Program-made: the position numbers and the translations under genes | Part shown: positions 1 through 38,622 of the stretch, piece after piece | How positions within the stretch are numbered: position 1 is the first letter of the stretch | Layout of the letters: each line of letters begins with the position of its first letter | The notes under the pieces: generated by a model | What the model was told of the DNA's origin: nothing | The model's database searches: none | The model's input: the letters and a program-made list of their open reading frames with translations, nothing else | NCBI GenBank assembly: GCA_016192915.1 | Contig: JACPTF010000007.1 | Location: 1-38,622, forward strand | Length of the DNA stretch: 38,622 nucleotides | Direction: 5' to 3' | Source of the DNA: Candidatus Woesearchaeota archaeon | Lineage (GTDB): Archaea; Nanobdellota; Nanobdellia; Woesearchaeales; UBA10216

Positions 1-244
1 AGCTTCCGAATCTGCCATTTTTGCCACTAAATCCCCTTTGCTTTTGCTGCCGTTTTCCCTGCACTTTTAAACGCAGAATATGCCTGTTTTGTCGTCGTAA
101 AATTAACAAAAAAACAATGCTTCCCTTATTTAAATAAGTTTCTGTTTTTTGATAATTTTTTTGCGCTGTCTTAGCCAATCACAGGTTGCAGCGAAAGCTA
201 CTTAAATAGCCGTATAACTGACAAAATACGAGAGCTGGAACGAG

Positions 245-1579
245 ATGGGAATAAGTGAAGGAACAGCTAAAATCCGGCAACCAGCAAGCCTGGAAGAGGA
301 AATAATTCAAAGCTGGCATGTGCAAGCCGCAATACAACGACTTGGAGAGCGTGGTTTGTCCAGGGAAACTGCAGAGGAAACTGCCCGCCAGTTTTTCCGC
401 AGTGCCAGATCCAGTCACAAACCACTAGCTATGTTCATTTCAGCGCAGGCCTCCAAACTTTACCTTTTGCTATCATTTTCAAACCGAGTAACATACACTG
501 GCCTTGAGAGAGCCGTGGAAATGCTGGAAAAAGGAAAGGTTGCAGTTGTATCAGACCACGCATCCTACGGCACCATAGGCGACTGGTTTTACTTCTTTTC
601 TGAAAACAATATTGGCAACGTATATTACGGGGCAGGCGAGAATGTCCCGCATGTAAATGTAAAAATCCCGCTTATTGGAAAGCCACTCGGCTCTGTCCTG
701 TCAAAAATCCTGGGCGCGTGGGTCCACAACAGCGGAGCTATTTACCTCAAGCGCAGCTTCAGCGGAAAGTCTGATGCGCTCTTCCACGCTGTTCTAGCCG
801 CATACGAATCATATCTCCTTCAAAACGGCGCAGTAGTGCACAACTACACGGGCAGGGGAAGGCAAAAGGAAGGGTTTGTTGAGCAGCTTAACCTTTCCGC
901 TACTCCAGGCATACTGCAGGGTGCCGAGTGGATTATTCCTGCTTCAGTTACCTACAGCACAATTCCGGAGGATGTTGCTTTTTCACAGGCGCTTGCCATT
1001 GCCGATGGAAAGGCAAAAAGGCGAAAGGAAAACAAGAGCAGCGCAGCTTCCTTCCTGACAGCGCTTAAGCTCATCAATTTGAAAAAAATTTTAATGTGGG
1101 GTGACGAAGGATTCGGGGAAGCGTATGTAAACTTTGGAGAGCCTGTTCCGGCTTCACATTATGCTCCAAACGGCGCTGTGTCTGACGAGGAAAAGGAAGA
1201 TTTCCACAGAGATGTGACAGCCAGAATAGTCCGGCTTGTGACGTTAACCCCCAACAGCGCAATTGCAGTTGCGCTGCTTGACCGCCAGACCACAAGCTGG
1301 TTTGACATTGCGGCTTATGCAAGCTCCCTTGTGCGTGAAGCCAAGCAGGCAGGCGTTCACTTAGCCATACCACTTACAAAGCCAAACATTGATGAGGCTC
1401 TCAGAGAGGCATTTGACTACTTTGTCAGGAAAGGGGCTGTTCAGAAAACAGCAGACTACAGCTACAGACTTAAGGACCAGCGACTCATAGTTTTCTATGC
1501 TAACACAATCAGAGCCACACTCAATTCCTTCATGCAGCCTAAGCCAGCGCAGCTTTCCCAACTACAGCAGGCTTATTAG
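245..1579 (+). CDS. Glycerol-3-phosphate acyltransferase-like (PlsB/GPAT family) protein, degenerate motif I
   Basis: A 444-residue protein resembling the PlsB/DHAP-acyltransferase branch of the PlsC superfamily, which transfers acyl chains to glycerol phosphate. Motif II is clear (GAIYLKRSF, residues 164-172, against GxFFIRR in PlsB). A motif III equivalent is NYTGRGRQKEG (200-210) and motif IV is WIIPASVTYS (229-238). The C-terminal TPNSAIAVALL stretch is also PlsB-like. The catalytic HX4D motif is abnormal: H105 is present but the aspartate position is T110, and the motif III Glu is Thr. It may therefore be inactive or use other chemistry. Ester-lipid acyltransferases are unexpected in archaea, whose lipids are ether-linked. 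A TATA-like CTTAAATAG near 204 lies about 35 bp before the ATG. The 3' end overlaps convergent dph6 by 41 bp. Family assignment fairly sure, activity unknown. Confidence 0.72.
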   Translation: MGISEGTAKIRQPASLEEEIIQSWHVQAAIQRLGERGLSRETAEETARQFFRSARSSHKPLAMFISAQASKLYLLLSFSNRVTYTGLERAVEMLEKGKVAVVSDHASYGTIGDWFYFFSENNIGNVYYGAGENVPHVNVKIPLIGKPLGSVLSKILGAWVHNSGAIYLKRSFSGKSDALFHAVLAAYESYLLQNGAVVHNYTGRGRQKEGFVEQLNLSATPGILQGAEWIIPASVTYSTIPEDVAFSQALAIADGKAKRRKENKSSAASFLTALKLINLKKILMWGDEGFGEAYVNFGEPVPASHYAPNGAVSDEEKEDFHRDVTARIVRLVTLTPNSAIAVALLDRQTTSWFDIAAYASSLVREAKQAGVHLAIPLTKPNIDEALREAFDYFVRKGAVQKTADYSYRLKDQRLIVFYANTIRATLNSFMQPKPAQLSQLQQAY

Positions 1580-2270
1580 CAAGCCCAGGCTTCTTAATCA
1601 CGACATGCCCAGAATAAGCGCCTTCCATTACCCTTTCCGTTTCCTCTTCATCAACGACTATTTTCTTGCTGAACGTTGGGGCATCCAGCACCAGCGAATC
1701 ATAATTTCCGCCTTCTCCTCCTACGTGGAAGCCATGCTCAGAAGAGTCTTTTGCAAGTTCGTCAATATTTTCCTTTGTTATTCGCCTTCCGAGCCACTTC
1801 GGCGCACCTTCTGCAGCAACCTGCGTTATTATAATTTCATAGCCGCTGTCAATCATCTGCTTCAGAACATCAAGATGGTCCATGCCGGAATGAGCAGCAA
1901 AAACCTCAATACCGTAAGGCCTAAGGGAGTTTTGGAGGCTCCTTATCTGCGTTGCCTGCAAGCCAGTTCCACCCAGAATAACAGCTTCGACCCTTTCAGC
2001 AGCAGATTTTTGTTTTTCAGCAACGAATTTTTCAACTATCGCTGCCTCTTTCTTCGGGTCAGCAACGCTGCAGCTGAGAAGATAATGCTTAAGCCCGAGC
2101 GCCTCTGCCTGAAGCGGGGTGTGCTCAACCGTTGCAAAGTGGAAAAGGTAGCAATCAGTCCTTGTCGGCTTAACAGAGAGAAGATACTTAATATTCCAGC
2201 CCTTCTCAAAAGCGTACTGCACAGCGTAGTTGCTATCCTTGCCACCGGAATACATAATGGCGACGTCCAT
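1539..2270 (-). CDS. dph6: Diphthine--ammonia ligase (Dph6-like ATP pyrophosphatase)
   Basis: A 243-residue adenine nucleotide alpha-hydrolase superfamily protein. The PP-loop SGGKDS is at residues 8-13, and the C-terminal HGFHVGGEGGNYDSLVLDAP is the family signature of the archaeal/eukaryotic Dph6 group. Dph6 performs the last step of diphthamide synthesis, the ATP-dependent amidation of diphthine on elongation factor 2. The frame stays open 40 codons further upstream, but the ATG at 2270 is chosen because MDVAIMYSGGKDS matches family N-termini and a TATA box (ACTTTATAAAAC on the minus strand, about 2291-2302) lies about 25 bp before it, implying a leaderless mRNA. It converges on and overlaps the acyltransferase-like gene. 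Confidence 0.88.
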   Translation of the reverse strand: MDVAIMYSGGKDSNYAVQYAFEKGWNIKYLLSVKPTRTDCYLFHFATVEHTPLQAEALGLKHYLLSCSVADPKKEAAIVEKFVAEKQKSAAERVEAVILGGTGLQATQIRSLQNSLRPYGIEVFAAHSGMDHLDVLKQMIDSGYEIIITQVAAEGAPKWLGRRITKENIDELAKDSSEHGFHVGGEGGNYDSLVLDAPTFSKKIVVDEEETERVMEGAYSGHVVIKKPGLANKPAVVGKAALA

Positions 2271-2329
2271 GCGAATTCGCAACTGCCGCTGTTTTATAAA
2301 GTTAATGGTTGGATTTTTAAAATAAAAAA

Positions 2330-2380
2330 GCGCGGGTCCCATAGCCCGGCTATTGCAGAAAAACTCTGACTCACACCGAT
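2330..2380 (+). pseudogene. tRNA-Leu-like relic (D-arm and variable-arm remnant)
   Basis: This stretch aligns with the 5' part of the intact tRNA-Leu at 2615. CATAGCC and TATTGC of the D-arm match, and GACTCACACCGA of the variable arm is identical over 12 nt, but the anticodon arm is shortened and no T-arm or 3' acceptor follows. It is probably a decayed tRNA duplicate. The remaining 2381-2614 stretch is AT-rich, and I see no gene in it. Confidence 0.45.
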
Positions 2381-2614
2381 TTATAGCCATTAAACATTAT
2401 GTTTTATTTAAACCTTTCGCTATCTTGCTCAGCCTTTTGTAAACCCGTCTGGCGAATTTACGATATTCCTGGAAATCTTTCAATAAATCTTGAAAAAACC
2501 GAAAAAAATACGCACCGTATTGAAATTCTTTCACGATTCTCGTAAAATTTGCTGAAAATCGATGCTAAAACTTATGAATCTGTAAAGAAGAACTTGTAGC
2601 GGCGTTTGTGCAAT

Positions 2615-2702
2615 GCCGGAGTCGCATAGCCTGGTTATTGCGCCTGCTTCAGGAGCAGGAGACTCACACCGAGTCACGCGGGTTCAAATCCCGCCTCCGG
2701 CG
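2615..2702 (+). tRNA. tRNA-Leu(CAG), intronless
   Basis: A class II tRNA. The acceptor arms are GCCGGAG (2615-2621) and CTCCGGC (2695-2701). The anticodon stem CCTGC/GCAGG (2643-2647, 2655-2659) encloses loop TTCAGGA with anticodon CAG at 2650-2652. The long variable arm GACTC-ACACC-GAGTC is followed by T-arm GCGGG-TTCAAAT-CCCGC. The discriminator base is G (2702), while archaeal tRNA-Leu normally has A73. CCA is not encoded. It is the only clear tRNA here without an intron. Confidence 0.9.
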
Positions 2703-2742
2703 CACAAAACGCTTTTAAACCAATAAGGTTTACCAGTTCCGT

Positions 2743-3954
2743 ATGCGGATTGCGTTTGAGCGCTTTGACAAGGACTGGATTTTGCCTGTTGAGGGAACTC
2801 TTGGGAATAAGGCGCAGAACCTTTTTGCCAACAGAGAAGCCATTGCTGCTGCTGGTTTTCGCAGACCTGAAGCAGTTGTGGTGCCTTGGGAATATCTTAA
2901 GGCTGCTCCTGACCCTTCCTCTTTTGTGCTCTCCGTAATAGATACGTGGCTGTCTGGGTGGCAGAGAGTTTACGTTCGGTCAAACGCGCCTGATGAGGAT
3001 ACTGACAGGCGGATTCCTGGGCTTTATTCTACAGAGCATATCTGGAATGAAGACAGGGCTTACGCAGAAACGCTTGTTGAAAGAGTGCTTGACAGTTATG
3101 GAACTGTAGTGGCGCGGCGCTCAAGGAAGATGCGGGGTGTTCAGGAAAGCGAAATGGGTCTTCTTCTTGAGCGAGCCGTGAGTGATGCGAATGTAGATTA
3201 CGCTGGTTCATATACTGAATTCGGTGACTCATCAAAAGTTTTATTCGCTTGGCCTGAATATATGCATCTCACCATGACTCGGTCACCTATGAAGTCATAT
3301 AGCGTTACCGATGGCAGAATTCAAGCAGACCACACTCCTGAAGAAGGCGAAATCGCGCGCCGATTGGATGATTTAGTGACTCGCCTTGTTCACATTGAAG
3401 GCAAAGGATGGGAAATTGAATTCCTCGTTCATAAGGGGGAAATGTATGCAGCACAAGTCACGCCGGTAATAATGCATCCTCAGCTTATTATGCCCAACGG
3501 CGTCCAGAGCGTTTTTGAGGTGGGTCAGGTTGTTGGCACCGGAGATTATTCGCTGGACGGCGTTCTTTGGACCTCTCCATTCCCTGGTGAAGGGCACATC
3601 CAAGCATTGGAAAAATTTGATTCAGAACATGCAAATTATGCTGTAATTACGGAAAAGCTGGCAATCAATAGCACTAATCGTGCAGGTGGTCAACTGTTTA
3701 TGTCGCTGCTTAACGCCCGCGCATTCTTAATCACAAACATATGGCGGGGTTCTTCCTCACTAGCCTCTCATGTAGAGCAATACCTCAGGAATACCGGCGT
3801 TGCTTTGGAGATTAGAGAGAGTTTGGACCTCCCGCTCGAACCAGCTTATTCCCCTACCAAGCTGCGTGTAGTTGCTGATGAGTCTTCCGGCAAAGGCGTT
3901 GTTATTCTGGATGGGTCGTGGCAGCCATATGAAAAGCTGGCATTGCAGCCTTAA
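2743..3954 (+). CDS. PEP synthase/PPDK-like protein: ATP-grasp domain plus phosphohistidine domain, no PEP-binding barrel
   Basis: A 403-residue protein. The N-terminal part resembles the ATP-binding domain of pyruvate phosphate dikinase/PEP synthase: LGNKAQNL (20-27), VYVRSNAPDED (77-87) with IPGLY (91-95), and WEIEFLVHKGEMYAAQVTPV (223-242), which matches the end of PPDK_N domains. The C-terminal part looks like the swivelling phosphohistidine domain. GSSSLASHVEQYLRNTGVAL (336-355) corresponds to the TSHAA...GIPAV signature, with candidate phospho-acceptor H343. The large C-terminal PEP-binding TIM barrel of true PEP synthase is absent, so the acceptor is unknown. The gene starts 40 bp after tRNA-Leu and overlaps the convergent thioredoxin-like gene by 4 bp. 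Confidence 0.7.
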   Translation: MRIAFERFDKDWILPVEGTLGNKAQNLFANREAIAAAGFRRPEAVVVPWEYLKAAPDPSSFVLSVIDTWLSGWQRVYVRSNAPDEDTDRRIPGLYSTEHIWNEDRAYAETLVERVLDSYGTVVARRSRKMRGVQESEMGLLLERAVSDANVDYAGSYTEFGDSSKVLFAWPEYMHLTMTRSPMKSYSVTDGRIQADHTPEEGEIARRLDDLVTRLVHIEGKGWEIEFLVHKGEMYAAQVTPVIMHPQLIMPNGVQSVFEVGQVVGTGDYSLDGVLWTSPFPGEGHIQALEKFDSEHANYAVITEKLAINSTNRAGGQLFMSLLNARAFLITNIWRGSSSLASHVEQYLRNTGVALEIRESLDLPLEPAYSPTKLRVVADESSGKGVVILDGSWQPYEKLALQP

Positions 3955-4499
3955 GCATCATTCCACTTTATCGAGCAGCCAATCACAGGCGCTGTTTTTT
4001 TAGTGACAGATTTTCCAGCAGCCAACTCCGTCAATGCATCCTTAAGGTAGTGCCTAGTTGCTGCCGCGGCGTTTTCCCAGTTGTCATCAACGCCGCCCTG
4101 GTAAGCGAGCCTTCCGGACTTGTCGAAGACGAAGCAGTGAGGGGTTACCAAAGCGCCGTAAGCCCTTGCGACTTCCTGGCTTTCATCATGAAGATATGGG
4201 TACGAGAAGCCTTTTTCACTTGCCCTTATTTTCATGTTTTCAAAGCTGTCCTGAGGGTATTTGCTTGCGTCGTTTGAGTTTATCGCAAAAAAGGCAGCAT
4301 TTTTTGAGAACCCCTTCGCTATTGCAATAATCCTGTCCTCATAAGCCTGCGCATAGGGGCAGTGGTTGCAGGTGAAAATAACAACAAGTATCTCCTTGTT
4401 AAGGAAATATCTGAGCATGTAATTCTTGCCGTCAACGCCCAGCAGGTCAAACTCAATTGCCGGCGACCCTATCGGCAGCTTAAAATCTTCAGATTCCAT
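3951..4499 (-). CDS. Thioredoxin-fold (AhpC/TSA-like) redox protein
   Basis: A 182-residue redoxin of the PRX-like type. The N-terminal GSPAIEFDLLGVDGK is typical of AhpC/TSA proteins. The redox motif FTCNHCPYA (residues 42-50) has C44 and C47, and the cis-proline loop is VTPHCF (P120). Extra cysteines are C122 and C175. There is no signal peptide, so it is probably cytosolic and reduces disulfides or peroxides. The exact substrate cannot be told from sequence. It lies 10 bp downstream of the CsaA-like gene on the same strand, so the two are probably co-transcribed. Confidence 0.8.
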   Translation of the reverse strand: MESEDFKLPIGSPAIEFDLLGVDGKNYMLRYFLNKEILVVIFTCNHCPYAQAYEDRIIAIAKGFSKNAAFFAINSNDASKYPQDSFENMKIRASEKGFSYPYLHDESQEVARAYGALVTPHCFVFDKSGRLAYQGGVDDNWENAAAATRHYLKDALTELAAGKSVTKKTAPVIGCSIKWNDA

Positions 4500-4509
4500 T
4501 CAAAACACC

Positions 4510-4839
4510 TCACGCAATCCTGTATCCATCCGCAACCTTCCTCTCAGGCTGCAGCAATACGATTTCCTTGTTTTCCATCACAACGCCAAGCACAAGGCAC
4601 TCTGATACGAAGTTAGCTATCTGTTTTGGCGGAAAGTTCGTTACAGCAATTACCTGCTTCCCAACCAACTCTTCTTTCCGGTAAAGCTTCGTAATCTGGG
4701 CGCTGGACTTTTTAATGCCGTGGCTGCCAAAGTCAATCCTGAGCTGGTAAGAGGGATTTATGGCTTCCGGAAAATCATCCGCCTCCAGCACAGTGCCCAC
4801 TCTCATCTCTACTTTCTCGAAATCGTGCCAGGTTATCAT
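4510..4839 (-). CDS. tRNA-binding-domain protein (CsaA / MetRS C-terminal-like)
   Basis: A 109-residue stand-alone OB-fold tRNA-binding domain. FEKVEMRVGTVLEA (near the N-terminus) and the later VAVTNFPPKQIANFVSECLVLG pattern match CsaA, the MetRS beta C-terminal domain and Arc1p/EMAP-type domains. It may act as a chaperone or as a tRNA-binding subunit for a synthetase. The ATG at 4839 is preferred over an upstream TTG at 4854: it fits the family N-terminus and a TATA box (ACTTTTTATAATG on the minus strand, about 4860-4873) sits about 25 bp upstream. It leads a two-gene operon with the thioredoxin-like gene. Confidence 0.75.
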   Translation of the reverse strand: MITWHDFEKVEMRVGTVLEADDFPEAINPSYQLRIDFGSHGIKKSSAQITKLYRKEELVGKQVIAVTNFPPKQIANFVSECLVLGVVMENKEIVLLQPERKVADGYRIA

Positions 4840-4903
4840 TACAGCAGCCAACAAGCAGCCATTATAAAAAGTTAATCAAAAGTTCCTTCCAGCAGTGCCG
4901 GCA

Positions 4904-4920
4904 AAAAGTATATAAACCGT
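4904..4920 (+). promoter_or_regulatory. TATA box of the tRNA-Asn/tRNA-Ile transcription unit
   Basis: AAAAAGTATATAAACCG is a strong archaeal TATA element. Initiation about 25 bp downstream would fall near 4935, giving a tRNA-Asn leader of roughly 130 nt that holds the 4945-5043 palindromes. Confidence 0.6.
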
Positions 4921-4944
4921 TCGTCAACGCTTTCTTGATTGACC

Positions 4945-5043
4945 CCCAAGTCGTCGTAAGACGCAAATCGGCAGTGGCCGATTGCGCAGTCCTGCTTATG
5001 CAGGACTTGCGACTGGGCGCAGTCAAGCAAAGCTTGACTTGCG
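4945..5043. repeat. Family A palindromic element, nested copy, in the tRNA-Asn leader
   Basis: The outer hairpin CCCAAGTCG (4945-4953) pairs with CGACTGGG (5010-5017). Its loop holds a complete inner double hairpin (4962-5011: CGCAAATCGG...CCGATTGCG then CAGTCCTGC...GCAGGACTTGCG). A second outer hairpin CGCAGTCAAGC-AAA-GCTTGACTTGCG follows at 5018-5043. The whole array lies between GACC (4941-4944) and GGTC (5059-5062), just before the tRNA. Confidence 0.8.
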
Positions 5044-5064
5044 TTCTTTAGAAAAGAAGGTCAT

Positions 5065-5185
5065 GCCCCGGTAGCTTAGACGCTGCCAACAGCGGAGCAA
5101 CAGGTAGAGCGATGGACTGTTAATCCATAGGTCGCCAGTTCGAGACGCTTTTCTTCAGAGAAGCGAGAAACTCTGGCCCGGGGCG
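5065..5185 (+). tRNA. tRNA-Asn(GTT) with D-loop and T-loop introns
   Basis: The acceptor arms are GCCCCGG (5065-5071) and CCGGGGC (5178-5184), with G73 at 5185. The anticodon stem ATGGA/TCCAT (5112-5116, 5124-5128) encloses CTGTTAA with anticodon GTT at 5119-5121 and no intron. The D-loop carries about 20 extra nt within 5080-5102, containing the hairpin CGCTG-CCAA-CAGCG. The T-arm GCCAG (5134-5138)/CTGGC (5173-5177) carries about 27 extra nt (about 5145-5171), best read as an intron at 59/60 leaving TTCGAGT, with internal helix GCTTTTC/GAGAAGC. The D-loop boundary is uncertain. It is 15 bp from tRNA-Ile and probably co-transcribed. Confidence 0.9.
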
Positions 5186-5200
5186 CTTATCATTATCATT

Positions 5201-5339
5201 GGGCCCATAGTTCAGCTTGGCTAGAACGCCGCACAACCTTTTTGCAAGCAAAAAGCTTGACCAAAAAGATGGGCGAGTCTGATATTCGGTTAGCGAATCA
5301 GCCAGGCGGAGGTCCTCGGTTCAAGTCCGAGTGGGCCCA
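5201..5339 (+). tRNA. tRNA-Ile(GAT) with two introns
   Basis: The acceptor arms are GGGCCCA (5201-5207) and TGGGCCC (5332-5338), with A73. D-stem GTTC/GAAC, T-arm CTCGG-TTCAAGT-CCGAG (5315-5331). A consistent mature tRNA appears only if two introns are removed. One is about 5233-5277 (45 nt, near position 30/31) with hairpin CTTTTTG-CAAG-CAAAAAG. The other is about 5285-5303 (19 nt, at 37/38). This leaves anticodon loop CTGATAA (GAT at 5281-5283) and stem CCGCT/GGCGG. Exact splice sites are inferred by eye. The 3' end cuts into the frame of the convergent iminopeptidase gene. Confidence 0.88.
5233..5277 (+). repeat. Family B hairpin forming the first tRNA-Ile intron
   Basis: ACAACCTTTTTG, then CAAG, then CAAAAAGCTTGACCAAAAAG. 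The stem CTTTTTG/CAAAAAG (5238-5244, 5249-5255) and the trailing GCTTGACCAAAAA match the tRNA-Glu and tRNA-Arg anticodon-loop introns and the free copy near 19052. Confidence 0.65.
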
Positions 5340-6210
5340 AAAAAAGCTTAGATTTAGGCAGCGCCTTGTGAAGCTGCCAGGCCTGGTGGGGCGGGCAAAG
5401 CATATCGTATCGGCCGTTAACAATGGTTATTGGTATCTTAAGCTTGTTTAATTTTCCTATGTTGCCTAGGATGTAATTTTTCGGCAGGAAAAAGTTGTTT
5501 TTCGAGTAGTAAGCCTCCACAGCAGCCAGGGATTTGTACGGGAAGCCTTTGAGGCTGCGCATGATATCCCTGTGCGTCATTCTAAGCTTGTAAAGAGAAA
5601 GCTCATAGTACGCGAATTCAAATGCAAACTTGTTGCTGATTCTCCCGTTTTTCGACTGCATCTGCTTCACGTAGTAGCCAATGACATCATTTCTGCACCT
5701 CTGCGGCACTTTACTGACAAAGCGTTCCCAAGCGTCAGGGAAATAAGCCTCAGCCCCGCCGCCGTAAGTGTATTTAATATCCGCTTTCCTGCCGAGAAAA
5801 ATCCCACGCAGCAGCATGCCCGTAACAGTTTCAGGATAGTTTATAGCATACACGAGGGACAGAGTTGAGCCCCAGCTGCCTCCGAAAAGGAAGACTTTGC
5901 TGATGTTGAGGAACCGCAGCAGCTGCCGCATGTCTGACACCAGCTTCCATGTCGTGTTTGCATGCAGCGATGCGAACGGCTTGCTCCTGTTTGCTCCCCT
6001 TTGGTCGAAAAGAATTATGTTCCACACCTTCGGGTTGAAGAATCGCCTGTCCTTTTCGCTGCAGCCAGCTCCCGGACCGCCGTGCACGTACAAAACAGGC
6101 TTGCCTTTCGGGTTGCCGCACAGCTCGTAATACAGCTTATGGCCGTCGCCCACGTTGAGGTAGCCGTGCCTGTAAGGCCTTATTTTCGGAAAAAGCTTTG
6201 GACCTCTCAT
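5290..6210 (-). CDS. Proline iminopeptidase (alpha/beta hydrolase), C-terminus truncated by tRNA-Ile
   Basis: A 306-residue frame. Residues 1-290 match family S33 prolyl aminopeptidases, which remove N-terminal proline: PVLYVHGGPGAG (39-50), the oxyanion region DQRGANRSKP (69-78), nucleophile elbow GGSWGS with S112, and acid D269 in NGRYDMLCPP. The family ends about 25-30 residues later with a GHS motif carrying the catalytic histidine. Here, after KALPKSKLF, the frame runs antisense through tRNA-Ile and gives GPLGLEPRTSAW before stopping. The catalytic His is therefore missing and the product is probably inactive. A TATA box (GATATTTAAGCC on the minus strand, about 6233-6244) still lies about 25 bp before the ATG, so the promoter is intact. 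Confidence 0.82.
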   Translation of the reverse strand: MRGPKLFPKIRPYRHGYLNVGDGHKLYYELCGNPKGKPVLYVHGGPGAGCSEKDRRFFNPKVWNIILFDQRGANRSKPFASLHANTTWKLVSDMRQLLRFLNISKVFLFGGSWGSTLSLVYAINYPETVTGMLLRGIFLGRKADIKYTYGGGAEAYFPDAWERFVSKVPQRCRNDVIGYYVKQMQSKNGRISNKFAFEFAYYELSLYKLRMTHRDIMRSLKGFPYKSLAAVEAYYSKNNFFLPKNYILGNIGKLNKLKIPITIVNGRYDMLCPPHQAWQLHKALPKSKLFLGPLGLEPRTSAWLIR

Positions 6211-6306
6211 GAGATGTTCCCTGCTACTAGTTTGGCTTAAATATCTTTTCCCTTCGCGCCCTTTGCGGCAGCAAAGATTAAAAACGCAGCAGCAATCCGT
6301 TCCTTT

Positions 6307-8037
6307 ATGGAAGCAGTTAAAGGAGCTGTTGAGGTAGAGCAGAAGACGTCTAACCCTGTTACAAATATTGCGCTCGACACAGTGAGAATTGGAAAGCAGG
6401 CGCTTGTCTTCGTCAGCACAAGGCAGTCAGCCGAGAAAGCTGCCGAGGAAATAGGCAATCATCTGAAATTAAAAGGTGAAAAGCTTACTTCCCTGGCAGA
6501 AGAAGCCCTGCACGCCCTTTCAAGACCTACAAGGCAGTGCGAAAGGCTGGCGAGATGCATAAAGGGGGGAGCAGCTTTCCACCACAGCGGCCTGACAGCA
6601 AAGCAAAGGCAGCTGATAGAAGATAATTTCCGCAGCGGGGCCATAAAGATAATTTGCTGCACGCCCACGCTGGCAGCAGGGGTAGACTTGCCCGCCTTCC
6701 GCGCAGTAATCCGCGATTTAAAGCGCTTTTCAGAGAGAAGCGGCTACGGCTACAGCGGGTCAAACTGGATACCTGTACTTGAATACCTGCAAATGACTGG
6801 AAGAGCCGGCAGGCCAAGGTTTGACAGCGAAGGCCAGGCAGTCATCGTGGCAGGCACCGAATCAGAAGAGGAAGAACTAACCGAGCGCTACATCCGTGGC
6901 GAGCCGGAAGACATCTTCTCAAAGCTCGCGGTTGAGCCGGTGCTCCGCACTTACCTGCTTTCGCTGATTTCCACAGGCATGGTGGGGAACCGCAAGGAGG
7001 TAATGGGCTTCTTTTCCAGGACGTTCTGGTCCCACCAGTACAAGGACTTCAAGCAGCTTGAAAAAATACTTGACAAGATGCTTCTCCTGCTTGAAGAGTG
7101 GGAATTCATCAGCAGAAGCGGCAATAAGGGCACAAATCGGGATGCACCCGATTGTGCATTCGGCCAAATGCCGAATTGCACTGCTGCGCCCTCAATGTCG
7201 TCTGCTGGCGACAAGCTTCGCCTCTCCGGCGAAGTATCAACCTTCGGCAGCGGCAACGAATTCATGTCCGCATCAGAAATAAAAAATGAAGTGGTGAAGC
7301 CAACGCTGCTAGGAGCAAGGGTCGCCCAGCTGTACCTTGACCCGCTGACAGCGCACGAAATAATAGTCGGCCTCAGGAAAGCAACAGCCAAAAAAATATC
7401 AGAGCCAATGCCGTTCCAGCTGCTGCAGCTACTCTCGTCAACGCTTGAGATGAGGCCTCTGCTGAAGGTCAAAGTCAGGGAGCTTGAGGACTTCCAGGCA
7501 ATCCTTGCCGAACACGGAGGCATGCTGCTGGTGGAGGAGCCGTCAATGTTCGAGGACGGCTACGATGAGTTCCTTGCATCGGTAAAGACTGCGAAATTTT
7601 TTGACGAGTGGATTGATGAGAAGGACGAGGAATACCTGCTTGAAAAGTACGGCATAAGGCCAGGAGAGATACACGCCAAGCTTGGCAGTGCAGACTGGCT
7701 GCTTTACTCTGCAGCAGAGCTCGCAAAACTAATGCGGCTGCAGCCACTTCTGAAGTATGTTGCAAAACTCAGGTTCAGAGTGGAGCACGGCATAAAGGAA
7801 GAGCTGCTGCCGCTTACCCAGCTCAGGGGCATAGGGCGAGTCAGGGCAAGGAAGCTGTTTGACAACAGGATAAGGAACCTTGCAGACGTCAAAAAAGCAG
7901 ACACGCCCACTTTAACCCAAATTCTCGGCAGCGGAAAGCTGGCACTTGACATAAAGCAGCAGCTTGGAGAAAAGACCGAGGTTGTAAAAGAAGGGAAGAG
8001 GAAGGGGCAGATAAACCTCAAGGATTATGGCGAATGA
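6307..8037 (+). CDS. Hel308-like helicase C-terminal portion (RecA2, winged helix, ratchet, HhH), no RecA1
   Basis: A 576-residue protein matching Hel308/Hjm from motif IV onward. It shows LVFVSTRQSAEKAA (about 33-46), FHHSGLTAKQRQLIEDNFR (about 91-109), motif V TPTLAAGVDLPA, motif VI QMTGRAGRP, a ratchet region with QLYLDPLTAHEI, and the C-terminal helix-hairpin-helix LRGIGRVRARKLFDNRI. The first RecA domain with Walker A and DExH boxes is absent, and nothing upstream on this strand encodes it, so the protein cannot hydrolyse ATP alone. Residues about 275-311, in the winged-helix region, are encoded by a palindromic repeat insertion. A TATA-like AGATTAAAAACG about 27 bp before the ATG suggests a real start. 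It could be a split helicase whose other half lies elsewhere, or a decaying gene. Confidence 0.82.
   Translation: MEAVKGAVEVEQKTSNPVTNIALDTVRIGKQALVFVSTRQSAEKAAEEIGNHLKLKGEKLTSLAEEALHALSRPTRQCERLARCIKGGAAFHHSGLTAKQRQLIEDNFRSGAIKIICCTPTLAAGVDLPAFRAVIRDLKRFSERSGYGYSGSNWIPVLEYLQMTGRAGRPRFDSEGQAVIVAGTESEEEELTERYIRGEPEDIFSKLAVEPVLRTYLLSLISTGMVGNRKEVMGFFSRTFWSHQYKDFKQLEKILDKMLLLLEEWEFISRSGNKGTNRDAPDCAFGQMPNCTAAPSMSSAGDKLRLSGEVSTFGSGNEFMSASEIKNEVVKPTLLGARVAQLYLDPLTAHEIIVGLRKATAKKISEPMPFQLLQLLSSTLEMRPLLKVKVRELEDFQAILAEHGGMLLVEEPSMFEDGYDEFLASVKTAKFFDEWIDEKDEEYLLEKYGIRPGEIHAKLGSADWLLYSAAELAKLMRLQPLLKYVAKLRFRVEHGIKEELLPLTQLRGIGRVRARKLFDNRIRNLADVKKADTPTLTQILGSGKLALDIKQQLGEKTEVVKEGKRKGQINLKDYGE
7130..7237. 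repeat. Family A element plus two further hairpins, inserted in frame in the Hel308-like gene
   Basis: Double hairpin: GCACAAATCGGG pairs with CCCGATTGTGC (7130-7157), then GTGCATTCGGC pairs with GCCGAATTGCAC (7154-7181). Two more stem-loops follow: TGTCG/CGACA (7196-7213) and CTTCGCC/GGCGAAG (7217-7235). The first unit is nearly the same sequence as the copy at 33547. The reading frame is kept. Confidence 0.75.
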
Positions 8038-8163
8038 ACAGCAAAGTATTTAAACAACAGAGAAAGCCCATTTTCAGAGATATCTTGCAGGTTTGCATTG
8101 TTTTTTTTTATTCTGCAAACAGTTCTTTTAACTGAATAAAAATTTGGTAATGGTGGTGAAAAG

Positions 8164-8412
8164 ATGAACGAAGAAGAAAGCAAATCCTTTAACATCATGA
8201 AAGACAAGCTTTCAGAACTCAGGATGAGGGTTATGACCCTTGAGTGGGACAAGAGCCACAACCAGCTTAACTCAAGCATGGAGCTTAAGTACTCGCAGAT
8301 AAAAGTTGAATGCGAAACCCTTCAGAAAAAGGTTGATGGTATCCAGGTTGAGCTGAAAGAGCAGGAAGTAACTGCAGCAGCAAAACTCCAGCCAGCAAAA
8401 GCAGCAGAATAA
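8164..8412 (+). CDS. Small charged coiled-coil protein, unknown function
   Basis: An 82-residue protein that is mostly predicted helix: heptad-like hydrophobics between residues about 8 and 68 (MKDKLSELRMRVMTLE, ELKYSQIKVECETLQKKV) followed by an Ala-rich tail. It has no catalytic motif or membrane segment. The upstream GGTGGTGAAAAG before the ATG is a good ribosome binding site. It could be a prefoldin-like or structural coiled coil, but there is no firm match. It converges on pth2. Confidence 0.7.
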   Translation: MNEEESKSFNIMKDKLSELRMRVMTLEWDKSHNQLNSSMELKYSQIKVECETLQKKVDGIQVELKEQEVTAAAKLQPAKAAE

Positions 8413-8425
8413 AAACAGGATTGAG

Positions 8426-8770
8426 CTACAAAATCTTCAGCTGTCCGGTTACCCTGTCTATTTTTTCTTCATTGTCCGGGCCAATCCCAAGACAGGTGAC
8501 TGTGCCGGCAGGTATTGCAGTGTGGCCAGCGTCGGTGATGAGCGCTGCTACCAGCTTTTCTTTCCTTGCGAGCACCTCGTACTTCTTCAGCTCATCCAAG
8601 TCAGCAACTTTAAGCACAACCTTTTTGCCCCCATCGGAGCGCCACTCGTCCATAACGGAACGTGATGACTTCAGCGCCGCCTCAAGTGAGGCATGTGCAA
8701 CCTGAACAGAAAGCTTACCCTTCGGTAGCTTTAAGTCAATCCTAACAAGGATAACCTGCTTGCAAGGCAT
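8426..8770 (-). CDS. pth2: Peptidyl-tRNA hydrolase, archaeal/eukaryotic type (Pth2)
   Basis: A 114-residue Pth2, which releases peptides from prematurely dropped peptidyl-tRNA. It begins KQVILVRIDLKLPKGKLSVQ and VAHAS follows, the family N-terminus with the conserved Lys and His. Near the C-terminus are ITDAGHTAIPAGTVTCLGIG and the PDNEEKIDRVTG segment, all diagnostic. The ATG at 8770 is preferred over one at 8812 because Pth2 proteins start just before KQV and GTGAT directly precedes the ATG. Confidence 0.93.
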   Translation of the reverse strand: MPCKQVILVRIDLKLPKGKLSVQVAHASLEAALKSSRSVMDEWRSDGGKKVVLKVADLDELKKYEVLARKEKLVAALITDAGHTAIPAGTVTCLGIGPDNEEKIDRVTGQLKIL

Positions 8771-8814
8771 ATCACTGATTCTTGCTGCCGGAATTAAAAA
8801 GCTTTCCATCAATT

Positions 8815-8847
8815 GGCTTTTTCTAGGCTTTTTCTAGGCTTTTTCTA
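8815..8847. repeat. Three tandem copies of an 11-bp unit
   Basis: GGCTTTTTCTA occurs three times in a row. The last copy contains the stop codon of the upstream minus-strand membrane gene, and each further copy repeats an in-frame-like TAG. It looks like local slippage. Confidence 0.8.
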
Positions 8848-9468
8848 CGTCAGAATTCTAACCAGCAGGGGCGCGATTAAGGAAAACACCCACACATTGA
8901 ATATGATGTGTGTTACCATGAAAAGTGTGCTCCTGCCAAAGTTGCTGCCGAGAAGCAGGTAACCCGGGATTATAATTGCGTCGTATAACAGCGTCATGGT
9001 TATGCCAGTAGAGGTTATGCTGCCGTTCATCAAATGAAACACGTTCGGCGCTGTAAGCCCCACAACTGCTACGCCGATAAAAGACACGAATGTTGAGTAA
9101 GTGAACCTTTCAGATATGACCTCTGCCAGAAAAAGCCCGACCAGCCCCACAATCAGGCCAGGCAGCCTTCCAAAAACAACTGAAGTGACAACAAGCCCAA
9201 GCATTATGAACTCGACACCCACAGAGACCTTTATCCACCGGTTGTAAATCATGGAGAAAGCCCCAAGAATTATAAAAAAAACCATGACTACAAGCGTCTT
9301 TATGTAAGCCCAAAAGAAAAAAAGCAGAACAAGGGCGGCAAGCACAAATAGTATGATAAACTTTTTTTCAACCAGGAAATTAAGCAATGACGTGAAGCTT
9401 TCGAGGCTATGGACTTTTGAGTGAGCCCACGAAACAATATCCTGCCTTCTTCGCTTCACAGAATCCAT
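8845..9468 (-). CDS. Multi-TM membrane protein, first of three paralogues
   Basis: A 207-residue protein with a charged N-terminal 35 residues, then about six hydrophobic segments (starting KFIILFVLAALVLLFFFWAY) and a short tail. It shares the architecture of the proteins at 10058-10654 and 10748-11338: a helix pair, FYKR/YNRW-type basic turn, a helix with VFG/IYGP, then a Gly-rich segment. The fold is reminiscent of ECF-transporter substrate-binding (S) components, which is speculation. It ends 75 bp before the pth2 start on the same strand. Confidence 0.75.
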   Translation of the reverse strand: MDSVKRRRQDIVSWAHSKVHSLESFTSLLNFLVEKKFIILFVLAALVLLFFFWAYIKTLVVMVFFIILGAFSMIYNRWIKVSVGVEFIMLGLVVTSVVFGRLPGLIVGLVGLFLAEVISERFTYSTFVSFIGVAVVGLTAPNVFHLMNGSITSTGITMTLLYDAIIIPGYLLLGSNFGRSTLFMVTHIIFNVWVFSLIAPLLVRILT

Positions 9469-9514
9469 TCTTCTGCCTTTTTGAACAGTTCTTGATCGTT
9501 AGTTTTTGATAAAC

Positions 9515-9617
9515 CCCAAAGTCAGCTTGCGCTGACTGGGCCCAATCGTGCCGCAAGTCGCTAAAAGGCGACTGCGCACAGTCGAGCCATGCTCGACTTG
9601 TGTTTGCACGATTTGGG
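9515..9617. repeat. Family A palindromic element, nested copy, 3' of tRNA-Arg
   Basis: The first outer hairpin is CCCAAAGTCAGC-TTGC-GCTGACTGGG (9515-9540). The second outer hairpin is CCCAATCGTGC (9541-9551) with GCACGATTTGGG (9606-9617). Its loop contains a full inner double hairpin: CGCAAGTCGC...GCGACTGCG and CACAGTCGAGC-CAT-GCTCGACTTGTG (9552-9602). This is the same nested arrangement as at 4945 and 9797. Confidence 0.8.
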
Positions 9618-9671
9618 TTTTTGTTAAAAAGGTTGAGCGAGCCCGCCGGGACTTCCTCACTGGCGTTCGGA

Positions 9672-9721
9672 GCACAAATCGCTGATGCGATTGTGCCCAG
9701 TCGGTTTTGCACCGACTTGGG
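9672..9721. repeat. Family A element inside the tRNA-Arg T-loop intron
   Basis: GCACAAATCGC-TGAT-GCGATTGTGC (9672-9696) followed by CCCAGTCGGT...ACCGACTTGGG (9696-9721). It occupies most of the 91-nt intron. Confidence 0.78.
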
Positions 9722-9796
9722 CATTAGCGCCGGGCGCCAATATTTGAACCCAGATCAATCGGTTACAGCCCTTTTCCCCGCTGCTGCGGGCAAAAG

Positions 9797-9894
9797 CCCA
9801 AGACGCTTTACGGCGTCTGGGCCCAGTCGAGCGCAATTCCGCGAGGAGCGGAATGCGCAATCGGGCGTCCCCCGATTTGCGCTCTCGACTTGGG
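9797..9894. repeat. Family A element, nested copy, inside the tRNA-Arg anticodon intron
   Basis: The outer hairpins are CCCAAGACGC/GCGTCTGGG (9797-9821) and CCCAGTCGAG (9822-9831) with CTCGACTTGGG (9884-9894). The second loop holds an inner double hairpin: GCGCAATTCCGC/GCGGAATGCGC and GCGCAATCGGG/CCCGATTTGCGC (9831-9882). Confidence 0.8.
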
Positions 9895-9921
9895 CGCTGG
9901 CGGAAAAACGCTACTGTTACG

Positions 9922-9972
9922 TATCGTTTTTTGGTCCAGCTTTTTGCCGGCCGCTGCCGGGAAAAAGATGGT
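9922..9972 (-). repeat. Family B-like sequence at the 5' end of the tRNA-Arg anticodon intron
   Basis: On the minus strand the intron starts ACCATCTTTTTC, continues through a GC-rich hairpin, then CAAAAAGCTGGACCAAAAAA. It matches the tRNA-Glu and tRNA-Ile introns in order and wording. Confidence 0.6.
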
Positions 9973-10057
9973 CCGAAGCCGATCGCACTGTCCGGATTGT
10001 GCTACAGGCCCGTGCCTGACTAACCCTGACCACTATTTAAAGTTATGGCGAATCACA

Positions 10058-10654
10058 CTAAACAATAATTCCCCTAACGAAGTTGCCAAGAAGCGAGAAT
10101 ATAATAAAGTTAAAGGAGATGTTAACAACTACGAAAGCAAGAAGCTTGAACCTCAGCTCAGCATCGCTTTGAAAGGCGTAAAGAGGCTGGGCCACAGCAT
10201 TATAAAGGATGCTCATGAGCAGTCCCAAAGTGACCATGTTGGCTGTTGGGAAGAATGCCGAAACAAAGCCAACCGCAGCCCTGCCAGGAACATAACCAAT
10301 TATGAACGCGTCAATGCCTGAATTCATTATTTCTGCAACAACTGTAATGATGGCGCCGAACAAGGCTCCTGTAACGGGCCCGTAAGCTACTCCTGCCATG
10401 ACTGTCGCGAAAGTGACAAGCTCAACCGCTGGGGGAACCCTCATGAACCTCTTGTACAGGGTTGAGAAAACCGCAATGAATGCAAGAAGAGCAAGCACAA
10501 CTGCCTCCTTGAGGTAGTGCTTCAGCGAAAATACGATAAAAAAGCCGACCAGTACGCCTATGGCAAGAGTTTTGTGCTCGTTCAAAATGGAGCGGGCGCT
10601 GTCAAGATTACGCAGATTTGCGCCTTTCCTGCTCTGGAACTGCCATGCAGCCAT
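10058..10654 (-). CDS. Multi-TM membrane protein, second of three paralogues
   Basis: A 198-residue protein with about six TM segments after a basic N-terminus. Its middle region, VAYGPVTGALFGAIITVVAEIM then IGYVPGRAAVGFVSAFF, parallels IFYGPGVGTLYAIVISITSEIA and ITYIPPRIATAFVAPW in the third paralogue. The ATG at 10654 lies about 25 bp after a TATA box (CGTTTATATGCAC on the minus strand, about 10677-10689), so it has its own promoter. The role may be transport of a small molecule (ECF S-like topology), but no motif fixes the substrate. Confidence 0.75.
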   Translation of the reverse strand: MAAWQFQSRKGANLRNLDSARSILNEHKTLAIGVLVGFFIVFSLKHYLKEAVVLALLAFIAVFSTLYKRFMRVPPAVELVTFATVMAGVAYGPVTGALFGAIITVVAEIMNSGIDAFIIGYVPGRAAVGFVSAFFPTANMVTLGLLMSILYNAVAQPLYAFQSDAELRFKLLAFVVVNISFNFIIFSLLGNFVRGIIV

Positions 10655-10747
10655 TAATTATGGCAGGAAGCGAAATGTGCATATAAACGTATTCTATAGA
10701 CAATTTAAACATTTTATAAAACCAGAATATTTTGGAATTTGCAGTTT

Positions 10748-11338
10748 CTAAATGATACTCTTCAGGATTTCAAAAAGCGGCTCTCCCAGGAACTTGAAAA
10801 TGAGTAAGTTCAGCGGGATGTTCATGGCGCTGAAATAAAGGCCTTTTATGCGCTTCTCTATGTCTGTCAGGTAATAGTAAACGGGCTGCTGAAGGGCGTT
10901 GTAAAGAATGCTCATCAGCATGCCAAGCATAGCGATGTTATGCACAGGACCTGTGCCGTTGCCGTAAAGCCACGGTGCCACAAATGCCGTAGCAATCCTT
11001 GGCGGGATGTAGGTTATGCTGAATGGGTCAAGGGCCTGTGCGGCAATTTCAGAGGTAATGCTGATTACAATCGCATATAGGGTCCCAACTCCAGGGCCGT
11101 AAAAGATGCTAACGGCAACCACAGTAAGCGTTATCAGCTCAAAGGCAGGCGGGGCCTGGAAAACCCTTTTGTAAAAAGTTGAAAACGTGGCAGCTACACC
11201 AAGAAGGGAGATTATGAAGAATGCCTTTATCTGGGAAGTAAACAGAATAAGTGCGGCAACAGCGACAAAGCCCAGTAAGACATATCTTTTGTTCCTCAAA
11301 AAAAGCTTAAACAGCGAAACAAGCCACGACTTTACCAT
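10748..11338 (-). CDS. Multi-TM membrane protein, third of three paralogues
   Basis: A 196-residue protein with the same layout as its two neighbours: an N-terminal amphipathic stretch, a strongly hydrophobic helix pair, the TFYKRVFQAPPAFELITL turn also seen as TLYKRFMRVPPAVELVTF in paralogue two, and C-terminal helices. A TATA box (AGCTTTATATTTG on the minus strand, about 11365-11377) about 28 bp before the ATG indicates separate transcription. The shared PPA(F/V)EL(I/V)T motif after the second helix pair is the best family marker. Function unknown. Confidence 0.75.
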   Translation of the reverse strand: MVKSWLVSLFKLFLRNKRYVLLGFVAVAALILFTSQIKAFFIISLLGVAATFSTFYKRVFQAPPAFELITLTVVAVSIFYGPGVGTLYAIVISITSEIAAQALDPFSITYIPPRIATAFVAPWLYGNGTGPVHNIAMLGMLMSILYNALQQPVYYYLTDIEKRIKGLYFSAMNIPLNLLIFKFLGEPLFEILKSII

Positions 11339-11381
11339 TACGATTTTGTTAAGGAACTTCAGACAAATATAAAGCTTTTTG

Positions 11382-11894
11382 TTATGATTTCATCCGGGCA
11401 GCTATGCTGGTTGTCATTTGCTTAGGCGAAACGTACTTAAAAGAGTTTCCTGACTGTAGAAATGTCTCGATGTTGACCATAGTAACTTCTCTGTAAGCTG
11501 TCAATGCATTTTCGATTAATTCCTCAAAAGTCACATTTTCCCCGTGTTTTTTCAAACCTGAATATAATCCGGTTTTTTCATGATATCCAAAGCTTCCTCT
11601 TAGGGTCAGCCCCCTTTTGATTTTGTGGCCATTATCCTGCGCCTTTCCAATTTCTTCCTGGAAAACTTCAACAATGAGCCATTCCAGCGTCTCAGTTGGT
11701 TGGCGCATAATGCCTCTCAGGGGCAAATAGAAGTCTTCAATCACAACTCGCTCAAACCAAGGCCTTGCGTCAGGAGGCACGCGTTCGATTAATGCCGTTT
11801 CCCCGGTCGTTAGCTGTTTCTCATAATTGCCATCCACAATATTTTTAAGGATAGAGTGATGTACATAGCTTGTTGGCATGTAGTGTTTTGTCAT
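11382..11894 (-). CDS. Hypothetical protein, 170 residues
   Basis: I do not recognise the family. The protein is soluble, mixed alpha/beta by composition, with conserved-looking charged stretches (ERVPPDARPWFERVVIEDFY) and no signal peptide, TM segment or cysteine motif. A TATA box (AAAATATTTAAGC on the minus strand, about 11920-11932) lies about 28 bp before the ATG, which supports both the start and expression. It is transcribed divergently from proS, with a family A palindrome between them. Confidence 0.65.
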   Translation of the reverse strand: MTKHYMPTSYVHHSILKNIVDGNYEKQLTTGETALIERVPPDARPWFERVVIEDFYLPLRGIMRQPTETLEWLIVEVFQEEIGKAQDNGHKIKRGLTLRGSFGYHEKTGLYSGLKKHGENVTFEELIENALTAYREVTMVNIETFLQSGNSFKYVSPKQMTTSIAARMKS

Positions 11895-11950
11895 GCAGCT
11901 TAGGAAACTCAGCCAGCTTAAATATTTTTTCTGTTAACAAAAATTCACAA

Positions 11951-12001
11951 CCCAAATCGAGCACTGCTCGATTTGGCCCAGTCGCTCAAAAGCGACTTGG
12001 G
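11951..12001. repeat. Family A palindromic element upstream of proS
   Basis: The simplest complete copy: CCCAAATCGAGC-ACT-GCTCGATTTGG (11951-11976) and CCCAGTCGCT-CAAA-AGCGACTTGGG (11977-12001), sharing a GGCCC linker. It lies directly before the proS TATA box (CATTTAAATACGC, about 12005-12017). Confidence 0.82.
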
Positions 12002-12045
12002 AAACATTTAAATACGCTCTACGGCTGGTTTTTGGCTGGATAATT

Positions 12046-13536
12046 ATGACTAACAAAAAAAGTAAAAAAGCAGCTGCCAACAAGGACAACGGCTTGGACA
12101 AGAAAACAATCGGGCTCACCGCGAAGAAGTCCGAGGACTTCTCCGAGTGGTACACCCAGCTGATAGCCAAGGCAGAGCTTGCCGACTACACGAAAGTGTC
12201 TGGGTGCATGGTCCTGAGGCCTTACGGATACGCAATCTGGGAGAAGATAGTCAAAGAAGTTGACAGCAGGCTCAAGAAGATGGGCGTCCAGAACTGTTAC
12301 TTCCCCTTATTCATACCTGAGAGCCTTCTCAAAAAGGAGGAGCAGCACGTCAAGGGCTTTGCCCCGGAAGTTGCCTGGGTAACTCACGCGAGCGACACAA
12401 AGCTGGACGAAAGACTCGCGGTAAGGCCCACATCGGAGACCATAATGTACGATTCTGTATCAAAATGGGTGAGAAGCTGGCGAGACCTGCCCTTAAAGCT
12501 GAACCAGTGGAACAACGTTGTAAGGTGGGAATTCAAGCACCCAACGCCATTCATAAGAACAAGGGAGTTCCTGTGGTGCGAGGGACACACAGCATTTGCG
12601 ACTAAAGAAGAGGCGGAGCAGGAAATAAACGACATAATGGCGCTGTGGAAGGAAATAACCGAGAACTACCTCGCACTGGCGGGAGTTGCAGGGAGAAAAG
12701 GCGAGGCAGAGAAGTTTGCAGGCGCACTGGCGAGCTACAGCATTGAATATTTCCTGCCGAATGGCAAGGCAGCGCAGGGCCCTGATGCGCACTTTGACGG
12801 CCAGAACTTTGCAAAGGCGTTTGACATCACCTTCCTGAACGAAGAAGGCAAAAAGGACTATGTCTGGCAGAACACGTGGGCAATAACGACAAGGATGCTC
12901 GGCATCATTGCAATGGTACACGGCGACGACCACGGTTTGATAATTCCGCCAAGGATAGCCCCTATACATGCCGTTATTGTACCGATACTGTTTGAGGACT
13001 CGAAAAAGGACGTTTTGGCAGTTGCTGAAAAAATACGAAAAGAACTTGAAAAAGAAAACATTGCAGTTGAAGTTGATGCGAGGGAAACCTATACTGCCGG
13101 GTGGAAGTTCAACGAGTGGGAACTCAAGGGCGTTCCAATAAGGATAGAGCTTGGTCCCCGCGACTTGGAAAAGCAGCAGCTCGTTCTATTCAGAAGAGAC
13201 ACCATGCAGAAGGAAACAGCTAAAATCACAGCCGCCGCGGCTGCCGTGAAAAGAAAGCTTGACGAAATTCAGCAATCAATGCTCAGCAAATCAAGGCAGC
13301 AGCTTGAAAGCAGCATTGTCGCTGTTAAGAGCGTTCCCGAAATCGCCGCAGCAGTCAAAGCCAAAAAAGCCCCAAAGGGCTTTTTTTGCGGCAGTGCAAA
13401 GTGCGAGGCAGAGATCAAGGAGAAGGCAGACGGGGTCACATCACGTTGTATGACTCTTGACAGCAGCGATAAAAAGGGCAGATGTGTAGTATGTGGCAAA
13501 GAAGGAACTGTAACGTATTTTGGAAAGGCTTATTGA
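12046..13536 (+). CDS. proS: Prolyl-tRNA synthetase, archaeal/eukaryotic type
   Basis: A 496-residue class II synthetase that charges tRNA-Pro. It has the TSE loop (129-131, RPTSETIMY), motif 2 region RWEFKHPTPFIRTREFLWCEG (160-180), and motif 3 region VHGDDHGLIIPPRIAPI (291-307). An anticodon-binding domain follows, and then the archaeal-type C-terminal domain with Cys pairs (FFCGSAKCE and RCVVCGKEG) ending in FGKAY. The N-terminal 25 residues are Lys-rich. The start follows a TATA box at about 12005-12017. The stop is only 12 bp from the end of the convergent fic gene, and a second, degenerate copy of its 3' end lies beyond fic at 14583-14654. Confidence 0.96.
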   Translation: MTNKKSKKAAANKDNGLDKKTIGLTAKKSEDFSEWYTQLIAKAELADYTKVSGCMVLRPYGYAIWEKIVKEVDSRLKKMGVQNCYFPLFIPESLLKKEEQHVKGFAPEVAWVTHASDTKLDERLAVRPTSETIMYDSVSKWVRSWRDLPLKLNQWNNVVRWEFKHPTPFIRTREFLWCEGHTAFATKEEAEQEINDIMALWKEITENYLALAGVAGRKGEAEKFAGALASYSIEYFLPNGKAAQGPDAHFDGQNFAKAFDITFLNEEGKKDYVWQNTWAITTRMLGIIAMVHGDDHGLIIPPRIAPIHAVIVPILFEDSKKDVLAVAEKIRKELEKENIAVEVDARETYTAGWKFNEWELKGVPIRIELGPRDLEKQQLVLFRRDTMQKETAKITAAAAAVKRKLDEIQQSMLSKSRQQLESSIVAVKSVPEIAAAVKAKKAPKGFFCGSAKCEAEIKEKADGVTSRCMTLDSSDKKGRCVVCGKEGTVTYFGKAY

Positions 13537-13548
13537 TAGACTTATGTA

Positions 13549-14511
13549 TTATTTCAAGTACTTAACATATACCAAAAAGAATTTCTCATACGTTTTCTTG
13601 TATTTTTCAACTAGAAACCTTCTCAATTTGTCCTCATAGCCGTTATCAAATGCCTCTAAGGCAGCCAAATAAGCCAGCCTTTGCGTTTTTCTTATAATCA
13701 GAGGCGGATAGCCGTTATTGACCAGCATGACATTTATAAGCAGCCTTCCCACCCTGCCATTCCCATCCTCAAAAGGATGGATTTTCTCAAACCCTGCATG
13801 AAATGAGGCAGCGCTTTGTAACGGGTGCACTTTTTTGCTTCCATTGAACCAATTTACAAGCTTGCTTATTTCTTGCGGCACAAGTTCAGGGGGGGTTGTT
13901 TCAATCTCTCTCCCAAGCAGGAAATTTGGCAGTGTTTTATAGCCCGTAGCCACCCCTGTGTTTTTCACAAGGATTTTATGCAGCAGGATTATGTCCCTTT
14001 CTGTTATTTTTAACTTATTGTTAAAAACCAGTTCCATAGCATCCCTTGTGTTGAGTGTTTCGTAAATTTCCCTCAGGTCTTTCCCTTCTATCGCCTTTTT
14101 TTCGTGCAAAACTACAGCTACGTCCTTAAGCGTAAGGGAATTTCCTTCAATTGCGTTGGATTCGTAGGTAAAATTGACCGTGAATCTTTCTATAACGTCC
14201 TGCAGTTGTTCCAGACTCAGCTTCTTTATAACCCTTTTATACCCAAGCCTTATTTCTTCCAGCTCTCTAAGCAGCCTTTCGTTAAATATGCTGCTTTTTT
14301 CATAATTCTTTACGGCGAATTCCACCAGTTCTTCAGAAACTCTTGCCTCCAGCAGCCTCTTGTAATGTGACAATTGGCCGTACTTCCCCTTTGGACTATA
14401 CCCTTTTAAGTAAACTGAGAACTTTTTTACCTTGCCGTTAGGCAGCCTGACAGATTTTTCCAGATAAAACCTGTCCTTCCCCTGTATCCGCTTCCTGCTT
14501 ATAAACACCAT
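13549..14511 (-). CDS. fic: Fic-domain protein (class II, N-terminal inhibitory helix)
   Basis: A 320-residue Fic protein. Family members transfer AMP or other nucleotide moieties to target hydroxyls. The active-site motif is complete: HPFEDGNGRVGR (245-256, catalytic H245). The inhibitory motif YESNAIEGN (116-124, with E122) precedes the Fic core, which is the class II arrangement where the glutamate blocks productive ATP binding. The N-terminal 50 residues form a Lys-rich extension. The promoter holds a perfect 12-bp inverted repeat around its TATA box. The gene sits between the proS 3' end and a proS 3'-end relic, so it was probably acquired by insertion there. Confidence 0.9.
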   Translation of the reverse strand: MVFISRKRIQGKDRFYLEKSVRLPNGKVKKFSVYLKGYSPKGKYGQLSHYKRLLEARVSEELVEFAVKNYEKSSIFNERLLRELEEIRLGYKRVIKKLSLEQLQDVIERFTVNFTYESNAIEGNSLTLKDVAVVLHEKKAIEGKDLREIYETLNTRDAMELVFNNKLKITERDIILLHKILVKNTGVATGYKTLPNFLLGREIETTPPELVPQEISKLVNWFNGSKKVHPLQSAASFHAGFEKIHPFEDGNGRVGRLLINVMLVNNGYPPLIIRKTQRLAYLAALEAFDNGYEDKLRRFLVEKYKKTYEKFFLVYVKYLK

Positions 14512-14521
14512 TAGTGGTTCA

Positions 14522-14562
14522 TAACCCTACAAATATATAAATCTTTCTATTTTGTAGGGTTA
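14522..14562 (-). promoter_or_regulatory. Inverted-repeat operator around the fic promoter
   Basis: TAACCCTACAAA (14522-14533) and TTTGTAGGGTTA (14551-14562) are exact inverse complements over 12 bp. The 17-bp spacer contains the minus-strand TATA box (AGATTTATATA). A further half-site ACCCTAC lies near 14571. This looks like a binding site for a dimeric repressor, possibly autoregulatory. Confidence 0.72.
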
Positions 14563-14582
14563 CAAGCGTGACCCTACTCGCT

Positions 14583-14654
14583 GAGTTTAACCATGCAGAG
14601 CAATTCTGTTGCGGCAAAGAAGGCGTTATTGCGTGGCTTGGGAAGGCGTACTGA
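14583..14654 (+). pseudogene. Relic of a proS 3' end
   Basis: Read in frame this gives FCCGKEGVIAWLGKAY followed by TGA. The intact proS ends VVCGKEGTVTYFGKAY and TGA, so the Cys-Gly-Lys-Glu-Gly motif, the Gly-Lys-Ala-Tyr terminus and the stop all match. No longer proS homology is visible upstream, where the fic promoter lies. It is probably the displaced original 3' end after fic was inserted. In the rest of 14655-14857 I see only the TATA box (GATTTAAATACGG, about 14773) and the ribosome binding site of the next gene. Confidence 0.6.
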
Positions 14655-14857
14655 CTGGGCTCCTGCCTGAATTCTGCCCAGCTAACTGTTGTTTTCAGTA
14701 TCAAACACAGCCAACAGGTTTAGACCGCTTAAATCCCAACTGAAACTACTTTATAGTAGTCATAAATAGAAAGATTTAAATACGGGTGCTGGTTTCTTAG
14801 TTTCAATTATCTGATAGTAATAAAAGCAATAAAAACATTGGCGAGGGTGAGACGAAA

Positions 14858-15586
14858 ATGGCATTTTGGAATCGTGGGCGAAGAAATCAGCCAGCAGCAC
14901 CTACTGTTGAGCAAGGCATACAGTCAATGGCTGAAGGAATTCTTATAGCTGTTGAGCACATTGCGGCTAACGGCCAGAATGTTACTAACGTTGTGAACGC
15001 GCCCAATTGGGACGTAACCTTAACACAGCCGGTGGACTACCAGCCAACCAACGGCAGCGTAGTTAAAGACCGCAACACTAAGATTTATCACCCACAGCAA
15101 ACGGTAGTTGTGTCAGAGGCAAGAAGCGCTTTCGGCTCCGCCGCATGGGACGCAGCAGCACATGATTCTTATACCCATGCAATGCATAGCCTTGACGGAC
15201 TCGTAATTCAGCCCAGAGCCAGCATTGCAGATGCTCTGACAAGAATTGCAGACGAAGCGGGCTTGAGGGCGATGGGTGCCCAACAGGCGATGCAGACAGT
15301 GCAGCAGCTCGTTGGCACGCTTAACACCACAGGCAACATGATAACAACACACAGGCCGGATGAGCTGTACGAAACGCTCAGGCTCTTCACTAACCTTATT
15401 GAGCTAATGAAGCCGCAGGCAGCGGCAGGCGCCCAGGCGCAACAGGCACACCAGTTTTTGTTTGCTGACCTGCAACAGCGCTTAACAACTAACCAGTTCA
15501 TGACTCAGAGAACGCAGCCTGTTGACTATCAGCTGCCTGCACCGACAGCAGCCGCAGTCATACTCGCTCAGTACGCAATACGCTGA
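14858..15586 (+). CDS. Hypothetical Ala/Gln-rich protein, 242 residues
   Basis: I do not recognise the family. The product is rich in Ala, Gln and Thr, has no TM segment or signal peptide, starts with a basic MAFWNRGRRNQP, and contains two VDYQ motifs (QPVDYQPTN, QPVDYQLPAP). The TATA box near 14773 and GAGGGTGAG just before the ATG support expression with a leader of roughly 60 nt. It is followed by a T-rich stretch (15590-15616) and then by the TPR-like gene on the same strand. The two may form a functional pair, since both are soluble and Ala/Gln-rich. Confidence 0.65.
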   Translation: MAFWNRGRRNQPAAPTVEQGIQSMAEGILIAVEHIAANGQNVTNVVNAPNWDVTLTQPVDYQPTNGSVVKDRNTKIYHPQQTVVVSEARSAFGSAAWDAAAHDSYTHAMHSLDGLVIQPRASIADALTRIADEAGLRAMGAQQAMQTVQQLVGTLNTTGNMITTHRPDELYETLRLFTNLIELMKPQAAAGAQAQQAHQFLFADLQQRLTTNQFMTQRTQPVDYQLPAPTAAAVILAQYAIR

Positions 15587-15589
15587 GCA

Positions 15590-15616
15590 ATTTTTATTTT
15601 TTAATTTTTTGTTTTA
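15590..15616 (+). terminator. T-rich intrinsic terminator-like stretch
   Basis: A run of T-rich sequence (TTTTTATTTTTTAATTTTTT type) begins 4 bp after the stop codon at 15586. Oligo-T tracts are the usual archaeal termination signal. Confidence 0.5.
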
Positions 15617-15665
15617 GTCATCTGCAGACCTACATTGAGCTTTCATATCAAAGGTGCATTAAAAA

Positions 15666-16877
15666 ATGAGCGTTGGAGAATACTTGGTAAGAGGCAATCT
15701 GGTTGCTGCCAGAGTGCTGAACGTTCTTAACCCGCAGCAGGACCATTATAGGGATACAGTGACCGCTGAAGTCTCTGACAGGGGCCTTGAAATAATCGTA
15801 GCAGAAGCCCGAGGCCCTTTCCATCCCGACACGGCAGCTGTAATGCGGCAGGCTAATGTTGCAGCCCAGGCAGCTTTTGACGCGGCGATGCTGCCTGTAG
15901 GGCAGAGGAGGCAGCAGATTGGGCACTTCCTTGGGCTGATAGAGCAGGTCATGACAGGCCCTGCTGACCAGACAGCTTACGACCAAATCCAGCAGCACCT
16001 TAAAGGTCTACGTGGGGTTGGAGTAGTTGATGTTTCTATAAATTACGCTGCTGTTCGCGCAGACAACACCAGGCTCAGGCAAGAGGCACAGCAACTGGTC
16101 GGGCAGGGCGAGCAAGCCGCTGACTTAGTGGTGCAATACCTTGATGAGGCTTTACGAGCTGAAACAGCAAACGGCCGGGGAGCGTTTGGGAGATTCCCTG
16201 CTTTTGGCGTTGAGAGGGGTGTCAGAGACTTCTTTTTCATCCACAACCTGCTAAAAGGAGAGGGCTGGGGCCATGTGATGACAGAGTCAGGACTGCTCCT
16301 TGGCGAAGGCGGAAAGCACCTCGAAGCACTCAACGAACTTTTAGTAGCCCGCAATTACCTCGGTTATGATACTCCTACTGTGAAGCTCGGCTTGGGCAGG
16401 GCATACGAGGGCCTAGGCGATGCGGACGCTGCAATAAAACTTTTCTACGAAGTTGTTAAAGCTGCGCCGTTGGACGCTGATGCCACTGCCTCGCTTGCTG
16501 AACTTCACAGACAGAAGGCTGATCAAATAGCAAGGGAAGTAGAGCCTCTGCACCCTGGCATTGCAGACCTGGAAGCAGCAGTTCAAACTATTATTAATCC
16601 CAAGAAGGTCTTGGCTTCAGGAAAAACCGCGCAGGAAAAGGCTTCAGCGCTTTACACTGCCGGGGTAGCGCACCTTACACTAAGAGATGGATTTCCGAAT
16701 GTTGGACTGGAGCTTTTGCAGAAGTCTTGGGAGCTTGACCCTGACAGGTCTGAAACGCACGACTGGCTTGGAGAAGCTTATGGCAGAAACGCAACACCGG
16801 CTGCAAGGCTTACACTAGCTCAGCAGTTCGTAGTGAATGCTTATGGGCTTTTATCTGGCGCTGGCGCACGAAATTAA
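15666..16877 (+). CDS. TPR-like repeat protein, 403 residues
   Basis: A soluble protein, probably a scaffold. The N-terminal 180 residues are helical and Ala/Gln/Val-rich. The C-terminal half has TPR-type signatures: residues about 215-290 (LVARNYLGYDTPTVKLGLG, AYEGLGDADAAIKLFYEVVK, LDADATASLAELH) and about 325-375 (YTAGVAHLTL, ELLQKSWELDPDRSETHDWL, GEAYGRN). The repeats match the W-LG-Y-A-F-A-P spacing. Family unknown. AGGTG lies about 10 bp before the ATG. The 3' end overlaps the convergent membrane protein gene by 4 bp. Confidence 0.7.
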   Translation: MSVGEYLVRGNLVAARVLNVLNPQQDHYRDTVTAEVSDRGLEIIVAEARGPFHPDTAAVMRQANVAAQAAFDAAMLPVGQRRQQIGHFLGLIEQVMTGPADQTAYDQIQQHLKGLRGVGVVDVSINYAAVRADNTRLRQEAQQLVGQGEQAADLVVQYLDEALRAETANGRGAFGRFPAFGVERGVRDFFFIHNLLKGEGWGHVMTESGLLLGEGGKHLEALNELLVARNYLGYDTPTVKLGLGRAYEGLGDADAAIKLFYEVVKAAPLDADATASLAELHRQKADQIAREVEPLHPGIADLEAAVQTIINPKKVLASGKTAQEKASALYTAGVAHLTLRDGFPNVGLELLQKSWELDPDRSETHDWLGEAYGRNATPAARLTLAQQFVVNAYGLLSGAGARN

Positions 16878-18493
16878 ATTCTCAACAGGTTCATCTTACT
16901 GAGCTGGGTGGAAGCTGTTTTTTTGACTCCGCCTTTTAGCTGCTGGAATTCTGTTGACAGAAGCCTCTTGTAAATCGTCATTATTTGAGCCAGCTTCTGG
17001 TCGGTCGCCCTGACCTTTGCCAAAATGTCCTCGGACTGCTGGATGGCGTGCTGTTTTCTCTGGGCCATGCCAAGAAGCTTTCCAAGTATAACCTTCAGTT
17101 GCTCAAGCTGCGGCCTTCTTAATCCCCCGCTCTTATCTAAAGCCCTCATGTTTGCAAGTATGTAGTCAAGCTCCCTTATCTCGCCATTGGTTTCCTGAAT
17201 CAGCTGCCTGAGGAAAGGGACCTGCGGTGCAAGCACCTTCTTCTTTGATTCCTCAAGCTGGTTGAAGGTCTGCATCTCGCTGAAAAGCATGTTGATGTCA
17301 GCCGCTACCTTCCCCTTAAAGTTGTTGTCCTTTAGGAACTGGCTCACAGCCTTTTTGTCAGCCCCGAGCATTCTGGCCAGGCTGGATATAAATGCATTGA
17401 CCCTGCTATCAGCCTGGGCTGCCTTTATGATGTCGTTAAGCTCTGCAATGAACTCCTGGCGCTCACGCATGGCAAACGCGTGTGCTGCCTCCACTCGCCC
17501 AAATAGCTTCTTGATAAGCCCGCCATACCTGTTCCTCAGGTCCTGTATCTTGTTCTTTGTCGCATCAGTATAGCCTGCCTGGCCTGCCTGCACTTCCCGC
17601 GCAAGCTGCTCGAGCTCTGTTTCTGTTGCAGCAATCTCCTCAGCAAGCTTTATGGCGTCCTGCAACTCTCCCTCAAACTGCTGCACGTCCCTTATCTCTC
17701 CCTTGCCGAGCATTCTGGCAAACTGGTCGAGCTTTTTCTCGTAATTTTCTATGTTAATCATTTGCGTGGCGTCTTCCTCGCTCTTGTTCACATTGGCACG
17801 CACGCGGTTAATGCCGGGCAGATTTCCCGCAGCTCTTCCCGCGGCTCCCAGGCCGCTCTCGAGGTCGCCTCTCTCGCCAAAGAACCCCCCGCTGAACAGG
17901 CTCCCAACGCCTTTAATTACGCTGTAAATGAGGCCTATTGCTGCCACTATCAGCCCTATCCTGAGGGCTCCCAGCAGCAGCCCTGCAGCGCCGTTACTGC
18001 CCTTGATTGATTCCAGCGAGGCGATTATCTCACCGGCGTGTATTACTATGATGGCGTAAGTTGACAGGTAGGCAAAAGAAAAGGCAAACACTTTTGATGC
18101 GCCCATGCCTGTTGCGAAGTGATAGACCAGGGCTCCTACTACGAAAGCCAACAAGAACAAAGCCAGAGGCATCAGGTTGGCGAGCCTGAAACCTGTCTTC
18201 AGCTCGTATACGATTAGAGAGGCTGCAAGTATCGCCCCTACTATGATGCCAAGCTTACCCTTTTCATCGCCCATCTTGCCTTTCAATGCAAACTGGCCTA
18301 TGCCGATGAAAAGAAACGCGTATGCGATTAGGTCAAGCCACCACCAGTGCTTGTCATAGAAGTCCGGGCTTAGCGTTCCGAAGGATTGAAAAGCCTGCTC
18401 AAAGACGTTTTCTGCATTAACCACCTGGGCCAAAACCAGAGAGAAAACCAGTAGCAACAGCAACTGCTTTTTGTTGAGCCTGTTAAAATTCAT
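16874..18493 (-). CDS. Membrane protein with signal peptide, several TM helices and a long cytoplasmic coiled-coil region
   Basis: A 539-residue protein. The first 22 residues (KKQLLLLLVFSLVLAQVVNA) form a signal peptide or anchor with a plausible cleavage after VNA. About five TM segments occupy residues 45-210, including LIAYAFLFIGIGQFAL, LMPLALFLLAFVVGALVY and LRIGLIVAAIGLIYSV. A Gly-rich linker follows, then about 300 residues rich in Glu, Lys, Leu and Gln with heptad character. The ATG at 18493 is chosen over a GTG at 18502 because GGTG lies about 9 nt before it. It is 38 bp downstream of the small TM protein, so they are probably one operon. Family not recognised; a structural or secretion-associated role is a guess. 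Confidence 0.7.
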   Translation of the reverse strand: MNFNRLNKKQLLLLLVFSLVLAQVVNAENVFEQAFQSFGTLSPDFYDKHWWWLDLIAYAFLFIGIGQFALKGKMGDEKGKLGIIVGAILAASLIVYELKTGFRLANLMPLALFLLAFVVGALVYHFATGMGASKVFAFSFAYLSTYAIIVIHAGEIIASLESIKGSNGAAGLLLGALRIGLIVAAIGLIYSVIKGVGSLFSGGFFGERGDLESGLGAAGRAAGNLPGINRVRANVNKSEEDATQMINIENYEKKLDQFARMLGKGEIRDVQQFEGELQDAIKLAEEIAATETELEQLAREVQAGQAGYTDATKNKIQDLRNRYGGLIKKLFGRVEAAHAFAMRERQEFIAELNDIIKAAQADSRVNAFISSLARMLGADKKAVSQFLKDNNFKGKVAADINMLFSEMQTFNQLEESKKKVLAPQVPFLRQLIQETNGEIRELDYILANMRALDKSGGLRRPQLEQLKVILGKLLGMAQRKQHAIQQSEDILAKVRATDQKLAQIMTIYKRLLSTEFQQLKGGVKKTASTQLSKMNLLRI

Positions 18494-18531
18494 TTTTTGC
18501 ACACCAATTTTTTACTAAAGCAAACCCTCAC

Positions 18532-18984
18532 TTAAAATCCCTGCGTGCCTCCATAAATGAGGAGACCGCCGGTTAAAACGTAGAGTACATTGATGATAAT
18601 CCCTGCGAGGGCTGGAAGAGTGAATCCAATCGTGCCCATGCTGTGAAGCAGGGGGATAAGGCCAATGGCGAGCAGCACGAGGGCAACCACGAACGTCGCC
18701 ATTCTTGCCATCTGGGCAAAGCCCATCATGGCCATGTTCTCAGAGATGGCATCCCAGAGCAGGATTACTGCGCCGATTATGCTCAACACATAAAGCACTA
18801 GGCTCGGCAGCGCGGGTATGGTAAAGCCGATAACCTTGAACTGGTTGAGCAGCGGAATCAGGCCAAAGGCAAAAAACACCAGCCCAAGCACCAAGCTTAT
18901 GGGCTTCCTGGGGCCTCCCATCATCATGCCCTGGCCCTTCTTCCCAAAAAGCGCTTTCATTGCATCTTCAACTACGGAAAACAC
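18532..18984 (-). CDS. Four-TM membrane protein with internal duplication
   Basis: A 150-residue protein. The sequence from ISLVLGLVFFAFGLIPLLNQ (about 29-48) through GFTIPALPSLVLYVLSIIGA is repeated as VVALVLLAIGLIPLLHSMG (about 98-116) through GFTLPALAGIIINVLYVLTG. Each unit is a helix ending in GLIPLL, a loop, GFT(I/L)PAL, and a second helix, which makes a four-helix protein from two hairpins. The start is GTG (18982-18984 on the minus strand) with GAGGTGTG upstream. A TATA box (ACATTTAAAAACATA on the minus strand, about 19030-19044) leads the operon with the larger membrane protein. Function unknown. Confidence 0.7.
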   Translation of the reverse strand: MFSVVEDAMKALFGKKGQGMMMGGPRKPISLVLGLVFFAFGLIPLLNQFKVIGFTIPALPSLVLYVLSIIGAVILLWDAISENMAMMGFAQMARMATFVVALVLLAIGLIPLLHSMGTIGFTLPALAGIIINVLYVLTGGLLIYGGTQGF

Positions 18985-19051
18985 AGTTCACACACCTCTT
19001 AAACGCACTTACACTGCTTCTTCACAACTTATGTTTTTAAATGTTTCGCAT

Positions 19052-19097
19052 GACCTTTTTTGCTCACTGCGGTTTGCAAAAAAGCTCAACCAAAAAC
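19052..19097 (+). repeat. Free-standing family B hairpin
   Basis: GACCTTTTTTGC, a 12-nt loop, GCAAAAAAGCTCAACCAAAAAC. The stem CTTTTTTGC/GCAAAAAAG is perfect (19055-19063, 19076-19084). The trailing GCTCAACCAAAAA matches the family B tRNA introns, but no tRNA exons flank it here. Confidence 0.65.
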
Positions 19098-19114
19098 AGC
19101 TTTGTTTTCATCAA

Positions 19115-19513
19115 TTACCATCTGTTAACCACTAAGTTCGGGATGTTCTTGAAGTCTTTAATGTTTCTTGTAACAAGAACGCAATTGTTTGCCTTGCTAA
19201 TGCTTGCTATCATGAGGTCTGCTTCGCCAGTCGGGTTTCCTTTGCCTTTAAGAAAAGCAAAGTCCTGACCGAATAGTGAGCAGCTTAAATTATCCTGTGC
19301 AATCAAGTCCGCCCTTTCAAGAAGGGTATTAATCTGGGCAATGCTTTGCTCCTTGTTCGAGGACAGAAATGCTCCCTTGTAAAGTTCGCAAAGCGTGATG
19401 GTAGTTATAGCAAATTCTATTCCAAGGTCCCTCAGCTGCTCGATTTTAGCCCTTAGACCTGCATCTTTGCCCCGAAAAATATCTATGACTAAATTTGTAT
19501 CAAGGCAGTACAT
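19115..19513 (-). CDS. vapC: VapC-type PIN-domain toxin
   Basis: A 132-residue PIN-domain ribonuclease. The acidic Mg-binding residues are in place: D5 (MYCLDTNLVID), E43 (ITLCELYKG) and D99 (TGEADLMIA), with a terminal TRNIKDFKNI motif. VapC toxins cleave tRNA or rRNA when not held by VapB. Its ATG overlaps the TGA of the upstream antitoxin by 1 nt (TGATG), so the pair is translationally coupled. This layout and the matching antitoxin class make a type II toxin-antitoxin assignment secure. Confidence 0.9.
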   Translation of the reverse strand: MYCLDTNLVIDIFRGKDAGLRAKIEQLRDLGIEFAITTITLCELYKGAFLSSNKEQSIAQINTLLERADLIAQDNLSCSLFGQDFAFLKGKGNPTGEADLMIASISKANNCVLVTRNIKDFKNIPNLVVNRW

Positions 19514-19740
19514 CAGAACCTTACCGTCCTTAGCTTGAACTTTTTTCTGTCTTCATATATCATCTTCTCCATCTTGTCAAGCTCTTCCTTACCGCCAGGC
19601 CACTTTCCCCAAAGGTCAAGCAGGGATTTCTTTTGCAAGGGGAATGTTCTGTTAACTACCACTGAAAAAGATTCACCCTCATTCTTTGCAGCCTTCAATT
19701 TGTTATAAGCCTCGTCCGAAAGCGAAATAACCCTAGTCAT
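19513..19740 (-). CDS. vapB: VapB-type antitoxin (DUF217-like)
   Basis: A 75-residue antitoxin. MTRVISLSDEAYNKLKAAKNEGESFS is typical of the archaeal DUF217/CopG-like antitoxins that pair with PIN toxins. The C-terminal half is Lys/Glu-rich (KEELDKMEKMIYEDRKKFK), as expected for the toxin-wrapping tail. The frame stays open upstream, but the ATG at 19740 is the start: it fits the family, and TATA and operator-like repeats lie directly upstream at 19745-19770. It is the first gene of the vapBC pair. Confidence 0.85.
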   Translation of the reverse strand: MTRVISLSDEAYNKLKAAKNEGESFSVVVNRTFPLQKKSLLDLWGKWPGGKEELDKMEKMIYEDRKKFKLRTVRF

Positions 19741-19744
19741 AGCT

Positions 19745-19770
19745 ATGCATGTATGCATGCATGTATATAA
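19745..19770 (-). promoter_or_regulatory. Promoter and operator-like ATGCATGTAT repeats of vapBC
   Basis: The 10-bp unit ATGCATGTAT occurs at 19745-19754 and 19757-19766, with overlapping ATGCATGCAT palindromes between, and merges into the minus-strand TATA box (TTTATATA). Such repeats next to a vapB start usually bind the VapBC complex for autorepression. Confidence 0.6.
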
Positions 19771-19851
19771 AGCTTGCGGTTTTGTGCGGGTTTGCTTTTG
19801 CCGACCGCCTGTGAGGCAACTTTTATTAACAACGAAAATCACAGCCATGTT

Positions 19852-20670
19852 ATGCATTTCATCACTGCAGCAGATGTCAGGCTGAAACCGAGAAGGAAAG
19901 ACAGCCACAAGGGCGACAATGGAAGGGTGCTGGTCGTTGCCGGCTCTATTGATTACGTTGGCGCAGCTTACCTTGCTGGCATGGCCGCTTTCAGGTCTGG
20001 GGTTGATGCTGTAGTTGTTGCTGCTCCAGAAAAGGTTGCCTGGGCAATCAACTGCTTATCGCCTGATTTCATTACGAAAAAGTTCAAGGGAGATTTTTTC
20101 ACAACAACAGCGATAAAAGAAATAGTTGAGATGAGCAAAAAGTTTGACGTAACGCTGATTGGCAACGGCATGGGCAAAAACGTCCAAACGCTAAAGTTTG
20201 CAGCGGCAGTGTGCAGGAAAATAACTGGCTTTAAGGTGGTTGATGCTGACGCAATCGCTGCTGTAAGGCTTCAGGACGTCAAGAACACGATATTCACTCC
20301 TCACCACGCAGAGTCCGATTTGCTGCTCAGAAATAGCGGCTGCAGCGAGAACGGCGTTAAAAAAGTTATAGGTACGAATGTAATTTTACTCAAAGGCAGT
20401 ACCGATAAAGTAATTTCAAAGGATAAAACAGCGTACAATAAAACAGGCAATGCCGGCATGACAGTGGGAGGGACTGGCGACGTCCTTGCAGGGCTGGCAG
20501 CAGGCATTCTGGCGCAGGAAAAGGACTTGTTCAAATCAGCGGCTGCCGCTGCTTATGTTAACGGCAAAGCAGGCAACCTGCTGCTGCGGAAGTACGGCTG
20601 GGGATTTACAGCCAGTGATCTGGTTGATAAGCTGCCTGTAGCGCTGAAACGGCTCTGGGGCTTCAAATAA
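19852..20670 (+). CDS. nnrD: ADP-dependent NAD(P)H-hydrate dehydratase
   Basis: A 272-residue ribokinase-like enzyme that repairs hydrated NAD(P)H. Signatures are HKGDNGRVLVVAGSIDYVGA at the N-terminus, IGNGMGKN in the middle, FTPHHAES, and the catalytic/anion-hole motif NAGMTVGGTGDVLAG near the C-terminus. It contains only the dehydratase domain; the NnrE epimerase domain that is often fused is absent. The ATG at 19852 is used because family members begin just there and a TATA element (CTTTTATTAAC, about 19819-19829) lies about 25 bp upstream. It sits between two vapBC modules, the first divergent and the second co-directional. Confidence 0.92.
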   Translation: MHFITAADVRLKPRRKDSHKGDNGRVLVVAGSIDYVGAAYLAGMAAFRSGVDAVVVAAPEKVAWAINCLSPDFITKKFKGDFFTTTAIKEIVEMSKKFDVTLIGNGMGKNVQTLKFAAAVCRKITGFKVVDADAIAAVRLQDVKNTIFTPHHAESDLLLRNSGCSENGVKKVIGTNVILLKGSTDKVISKDKTAYNKTGNAGMTVGGTGDVLAGLAAGILAQEKDLFKSAAAAAYVNGKAGNLLLRKYGWGFTASDLVDKLPVALKRLWGFK

Positions 20671-20676
20671 GGGTAA

Positions 20677-20723
20677 TTTACTAAAAAAATTAGTAAAATT
20701 TATAAATACTAAGATTCTTAGTA
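20677..20723 (+). promoter_or_regulatory. Promoter with two palindromic operators for the second vapBC
   Basis: TTTACTAA-AAAAA-TTAGTAAA (20677-20697) and TACTAAGA-T-TCTTAGTA (20707-20723) are perfect inverted repeats sharing the half-site TTAGTA. They flank the TATA box (TTTATAAATA, 20697-20706), so a bound antitoxin would block TBP. The second palindrome ends 5 bp before the vapB ATG. Confidence 0.75.
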
Positions 20724-20728
20724 ATAAT

Positions 20729-20977
20729 ATGGGTGAAATGACTGTTGTAACGCGAGGGAGCCAGATAACCCTTACTAAAGGGATAAGGGAGGCAGCTGGC
20801 ATAAGGGAAGGGGACAGGGTTATTCTCAACGTAGTGGGCAACACAGTGGTTGTTGCCAAAAGGGACCCTTCTGTATTTGACAATCTTAAAAGATTTCTGC
20901 CTGATAATTTTGAAGAAATCCTAAAAAAGACGCGAACAGATGACAGGAAACGGTTAAAGAGGCTTGGCATTATTTAA
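20729..20977 (+). CDS. vapB: AbrB/SpoVT-domain antitoxin (VapB type)
   Basis: An 82-residue antitoxin with an N-terminal swapped-hairpin AbrB domain: MTVVTRGSQITLTKGIREAA followed by GIREGDRVIL and VVVAKRD. The C-terminal tail is basic (KKTRTDDRKRLKRLG). The family binds DNA as a dimer and neutralises a PIN toxin. It is preceded by strong palindromes overlapping its promoter and followed 12 bp later by vapC. The start is ATG 20729; a second ATG three codons on is also possible. Confidence 0.87.
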   Translation: MGEMTVVTRGSQITLTKGIREAAGIREGDRVILNVVGNTVVVAKRDPSVFDNLKRFLPDNFEEILKKTRTDDRKRLKRLGII

Positions 20978-20989
20978 GGGTGATAATCC

Positions 20990-21418
20990 ATGAAGATACT
21001 CTTTGACACTAGCGCACTGATAGAACTGGAAAGGCAAAATCAGGAAGCTATCGCGCTTGTCAAAGGCTTAATCACAGGCAGCGAAGAGATTGTGATAAGC
21101 ACCGTAACTGTTTCTGAAGTATTGTTAGGCGTTTATTTTCAGAAAGCTTATGAAAAAATTGAAGAGGCCAGAAAGCTCCTATCCCAGTTTAAATGGATAC
21201 CTTTGGATGAAAACATAGCCGATGTGGCAGCCCGGTATGAAGCATTGCTGCTGAACATCGGGAACGAAATTGAATTCAAAGATGCTGCAATAGCCGCAAC
21301 CTTTGCAGCCACGAAATCAGATTTTTTAATTACACAAAACAAGGGGCATTTTCAAATTTTGCCGGATATTGGAAACAGGGCCAAAACGATTGCCGAATTC
21401 AGCAAAATTTATCGGTAA
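20990..21418 (+). CDS. vapC: VapC-type PIN-domain toxin
   Basis: A 142-residue PIN-domain ribonuclease with the acidic triad D6 (KILFDTSALIELE), E43 (TVTVSEVLLG) and D98 (IEFKDAAIAA), plus the terminal LITQNKGHFQ motif. It is distinct from the 19115 toxin in sequence and partner type (AbrB here, DUF217-like there), so these are two unrelated acquisitions rather than a duplication. GGGTGAT lies just before the ATG. Confidence 0.9.
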   Translation: MKILFDTSALIELERQNQEAIALVKGLITGSEEIVISTVTVSEVLLGVYFQKAYEKIEEARKLLSQFKWIPLDENIADVAARYEALLLNIGNEIEFKDAAIAATFAATKSDFLITQNKGHFQILPDIGNRAKTIAEFSKIYR

Positions 21419-21526
21419 ACATTTATATATCAGTGTATCTTTTGGTATACTGGATAGGTTTAGGAATGTCGTAAAGCAGCAGAAAGCAGGCAGAATCTGA
21501 AAAAACAAAAAAGGTGTTGTTTGTAG

Positions 21527-23053
21527 ATGGCAGAAGGGCAAGGCAATCTTCTCGGAAAATACAACTTTAAACAAGAAGAAGAGGCAGAACTCGTTAGCGG
21601 CGTCAAGGAAAAAACAGGCTATCCTGCCCCTATCCATCGGTACAGGATTGTTGTTGAGGCAGTTCATGCATACATTGAAGAGGCCTACTTCTGGACCCTT
21701 GATGAGCTTGAGATGGGGTGGAGCTTCAACAAGTTTGACAAGCTAACAGACATCCACGCAGCATCAGAGCAGTCTGCGTTCTTCGGAGTTTCAGAGCAGC
21801 GCCTTGGGTTACAGCAGGACAAGGCATCACAATACCTTAAGGGCATCAGCGAGATGCTGAAAGCGCTGTTCCAGATAGTGAGGGAGCTCAGGATAATTGA
21901 TGAACGGCTGGGCTACTACAGGCATACTTTCGGCAGGAAGGAAACTGAGAATGATGCTGAGGCAATCGGCTCAGATATAACGCTAAAAGGCGTTTGGGTT
22001 GACCAGGTTGAAGGTGGCACCAAAAACGCTGCTTCAGTTTACGGCCTTGCACAGACTGTTGGCTTCTCTGTCCTGCCAGACCTGTTTTTCAGGATAAGGG
22101 CTAGTGACAGGGGCGCGGACAAGGTAAAGCCGGAAGAATATGACTCATTCGTGCAGAGGGTAATTGAAGATGTAAGCAATAAAATTGACAAAATGGAAGG
22201 ATTCAATGAGAAAGTCAAGGAGGTTGTCAAAAGAAAGTTAACCCAGTTTTACATGTGGAAGATGCGCACCTACAAGGAACTGGACGCAAGAAGAAACTTC
22301 ACAATAAAATACCTCAGGCAGCACTATGACACAATAAAGCTGTACATGGGATGGGTAAAGCCCTACCTCAGGAACATAATGAAGCTGCAGATGGCAGAAA
22401 AGCTGCTCAGGGGAGAGAGGGCGAGGGAGCTAGTAACAGCATTTGAAGGCTCTCTGATTGAGGTTGAGGTGCTTTCATACAAGCGCAGGGAGGGCAGAAA
22501 ATTCCACCCTGTTGTCCTTGTCAACATATTCTACAGGACCTCGCCGTCACTGGTTTACATGCAGGAAGGCTACCAGCGCGGCCCATCCCACACAGGCAAG
22601 TTTGACATGACCCTGCGCGGCTATGTCTGGAGCGATGAGCAGATAGAGAACTACAAGCGCATGAAGGAGGAAGAGGACATGCATATGCTCAGCATGGTGG
22701 ACGAAAGCATCAAGGCATCAATGGACGCGCTTGGCGACGAGCTCAAAAACTACCTGAAAGAAGCCAAGGAAAAATTCCCTGAAGACGACCAGCCCAGGAA
22801 AGAGGAGAGAAAGCCATCGCAAAACCCGCTTGAGCCGTTCCTAGGAGTGCTTGGCGGCCTTAAAGAGATCGTGACAGCATTTGGCGGAATAAAAGGCCCT
22901 GACAACAAGCCAAACCTCAAAAAAAGGCTTACAGGAGGAAAAAGCGACGTTGAGCTGGTGCTTGAACAGGAAGAGGCAAGGACAGACCTCAAGAGGTCAA
23001 TTTACCAGACGTACAAGAACTACAAGAAGCTTCACGGCATGGTTACATGGTAA
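21527..23053 (+). CDS. Large hypothetical protein, 508 residues (module gene 1)
   Basis: I do not recognise the family. The protein is soluble, helical and charged. Residues 35-330 are rich in aromatic and acidic residues (VVEAVHAYIEEAYFWTLDEL), a central region holds KFHPVVLVNIFYRTSPSLVYM, and the C-terminal 120 residues are Lys/Glu-rich with a disordered Pro-rich linker before a short helix. There is no nucleotide-binding motif. AAGGTG lies 12 bp before the ATG, and a TATA box (CATTTATATATC, about 21420) precedes it by about 100 bp. It is followed by two co-directional genes with short gaps, likely a unit. Conserved DPANN protein of unknown function is my best description. Confidence 0.65.
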   Translation: MAEGQGNLLGKYNFKQEEEAELVSGVKEKTGYPAPIHRYRIVVEAVHAYIEEAYFWTLDELEMGWSFNKFDKLTDIHAASEQSAFFGVSEQRLGLQQDKASQYLKGISEMLKALFQIVRELRIIDERLGYYRHTFGRKETENDAEAIGSDITLKGVWVDQVEGGTKNAASVYGLAQTVGFSVLPDLFFRIRASDRGADKVKPEEYDSFVQRVIEDVSNKIDKMEGFNEKVKEVVKRKLTQFYMWKMRTYKELDARRNFTIKYLRQHYDTIKLYMGWVKPYLRNIMKLQMAEKLLRGERARELVTAFEGSLIEVEVLSYKRREGRKFHPVVLVNIFYRTSPSLVYMQEGYQRGPSHTGKFDMTLRGYVWSDEQIENYKRMKEEEDMHMLSMVDESIKASMDALGDELKNYLKEAKEKFPEDDQPRKEERKPSQNPLEPFLGVLGGLKEIVTAFGGIKGPDNKPNLKKRLTGGKSDVELVLEQEEARTDLKRSIYQTYKNYKKLHGMVTW

Positions 23054-23113
23054 GCGGCATGGCAAGCACGAGCCACAACAAGGTTTTTATTGTTATCGGG
23101 CATAACAGCAATT

Positions 23114-23851
23114 ATGGCAGAGCACGGCGGCAGGGGCAGCGGTCACGATAACGAAATTGCAGGAGCAAAGTTCCGCGAGGTTGAAGACCTGAAGAAGCTA
23201 AGCCCTGATGAAAGGATAAGGCGGCTCAAGGAGCTTGAGGAAGAACGAAAAAAAGAGATTGAACAAGCAGAAGAGCTCATAAAAGAGTCAGTCAGGGAGA
23301 TTGCGGATGCAGAGGAAAAGAAAAAGATACCAATCCCCCAAGCAAGGGCAACAGAATTATCCTCCCTGACAACAGCCGAAGAAAAGCAGGTTGTTGCAAC
23401 ACATCACCTATTGGCAACTGAAACAACAGCAGTAACGCCACAATCGCAGCAGCAAAAAAGCCTTGAGGAAGTCACAGCAGAAGAAGCAAGGGCGCAGCCA
23501 CAAACAGAACAAGAACAACAGCATGACCTTTTAGGAAAAGGTCAATCAAAATTCCAAAAGCCCGAATATGCGCTTGGTACAGAACAGCAGCGCTCAGCAT
23601 TTGGCGAATACCTGTCAAAATCGCAGCAAACAGTAACCGGAAGCGGCACGAGGCCCGGCAGCAGCGAGCTCGAGAAGATTACGGAAATTTACAAGGATAG
23701 GGCAGTAACAGGAGCCGAGGCAGGGGATGCGCAGCAAAAATATTTCGGCACGCACCAGCAGGTAACCGGCGGGTACGAAACAAGAAAAAGAGAAGAAGAA
23801 GAAAAAAAGGTGCAGGACGAGTCGCAAAAGCGAAGAGCCGGACCCGCATGA
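23114..23851 (+). CDS. Low-complexity Glu/Gln-rich coiled-coil protein (module gene 2)
   Basis: A 245-residue protein. Residues 20-75 form a strongly charged coiled coil (ERIRRLKELEEERKKEIEQ), the middle is Thr/Gln-rich and probably disordered, and the tail is Lys/Glu/Arg-rich (TRKREEEEKKVQDESQKRR). No domain recognised. The ATG at 23114 is preferred over an upstream TTG, and a TATA-like TTTTTATTG lies about 25 bp before it. It stands between the 508-residue protein and the TIM-barrel protein, and probably works as a linker or scaffold with them. Confidence 0.6.
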   Translation: MAEHGGRGSGHDNEIAGAKFREVEDLKKLSPDERIRRLKELEEERKKEIEQAEELIKESVREIADAEEKKKIPIPQARATELSSLTTAEEKQVVATHHLLATETTAVTPQSQQQKSLEEVTAEEARAQPQTEQEQQHDLLGKGQSKFQKPEYALGTEQQRSAFGEYLSKSQQTVTGSGTRPGSSELEKITEIYKDRAVTGAEAGDAQQKYFGTHQQVTGGYETRKREEEEKKVQDESQKRRAGPA

Positions 23852-23890
23852 CCTCTTTAAAAAAGAGGCCAATCAAAAAACGGTGATTCA

Positions 23891-25861
23891 ATGATTTTCA
23901 ACCAATCATACTATACCGCGATGGACAGGGGCTACTACATGCCACTGCAGGAAGGGCAAGGCCTGCCAGGAGAGAGCCCTGCTGAGATTCCTGAGATAGG
24001 CGTAAGCCCAAAAGACATTGGTGTTTCGGCGCATCCTGCGCAGGACCAGCTGCAGCAGGTCAAGGCAAGGATATTCCAGGGCGCATCAAAGGTTGAGCTG
24101 GGATTCTTCGGAAGGGGCAAGGGATCGTTCCAGGGCGGGAACACAACCCCTGAAATGTACGGCAAGGAAGAAAGAATTGACATTCGCGAGCTTGCAAAGG
24201 TAAACAAGGTCCAGATAACGACCCACGCAACGACCGCAGCTGGAAGCCTTGCGGGCATGGGGCAGCAGGGCTTTGACGAGCACGTTAGGGAACAGGCTTT
24301 GCACGAGATAGAAAGGGCGGTTGACTTCGCAGCCGACGTTTCCAAGGGAGGAGCCATTGTTATACATGCGAACGAGTTTCCCAGGGCCATACTGCCTGCG
24401 TGGGGAAAAGAGGGATTCTCAGCATACCCCGAAGAGGAGAATAGGGCAGTGTTCCACCTTGTCGACCAAAGAAGCGGCCAGATGGTGCCGGTAAGAAAAA
24501 ATGAGATTTTTCACGAGCCAGTATACAAGGATTACCCTGGCGATTCAGCGGCGTGGGAAGGCGTAAAAGGCCAAAGAATCCCCAAAAATACGCGCGACCC
24601 GGAACTCCTGTTTGAGAGGGTACCAAAAGTGAAATTCAACAAAGAAACAGGGGTGCCGGAATTTGAAACACAACCCGTCAACTGGAAGGAAATAGAAAGA
24701 AGGGTGGAACTGATTAAACAGGCTGACCCAGAAGTAAACATAACCCCTGAAAAACTCTTTTACGAAATACAGCTCAACAACCAGATAGCGCAATCGAGAG
24801 GCGCATCATTGTTCTACGGGTTGGCATATAAGGACTATGAAAAAGAGCGTGACAAGCTAAAAGAGGCATACACATTTTATCAGAAGCTTGATGAAAGCCT
24901 TCCCGAAAGCGAAAAGTGGAAACTTAAACAGCAAGTAGGGCAAAGGTACCATTTTGTCCCTCCTGAGGTTGCAAACCCTGTTGAATACTTGAAAGACGCG
25001 CTTGAGCAGGCTGAAAACCGGTTAAGGCAGGTTCACCAGTCATCAGCCTCAGCAGACGTCCAGGCAGCGCAGACTCGTGAGAACCTTAGAAATCTTCTGC
25101 CAATAAAAGAATACGCCCTTGGGAGAACCGCAGACACGGTCGCAAGGGCAGCCATTTACACATGGGACAAGGAAAACCACCTCCGCAAGGAAGTTGTCGG
25201 AAATGAGAAGATGGAGAGGCCGCTATTTGTGGCAATAGAGAATTACTTTCCTGAGGTTTACGGCGGCCATCCTGATGAGATTAGGGAGATAGTGAACGAG
25301 TCAAGAAAGAAAATGCAGCAGGACATACTAAACAACCCTGAAAAGTTTGGCCACAAGACACAAGAAGAAGCATGGAAGATAGCTGAAGAGCGCATCAAGG
25401 CAACCTGGGACACCGGTCATGCTTTCATATGGAAGAAATACTTCAAGGGCTCTGATGAGGAATTCAAGAGCTGGTACCTGCAGAAGGCAAAGGAGTGGAA
25501 AGAAGCAGGCATCATGGGCCACGCCCACATCTCAGACAACTTCGGCTGGGAGGACGAGCACGTAATACCTGGCCAGGGCATTGCTCCAATCAAGGAATTC
25601 GTGCAGCTCATTCGTGACAAGGTTGACAATGGTGAGATTAATCTGATAGTTGAGCCGGCACACCAGGACTACCGGGCCTTGCTGGGCGGCTGGAGGCTTT
25701 TTGGCTCATCAATTTACGGCACAGCATTCGGCAGAAGGGACAGCTGGGTTGAAGTGGAAAGAAGCTACTTCGGCAGAACCGCTCCGCCGTACTTCCTCTA
25801 CGGGGAAACCGCGCCAGACCCTGAAAGCTGGTCACTGTGGAGCGGGCAAAGGCTGGAGTAA
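23891..25861 (+). CDS. TIM-barrel (AP endonuclease 2 / xylose isomerase-like) protein, 656 residues (module gene 3)
   Basis: The C-terminal part has the hallmarks of the xylose isomerase-like superfamily: VAIENYFPEVYGG (about 443-455), WDTGHAFIWKKYF (about 505-517), GHAHISDNFGWEDEHVIPGQ (about 540-559) and INLIVEPAHQ. These supply the usual metal-binding His, Asp and Glu. The N-terminal barrel start is KVELGFFGRGKGSF (about 66-79). A 200-residue charged insertion splits the barrel, which makes it about twice the usual size of 270-300 residues. The substrate could be a sugar phosphate or DNA; I cannot choose. GGTGATTCA directly precedes the ATG, and it is 39 bp after module gene 2. Confidence 0.65.
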   Translation: MIFNQSYYTAMDRGYYMPLQEGQGLPGESPAEIPEIGVSPKDIGVSAHPAQDQLQQVKARIFQGASKVELGFFGRGKGSFQGGNTTPEMYGKEERIDIRELAKVNKVQITTHATTAAGSLAGMGQQGFDEHVREQALHEIERAVDFAADVSKGGAIVIHANEFPRAILPAWGKEGFSAYPEEENRAVFHLVDQRSGQMVPVRKNEIFHEPVYKDYPGDSAAWEGVKGQRIPKNTRDPELLFERVPKVKFNKETGVPEFETQPVNWKEIERRVELIKQADPEVNITPEKLFYEIQLNNQIAQSRGASLFYGLAYKDYEKERDKLKEAYTFYQKLDESLPESEKWKLKQQVGQRYHFVPPEVANPVEYLKDALEQAENRLRQVHQSSASADVQAAQTRENLRNLLPIKEYALGRTADTVARAAIYTWDKENHLRKEVVGNEKMERPLFVAIENYFPEVYGGHPDEIREIVNESRKKMQQDILNNPEKFGHKTQEEAWKIAEERIKATWDTGHAFIWKKYFKGSDEEFKSWYLQKAKEWKEAGIMGHAHISDNFGWEDEHVIPGQGIAPIKEFVQLIRDKVDNGEINLIVEPAHQDYRALLGGWRLFGSSIYGTAFGRRDSWVEVERSYFGRTAPPYFLYGETAPDPESWSLWSGQRLE

Positions 25862-25895
25862 ATTACTTCACGAACTCAACATTATCCAAGCCCGT

Positions 25896-26033
25896 TCACA
25901 GGCTTTGCTTCTTTGTTATGCCTGGGAGAAACAGCACATCTCCAGGCTTAATGTTTTGATGCTTAACGACTTCTTCAGGTAGAATTATTCCGAGTGATTT
26001 TCCTCTTTTGATTACGGTTGCTTCGATTGTCAT
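25896..26033 (-). CDS. Short AbrB/MazE-like protein, 45 residues
   Basis: The minus-strand frame encodes MTIEATVIKRGKSLGIILPE, then EVVKHQNIKPGDVLFL and a short tail ending KKQSL. This matches the AbrB/MazE swapped-hairpin fold (KRGxSLGxxxP and xxxGDxxxL). It is shorter than the usual 70-80 residues and lacks a toxin-binding tail, and no partner toxin is nearby, so it may be a truncated orphan antitoxin. It lies 5 bp after the lysS stop, so it would be co-transcribed with lysS. Confidence 0.65.
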   Translation of the reverse strand: MTIEATVIKRGKSLGIILPEEVVKHQNIKPGDVLFLPGITKKQSL

Positions 26034-26038
26034 AGTAG

Positions 26039-27715
26039 CTACACCTGCTCCAGCAGCCTCACAGCCTTCTCGCCCAAAGCCAGCAAAAACGGTGCAAGCT
26101 TCGGTCCCCTTTCCTTGTTCAGCAAAACAATGTAAGCTGCCTTGAAGAACTCAGGAGGCTGCAGCCCAGCATCCTTTGCGATAGTGTAGCATTCGTTGTA
26201 AAGCTCCTTCTCACCCCACTTTTTTGACCTCAGCTTTTCTGCCAGCGTTTTCAATGCTTTTATCTGCGGCTCAGATAATTTTGATTTCACTTCATCAGAA
26301 ACTTCCTGCTGCAGCACGTACTTGACTTCCTCAGGCGCGTACATCGTAATCCATGACCGTGCAAGCTTAATGCGCTGCATAATCTGCTTGTGCTCCTCTT
26401 TGCTGTAATGGCTTGTTTTTTCAAGGCTGCTGATTATGTCCTTCTCATCGCTGAAAACCTGGGAAACCATTGCGGCGTGGCTGAAGCCCAGAGTTGAGGG
26501 GACATCAATCGCCTTATTGCCTGTGCGGTTTGAAATCTCATACAGCCGCTTTGTGTGCTTCCTTTCCTTTTCGTTCTCAATAACTAGTTTGTCAAAATAA
26601 ACTGCGGCAGCCTTGTCGTACTCGTCATACAGCATCGGTAATTCTTTCCACGAAAAGCTCCTCTCTGTCATTAACCGCTTATTGTAAAAAAACCTCAGCA
26701 GCTGCGGGCTGGCCACTTCGAGCCACTGCCTTGGGTAAACAACGTTCCCAAGCGATGCTGACATTTTCACGCCTTCAATTGTGAGATGCTCATAGAAGAA
26801 AGTTTCGGGCGATGGAAAATCAAGAACCTTCTCGCAAATCTCGGCATTAATCCAGAATGCAGAGTTGGGAACCTGGTACTCCTTTCCAGCGCCTTCGCAG
26901 CTGACTCCCCAGCGGGCCCACTGCGCTGCCCACTCGCTCTTGTAAGCAAGCTTGCCAACGTCCTTTTGCGGGTCGTTCTCGCCCTTGTGGCCGCAGCCTT
27001 TCGCAATGGTTGTTTCAAAAAGGTAGTCCTTGCACACGTAAGACACAACGCCTGTTTTTTCATCAACTTCAGTAATCCTTGTCGTGATTATTTTCCCGCA
27101 GCCGCTGCACAATGCACTCCAAGGCATCCAGTCCTTCTTCAGCGGGTTTGTCCTTTGCCTGTTCTGAATCTCCCTTATGGCTTCGGCGTTTTCAATGAGC
27201 TTCTTGATGTAAGGGGCAAAGTTCCCTTTTTTGTATTCTTCCCTCATAGAGAAGACTTCAATATCCTCAAAAATGAACTCCCTGATTACATTCAAATATT
27301 CTTCAAGATGGTGCTTTGCGTATGACTCATGGCACCCTTCATGGTCGGGAATCATGCTGACCGGAGAGCCGAGGTACTTGCCAAACTCTGCGGGAACGCC
27401 TTTTGGTATCTTCCTAAGGGGGTCAAGGTCATCAGAAATCCAAATCAGCCTTGACTTCCCGCCAGCATCGAGCAGGGCGCGGTGCACAGAAGCGTTGCGT
27501 ATAGTATCGCTAAGGCGGCCAATATGAAGCACTCCTGACAGCGATGCTGCTGTCTTGACAACAAACTCCTTCGGCTTTTCAAATTTCCTGTCAAGGTAGC
27601 GGTACTTCTCCCTGCTGATAATCCTCTGGGCAAGCTGGTCAGCCCAGAACAGGTCGAATTCTGCCTTTTCTTCACCAGCTTTTGGGATGTTTTTGCTGCT
27701 GTTGCGTTCTTTCAT
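26039..27715 (-). CDS. lysS: Lysyl-tRNA synthetase, class I (LysRS1)
   Basis: A 558-residue class I LysRS, the form common in archaea. The HIGH-type motif is SGVLHIGRLSD (HIGR at 64-67) and the KMSKS-type motif is GVKMSASLGN. Zinc-type Cys sets appear at CSGCGK and later CKDYLF...KGCGHKG. The ATG at 27715 (MKERNSS) is chosen over an earlier in-frame start because the TATA box (TTTATATAAC on the minus strand, about 27741-27750) lies about 26 bp before it, giving a leaderless mRNA. The C-terminal alpha-helical anticodon cage is complete. It is followed by the 45-residue AbrB-like gene. Confidence 0.94.
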   Translation of the reverse strand: MKERNSSKNIPKAGEEKAEFDLFWADQLAQRIISREKYRYLDRKFEKPKEFVVKTAASLSGVLHIGRLSDTIRNASVHRALLDAGGKSRLIWISDDLDPLRKIPKGVPAEFGKYLGSPVSMIPDHEGCHESYAKHHLEEYLNVIREFIFEDIEVFSMREEYKKGNFAPYIKKLIENAEAIREIQNRQRTNPLKKDWMPWSALCSGCGKIITTRITEVDEKTGVVSYVCKDYLFETTIAKGCGHKGENDPQKDVGKLAYKSEWAAQWARWGVSCEGAGKEYQVPNSAFWINAEICEKVLDFPSPETFFYEHLTIEGVKMSASLGNVVYPRQWLEVASPQLLRFFYNKRLMTERSFSWKELPMLYDEYDKAAAVYFDKLVIENEKERKHTKRLYEISNRTGNKAIDVPSTLGFSHAAMVSQVFSDEKDIISSLEKTSHYSKEEHKQIMQRIKLARSWITMYAPEEVKYVLQQEVSDEVKSKLSEPQIKALKTLAEKLRSKKWGEKELYNECYTIAKDAGLQPPEFFKAAYIVLLNKERGPKLAPFLLALGEKAVRLLEQV

Positions 27716-27845
27716 ATTCCCAATGCTGCTGCTGATGTTTGTTATATAAAGATTTCCACAAAATCTTGAAAAGTTTTCGAAAACAGCCACTGGACACTGG
27801 ACAACTGCCCGGCGAGGGTATATTAACTACTTCTACTGAGAGTTC

Positions 27846-27950
27846 GGAGGACCGCAGAGCTGCCAAATTATGCTTTTCCCCTGCTTCGCATGGTCGCTAA
27901 TCGCTAAAAGCAATTAGGCAGCTCCGCTCAGTTGTCCTCCTCACTACTGG
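27846..27950 (+). ncRNA. Possible structured RNA or structured leader upstream of the LAGLIDADG gene
   Basis: A TATA box (GGTATATTAACT, about 27816-27827) would start transcription near 27846. GGAGGAC (about 27847-27853) pairs with GTCCTCC (about 27932-27938), and AGCTGCC pairs with GGCAGCT inside. The interior holds ATGC/GCAT and CTAATCGCT/AGCAATTAG hairpins. Just downstream, GAGATTTCTCA and TGAGAAATCTC (about 27954-27982) form another strong hairpin, then GGAGGT at 28004-28009. I cannot assign a known RNA class. It could also be only the 5' UTR of the endonuclease gene. The rest of 27716-28016 is the two promoters. Confidence 0.4.
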
Positions 27951-28016
27951 CGGAGATTTCTCAGCTAAGCGTGAGAAATCTCAACGCTTGATTGAGGTTT
28001 TTCGGAGGTAAATGAA

Positions 28017-28796
28017 ATGGAAATTGACTTAACAAGTATAGAAATGAGCCGCAAGGATGTAAAAAAGCGTTTGCAATTGCCCGTGCAATTAACTGAAAGT
28101 CTTGCGGAAGACATAGGCATCATGGTTGGAGACGGGCATGTCGCAGCTCATACGCATAAGGGATGCACTAATTACGAAATATGCGTGTCTGGCGATGCAA
28201 TTACTGATTACAACTATCTGACTGACTATGTGAGCAAACTCAAGAAAAATCTCTATAACCTTGAATTTTCTAAGTTCTTTGCAGGCAAAAGAAGATCTGA
28301 GTTTCGATTACAAACATATTCGAAAGGTCTCGTAGGTTTCTATTCACGAATTGGCTTGCCTTTAGGCAAAAAGATAAACATTCGAGTTCCTGAAATAATA
28401 AAACAAAGTAATGAAAAAATAAAAAGAGCATTTTTGCGTGGCTTTGGAGATACTGATGGAGGCTTAATTCTTAGGAAAAAATACAAAGCTTTCGCATATT
28501 ACCCTTCCATAAAATTAGCATCGTCAAGCAAGCCGTTAATTGAAGATATTTGTGAAATTTTGATTGAAATTGGCTTTTCTTATACTGTGTCGTTTGACTT
28601 ACGAAATATACATTCAAAAACAGGCAAAATATCTATTTTACATGAAATTTCATTGAATGGAATGGAAAAAGTAGAAAAATGGATGGCAGAAATAGGAACT
28701 AGTAACTTGGCAACATTTCAAAAATTTGAATCGGCAAGAAGTATGAAGCGGGCCCACAGGGATTTGAATTCCAGCGATATCAGCCAACCTATTTAG
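28017..28796 (+). CDS. LAGLIDADG homing-endonuclease-like protein
   Basis: A 259-residue protein with two LAGLIDADG helices: LAEDIGIMVGDGHV (29-42, acidic D39) and FLRGFGDTDGGLIL (139-152, acidic D145/D147). Such enzymes cut long DNA sites to spread introns or inteins, and related proteins act as RNA maturases or WhiA-like regulators. It is free-standing, with an unusually strong GGAGGT at 28004-28009, 7 nt before the ATG. The last 16 residues (KRAHRDLNSSDI...) are read antisense through tRNA-Lys and its T-loop intron, where the frame stops. The native C-terminus may therefore be cut or replaced. It is visibly AT-richer than its neighbours, suggesting recent transfer. Confidence 0.82.
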   Translation: MEIDLTSIEMSRKDVKKRLQLPVQLTESLAEDIGIMVGDGHVAAHTHKGCTNYEICVSGDAITDYNYLTDYVSKLKKNLYNLEFSKFFAGKRRSEFRLQTYSKGLVGFYSRIGLPLGKKINIRVPEIIKQSNEKIKRAFLRGFGDTDGGLILRKKYKAFAYYPSIKLASSSKPLIEDICEILIEIGFSYTVSFDLRNIHSKTGKISILHEISLNGMEKVEKWMAEIGTSNLATFQKFESARSMKRAHRDLNSSDISQPI

Positions 28797-28882
28797 CTGC
28801 TACCGGCCCTGGACCTGATGGTAACTATCCAGCACCCTGCTAGCTAAGAGCCATCCGCTCTACCAGGCTAAGCTATGGGCCC
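28749..28882 (-). tRNA. tRNA-Lys(CTT) with introns at 37/38 and 53/54
   Basis: On the minus strand the acceptor is GGGCCCA (28876-28882) with TGGGCCC (28750-28756) and G73. D-stem GCTT/GAGC. The anticodon stem GATGG/CCATC (28851-28855, 28817-28821) encloses CTCTTA and A, anticodon CTT at 28846-28848, with a 22-nt intron at 28823-28844. The T-stem CAGGG (28807-28811)/CCCTG (28757-28761) and loop TTCAAAT come together only when 28769-28806 (38 nt) is removed, placing that intron at 53/54. Internal helices AGCA/TGCT and CAGC/GCTG support both introns. Confidence 0.9.
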
Positions 28883-28938
28883 ACTAAACAACAGCGACAA
28901 AGAATTTGTTTAAAAAGATTGTTGTTAACAGAAAAATT

Positions 28939-29049
28939 ACGGCGTGGCCGGGATTCTCAGCTTTCGCGCGCCAAGCTTTGAACCCGGATACCAAAGGGTT
29001 TGGTACTGGTTTCTTAGACCAGCGCGATACCAGATTTCGCATCCACGCC
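28939..29049 (-). tRNA. tRNA-Leu-like gene, anticodon reads AAG, T-loop intron
   Basis: A class II layout on the minus strand: acceptor GGCGTGG/CCACGCC (29043-29049, 28940-28946), D-stem GCGA/TCGC, anticodon stem CTGGT/ACCAG with loop CTAAGAA, a long variable arm TACCAAA/TTTGGTA, and T-stem CCGGG/CCCGG interrupted by about 24 extra nt with hairpin AGCTT/AAGCT. Two features are odd. The anticodon would be AAG, and A34 tRNAs are essentially absent in archaea. The T-loop starts TTTCAAA, one T too many. It may be a degenerating tRNA-Leu. Confidence 0.6.
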
Positions 29050-29227
29050 GTGGGGCAAATTAAGGTGTAATTCTTTATGTGCCTATCTGTCGTTTTTCCG
29101 AAAAGTATGTGGAAATGTCGAAAAATTTCTGGCACCTGTTGAAAAAATTTCAAAAAATGGCTAAAAAAGCGAAAGCATTCTGTTTTTCCCGAAAAATCAT
29201 TATCCGAAAAACCCAATAAAAACGAAA

Positions 29228-29334
29228 GTTTTATTAAGCTGTTCCCCCTGCTTATGACTCATACCAGAGGGTCGGTTTAGCGAGAACCGGATTCGCATTT
29301 CCCAAATCGTTAAACGCGATTTGGGCTTTTCTTT
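29228..29334 (+). other. Intergenic region with promoter-like TATA, two hairpins and a T-rich end
   Basis: AGTTTTATTAAGC (about 29227-29239) is TATA-like. About 40 bp later CGGTT/AACCG forms a hairpin, then CCCAAATCG/CGATTTGGG (29301-29325, a single family A arm) is followed by CTTTTCTTTTATTTTG. It could be a short non-coding transcript with a terminator, or only the terminator zone of neighbouring genes. In 29050-29227 I see only AT-rich sequence. Confidence 0.35.
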
Positions 29335-30689
29335 TATTTTGTTTCTGTGATAGTTTTATCCACAGTCTTCCTATATTCAGAATGCAGCTGCCTGAGCCTT
29401 GCATCGTCCCGTGCCTCAATTACGATGCACACTTCGGGCAGGTTGTTGCTTTTCCTAAGCATGACCCATTCGAGGTCGTTGAGGAAGAACTTGACGCCAT
29501 CACGGGTTAATGTTGCGTTTGGATGCTTTTCTTTTGCAGCCGCAACTAGTTTGGCTATAACCTTTTCCTTCTTTTCATGAGTGCCGCAGCCAACGTACTC
29601 CTTTAGCATCGGTGCAAACTTGACATCATCCGCGAGCCGCGACAGCTTTTCGCTGCTGTTGCTCAGGATTTCGGCCATTTTCAAACCAGTGAGGAAGCCA
29701 TCGCTGAACGGGTACTGCTCAAACCACATGTGGCTGCTCATCTCCCCCCCATAAACAGCCTTGCTGTCGTAAACCGCCTTGCCGATGAAGCTGTGGCCAA
29801 CGTCACTCCACACAAGCTTTCCACCAAAGCTTTCCGCCAGAGGCTTTAGCTCGCTGTTGCAGTCAACGGTTATTACGACATTTCTCCTGTTTCGCGGCTG
29901 CTGCGGAAGAATTTTTTTTATAAAAACTGCAGAGCTTATGCTGCCGTTGAGCTCCCTCCCTTTGTCATCAACTATTACCGAGCGGTCGCAGTCTCCGTCA
30001 AGGGCCACGCCAAAATCAGCCTTGTGTGAAACTATCAGCCTTCCAAGCTCCTTGAGATTCTCGCCTTTTGGCTCAGGCCTCTCCTTGTTAAAGTCGGGCT
30101 TCGGGATGCAGTGCGAAGGAACAACCTCAAGCCCCAGCTCTTCATACAGCCTTGGGATTATAACAGCGCCTGAAGCATAAAGGCATTCAACAGCTACTTT
30201 AATCCTTTTTTTCGGGTTAAGCCTGATTATCTGCTGCAGAAAATCCCTGTAAGGCGTGTAGCCGTCTGCCTGCCTGACGCTTCCCTTTCCGGATGAGAAT
30301 TTGCCGCTGTTGTAAATCCTCTTCATTTCATCATACTGGTCTAGGAAAGAAAGGCCGTTTGGCTCAACGAACTTGAAGCCTGTGTACTCTGCAGGATTAT
30401 GGCTTGCCGTAATAATCGCGCCAAACTGCTTTAGGTGAAATGCGTTGTAAAAAAGCACAGGGCTCGGGCACTCACCAATATCAGTTACAGAGCAGCCAGA
30501 CGACACCAGACCCCTAATGAATGCGGGGGCAATTTTTTTTGAGGAATACCTTATATCCCTGCCAACAACTACGGGCTTTCCATTAATTATCGTGCCAAAA
30601 GCCCTGCCAATACGCTCGGCTGTCTCATCATTCAGCTCTGTGCCAATCATGCCCCTTATGTCGTAAGCATGGAAAAAGCTCGTGTCCAT
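29334..30689 (-). CDS. Phosphomannomutase/phosphoglucomutase family (alpha-D-phosphohexomutase)
   Basis: A 451-residue four-domain phosphohexomutase that interconverts hexose 1- and 6-phosphates. The phosphoserine loop is IITASHNP with S96, the Mg loop is DGDCDR (231-236), and the sugar-binding loop is GGEMSSHMWF. The usual domain 4 RxSGTEP phosphate loop is degenerate here (RKSNNLPE). The substrate (mannose, glucose or glucosamine phosphate) cannot be fixed. The start at 30689 is preferred: it gives HAYDIRG near the N-terminus and has GGAG 8 nt upstream. It is 22 bp downstream of the nucleotidyltransferase, so the two form a sugar-nucleotide operon. Confidence 0.88.
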   Translation of the reverse strand: MDTSFFHAYDIRGMIGTELNDETAERIGRAFGTIINGKPVVVGRDIRYSSKKIAPAFIRGLVSSGCSVTDIGECPSPVLFYNAFHLKQFGAIITASHNPAEYTGFKFVEPNGLSFLDQYDEMKRIYNSGKFSSGKGSVRQADGYTPYRDFLQQIIRLNPKKRIKVAVECLYASGAVIIPRLYEELGLEVVPSHCIPKPDFNKERPEPKGENLKELGRLIVSHKADFGVALDGDCDRSVIVDDKGRELNGSISSAVFIKKILPQQPRNRRNVVITVDCNSELKPLAESFGGKLVWSDVGHSFIGKAVYDSKAVYGGEMSSHMWFEQYPFSDGFLTGLKMAEILSNSSEKLSRLADDVKFAPMLKEYVGCGTHEKKEKVIAKLVAAAKEKHPNATLTRDGVKFFLNDLEWVMLRKSNNLPEVCIVIEARDDARLRQLHSEYRKTVDKTITETK

Positions 30690-30711
30690 CAGCATCGCTC
30701 CAGAACTAAAC

Positions 30712-31554
30712 TTAAACAATATCCTTCCATTCCTTGATTGCCTTCTCGTAAAGCTCCAATGTTCCTGTGTTAAGCCACTGGCCCGAGAAAGGGTAGCCGA
30801 AAAGCCTGCCTTCCTGTGCAAGCTTCGGAAAGACATCCTTCTCAAGCATGGAAAAGCCATCGCTTTTGATATAATCAAGCACCTCAGGCTCCATCATGTA
30901 AAGGCCGGAATTAATGAGGTTCGAAGGAGCGTCCTCTTTCTTCGGTTTTTCCACGAAATCCAGCACCTTGTTTCCCTGCATCTTCGCAACGCCGTAAGCG
31001 CTGGGATTATCAACTGTTGTCAGAGCAATCGTTACCGTTGCCTTGTTCTCCCTGTGAAAAAGGTACATGTCATGCAGGTCTATGTTCTTCAACTCATCAG
31101 AATTCTCCGTGATGAACGTGCCTGTAATGTAAGGCCGGGCGAGCTTCAAGGGGCCAGCAGTCCCAAGCGCCTTTGTTTCCTCAACGTAGCTGACATTAAC
31201 CCCAAACCTCTTGCCGTCGCCTATGGCATGCTTTATCTTGTCGCCCTTGTAGCCAATCGAAATTATTATGTTCTTTATGCCGTGCTTCTTGAAAAGGTCA
31301 AACTGGTGCTCCAGCAATGTCCTGTCATGAACCAGAACCAATGGCTTTGGAATCTCAAACGTAATAGGCTGAAGCCTGGTGCCAACTCCACCGGCAAGTA
31401 TGATGGCTGTTTTTGGCATATCCGCTGAGCCGAGGGACTGCATCAGGAGAAGCTCAATGGCGTGGCTCCTGTTCTTAATGCGGTGGCCGTCAACCTTGCG
31501 GTCAACTTCAGACAGAATGTTAGCATCCAGTGTGAGCGTTACCCTTTCCTTCAT
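30712..31554 (-). CDS. Sugar-phosphate nucleotidyltransferase with an N-terminal ribbon-helix-helix domain
   Basis: A 280-residue protein. Residues 1-42 (RVTLTLDANILSEVDRKV then RIKNRSHAIELLL) match the CopG/Arc ribbon-helix-helix DNA-binding fold. Residues 47-280 are a nucleotidyltransferase of the GlmU/ManC/RmlA type: IILAGGVGTRLQPIT (51-65) with K70 in the IPKP motif, and SGLYMMEP and FVEKPKKE further on. It would activate a sugar 1-phosphate with NTP, acting after the mutase encoded next to it. The RHH fusion suggests that it dimerises through, or also binds DNA with, the extra domain. A TATA box (GTTTAAATACGG on the minus strand, about 31597-31608) precedes the gene. Confidence 0.87.
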   Translation of the reverse strand: MKERVTLTLDANILSEVDRKVDGHRIKNRSHAIELLLMQSLGSADMPKTAIILAGGVGTRLQPITFEIPKPLVLVHDRTLLEHQFDLFKKHGIKNIIISIGYKGDKIKHAIGDGKRFGVNVSYVEETKALGTAGPLKLARPYITGTFITENSDELKNIDLHDMYLFHRENKATVTIALTTVDNPSAYGVAKMQGNKVLDFVEKPKKEDAPSNLINSGLYMMEPEVLDYIKSDGFSMLEKDVFPKLAQEGRLFGYPFSGQWLNTGTLELYEKAIKEWKDIV

Positions 31555-31693
31555 AGCAGAATCCCTATCACGTTTTCAGCCATAATGAGGCAATTCCGTA
31601 TTTAAACATTTCGGTTTGTATGAGAAAGTAAGAAGATATGCGACGACTTATTCACCGCAACTTTTTTATACGCCTTTTGCAAAGGCAAGAGGC

Positions 31694-32002
31694 ATGTCTA
31701 ACGATTTTTCTGAGAAAATTGAATTGTCAGGCTTCAAGGACGTTGATGAGGCAGCGATGAGCTACCTGAAAAGAATAGCTGCCTCTTATGTGAAGAGATT
31801 CAACGAGATATGCGAGGAGTTTGAAAAGCTGACCATCCGGATGAAGAAGGTCCACGCGCAGGTTCGCTCAGAAAAGTATGAGATACACGTCTCTGTCCTT
31901 GACAAGGGAAAGCTGTTCACTTCGGCGGTAACAGACAAAAATCTTCTCGGCGCCGCTGACGCTGCGCTCACCAAGGTAGAGCACGAGATTGGGGAGAAGT
32001 GA
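31694..32002 (+). CDS. HPF/RaiA-like ribosome-associated protein (putative)
   Basis: A 102-residue protein with an alpha/beta pattern like hibernation-promoting factors: an N-terminal strand and helix (YLKRIAASYVKRFNEICEE), three strands (LTIRMKKVH, YEIHVSVLD, LFTSAVTDKN), then a C-terminal helix (GAADAALTKVEHEIGE). HPF proteins bind the 30S decoding site under stress. The assignment rests on fold pattern only. The ATG at 31694 is chosen over an upstream start because a TATA box (TTTTTTATACGCC, about 31664-31676) lies about 25 bp before it and GAGG precedes it. It is 79 bp upstream of srp54. Confidence 0.55.
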   Translation: MSNDFSEKIELSGFKDVDEAAMSYLKRIAASYVKRFNEICEEFEKLTIRMKKVHAQVRSEKYEIHVSVLDKGKLFTSAVTDKNLLGAADAALTKVEHEIGEK

Positions 32003-32081
32003 CTTTAAGAGCAGCATCCAACCAGCTGCTGATGCTAAATACTTTTAAATAGCCTTCCCGATTCTTTCTTCCCGCACGGAA

Positions 32082-33443
32082 ATGGTTTTGGACAAGCTAG
32101 GTGAGTCATTGAGAAACACCTTGCAGAAGGTTGCAAAAAGCATCTTTGTAGATGACACTCTAATCAACGAGCTTGTGAAGGAGCTGCAAAGGGCGCTGCT
32201 TCAGTCAGATGTCAACGTGAAGCTTGTCTTTGAGCTTAGCCAGCGCATAAAGGAGAGGGTGCTTAAGGATGAGGTTCCCGGCAGCCTCACAAAAAGGGAA
32301 TACCTCATAAAGGTTGTCTACGAGGAGCTCGTGAAGTTCCTTGGAGGCGAAGAAAGCCAGGTTGACACGCCAGCCAAGCCCACAATGATAATGCTTTCAG
32401 GGCTATTCGGCTCAGGCAAGACAACTACAGCAGGAAAACTTGCCAGATACTTCTCAAAGCGCGGCCTAAGGACTGCAATGGTGCAGCTTGACGTTTACAG
32501 GCCGGCAGCGCTTGACCAGCTGCAGCAGCTTGGTAAAAATATTGGTGTGCCGGTATTCGGCAACAAGAATGAAAAGGACCCGCTAAAAATCTACCGCGGC
32601 TGCGAAAATGAGCTGAAAAAATTTGATGCTGTCATTATCGACACTGCAGGAAGGGACGCACTTTCAACAGACCTCATCAGCGAATTAAAATCTGTCGCGG
32701 CAGCCATAAAGCCAAAAGAAAATCTCCTCGTCATCAGCGCAGACATAGGGCAGACAGCGGAGAAGCAGGCAACAGCATTCCATGATGCGTGCAGAATAAC
32801 AGGAGTAATTATCACAAAGCTTGAGGGCACTGCAAAAGGAGGCGGGGCTCTCACTGCCTGTGCTGTTTCAGGAGCGCCTGTAAAGTTTATAGGCGTTGGT
32901 GAAAAGGTTGAGGACCTTGAGAAGTTCAACCCGAAAGGATTCGTAGGAAGACTGCTGGGCATGGGCGATATAGAAGCGCTGCTTGAAAAGGCAAAGGAAG
33001 CCATGACAGAGGAAGAAGCCAAGGACATCAGCGAGAAATTCCTCAAAGGCGAGTTCACCCTGTTGGACCTTTATGAGCAGATGCAGGCCATCAAAAAAAT
33101 GGGGCCAATAGCCAAAGTGATGGAGATGGTTCCTGGATTCGGCCAGCTAAAGCTGCCAAAAGACGTTCTTGAAGTCCAGGAGGCCCACCTGAAAAAATGG
33201 AAGCACGCCATGGACAGCATGACGAAAAAAGAGCTTGAAGACCCTGAAATACTAACCTCTGGCAGGATTGAGCGCATAGCCCAGGGGGCAGGCATCAGCG
33301 CAGGAGAGGTAAAAGATCTGCTTAAGCAGTACAGGCAGAGCAAGAAAGTGGTCAAAATGTTCAAGGGCTCAGACCCGAGAAAGATGCAGCAGATGCTCAA
33401 AAAGATGGGCGGAATGAAAGGGCTGGAAGGGTTTAAGGCGTGA
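32082..33443 (+). CDS. srp54: Signal recognition particle 54 kDa protein (SRP54/Ffh)
   Basis: A 453-residue SRP GTPase with the full N-G-M layout. The N helix bundle spans 1-95. The G domain has the P-loop GLFGSGKTT (107-115), DTAGR (187-191) and TKLEG (245-249). The M domain from about 310 holds the Met-rich finger loop (MGPIAKVMEMVPGFGQ) and the RNA-binding SGRIERIAQGAGIS segment, and ends in KMQQMLKKMGGMKG. It binds signal peptides and 7S RNA and delivers nascent chains to FtsY. A TATA box (ACTTTTAAATAG, about 32040-32051) lies about 35 bp before the ATG. Confidence 0.97.
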   Translation: MVLDKLGESLRNTLQKVAKSIFVDDTLINELVKELQRALLQSDVNVKLVFELSQRIKERVLKDEVPGSLTKREYLIKVVYEELVKFLGGEESQVDTPAKPTMIMLSGLFGSGKTTTAGKLARYFSKRGLRTAMVQLDVYRPAALDQLQQLGKNIGVPVFGNKNEKDPLKIYRGCENELKKFDAVIIDTAGRDALSTDLISELKSVAAAIKPKENLLVISADIGQTAEKQATAFHDACRITGVIITKLEGTAKGGGALTACAVSGAPVKFIGVGEKVEDLEKFNPKGFVGRLLGMGDIEALLEKAKEAMTEEEAKDISEKFLKGEFTLLDLYEQMQAIKKMGPIAKVMEMVPGFGQLKLPKDVLEVQEAHLKKWKHAMDSMTKKELEDPEILTSGRIERIAQGAGISAGEVKDLLKQYRQSKKVVKMFKGSDPRKMQQMLKKMGGMKGLEGFKA

Positions 33444-33491
33444 AAGCGCCGCGGCTTCTGCAACAGATTTATAAATTGTTGATTTTTCGTG

Positions 33492-33606
33492 GGGTTGATA
33501 AGGGAACTTGTCCTTGTTGCCTTCAAGCGAGGGTTGATAAGGGCAGGCACAAGTCGGGATGCGCCCGACTGTGCAGTCGGCTGTGGCCGACTTGCACTGC
33601 CCTTAT
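33492..33606 (+). repeat. tRNA-Ser leader: direct repeats and a family A element
   Basis: GGGTTGATAAGGG occurs at 33492-33504 and 33531-33543. ATAAGGGCAG (33537-33546) pairs exactly with CTGCCCTTAT (33597-33606), and the loop holds the family A double hairpin GCACAAGTCGGG/CCCGACTGTGC and GTGCAGTCGGC/GCCGACTTGCAC (33547-33597). It ends 1 nt before the tRNA. A TATA-like ATTTATAAATTG (about 33467-33478) precedes it. Confidence 0.75.
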
Positions 33607-33607
33607 T

Positions 33608-33716
33608 GCCGGGATAGCATAACCTGGTATTGCGCAAGCCTGGAAACTGCAAGTTTTCTGCAGGCGTGATAGCTTGTTCCCGCAAGGGTTTCGGGGTTCA
33701 AATCCCCGTCCCGGCG
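33608..33716 (+). tRNA. tRNA-Ser(GGA) with a 37/38 intron
   Basis: Class II tRNA. Acceptor GCCGGGA (33608-33614)/TCCCGGC (33709-33715), G73 at 33716. Anticodon stem CAAGC (33635-33639)/GCTTG (33672-33676), loop CTGGAA and A with anticodon GGA at 33642-33644. A 25-nt intron (33646-33670) with internal helix CTGCA/TGCAG sits at the canonical position. Variable arm CCC-GCAA-GGG, T-arm CGGGG-TTCAAAT-CCCCG. Confidence 0.93.
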
Positions 33717-33881
33717 CTTATTATTTATTTTGTTGCAGAACCTCAACTGCCTTTTCAGGATTGCCTCACTGCCCATAAATTGGTTACCTTTATATACTGG
33801 CTGAAAATCGCATCCAAGTATGCGCTGATTCCTTTAAATCAGGCGTACAGAGATTAGAAACAAGCAGAGGGTGAAAGACAA

Positions 33882-34058
33882 ATGGGATATGGCGAAAGAT
33901 CAGGTGGAGGCGGCGGCTTCAGAGGCGGCTTCGGACCAAGAGAGATGCACAAGGCAGTATGTTCAGACTGTGGCCAGGAATGCGAAGTGCCATTCAAGCC
34001 AGCAGAAGGAAAGCCTGTCTACTGCAGGGACTGCTACCAGAAACACAAAAAGTTCTGA
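33882..34058 (+). CDS. Small zinc-ribbon protein, 58 residues
   Basis: The frame starting at ATG 33882 gives MGYGERSGGGGGFRGGFGPR, a Gly/Arg-rich head, then VCSDCGQECEVPF and KPVYCRDCYQKHKKF. Cys pairs C27/C30 and C48/C51 (with C34 extra) form a typical zinc ribbon of the CxxC...YCxxC type that is common as a tiny protein in DPANN genomes. The Gly/Arg head suggests nucleic-acid binding. AGGGTGAAAG lies about 8 nt before the ATG, and a TATA-like CCTTTAAATCAG is at about 33830. A longer frame covering 33871-34194 in another phase is a shadow of this gene. Confidence 0.85.
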   Translation: MGYGERSGGGGGFRGGFGPREMHKAVCSDCGQECEVPFKPAEGKPVYCRDCYQKHKKF

Positions 34059-34063
34059 TTGCA

Positions 34064-34093
34064 AGCTATTTTTTTACATTTTTTTAATTTTTT
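34064..34093 (+). terminator. Oligo-T terminator after the zinc-ribbon gene
   Basis: Three T-rich runs (TTTTTTT, TTTTTTT, TTTTTT) start a few nt after the stop codon at 34058 and lie well before the next promoter. Confidence 0.6.
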
Positions 34094-34168
34094 ATTGTTA
34101 TTTTGCACTGGAAACTAGATATGCCAATGCAGCAAATATTTTTAACCGCATAACACACTTCTGCTGCC

Positions 34169-35257
34169 ATGCCAAGGATAATCATGCATGTTGACCTGGA
34201 TGCCTTCTATGCGGCAGTAGAGCAGCGGGAGCATCCCGAATTGATGGGAAAGCCGGTCGTTGTCGGCGCAGATCCAAAGCAAGGCAAGGGTCGCGGAGTA
34301 GTTATGACCGTATCGTACGAAGGGCGAAAGTTCGGCATAAAGTCAGCAATGCCAATCTCAAAGGCATACCGGCTGTGCCCCACGGCTGTTTTTACCCCTC
34401 CAAACTTCCCACTCTACACGGCAGCTTCAGAATCAATCATGCGCATTCTTCGCAGCTATTCAGACAAGTTCGAGCAGGTCAGCATCGACGAGGCATTCAT
34501 TGACGTAAGCAATAAATTCGGCAACAGCAGAAGAGGCGAGATAGAATCGTTCGCAGCCGCAATAAAAAAAGAAATCCTGGAAAAAGAGCATTTAAGCTGC
34601 AGCATCGGGGTTGCCTCAAACAAGCTGGTTGCGAAGATGGCTTCTGACTTCAAAAAGCCTGCCGGCTTGACAATTGTTGAGCCTGGAAAGGAAAAGGAAT
34701 TCCTGTCGCCTTTGCCTGCGCGAAAGCTGATTGGCGTTGGCGAGAAGACAGAGGCAGTTCTGACTGGAATGGGCATCAACACGATAGGGGAATTGGCGAC
34801 GCTTCCCGCGGATTTCCTTCAAAAGGAGTTTGGCAAATACGGCCTTTACCTCCACGAGGCGGCCAACGGCATTGACAACAGCGAAGTCGAGGAGAATTAT
34901 GAAATAAAGTCCATAAACCGGAACTTCACCTTTGAAGAGGACACCAAGGACGAGCAACTCATCTTCGCAGCCATTGGCGAGATGCTTGAAGACGCCCATA
35001 ATGCTCTTTCCACAAACAACTTCTGCTGCAGAACAGTTGGCGTAAGGGTCAGGTTTGAGGACTTCGAAACTCACACCAAAGAAAAAACGCTGAACGAAGC
35101 AATAACTGACAGCAGTACGACGAAATCGGTTGCAAAAAAGCTGCTGCAGCCGTTCCTTTCGGACAGAAGGAAAATAAGGCAGGTTGGGATAAGACTTGCG
35201 CATTTGGAAGAAGTGGACAAGAAGCAAAAGATGGTTTCTGAGTATTTTCATCAATAA
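34169..35257 (+). CDS. dinB: Y-family DNA polymerase IV (DinB/Dpo4)
   Basis: A 362-residue translesion polymerase. Catalytic acids are D9 (HVDLDAFYA) and D107/E108 (VSIDEAF). The steric-gate aromatic is Y14 and the SYEGRKFGIKSAMP finger motif follows. CSIGVASNKLVAKMASDFKK marks the thumb start, and the little-finger domain covers about 245-345. The C-terminus QKMVSEYF fits a PCNA-interacting (PIP) box, QxxhxxFF type. A TATA-like ATTTTTAACCG (about 34138-34148) lies about 25 bp before the ATG, giving a leaderless mRNA. Confidence 0.95.
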   Translation: MPRIIMHVDLDAFYAAVEQREHPELMGKPVVVGADPKQGKGRGVVMTVSYEGRKFGIKSAMPISKAYRLCPTAVFTPPNFPLYTAASESIMRILRSYSDKFEQVSIDEAFIDVSNKFGNSRRGEIESFAAAIKKEILEKEHLSCSIGVASNKLVAKMASDFKKPAGLTIVEPGKEKEFLSPLPARKLIGVGEKTEAVLTGMGINTIGELATLPADFLQKEFGKYGLYLHEAANGIDNSEVEENYEIKSINRNFTFEEDTKDEQLIFAAIGEMLEDAHNALSTNNFCCRTVGVRVRFEDFETHTKEKTLNEAITDSSTTKSVAKKLLQPFLSDRRKIRQVGIRLAHLEEVDKKQKMVSEYFHQ

Positions 35258-35331
35258 TTGCAGCAACCTTTAAAAACACCGTTCTAGTCCGTTTTTTGGA
35301 TAAACCCTTTTCCCATAAAGGCAGTCGGTTT

Positions 35332-35358
35332 TTGATTGACCTTTTTGTGAAAAAGGTC
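35332..35358 (+). repeat. Leader hairpin before tRNA-Glu, shared with tRNA-Asn
   Basis: TTGATTGACC is followed by a short loop and GGTC, closing the hairpin GACCTTTTT-GTG-AAAAAGGTC 2 nt before the tRNA. The tRNA-Asn leader has the same TTGATTGACC (4935-4944) and GGTCA (5059-5063) ends, but a family A array fills the loop. Confidence 0.6.
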
Positions 35359-35360
35359 AC

Positions 35361-35553
35361 GCCCCGTTCGTTCAGTCCGGTCAAGGACACGGCCCTTTCG
35401 CACGACCTTTTTTGGCGCGGCAAAAAAGCTCGACCAAAAAATCCATAAAACGTGGAGAAAGGCCGGGACCCGGGTTCAAATCAGCCCTTTTTGCTCAGCG
35501 CGCTTCGCAAAAAGCCCTGGGGGAAAACGGCTGTGAACGTCCCGGACGGGGCA
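35361..35553 (+). tRNA. tRNA-Glu(TTC) with two 59-nt introns
   Basis: Acceptor GCCCCGT (35361-35367)/ACGGGGC (35546-35552), A73. D-stem GTTC/GGAC, anticodon stem CGGCC (35390-35394)/GGCCG (35461-35465), anticodon TTC at 35397-35399. Intron one is 35401-35459 at 37/38, with ends CACG/CGTG pairing and a central CTTTTTTG-GCGCGG-CAAAAAAG hairpin. The T-arm CCGGG (35470-35474)/CCCGG (35541-35545) carries intron two, 35481-35539, at 59/60, with CAGCC/GGCTG ends and a TTTTTGC/GCAAAAA hairpin. The mature tRNA is regular once both are removed. Confidence 0.9.
35401..35459 (+). repeat. Family B hairpin forming the tRNA-Glu anticodon intron
   Basis: GACCTTTTTTG, GCGCG, CAAAAAAGCTCGACCAAAAAA. It is the closest match to the tRNA-Ile intron (5233-5277) and the free copy (19052-19097). 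The second intron of this tRNA holds a related CTTTTTGC...GCAAAAAG stem (35487-35494, 35507-35514). Confidence 0.65.
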
Positions 35554-35641
35554 CTCCTTCTCAAAGTCAAACCTCGTATACCAGTGCTTAAAAAGCCTGA
35601 ACGATAATAATACTGATAAAAGTCTGGCTGGAGAGCGCAAA

Positions 35642-36916
35642 ATGGCAGAGGACGACATCTATGAGAACAAAGCTAAGTACGAGGCTTTCTATCAAGACCT
35701 CACCAGGCTTCTAAAAAAGCCCGAGAAACGCAGAAAAGGGCTACGGGGCCATGTAAAGTACCGGTGCCAGAACCCTGCCAATCTCCGGTATTTTGAAAAG
35801 CTCAAGACTTACTTTGAGCTGAGGGATCTTAGCTTCATAAGGAGGTTAAGAATCCTCCAGAATCTCCTGATAGTCACCAACTACACTGCCAAGGACTTGG
35901 CTGAACTGCAGCAGCAAGAAGAGCTAAGCGGCATTGTCGCAAATGCCCAGAAAGCCCTGAAAAGCCCTGAAAGCAAGCAGGACTTCATCAAACACGTCAA
36001 GCTCCTGTGGAAGCAGCTTTTCCCTGAAAAGGACGAGCACGGCAGGCCTGACAGCAGTATAGTGCCTTATCCAGTGAGGCATCTGAAAGCTGCTGTTGAC
36101 CCGAGTAAGCAGAAAGGCAGGAACGATAAGCTTACGTGGGAAGAATACGAAAAGTTGCTTGGCTTCTTCGGCACAGACCCCAGAATGAAAGCATACATTG
36201 CCTTTGCCACAGAAAGCCTGGGAAGACCTCAGGAAATCCTCTATCTGCGGTTAAAAGACCTTGAAATCCATGACAACTATATTGTAGCCAACATCAGTGA
36301 GCACAGCAAAACCGGCCTGGGTATGCTCCAATGTATTGACAGCTATCCTTACATGAGTGAATGGTTGGGGAAACACCCGCAGAAGGGCAATCCGGAAGCT
36401 TTTGTGTTCATCAACATAGGCCATAAGGCGCTTGGGAAGCAGATGATGCCTTTCAGCATTAACAAGCGGCTGCGCTTGGCTTGCAAATCGCTCGGCATTA
36501 GCAAAAGAGTAACCTGCTACAGCTTCAAGCGGAATGGCGTTACCTTCCGCAGGCTGCGCGGCGATACTGATGTTGAGATACAGCACACAGCCCGATGGAA
36601 AAGTACCAAGCAGCTCCGCGTTTACGACCAAAGCGATGGCAAGGATGCCTTGCGAATTGCCCTTGCAAAAAGGGGCCTCATCAAGGACGACATAATAAAG
36701 CCAATGTCGAAGAGCTGCGTCTTCTGCCAGGCCATCATAGGCTTAGACCAGGAAACCTGCCCAAACTGCCGCCGCCTTACCGACAGGCAAAAAGCAGCCA
36801 AACAGGAATACGAACGGGAAGTTACGCTGCTGCAGAGAGTGTTTGAAAGTGCCGAGGGGAGAGCAATTTTCGAGAGAGTATTTAAGAAGATGCTCGCGGA
36901 AAAGAAAAATTTTTGA
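35642..36916 (+). CDS. Tyrosine recombinase/integrase with C-terminal zinc ribbon
   Basis: A 424-residue XerC/D-like integrase. The N-terminal 130 residues form a SAM-like DNA-binding domain. Catalytic residues appear as R195 (ATESLGRPQEILYLRLKDL), K223 (SEHSKTG), R297 in YSFKRNG (the usual box II HxxR His is Tyr/Ser here), and nucleophile Y328 in ARWKSTKQLRVYDQ. C359, C362, C373 and C376 (CVFC...CPNC) make a zinc ribbon. It lies 88 bp after tRNA-Glu and points away from it, the usual place of an integrase at an element end, and is followed by AT-rich unknown genes. Confidence 0.86.
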   Translation: MAEDDIYENKAKYEAFYQDLTRLLKKPEKRRKGLRGHVKYRCQNPANLRYFEKLKTYFELRDLSFIRRLRILQNLLIVTNYTAKDLAELQQQEELSGIVANAQKALKSPESKQDFIKHVKLLWKQLFPEKDEHGRPDSSIVPYPVRHLKAAVDPSKQKGRNDKLTWEEYEKLLGFFGTDPRMKAYIAFATESLGRPQEILYLRLKDLEIHDNYIVANISEHSKTGLGMLQCIDSYPYMSEWLGKHPQKGNPEAFVFINIGHKALGKQMMPFSINKRLRLACKSLGISKRVTCYSFKRNGVTFRRLRGDTDVEIQHTARWKSTKQLRVYDQSDGKDALRIALAKRGLIKDDIIKPMSKSCVFCQAIIGLDQETCPNCRRLTDRQKAAKQEYEREVTLLQRVFESAEGRAIFERVFKKMLAEKKNF

Positions 36917-36928
36917 AACTTTATACAA

Positions 36929-37735
36929 TCATCTAAGCTTTAAACCCATGGGTGCCGGTATTTTTGACTTATCGAATACCTCTTTGATATTTATCCTATC
37001 AAACCTGTAGAATTTCATATTTACTACAACACCTATTTTTGCTTTTCTTTGCCAAATTAAAAGACGTGTTAACTGCCAAGCTAATTCAATTATTCTAAAA
37101 CTTTGTTCATAGGAATAAGATTTTAAAATTAGATCTCCTTTATTAGGCTCGTATTTGTTAAAATAAAAAAATGCCGACCAATCTCCTAAAACTTCATATG
37201 TTTTTTTGATATTCAAGTTCCCTTTTATTATTCGTAGGCCATGTTTGTAAGAATTATAAACCTCTTTATCTGACAACTCAATCGCAAAGTGCTTAAGGAG
37301 CAATGAAATGTTTTCAATATATCTTTTTGTTCTTTTGAGCTTCAAAAAATGGCTTGGACAAGCTGCGAAAAACAAAGCCCTTACTGTTTTTGCATTATTT
37401 ACGCCAGAAATCACGCCTATTCCTCTTCGAGCAATCTGCGCAATCATCGCGTTTAACTCACTAAAATCGTAATGACTCATCCAACTCCAGATATCATCTG
37501 GAGATTTGAACTGTGCTATGCAAAGAGCAAATAAGTTCTCCAATATGTGATACATTGCGAAGTGAAGTTCTGCCTTAAGATTATTTATGACAGCTTTCGG
37601 CTCGTGAAGGCTGAATTTATCCTTCACGTTGTCCAATATTTCTGGATGTTCTATTATGCGCTTCAGAATTATTGCTTTCTCCATTAACGAATCTGGCTGA
37701 TAAGATAAAAAGAATATTTTATCTCTGTTGTTCAT
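36929..37735 (-). CDS. Hypothetical protein, AT-rich (268 residues)
   Basis: I do not recognise the family. It is mostly helical, with a conserved-looking centre (LHFAMYHILENLFALCIAQF) and no signal peptide. The ATG at 37735 is chosen over an earlier in-frame TTG because GGTGGAACAG lies just upstream. It is 24 bp downstream of the partial membrane-protein gene on the same strand, so the two are probably co-expressed. Base composition is clearly AT-richer than in the region before 35.6 kb, consistent with a mobile element. Confidence 0.65.
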   Translation of the reverse strand: MNNRDKIFFLSYQPDSLMEKAIILKRIIEHPEILDNVKDKFSLHEPKAVINNLKAELHFAMYHILENLFALCIAQFKSPDDIWSWMSHYDFSELNAMIAQIARRGIGVISGVNNAKTVRALFFAACPSHFLKLKRTKRYIENISLLLKHFAIELSDKEVYNSYKHGLRIIKGNLNIKKTYEVLGDWSAFFYFNKYEPNKGDLILKSYSYEQSFRIIELAWQLTRLLIWQRKAKIGVVVNMKFYRFDRINIKEVFDKSKIPAPMGLKLR

Positions 37736-37759
37736 TTCTGTTCCACCATTTATCAAATA

Positions 37760-38622
37760 TTACTTGTTTACTTTCCTTTCAGGACTTAACCATAAGATTA
37801 AACCCCTTGTGATGGTAAAAATCAAAAAGTAAACTAAACTGAGTAGTAGTCTCAGGAGAAAAGAACTATTTTTCAGGCTTATAGAAGCCAAAATTATCGC
37901 CGACACTAAAAAAATGAATAAATATTTACGTTTCAATAATAAGCTATGAAAATCTTTCCCGTATCTCCTTACTAAATTCTCTGTAATAAAAATAAGCGCG
38001 GTAAATGCTGTTGAAAGACTTGTTAAAAGAACTGCTAAAATAACTTGTCTATTTGATTCTTTTTGGTTCTCTTGCCTGCTTACTTCAGATACTAATGTTA
38101 GTTGCACTTGTGCCTTATACGTTTTTAAGAACTGGTTCAACTTGTCGTAATATTCCAAATTGTCTTTTAATGTTGCTAAGGCACCTGCATGGTTGGCCAG
38201 GTACTTTCTGCTCAATTCACTATAGTAATCGCCGAAATACGTGCTTGCCCTATCGCTTATAAAACTTTGTTCATCTATATATTGCTCTTGTTGACTTAAC
38301 AGAACTTTGCGACCATCTTGTATTATTGTCACACTATTAAGTCCGGGTAAATCATTTAATTTTAGGATTTTTTCTTTTGCGGATATATTTGTGTTTTCTA
38401 CTATTCTGTTGATATTTTGTACAGCGAGAAATAATCGATCGGTCTCATTTACTATTTGATTATTTGCTGCCACTAAAACTTTAGTGTTAATTGGAATTTC
38501 AACTAAATGTCGCAAGAACTCCATATGATCTGCAAAAGCAATCTGTCCGGTACTTAAACCGCTTACAAATTGGCTTTCTGAAAGAACTACAACTTCTCCA
38601 AATGTGTCAAATTCATAATTGC
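37760..38622 (-). CDS. Membrane protein, 5' end beyond the window (partial)
   Basis: The minus-strand frame stays open from the stop at 37760 to the window edge. An ATG at 38524 has no ribosome binding site, and 32 further in-frame codons upstream (...GEVVVLSESQFVSGLSTGQI) look like genuine coding sequence, so the gene probably starts outside. The first part is soluble and helical with coiled-coil tendency. The last 100 residues carry three TM segments (VILAVLLTSLSTAFTALIFI, YLFIFLVSAIILASISL, LLRLLLSLVYFLIFTITRG). It resembles membrane-anchored sensor-like or DUF proteins of integrated elements. Function unknown. Confidence 0.6.
   Translation of the reverse strand, partial: NYEFDTFGEVVVLSESQFVSGLSTGQIAFADHMEFLRHLVEIPINTKVLVAANNQIVNETDRLFLAVQNINRIVENTNISAKEKILKLNDLPGLNSVTIIQDGRKVLLSQQEQYIDEQSFISDRASTYFGDYYSELSRKYLANHAGALATLKDNLEYYDKLNQFLKTYKAQVQLTLVSEVSRQENQKESNRQVILAVLLTSLSTAFTALIFITENLVRRYGKDFHSLLLKRKYLFIFLVSAIILASISLKNSSFLLRLLLSLVYFLIFTITRGLILWLSPERKVNK

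Follow-up and report, generated by a model that had tools for sequence, protein, structure and literature searches.

The mechanism by which archaeal tRNA genes gain introns is described as unknown (PMC4090602). In the 38,622 nt of DNA analysed here (the window), part of a woesearchaeal genome of 1.2 Mb that is 93% complete (G000; genomes of the same genus carry handles of this form), the introns of tRNA-Ile, tRNA-Glu and tRNA-Arg contain similar sequence, and the question is whether the introns themselves have jumped or have only acquired something in common. The original prediction took the former view, namely that introns had moved by transposition from one tRNA gene to another and also into intergenic DNA.

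A palindrome in introns and in other DNA

The order of motifs said to be common to the three introns is indeed present, and the coordinates hold (Table 1). The lone copy without tRNA exons, which had been placed at 19052-19097, was found at 19051-19097, where it is separated by 17 nt from the stop of a 132-aa PIN-like ORF, which it follows, and by 66 nt from the start of a 150-aa ORF, which it precedes. The common sequence, family B, is a palindrome of 35-50 nt with the form YRACC-TTTTT-loop-AAAAA-GCT-YR-ACC-AAAAA. Its hairpin, YR-A-C-C-TTTTT ... AAAAA-G-C-T-YR, contains one conserved pyrimidine-C mismatch and is followed by the tail ACC-AAAAA. In a sister form, B', the loop is very short, the C-G pair is complete (GGT) and the tail reads ATC. 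Over both forms the hairpin spans ~10-16 bp, the foot reads YRACC ... GCT-YR or GGT-YR, and the 3' tail is A-rich (ACC/ATC-AAAAA). The base in the stem is linked to that in the tail: among the copies in the genus, all 57 with GCT have the tail ACC, and 52 of the 54 with GGT have ATC. Further family B copies are present in tRNA-Gln and in tRNA trailers, and the intron of tRNA-Thr(CGT) also carries the element, with 38 of 39 nt identical to the tRNA-Ile intron. All of these were overlooked in the original prediction, as were form B' and the copy within an ORF at 23524-23551.

Table 1. Positions of the tRNA genes, introns and palindromic elements in the window
Feature	Position	Strand	Remark
tRNA-Ile(GAU) gene, two introns (30/31, about 37/38)	5201..5339	+	spliced exons 100% identical to genus relatives
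tRNA-Ile intron 30/31	5233..5277	+	predicted bulge-helix-bulge-like junction, CGCC/GGCG helix
Family B element in tRNA-Ile intron	5234..5267	+	pattern matches
tRNA-Arg(UCG) gene, long composite 37/38 intron and T-loop intron	9638..10011	-	
Family D T-loop (59/60) intron of tRNA-Arg	9654..9741	-	copy in tRNA-Val(GAC), C20:48738-48825, outside the window
Family B element, 5' end of tRNA-Arg 37/38 intron	9926..9972	-	
Stand-alone family B element	19051..19097	+	between two minus-strand ORFs
Family B' element, in frame inside ORF 23090-23851	23524..23551	+	peptide QHDLLGKGQSKFQ
Family B' element, antisense, ends 1 nt before tRNA-Glu 5' end	35328..35359	-	
tRNA-Glu(UUC) gene, 37/38 and 59/60 introns	35361..35552	+	
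tRNA-Glu 37/38 intron with family B element (35403-35440)	35401..35459	+	
Family C T-loop (59/60) intron of tRNA-Glu	35481..35539	+	

The objection that such similarity reflects shared low-complexity sequence was addressed with shuffled introns. For six of ten intron pairs the observed similarity was reached by none of 1000 dinucleotide shuffles; the weaker pairs were reached by one (Ile-Arg and Ile-19052), two (19052-Thr) or three (Arg-19052). The core pattern AAAAAGCTN{0,4}ACCAAAA gave four matches in the window against none in 100 dinucleotide shuffles, and the pattern ACC-TTTTT-N-AAAAAGCT-N-ACCAAAA gave 10 matches in the 1.2-Mb genome, with none for the reversed control.

The two arms change together. 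In 25 gapless copies the covariation score of the arms was 0.456, compared with 0.160 when shuffled (a value reached in 0/500 shuffles), and sliding the partner abolished the signal. Arm complementarity, scored on the YR pairs, was seen in 56 of 57 genus B copies and, for B', in 53 of 54, where 32.2 and 34.4, respectively, would be expected if the sides were independent. G-U pairs make up 1.3% of the paired cells in the element against 5.3% in the tRNA stems of the same loci, a comparison in which the cells are not mutually independent and which only favours a palindrome at the DNA level. Few G-U pairs together with covarying arms favour a DNA palindrome; rare G-U would be expected if the palindrome were maintained by both DNA strands or by template copying. 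The loops diverge strongly among copies, unlike those of a freshly copied transposon.

Searches with Rfam covariance models at the gathering score returned the tRNAs as the sole matches within the window, and at none of 10 element loci was the element itself covered by a match; no known Rfam RNA family was identified. A group I intron was likewise rejected, given that the archaeal examples treated in PMC6125680 all lie in rRNA and that an Rfam match is absent here. A K-turn, a self-cleaving ribozyme and a tRNA-like minihelix (suggested by the tail ACCA) were considered by sequence inspection only; B' ends in AUCA, no consensus matched, and none of the three is put forward. No earlier description of the B/B' family was found in the literature searched, of which coverage was partial.

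B and B' are present in 8/8 genomes of the genus, at about 3-37 copies per genome (26 in G000), with none for the reversed control. Copy number is high in G000, G001, G004, G005 and G006 and low in G002, G003 and G007. The relatives' loci match public records of 'Candidatus Woesearchaeota' genomes from groundwater. The B copies lie mostly in tRNA introns or a few bases past tRNA 3' ends, whilst B' is found for the most part within operon spacers, 5' of genes or within ORFs. In the tRNAs and ORFs of the genus the orientation is sense. Beyond the genus, exact copies are patchy, with at least one in 16 of 371 genomes of the phylum (3 of those 16 being in the genus), and many of those outside it are in tRNA introns or tRNA flanks; in other genera, antisense copies occupy tRNA D-loops (L279 and L283).

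Several individual loci are worth recording. Antisense B'-type hairpins stand directly before tRNA 5' ends at 35328-35359 (-), L022 and L070. In three genus genomes the gene for ribosomal protein S13 is preceded by a conserved leader that bears B (L005/L014, L130, L240). In another genus of the same order, the start of B coincides exactly with the 5' boundary of a 16S rRNA intron, following GGATTAGATA (L302). At L068, in another woesearchaeal genome, an apparently complete tRNA copy is preceded by a tandem pair of truncated tRNA 5' parts, both of which end in a family B element in the D-loop. Long composite introns, at about 9690-9900 (-) and at many loci, are assembled from other dispersed palindrome families, such as GCCCAAGTCG...CGACTGGGC.

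Introns and elements at tRNA sites

The tRNA-Ile intron at 5233-5277 interrupts, at a known intron position, an otherwise complete tRNA, whose spliced exons match those of relatives and the tRNA-Ile of G003, which lacks the 30/31 intron, and the predicted fold of the gene retains the acceptor and T stems. The CGCC/GGCG helix is flanked in the sequence by GCA and AGU, as in a bulge-helix-bulge (BHB) junction. The helix is kept in the predicted fold of the intron, where adjoining CA/UG pairing makes the size of the bulge ambiguous. The host is therefore a putative archaeal BHB tRNA intron, for which excision is predicted.

At the corresponding site in the genus, the intron carries B in G000, G004 and G005, B' in G001 and G006 and a degenerate form of the element in G002. 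In G007 the intron is present without the element, and in G003 there is no intron at 30/31. Intron and element thus vary independently, so that B is a passenger, or cargo, and not the intron. In the orthologous Glu, Thr and Ile introns the motif is kept whilst the loops have changed, as in the tRNA-Glu 37/38 intron, whose orthologues in relatives carry B with different loops. A 30-mer of the tRNA-Ile and tRNA-Thr introns is found in other archaeal lineages too; their near-identity is therefore no proof of a recent jump between Ile and Thr.

The original interpretation is thus partly supported. As had been proposed, related sequences have spread between tRNA genes and to DNA beyond them, but only the palindrome is common and the remainder of each intron is unrelated. 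The idea that family B is itself a transposed intron is not favoured, since the element also occurs in protein genes, operon spacers and tRNA trailers. The look-alike introns are mostly unrelated introns with one inserted hairpin in common and, as judged from these sequence comparisons, family B is not evidence that introns as such jumped between genes. This also exposes a trap for claims of intron transposition, in that similarity among tRNA introns can stem from a common insert.

Transfer of introns between tRNA genes, the more general claim, does find support, through family D and not family B. Family D is an 88-nt intron, 95% identical in tRNA-Arg and tRNA-Val(GAC), and these are the sole two full copies in the genus. 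The T-loop site of tRNA-Val has no intron in G001, G002, G006 and G007, and in G003, G004 and G005 it is occupied by other introns; in G006 the T-loop of tRNA-Arg is uninterrupted. On the sequence evidence, family D is a direct case of the transfer of a complete intron between tRNA genes. The family C intron in the T-loop of tRNA-Glu (35481-35539) is, among the relatives seen, present in G000 only, the T-loop of the others being uninterrupted. Its 3' end, GAAC, is complementary to the universal GTTC of the T-arm, and pairing between the two would make an intron of this kind portable.

Among the closely related genomes of this genus, one and the same tRNA site can be found empty, with a bare intron or with an intron bearing either palindrome class, and a complete intron has been copied between two tRNA genes. 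With this series of site states and the copied intron, intron gain becomes directly testable.

Insertions in genes and their flanking repeats

In-frame B/B' inserts were found in CarA, ELP3 and a DnaG-like protein, with Pfam domains confirming the identity of ELP3 and CarA. The ELP3 element is in G004 only, the orthologues of G000, G001, G005, G006 and G007 being empty, and that in CarA is in G000 only and empty in relatives. A third gene has the element, together with a duplicated gene start, in G000 only. A frameshifting intron in ELP3 was considered and rejected, because the full translation gives an in-frame insertion. The peptides of the in-frame inserts are drawn from three reading frames, which indicates that the encoded peptide is not the selected feature; a protein-encoded role for the element was rejected on this ground.

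Flanking direct repeats that end at the site of insertion reached a score of at least 10 in 10.6% of 47 B' copies, compared with 0.5% of flank-swapped controls. With stricter scoring over a longer search range they were seen in 4/46 B' copies, against 1.1%. Among the genus B copies, most of them in tRNA introns or flanks, the stricter scoring found none, and hence no excess of target duplication. Flanking repeats were also scored in 16 of 75 B copies of database loci (0.5% in controls), which is an overestimate, since a few of these repeats are tandem tRNA genes, coding repeats or copies of the element (L050, L074, L093) and the 'other' loci of the database, in this scoring and in the counts of arm complementarity, include some records from the same genus.

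The flanking duplications vary from 9 to about 45 nt. In examples from genes, the first 6-15 codons are repeated and the complete gene lies on the tail side; B' is inserted mostly after CA. At L196, L247, L249 and L181 the element sits between a truncated and a complete copy of the gene start. The two gene-start copies at L196 differ only in third codon positions (six differences), the truncated one seeming the more ancestral.

Competing readings and known systems

The family, its structure, its contexts, its species-specific insertions and the empty sites are directly observed. It is likely that the B/B' copies are very short palindromic insertion elements of DNA, making up one interspersed family. 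A rather unlikely alternative is that the palindrome is a conserved, functional RNA motif, which might for instance assist the folding, cleavage or protection of an intron or spacer, and which has been selected repeatedly in archaeal introns and spacers and is not mobile. The strong covariation of the arms, the linked stem and tail classes, the sense orientation in genus tRNAs and ORFs and the position right at the 5' ends of introns, including that in 16S rRNA, all suit such a motif, and the persistence of the motif in orthologous Glu, Thr and Ile introns with changing loops fits a selected function. However, an RNA motif would sit uneasily with species-specific in-frame insertions that use three frames in protein genes, with the flanking duplications, with an Ile intron that lacks the motif in G007, with antisense D-loop copies in other genera and with G-U pairs rarer than in tRNA stems.

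That whole family B introns were transposed between tRNA genes and into intergenic DNA now seems very improbable. The close match of the Ile and Thr introns and the occurrence of family D transfer in the same genome speak in its favour, but towards the 3' end the introns diverge, each matching its own exons, the intron of tRNA-Ile also occurs without the element, the same 30-mer turns up in other lineages, and stand-alone copies have no intron ends. To the suggestion that the similarity amounts to shared T and A runs we give virtually no credence: although 1-3 of 1000 shuffles reached 4 of the 10 pairwise comparisons, the reversed-pattern controls, empty genome-wide and genus-wide, and the shuffle controls refute it, and low complexity does not account for the strong covariation.

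If B/B' are insertion elements, they would move at the DNA level, by machinery acting in trans. A subset of insertions would duplicate 9-45 nt of the preceding target, and a gene struck near its start would survive by means of the second, complete copy on the tail side of the element. Copies would then persist where they are harmless, namely in existing tRNA or rRNA introns (where they would be removed along with the intron), tRNA trailers, operon spacers and in-frame protein loops or tails. The sense bias may arise because the two T5 runs of the antisense strand would end archaeal transcription. As for movers, a Y1 transposase (PF01797) was not found in G000, nor was a reverse transcriptase (RVT_1) in G000, G001, G004, G005 or G006, these genomes being incomplete; both families occur mainly in genomes with few copies, and both were rejected as movers given that neither was found in G000.

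A bolder proposal, which we hold only tentatively and think doubtful, is that the palindrome actively generates archaeal introns, inserting into tRNA, rRNA and protein genes by a hairpin-based process and becoming a removable BHB intron where the tail-side junction pairs with the exon. Were this so, a single mobile unit dispersed among several archaeal phyla would account for intron gain, for the remodelling of tRNA flanks and for in-frame insertion into proteins.

Among known systems, Rickettsia palindromic elements (RPEs) are short, lack a transposase of their own, and are found between genes and in frame in unrelated protein genes (PMC10969869). B/B' are likewise short palindromes, located both in intergenic DNA and as in-frame inserts in protein genes that are unrelated, with ELP3 and CarA as cases in which relatives are empty. 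In contrast, RPEs are about 100-150 bp with a conserved encoded peptide, whereas B/B' are 35-50 bp, use three frames and also occur in archaeal tRNA and rRNA introns and tRNA flanks. In REP/RAYT palindromes, a small hairpin combines a conserved mismatch with a foot that is single-stranded and likewise conserved. The B/B' hairpin is comparable in its mismatch and foot; it differs in that the cognate Y1 transposase was not found in G000 despite 26 copies, and in that insertions lie within genes and introns besides intergenic DNA. The variable duplications depart from the target duplication of MITEs, whose fixed length is dictated by a parent transposase, and G000, in which RVT_1 was not found, gives no parallel to SINE-like retroelements.

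In the Thermoproteales, tRNA introns have been transposed on a large scale by a mechanism that is unknown (Fujishima 2010, reviewed in PMC4090602, PMC4033280). Similar introns in different tRNAs are seen here too, and family D, at 59/60 of tRNA-Arg and tRNA-Val, is such a case, with near-identical introns and empty orthologous sites. Family B differs in not being a whole intron and in reaching far beyond tRNA genes, and the host here is a groundwater DPANN genus. In the tRNA-Thr of Caldiarchaeum, a 5' fragment of the gene is followed by a mobile insert and the complete gene, the insert being a 1.8-kb element with a predicted recombinase (PMC3293823). The same order of fragment, insert and full gene is found at B/B' loci, but there a palindrome of ~35 nt lies between the duplicated pieces. 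B/B' behaves as a palindromic insertion element whilst departing from RPE, REP/RAYT and MITE in defining features, and what it adds to the known palindromic elements is the use of archaeal tRNA and rRNA introns as landing sites.

Follow-up and report, generated by a model that had tools for sequence, protein, structure and literature searches.

An in-frame palindromic insert in a Hel308-type helicase gene

The window analysed here is a stretch of 38,622 nucleotides from a Candidatus Woesearchaeota draft genome of 1.2 Mb that is 93% complete (G000), and all genomes compared with it were also draft MAGs. One of its open reading frames encodes the C-terminal part of a Hel308/Ski2-type helicase and contains a stretch of consecutive hairpins (Table 1). 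When this ORF was matched to Hel308 proteins in the PDB the matches were split at residues 269 and 318-330, with about 40-50 residues between them left unmatched. Close relatives of this gene are from Candidatus Woesearchaeota. Alignment to close homologues placed the insert at approximately residues 273-313, and nearly all of the same-genus Hel308 genes examined lack it, continuing from 273 to about 310-314. The short loop was found in the Hel308 genes of four genomes of the genus (G001, G005, G006 and G007), and the insert was absent in all of the more than 20 relatives examined from the same family or order. The DNA fold of positions 7110-7255 was far more stable than that of dinucleotide shuffles (z -4.4). 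In an AlphaFold2 model built from an alignment of 34 relatives, residues 273-322 had pLDDT values below 50 and were located between strands at 268-271 and 329-332; the insert is predicted to be a disordered loop in the wing of the winged-helix domain.

The initial annotation, made from the sequence alone, had proposed a palindromic insert of about 36 residues at 7130-7237, kept in frame at a point where archaeal Hel308 has only a short loop. The short loop and the empty site were confirmed in the relatives and a surface loop was predicted by the structure model, and the added residues are not shared by all close homologues. The insert is in frame as proposed, but it is longer, with about 40 residues (Table 1).

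Several other observations were made on Hel308 genes. The gene in the window is seemingly split: the first RecA domain is missing from its ORF and is the only domain of a 228-aa ORF on contig C19 (L277:1408-2094), whose start is overlapped by a 425-aa ORF that by eye is homing endonuclease-like. In four family or order relatives (G016, G025, G045 and G056) the Hel308 ORF is about 1000 aa long, and near query residues 124-133 its match is interrupted by a gap of about 500 aa, an intein-like pattern. Two Hel308 genes, 88% identical in DNA, are present in G004 (L024 and L167), with their palindromic inserts at different places, and these may represent a paralogue or a mixed bin. In the Hel308 gene of G003 (L017) an unrelated palindromic insert was found close to the same wing loop, which suggests that the wing tolerates insertions. 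An ORF of G007 (L059) has a palindromic insert related to the one in G003 Hel308, and this insert itself holds an element A (see below).

Table 1. Positions in the window of the helicase gene, the layers of its insert and further hairpin elements. CM R1, covariance model of element A.
Feature	Position	Strand	Basis
C-terminal part of Hel308/Ski2-type helicase (RecA2, winged helix, ratchet, HhH), insert host	6307..8037	+	Pfam Helicase_C, HTH_61, Helicase_dom4_arc; PDB Hel308 matches
Composite in-frame insert, about 40 residues	7121..7257	+	Empty site in G001, G005, G006, G007 and relatives; disordered wing loop in AF2
5' arm of outer element O, AATAAGGGCA	7123..7132	+	O alone in G004 Hel308 L024 (AATAAGGGCACTGATGCGCCCTTATCAACC) and in G001 Bud32
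Left flanking dinucleotide CA	7131..7132	+	GGGCA/CTGATG in empty O vs GGGCA[46 nt]CACTG
Element A hairpin H1, CAAATCGGG-ATGCA-CCCGATTG, bulged A	7133..7154	+	CM R1 match, 71.4 bits; covariation
Middle dinucleotide TG, reverse complement of flanking CA	7155..7156	+	All copies tested for the rule
Element A hairpin H2, CATTCGGC-CAAAT-GCCGAATTG, bulged T	7157..7178	+	CM R1 match; covariation
Right flanking dinucleotide CA; core 46 + 2 = 48 nt	7179..7180	+	
Element O, remaining loop and first half of 3' arm, CTGCTGCGCCCT	7181..7192	+	Comparison with L024 and L002
Element B, 42-nt double hairpin inside O's 3' arm (GCCCT^TATCAACC); hairpins at about 7196-7213 and 7216-7234	7193..7234	+	96% identical reverse copies in G000 and G004
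Terminal part of O's 3' arm, TATCAACC	7235..7242	+	Comparison with Bud32 copy L002
A-type double hairpin with CG/CG flanks, not within a long ORF	4956..5017		CM R1
Related double-hairpin copy nested in larger palindromes	9546..9608		CM R1, sequence
Second-class copy, CA-hairpin-TG then CC-hairpin-GG	9670..9727	+	CM R1
Copy of element A with CG/CG flanks, lying in another palindrome's loop	9826..9887	-	CM R1
Second-class tandem hairpins (CC...GG)	11948..12007	+	CM R1
Intergenic element A copy in O-like outer stem, directly upstream of tRNA gene	33542..33602	+	Sequence match, CM R1; Rfam tRNA 33608-33716

Layers of the insert

Comparison with other copies shows that the Hel308 insert is a nested composite, in which an outer palindrome (O) carries a second element (A) in its loop and a third (B) in its 3' arm. 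O was found alone, without A (AATAAGGGC...GCCCTTATCAACC), in one Hel308 gene of G004 (L024) and in the Bud32 gene of G001, and the G004 gene thereby represents an empty site for A. In G000 the loop of O has received the 48-nt element A, and in Hel308 its 3' arm has also received the 42-nt element B.

The region 7121-7192, comprising O and A, was 99% identical (E 1.8e-30) to C12:41114-41185, which belongs to the Bud32 kinase gene of this genome (L002), where O and A are inserted in frame between HGDLTTSNMI and VYFIDFG and where the PDB Bud32 matches break. The region 7186-7242 was 96% identical, in reversed orientation, to C10:66944-67000 in a third gene of this genome. Reverse copies of element B with 96% identity were located in an lspA-like ORF of G000 (L003) and on the reverse strand of a 1018-aa aminoacyl-tRNA-synthetase-like ORF of G004 (L047). 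The initial annotation had described four consecutive hairpins, the first two as a family A copy like one at 33547. Four hairpins do lie in a row at 7133-7234, and the first two match the copy at 33546 at 89%, but the third and fourth are not family A and belong to the different double hairpin B, and the copies on C12 and C10 match the insert more closely than does the one at 33546.

These comparisons also bear on whether the added residues could be a normal functional segment of Hel308 that is conserved in the lineage, with palindromy being incidental. The helicase frame is intact across the insert, as such a segment would require, but the insert is missing in same-genus relatives, O stands alone in a same-genus Hel308 and 99% identical DNA is present in an unrelated kinase gene. 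Given the filled and empty genes and the Bud32 copy this explanation is refuted, and we give it practically no weight. Palindromy by chance was likewise ruled out, by dispersed copies that are up to 99% identical and by a search for the hairpin structure only, which gave no match in shuffled window sequence.

Two further observations concern the surroundings of other copies in the window. The tRNA gene at 33608-33716 was found by Rfam and not by ARAGORN, and may contain an intron. The intergenic region 9510-9900 consists of palindromes within palindromes in several layers, including tandem single hairpins with CC...GG feet. When the window and four element loci were searched with Rfam only tRNA matches were obtained, and no known RNA family was matched.

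Distribution of element A and its copies in genes

Element A consists of two mirror-related 22-nt hairpins with one bulged base each; the core has a length of 46 or 43 nt, to which 2 are added, and is conserved between species and between unrelated sites. A covariance model (CM R1) was built from 23 copies; 98.7% of cells were paired and changes on both sides were seen at 11 of the 17 pairs, a covariation that is partly built in because many rows were picked for paired arms. With this model element A was found in all eight genomes of the woesearchaeal genus, with 14 to 111 strand-matches in each (most sites match on both strands, so that the number of sites is about half). Beyond the genus, only three other genomes of the 145 searched in the order matched, and these weakly (E ≤ 1e-4). 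Judged from these searches, element A appears to be essentially confined to one genus of Candidatus Woesearchaeota. A search of IMG/VR for a viral origin, using two DNA patterns, gave no match.

The surroundings of about 80 further sites were retrieved and 111 distinct copies were tabulated in total, and all copy counts are lower bounds. At least 27 copies were located in ORFs with Pfam support, and 53 copies had no long ORF. The host genes included Hel308 and its paralogue, Bud32, ABCE1, SufS, a GatA-type amidase, TRM1, thioredoxin reductase (TrxB) and polyprenyl synthase, as well as aIF5B, FtsY, Elp3, OGG, NFACT, TctA, a metallophosphatase, a radical SAM protein, a helicase, glycosyltransferases and others. 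The gene copies were present in both orientations and used five of the six frames. The idea that A generally enters the loops of other hairpins was rejected, since only about 17 of 92 sites were of this type.

Core plus two was divisible by three in 26 of the 27 gene copies, and all were stop-free in frame. However, among copies that have repeated flanks and lie outside long ORFs, 37 of 43 were also multiples of three, which makes this length largely a property of the element itself. Forty-six percent of the copies were open in all six frames, as compared to 11% of dinucleotide shuffles. In an AF2 model of ABCE1 the insert formed a disordered loop of low confidence.

Given that the inserts are strong hairpins in essential genes such as ABCE1 and Bud32, they might be removed from the mRNA, by the archaeal splicing endonuclease or otherwise, and never appear in the protein. 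We find this very unlikely, as the gene copies are stop-free in frame and, with a single exception, multiples of three (a length test that is weak by itself because most intergenic copies pass it too), as a bulge-helix-bulge geometry is not apparent, and as the inserts are located in loops that are predicted to tolerate extra residues. From the open frames and the conserved flanks we infer that the inserted residues are translated.

Flanking and middle dinucleotides

Element A follows the rule NN-H1-N'N'-H2-NN, in which the flanking dinucleotide is repeated on both sides and the middle dinucleotide is its reverse complement. In 94 of the 111 copies the core was flanked by the same two bases on both sides (CG, TG, CA, TA or AG), and 88 of these 94 had the reverse complement in the middle, as compared to a maximum of 45 in shuffles. 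The covariance model takes in a single pair to either side of the middle dinucleotide and has a mild bias towards complementarity, which is absent from a structure-only finder that used the hairpins and no flank information. With this finder 179 matches with a 2-nt spacer were obtained (some sites being counted on both strands); the flanks were equal in 167 of the 179 and the middle was also complementary in 155. When pairs of copies that otherwise differed at no more than two positions were compared (71 pairs), the dinucleotide differed in 16 and the middle had changed along with it in all 16. Most copies outside the rule were tandem single hairpins of a second class, NN-H-N'N'-MM-H-M'M'. Given this complementarity between flank and middle, either the target is selected through pairing with the middle dinucleotide, or the middle is itself a copy made from the target.

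Filled and empty sites

Three genes provided clean 48-nt pairs in which a single dinucleotide at the empty site corresponds to two around the insert. In ABCE1 the empty sequence GCATAAGC is filled as GCA-TA-[46]-TA-AGC in G000, G004 and G006. In SufS the empty sequence CTGCAGCAGCTG of G006 and G004 corresponds to CTGCAG-CA-[46]-CA-(A/G)CTG in G000; G005 has the same filled form apart from one substitution upstream. In the Hel308 paralogue of G004 the filled site AGG-CA-[46]-CA-G is matched by the empty AGGCAGCTTG. The filling was patchy: in SufS the insert was present in G000 but not in G006, a relative with 90% identity, and present in G005 but not in G004; in ABCE1 it was present in G004 but not in G005, a relative with 89% identity. 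In addition, inserts were identical at 48 of 48 positions between species in which the surrounding gene was only 76-79% identical. This combination of patchy filling and identity across diverged genes requires that the element was either lost precisely or arrived at the same site more than once. An apparent further pair was seen in FtsY, where the gene of G006 (L185) has about 31 extra residues, including element A, that are absent in G000 FtsY (L277:2135-3319). The filled and empty sites and the identical copies at different places indicate that element A is mobile, and with such pairs of orthologues the way in which these elements move is directly testable.

Possible mechanism of movement

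In the explanation that we favour, several small mobile palindromes have inserted, stacked on one another, into the wing loop of Hel308, where they are translated as extra, disordered residues. We consider it highly probable that the element is mobile, enters genes in frame and is translated in place; the enzymatic step is a separate question on which our confidence is lower. Unit A comprises the 46-nt two-hairpin core and one dinucleotide, and as these 48 nt equal 16 codons the reading frame is kept upon insertion. Spread through genes would be tolerated because the insert is in frame and in surface loops, and no benefit to the host is implied.

Studies of TnpA_REP have shown that the dinucleotide cleavage site is chosen by complementarity to a guide beside the hairpin and that bulges are required (PMC8266576), and the chemistry of TnpA_REP and IS200/IS605 involves bulged mirror hairpins and joining at a dinucleotide that is complementary to a guide next to it (PMC8266576, PMC5934647). 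As element A has bulged hairpins in mirror orientation and a middle dinucleotide complementary to its flanks, a hairpin-recognising single-strand mechanism is tentatively favoured. By this analogy we tentatively propose that element A is non-autonomous and may move as single-stranded DNA with the help of a trans-acting enzyme. The enzyme would recognise the bulged hairpins of A, N'N' would pair with the target dinucleotide NN, and joining would take place just 3' of NN, as in the IS200/IS605 and REP/TnpA_REP chemistry; excision would be precise. No Y1 transposase gene (PF01797) was found in this 93% complete genome, so mobilisation by a Y1 transposase of the same genome is unsupported. The gene was absent from six of the eight genomes of the genus (incomplete MAGs), the other two containing three Y1 genes. 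No A-type hairpins were found beside these or beside the three TnpB genes of the genus, and the single TnpB gene of this genome had no A copy nearby.

The flanking dinucleotide could instead be a target-site duplication of the usual kind, 2 bp long and left by a transposase that makes staggered cuts and acts on the same mobile element (a MITE of DDE or similar type), with the middle dinucleotide merely being part of the stem. The identical two base pairs around 94 of the 111 copies and the single dinucleotide at empty sites are what such a duplication would give. A staggered cut, however, leaves unexplained that the middle tracks the target, also among near-identical copies, and no autonomous partner with such ends was found, making this explanation unlikely.

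A serious rival to the enzyme model, if in our view an improbable one, is template switching or hairpin-primed copying during replication, in which the newly synthesised strand would fold onto itself, take up a copy of the target dinucleotide as its middle and then resume on its template, so that NN and N'N' are rewritten at each event. The coupled changes of NN and N'N' are directly explained in this manner, the absence of a transposase fits, and insertions in loops of other hairpins are in excess (17 of 92, against a mean of 3.2). On the other hand, a core of 46 or 43 nt that is conserved at unrelated sites and in different species needs a mobile template, and an RNA or DNA donor would be required.

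Comparison with known systems

REPs are mostly extragenic and GTAG-tagged. Element A resembles REP/BIME sequences (TnpA_REP/RAYT, REPtron) in having short bulged hairpins, two in inverse orientation, and a high copy number, and the imperfect 20-50 nt hairpins with a conserved bulge that characterise REP/BIME are matched by its two 22-nt hairpins. It differs in that no GTAG-type tetranucleotide is present 5' of the hairpin and the flanks outside NN vary, in that the guide-like dinucleotide is located between the hairpins, in that many copies are within genes and in that the host genome is without a Y1 transposase. IS200/IS605 elements have subterminal hairpins, are inserted 3' of a short target that is read by internal guide pairing and are excised precisely. 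Unlike these elements and their MITEs, element A is without tnpA, has a target of 2 instead of 4-5 nt and is only 48 nt in its entirety. A MITE derived from IS200/IS605 needs the ends of an autonomous element, and none were found at the three Y1 or three TnpB genes of the genus.

Inverted or MITE-like repeats inside coding sequence are described for the palindromes in Nematomorpha mitochondria and for the enterobacterial RU/ERIC elements (PMC6649704, PMC2759123). Compared by description, these differ from element A in lineage and length, and the parts of these reports consulted mention no dinucleotide coupling (PMC6649704, PMC2759123).

In-frame selfish palindromes have so far been described as a peculiarity of Rickettsia and relatives, and among open-licence papers no description of in-frame coding palindromes in archaea was found. 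The system in this DPANN archaeon is shorter and better defined, and its presence in ABCE1, Bud32, SufS and TRM1 would mean that mobile DNA supplies peptide insertions to core proteins in another domain of life, with the dinucleotide rule as a sharp, testable signature of the insertion chemistry. It is plausible, although we hold this with some reserve, that element A represents an undescribed minimal type of archaeal mobile DNA: a 48-nt dumbbell-like unit whose middle reads, or is rewritten by, the target dinucleotide, which brings a 16-residue peptide into essential genes in almost any frame, and which leaves precisely or re-enters the same orthologous site across species.

The closest parallel in behaviour is offered by the Rickettsia palindromic elements (RPE) and their Wolbachia counterparts (WPE), which, as far as the consulted parts of the reports describe, are dispersed palindromes in intergenic DNA and ORFs that are inserted in frame in unrelated genes and are translated into solvent-exposed peptide (PMC3767692, PMC10969869). 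Similarly, element A enters both spacers and ORFs with the frame intact (53 copies without a long ORF and 27 copies in Pfam-supported genes), and its peptide is located in predicted exposed loops in the AF2 models of Hel308 and ABCE1. RPEs are 100-150 bp long and belong to alphaproteobacteria, as opposed to a 48-bp unit in a DPANN archaeon, and element A is moreover a double hairpin that is nested in other palindromes. No rule of the type NN-H1-N'N'-H2-NN was found in the portions of the RPE reports consulted (PMC3767692, PMC10969869). The resemblance to RPEs pointed out in the initial annotation therefore extends to behaviour, with the same DNA in unrelated genes, in frame, probably translated and in predicted surface loops, and not to membership, given the length of 48 bp, the archaeal host and the dinucleotide rule. 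Element A works like an RPE without being one, a distinction drawn from length, host and rule as described.

Follow-up and report, generated by a model that had tools for sequence, protein, structure and literature searches.

How can a tRNA gene that is five times as long as its 74-nt product be a working gene, and what has filled it? The question is raised by a locus in a window of 38,622 nucleotides (contig JACPTF010000007.1 of assembly GCA_016192915.1, Candidatus Woesearchaeota archaeon), which we regard as very probably the only detectable tRNA-Arg(UCG) gene of its genome, functional and spliced at bulge-helix-bulge (BHB) junctions, with introns that were lengthened by hairpin elements; the splicing is inferred, without RNA data. 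The gene occupies 10011-9638 on the minus strand and comprises 374 nt in total (39 + 209 + 21 + 91 + 14 nt, the second and fourth segments being the introns):

10034 to 10041, minus strand: TATA-box-like TTTAAATA, about 22 nt upstream of tRNA-Arg(UCG)
9973 to 10011, minus strand: exon 1, tRNA positions 1-37: 5' side of the acceptor stem, D arm, 5' side of the anticodon stem and the anticodon TCG
9764 to 9972, minus strand: intron 1, 209 nt, at the canonical position 37/38
9743 to 9763, minus strand: exon 2, tRNA positions 38-59: 3' side of the anticodon stem, variable loop, 5' side of the T stem and TTCAAA
9652 to 9742, minus strand: intron 2, 91 nt, at position 59/60
9638 to 9651, minus strand: exon 3, tRNA positions 60-73: 3' side of the T stem, 3' side of the acceptor stem and the discriminator G

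Removal of both introns restores a regular tRNA, as observed from the ARAGORN assignment of the spliced 74-mer to tRNA-Arg(tcg) and from the cloverleaf, in which 21 of 21 pairs of the acceptor, D, anticodon and T stems form. This is in agreement with the first-pass annotation, which had assigned the gene to tRNA-Arg with anticodon TCG and had placed introns of 209 nt at 37/38 and 91 nt at 59/60; the strand, which it did not state, is minus. Its expectation that standard tRNA finders would miss the gene is borne out for the two that were tried, i.e., the unspliced gene was reported neither by ARAGORN with default settings nor by Rfam searches at the gathering or E-value threshold. The self-pairing intron ends and the palindrome content that it described are both present, and the introns fold far better than shuffled sequences, with −107.2 kcal/mol for intron 1 (shuffles −71.3 ± 4.6 kcal/mol, z −7.9) and −44.4 kcal/mol for intron 2 (shuffles −25.9 ± 3.1 kcal/mol, z −6.0). 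For the whole pre-tRNA, the fold constrained to the cloverleaf reaches −182.2 kcal/mol versus −183.9 kcal/mol for the free optimum, and since the constraint costs just 1.7 kcal/mol, the inserts leave tRNA folding possible in prediction.

The orthology of the gene is observed directly. The downstream ProRS of the window shares 82%, 79% and 67% identity with those of Candidatus Woesearchaeota groundwater MAGs, in which the same tRNA is found in conserved synteny (loci L067 and L068), with an intron 1 of 54 and 60 nt, respectively, and without intron 2. The exon 1 pattern is matched perfectly once per genome in seven congeners (G009-G015; the window genome is G000), and another genus of the family (G008) has an intronless copy of the tRNA with two mismatches in exon 1. 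Intron 1 measures 43-94 nt in the seven congeners as compared with 209 nt in the window gene, and intron 2 is absent from all six congeners with a readable 3' exon, the seventh (G011) being unresolved. Orthologues with unchanged exon 1 and with shorter or absent introns exclude a chance assembly of a pseudo-cloverleaf, and the simplest account of the unchanged exons is selection on an essential single-copy gene. A second Arg-UCG gene was not found in the 92.9% complete genome by the Rfam cut-off, a loose E-value, a D-arm pattern or the exon pattern, and the intact further copy that the first reading had named as speaking against it is thus not in evidence. The tRNA inventory of the window genome was compiled from searches and the short loci that they returned, without tiling of the genome, and is not exhaustive.

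A weak BHB at intron 1, a unique extra intron and several nested insertions would also be expected of a decaying tRNA pseudogene that has been overrun by repeats. We consider this very unlikely, however: exon 1 is the same as in congeners whose ProRS is just 67-82% identical, all cloverleaf pairs are intact, and the TATA-like box is conserved at the identical place in all congeners read (TTTATATA in G015 and TTTAAATA otherwise). Furthermore, the gene is the sole Arg-UCG found, and CGA codons are in use (21 times in 15 ORFs of the window). A functional tRNA-Arg(UCG) gene remains the most likely reading.

What fills the introns can be traced to two repeat families, whose identity and restriction to the genus are observed. 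The first, here termed the C element, is a hairpin common to many tRNA introns of the window genome, with a CTTTT/AAAAG stem that often contains a C-C mismatch; behind the hairpin comes an A-rich tail that ends in ACG. Alignment of 18 stretches gives a 10-bp helix in which eight of the ten pairs covary, with changes on both sides (score 0.418 versus 0.193 in shuffles). A covariance model (R1) built from 18 sequences, the window's 9925-9971 among them, detects 75 copies in the window genome and 8-93 per genome among the seven congeners; 11 genomes from other genera of the family yield none. Many of the copies lie outside tRNA introns, either intergenic or directly downstream of tRNAs. The second family, the A palindrome, is a hairpin of about 25-27 nt with four outer pairs, of which the last are CA/TG, a single bulged A, six to seven inner pairs and a loop of 3-5, and is mostly present as a doublet of two inverted copies that have the central bases in common. 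Its strict form, CAAGTCG-N(6-14)-CGACTG, occurs 55 times in the window genome, 4-58 times in congeners and 0-1 times in other genera, and the reversed control gives no match in the window genome. The bases between the fixed parts vary yet nearly always pair in the copies inspected. The palindromes of the first-pass annotation are thereby confirmed and, beyond what it had proposed, belong to two dispersed repeat families confined to the genus. Their members within the gene are:

9925 to 9971, minus strand: forward C element in intron 1, hairpin CCATCTTTTT..AAAAAGCTGG plus tail ACCAAAAAACG; R1 score 55.3 bits
9895 to 9910, plus strand: tail half (CGCTGGCGGAAAAACG) of the inverted C element in intron 1, an A insert separating it from the hairpin half
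9797 to 9894, no strand assigned: A-palindrome insert in the inverted C element of intron 1, 98 nt
9766 to 9796, plus strand: hairpin half of the inverted C element in intron 1 (59/60-intron type); partial R1 match at 9768-9799, 23.6 bits
9672 to 9721, no strand assigned: A-palindrome doublet in intron 2, 50 nt

The C elements of intron 1 form an inverted doublet, the inverted member of which is split by the 98-nt insert. When the insert is left out, 36-40 of 47-50 columns of this member are identical to the C elements in the 59/60 introns of five other tRNAs, far above the identity obtained with shuffles. The insert is itself an A doublet, and the loop of its second hairpin contains a further A doublet (about 9831-9882). 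A similar forward-plus-inverted arrangement of C elements, without the insert, was read by eye in intron 1 of G014 (L155).

Empty and filled sites are observed in protein genes as well. A Hel308-like helicase gene of the window has an additional in-frame segment that contains an A doublet (window 7130-7181) and for which relatives have an empty site, and a membrane-protein gene downstream of the tRNA in G011 (L151) carries an in-frame 48-nt A doublet near the gene start, at a site that is empty in L068 and L069. These two genes provide the clearest sign, at the level of sequence comparison, that A doublets may insert as units. The A and C copies are mutually diverged, so that recent transposition is not directly seen.

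With respect to the order of events, tRNA-Asp and tRNA-Lys are informative, as their 59/60 intron is present in all congeners examined. In G009, G011 and G015, this intron measures 23-39 nt and lacks a C element, and in G000, G012 and G014 (75-93 C elements per genome) it carries one; in the tRNA-Lys of G012, the element is an inverted C doublet. These comparisons make it more likely that, at the Asp and Lys sites, short introns already existed and C elements entered or replaced them than that the elements created the introns. In intron 1 of Arg-UCG, a C element is present throughout the genus, for which reason creation and later entry cannot be told apart there.

The converse order, in which C elements inserted in the manner of introners into intact tRNA genes and thereby made introns, with the inverted-repeat arms providing the splice-site helix, would account for the presence of C elements at several intron positions in tRNAs for different isoacceptors as well as dispersed in the genome. 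It would also suit the 37/38 intron of Arg-UCG, which has a C element in all congeners, whereas the copy in the other genus is intronless. However, the Asp and Lys introns are short and of non-C type in genomes with fewer C elements, which weakens the case for C elements as intron generators, and intron 2 of Arg-UCG, missing in the readable congeners, contains no C element. Such an origin therefore appears unlikely to us, and entry into pre-existing introns is the reading that we retain.

A search for a donor of intron 2 gave a lone candidate in G015, where tRNA-Asp is followed by the relict 3' end of a tRNA (L193, 1600-1660) that shares TCCGAACGNNAGTGAGG with the 3' end of the Arg-UCG intron; this is suggestive only. 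G011 likewise has a relict tRNA 3' end on the downstream side of tRNA-Asp (L189).

The window genome is a MAG and a fragmented draft of 20 contigs with repeats dispersed in it, and local misassembly is possible, whereby repeat-containing reads would have been collapsed or chimerically joined within the tRNA gene. That such an artefact explains the locus is nonetheless highly improbable, considering that the same architecture is present in other tRNAs of the genome (e.g., Val-UAC with 49 + 206, Arg-UCU with 107 + 62 and Glu-CUC with 107 nt), that other MAGs are alike (the C doublet in tRNA-Lys of G012), and that the junction ends still finish in exon-complementary sequence. The first-pass reading of the gene is supported, with the qualification that the gene is not a lone oddity but the extreme of a genus-wide set of intron-rich tRNAs.

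Additional tRNA genes were noted in the window and elsewhere in the genome. Positions 5067-5186 (plus strand) contain a probable tRNA-Asn(GUU), read by eye, in which about 22 nt interrupt the D loop and about 25 nt the T loop; Rfam returns only a sub-threshold fragment of it. It is followed at 5201-5340 (plus strand) by a probable tRNA-Ile(GAU) whose anticodon stem is interrupted at about 30/31 by a C-element intron, with another, short intron at 37/38, while 33608-33716 (plus strand) is a tRNA-Ser(GGA) with a 25-nt intron that ARAGORN, with introns allowed, calls tRNA-Ala. The tRNA-Val(UAC) gene mentioned above (L027 1286-1613, contig C15) has introns consisting of C and A elements that are almost as extreme as those of the Arg gene. 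Beside an intronless tRNA-Leu(CAA) (L013), the genome has a second, candidate gene for this tRNA, with 121 nt inserted in the T loop (L021 1501-1708, contig C10); no translocatable intron is known for class II tRNAs (PMC4390854), and a class II tRNA-Leu(CAA) with such an intron would bear on that statement. Contig C4 (L002) carries an intronless tRNA-Tyr beside an intronless tRNA-Ile, and the genome's other tRNA-Tyr has two introns; the contig is possibly contaminating. Finally, window positions 28017-28796 (plus strand) give weak NCBIfam matches to intein-containing proteins and possibly encode a free-standing LAGLIDADG-type endonuclease.

How the introns might be removed can be assessed from their junctions. 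The canonical motif at 37/38 has the sixth- to third-last bases of the intron paired with positions 32-35; the partners at 59/60 are positions 54-57. Over 21 distinct 37/38 introns of the genus, the observed pairing in the central helix averages 3.43 of 4, versus 1.74 at random places in the same introns, and the corresponding values for 12 introns at 59/60 are 3.67 and 1.70 (p < 5e-5 in both cases, none of 20,000 simulations having reached the observed values). This genus-wide pairing supports BHB splicing as the mechanism of the genus. When this register is applied by eye to the window gene, the junction of intron 1 forms two of the four central pairs (C32-G and C35-G), the other two being pyrimidine mismatches, and that of intron 2 forms three of four. 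Pairing at intron 1 is weaker than in the congeners; junction 1 is relaxed, and its BHB is degenerate in the window copy.

A cognate splicing endonuclease gene is present in the window genome (C1:143270-143866), with the N- and C-terminal domains PF01974 and PF02778 in a single gene of 199-204 aa, and its best solved relative is the alpha (catalytic) subunit from Nanoarchaeum equitans (3iey_A, E 1.6e-36). A beta (second) subunit was sought, and none was detected in the searches. The N. equitans type of enzyme occurs in archaea rich in non-canonical introns (PMC4090602).

The great length for an archaeal tRNA intron could alternatively point to self-splicing (group I) or homing-endonuclease introns, and group I introns have been reported in archaea (PMC6125680). 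We attach virtually no weight to this explanation, in view of the absence of any group I or other Rfam intron family at the gathering or E-value threshold, the hairpin repeats that largely account for the introns and the genus-wide junction pairing, which is of the BHB type. The RNA families that appear at the E-value threshold, miRNAs among them, score far below their gathering values and represent chance matches to hairpins.

Splicing at BHB junctions thus remains the preferred route, although transcription, splicing and the mechanism of transposition are all inferred. The gene's own TATA promoter would give rise to a pre-tRNA of about 374 nt, in which the archaeal tRNA-splicing endonuclease would read the relaxed BHB junctions at 37/38 and 59/60 and excise 209 + 91 nt, after which an RtcB-type ligase would join the exons; the pathway of endonuclease and RtcB-type ligase belongs to general archaeal biology. 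Two families of non-autonomous hairpin elements would have entered the introns and conferred their length, with C elements forming the inverted doublet of intron 1, and A palindromes nested in the inverted C element, in another A palindrome and in intron 2. Each insert is predicted to fold on itself and to spare the exon-proximal junction helices largely, and with these helices left mostly intact, tRNA introns may act as tolerated landing sites.

The Arg-UCG introns share with the archaeal BHB introns of Thermoproteales and Thaumarchaeota (PMC8450103, PMC4033280) the positions 37/38 and 59/60, junctions of the endonuclease type, the occurrence of more than one intron per tRNA and their being missed by simple finders. 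They differ in that the host is a woesearchaeote (DPANN), and in that they consist mostly of dispersed genomic repeats. In addition, 209 and 91 nt contrast with the usual 'less than 100 nt' (PMC4033280), which concurs with the first-pass statement that archaeal tRNA introns are usually shorter. Transposition of tRNA introns has been inferred in Thermoproteales, with unknown mechanism (PMC4090602); compared with that system, as cited in PMC4090602 and PMC4033280, the shared sequence is here a repeat that is also present outside tRNA genes, and this, together with the short repeat-free introns in congeners, indicates insertion into introns and not movement of whole introns.

With bacterial REP/REPIN sequences (PMC3116915, PMC3733652), the A and C elements have in common that they are short imperfect hairpins with a bulge or mismatch, form inverted doublets, number dozens of copies and are non-autonomous; unlike them, they reside in an archaeal host, in tRNA introns and in frame in proteins. 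A Y1/RAYT transposase (PF01797, Y1_Tnp) is absent from the 92.9% complete window genome at E ≤ 0.1, for which reason a bacterial-type REPIN system with RAYT was rejected, and no transposase for the hairpin elements was identified in this genome. Neither a GTAG nor a CGTC tag was seen at the ends of the A hairpins upon inspection of copies, without a formal test. Rickettsia palindromic elements are palindromic repeats that are tolerated in frame within protein-coding genes. The A doublets are alike in their in-frame insertion in protein genes, but differ in sequence, in size (48 nt for the doublet in L151), in being archaeal, and in being frequent in tRNA introns and intergenic DNA.

Archaeal tRNAs with BHB introns are known as such, and what is new is how large these introns are, the lineage in which they occur and their being filled by two nested hairpin families specific to the genus. 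Closer precedents were not found in the literature searched, at the level of titles and abstracts and with subscription papers left aside, and their absence is unproven.

Just 20 tRNAs pass the Rfam cut-off in the 92.9% complete window genome, and a custom search gave more than 12 intron-bearing tRNA candidates, several of them below that cut-off or missed; the tRNA complements of DPANN may hence be under-called. To splice a pre-tRNA of 374 nt at relaxed junctions would put the specificity of the endonuclease to a hard test. The origin and growth of archaeal tRNA introns is an unsettled question, for which eight congeners display graded stages, from a short intron to one hairpin element, an inverted doublet and a doublet with nested palindromes. 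We lean towards the view that essential tRNA genes have turned, in this one genus, into a favoured harbour of the two hairpin families, which enter existing BHB introns, nest to as many as three levels and persist by way of the endonuclease; they are proposed to persist because an enzyme that reads structure removes any self-folding sequence between the junctions. If this is true, intron size would track element copy number, and the genus, with its mobilising enzyme still unidentified, would offer an archaeal parallel to REPINs and to the transposon-driven growth of introns in eukaryotes.
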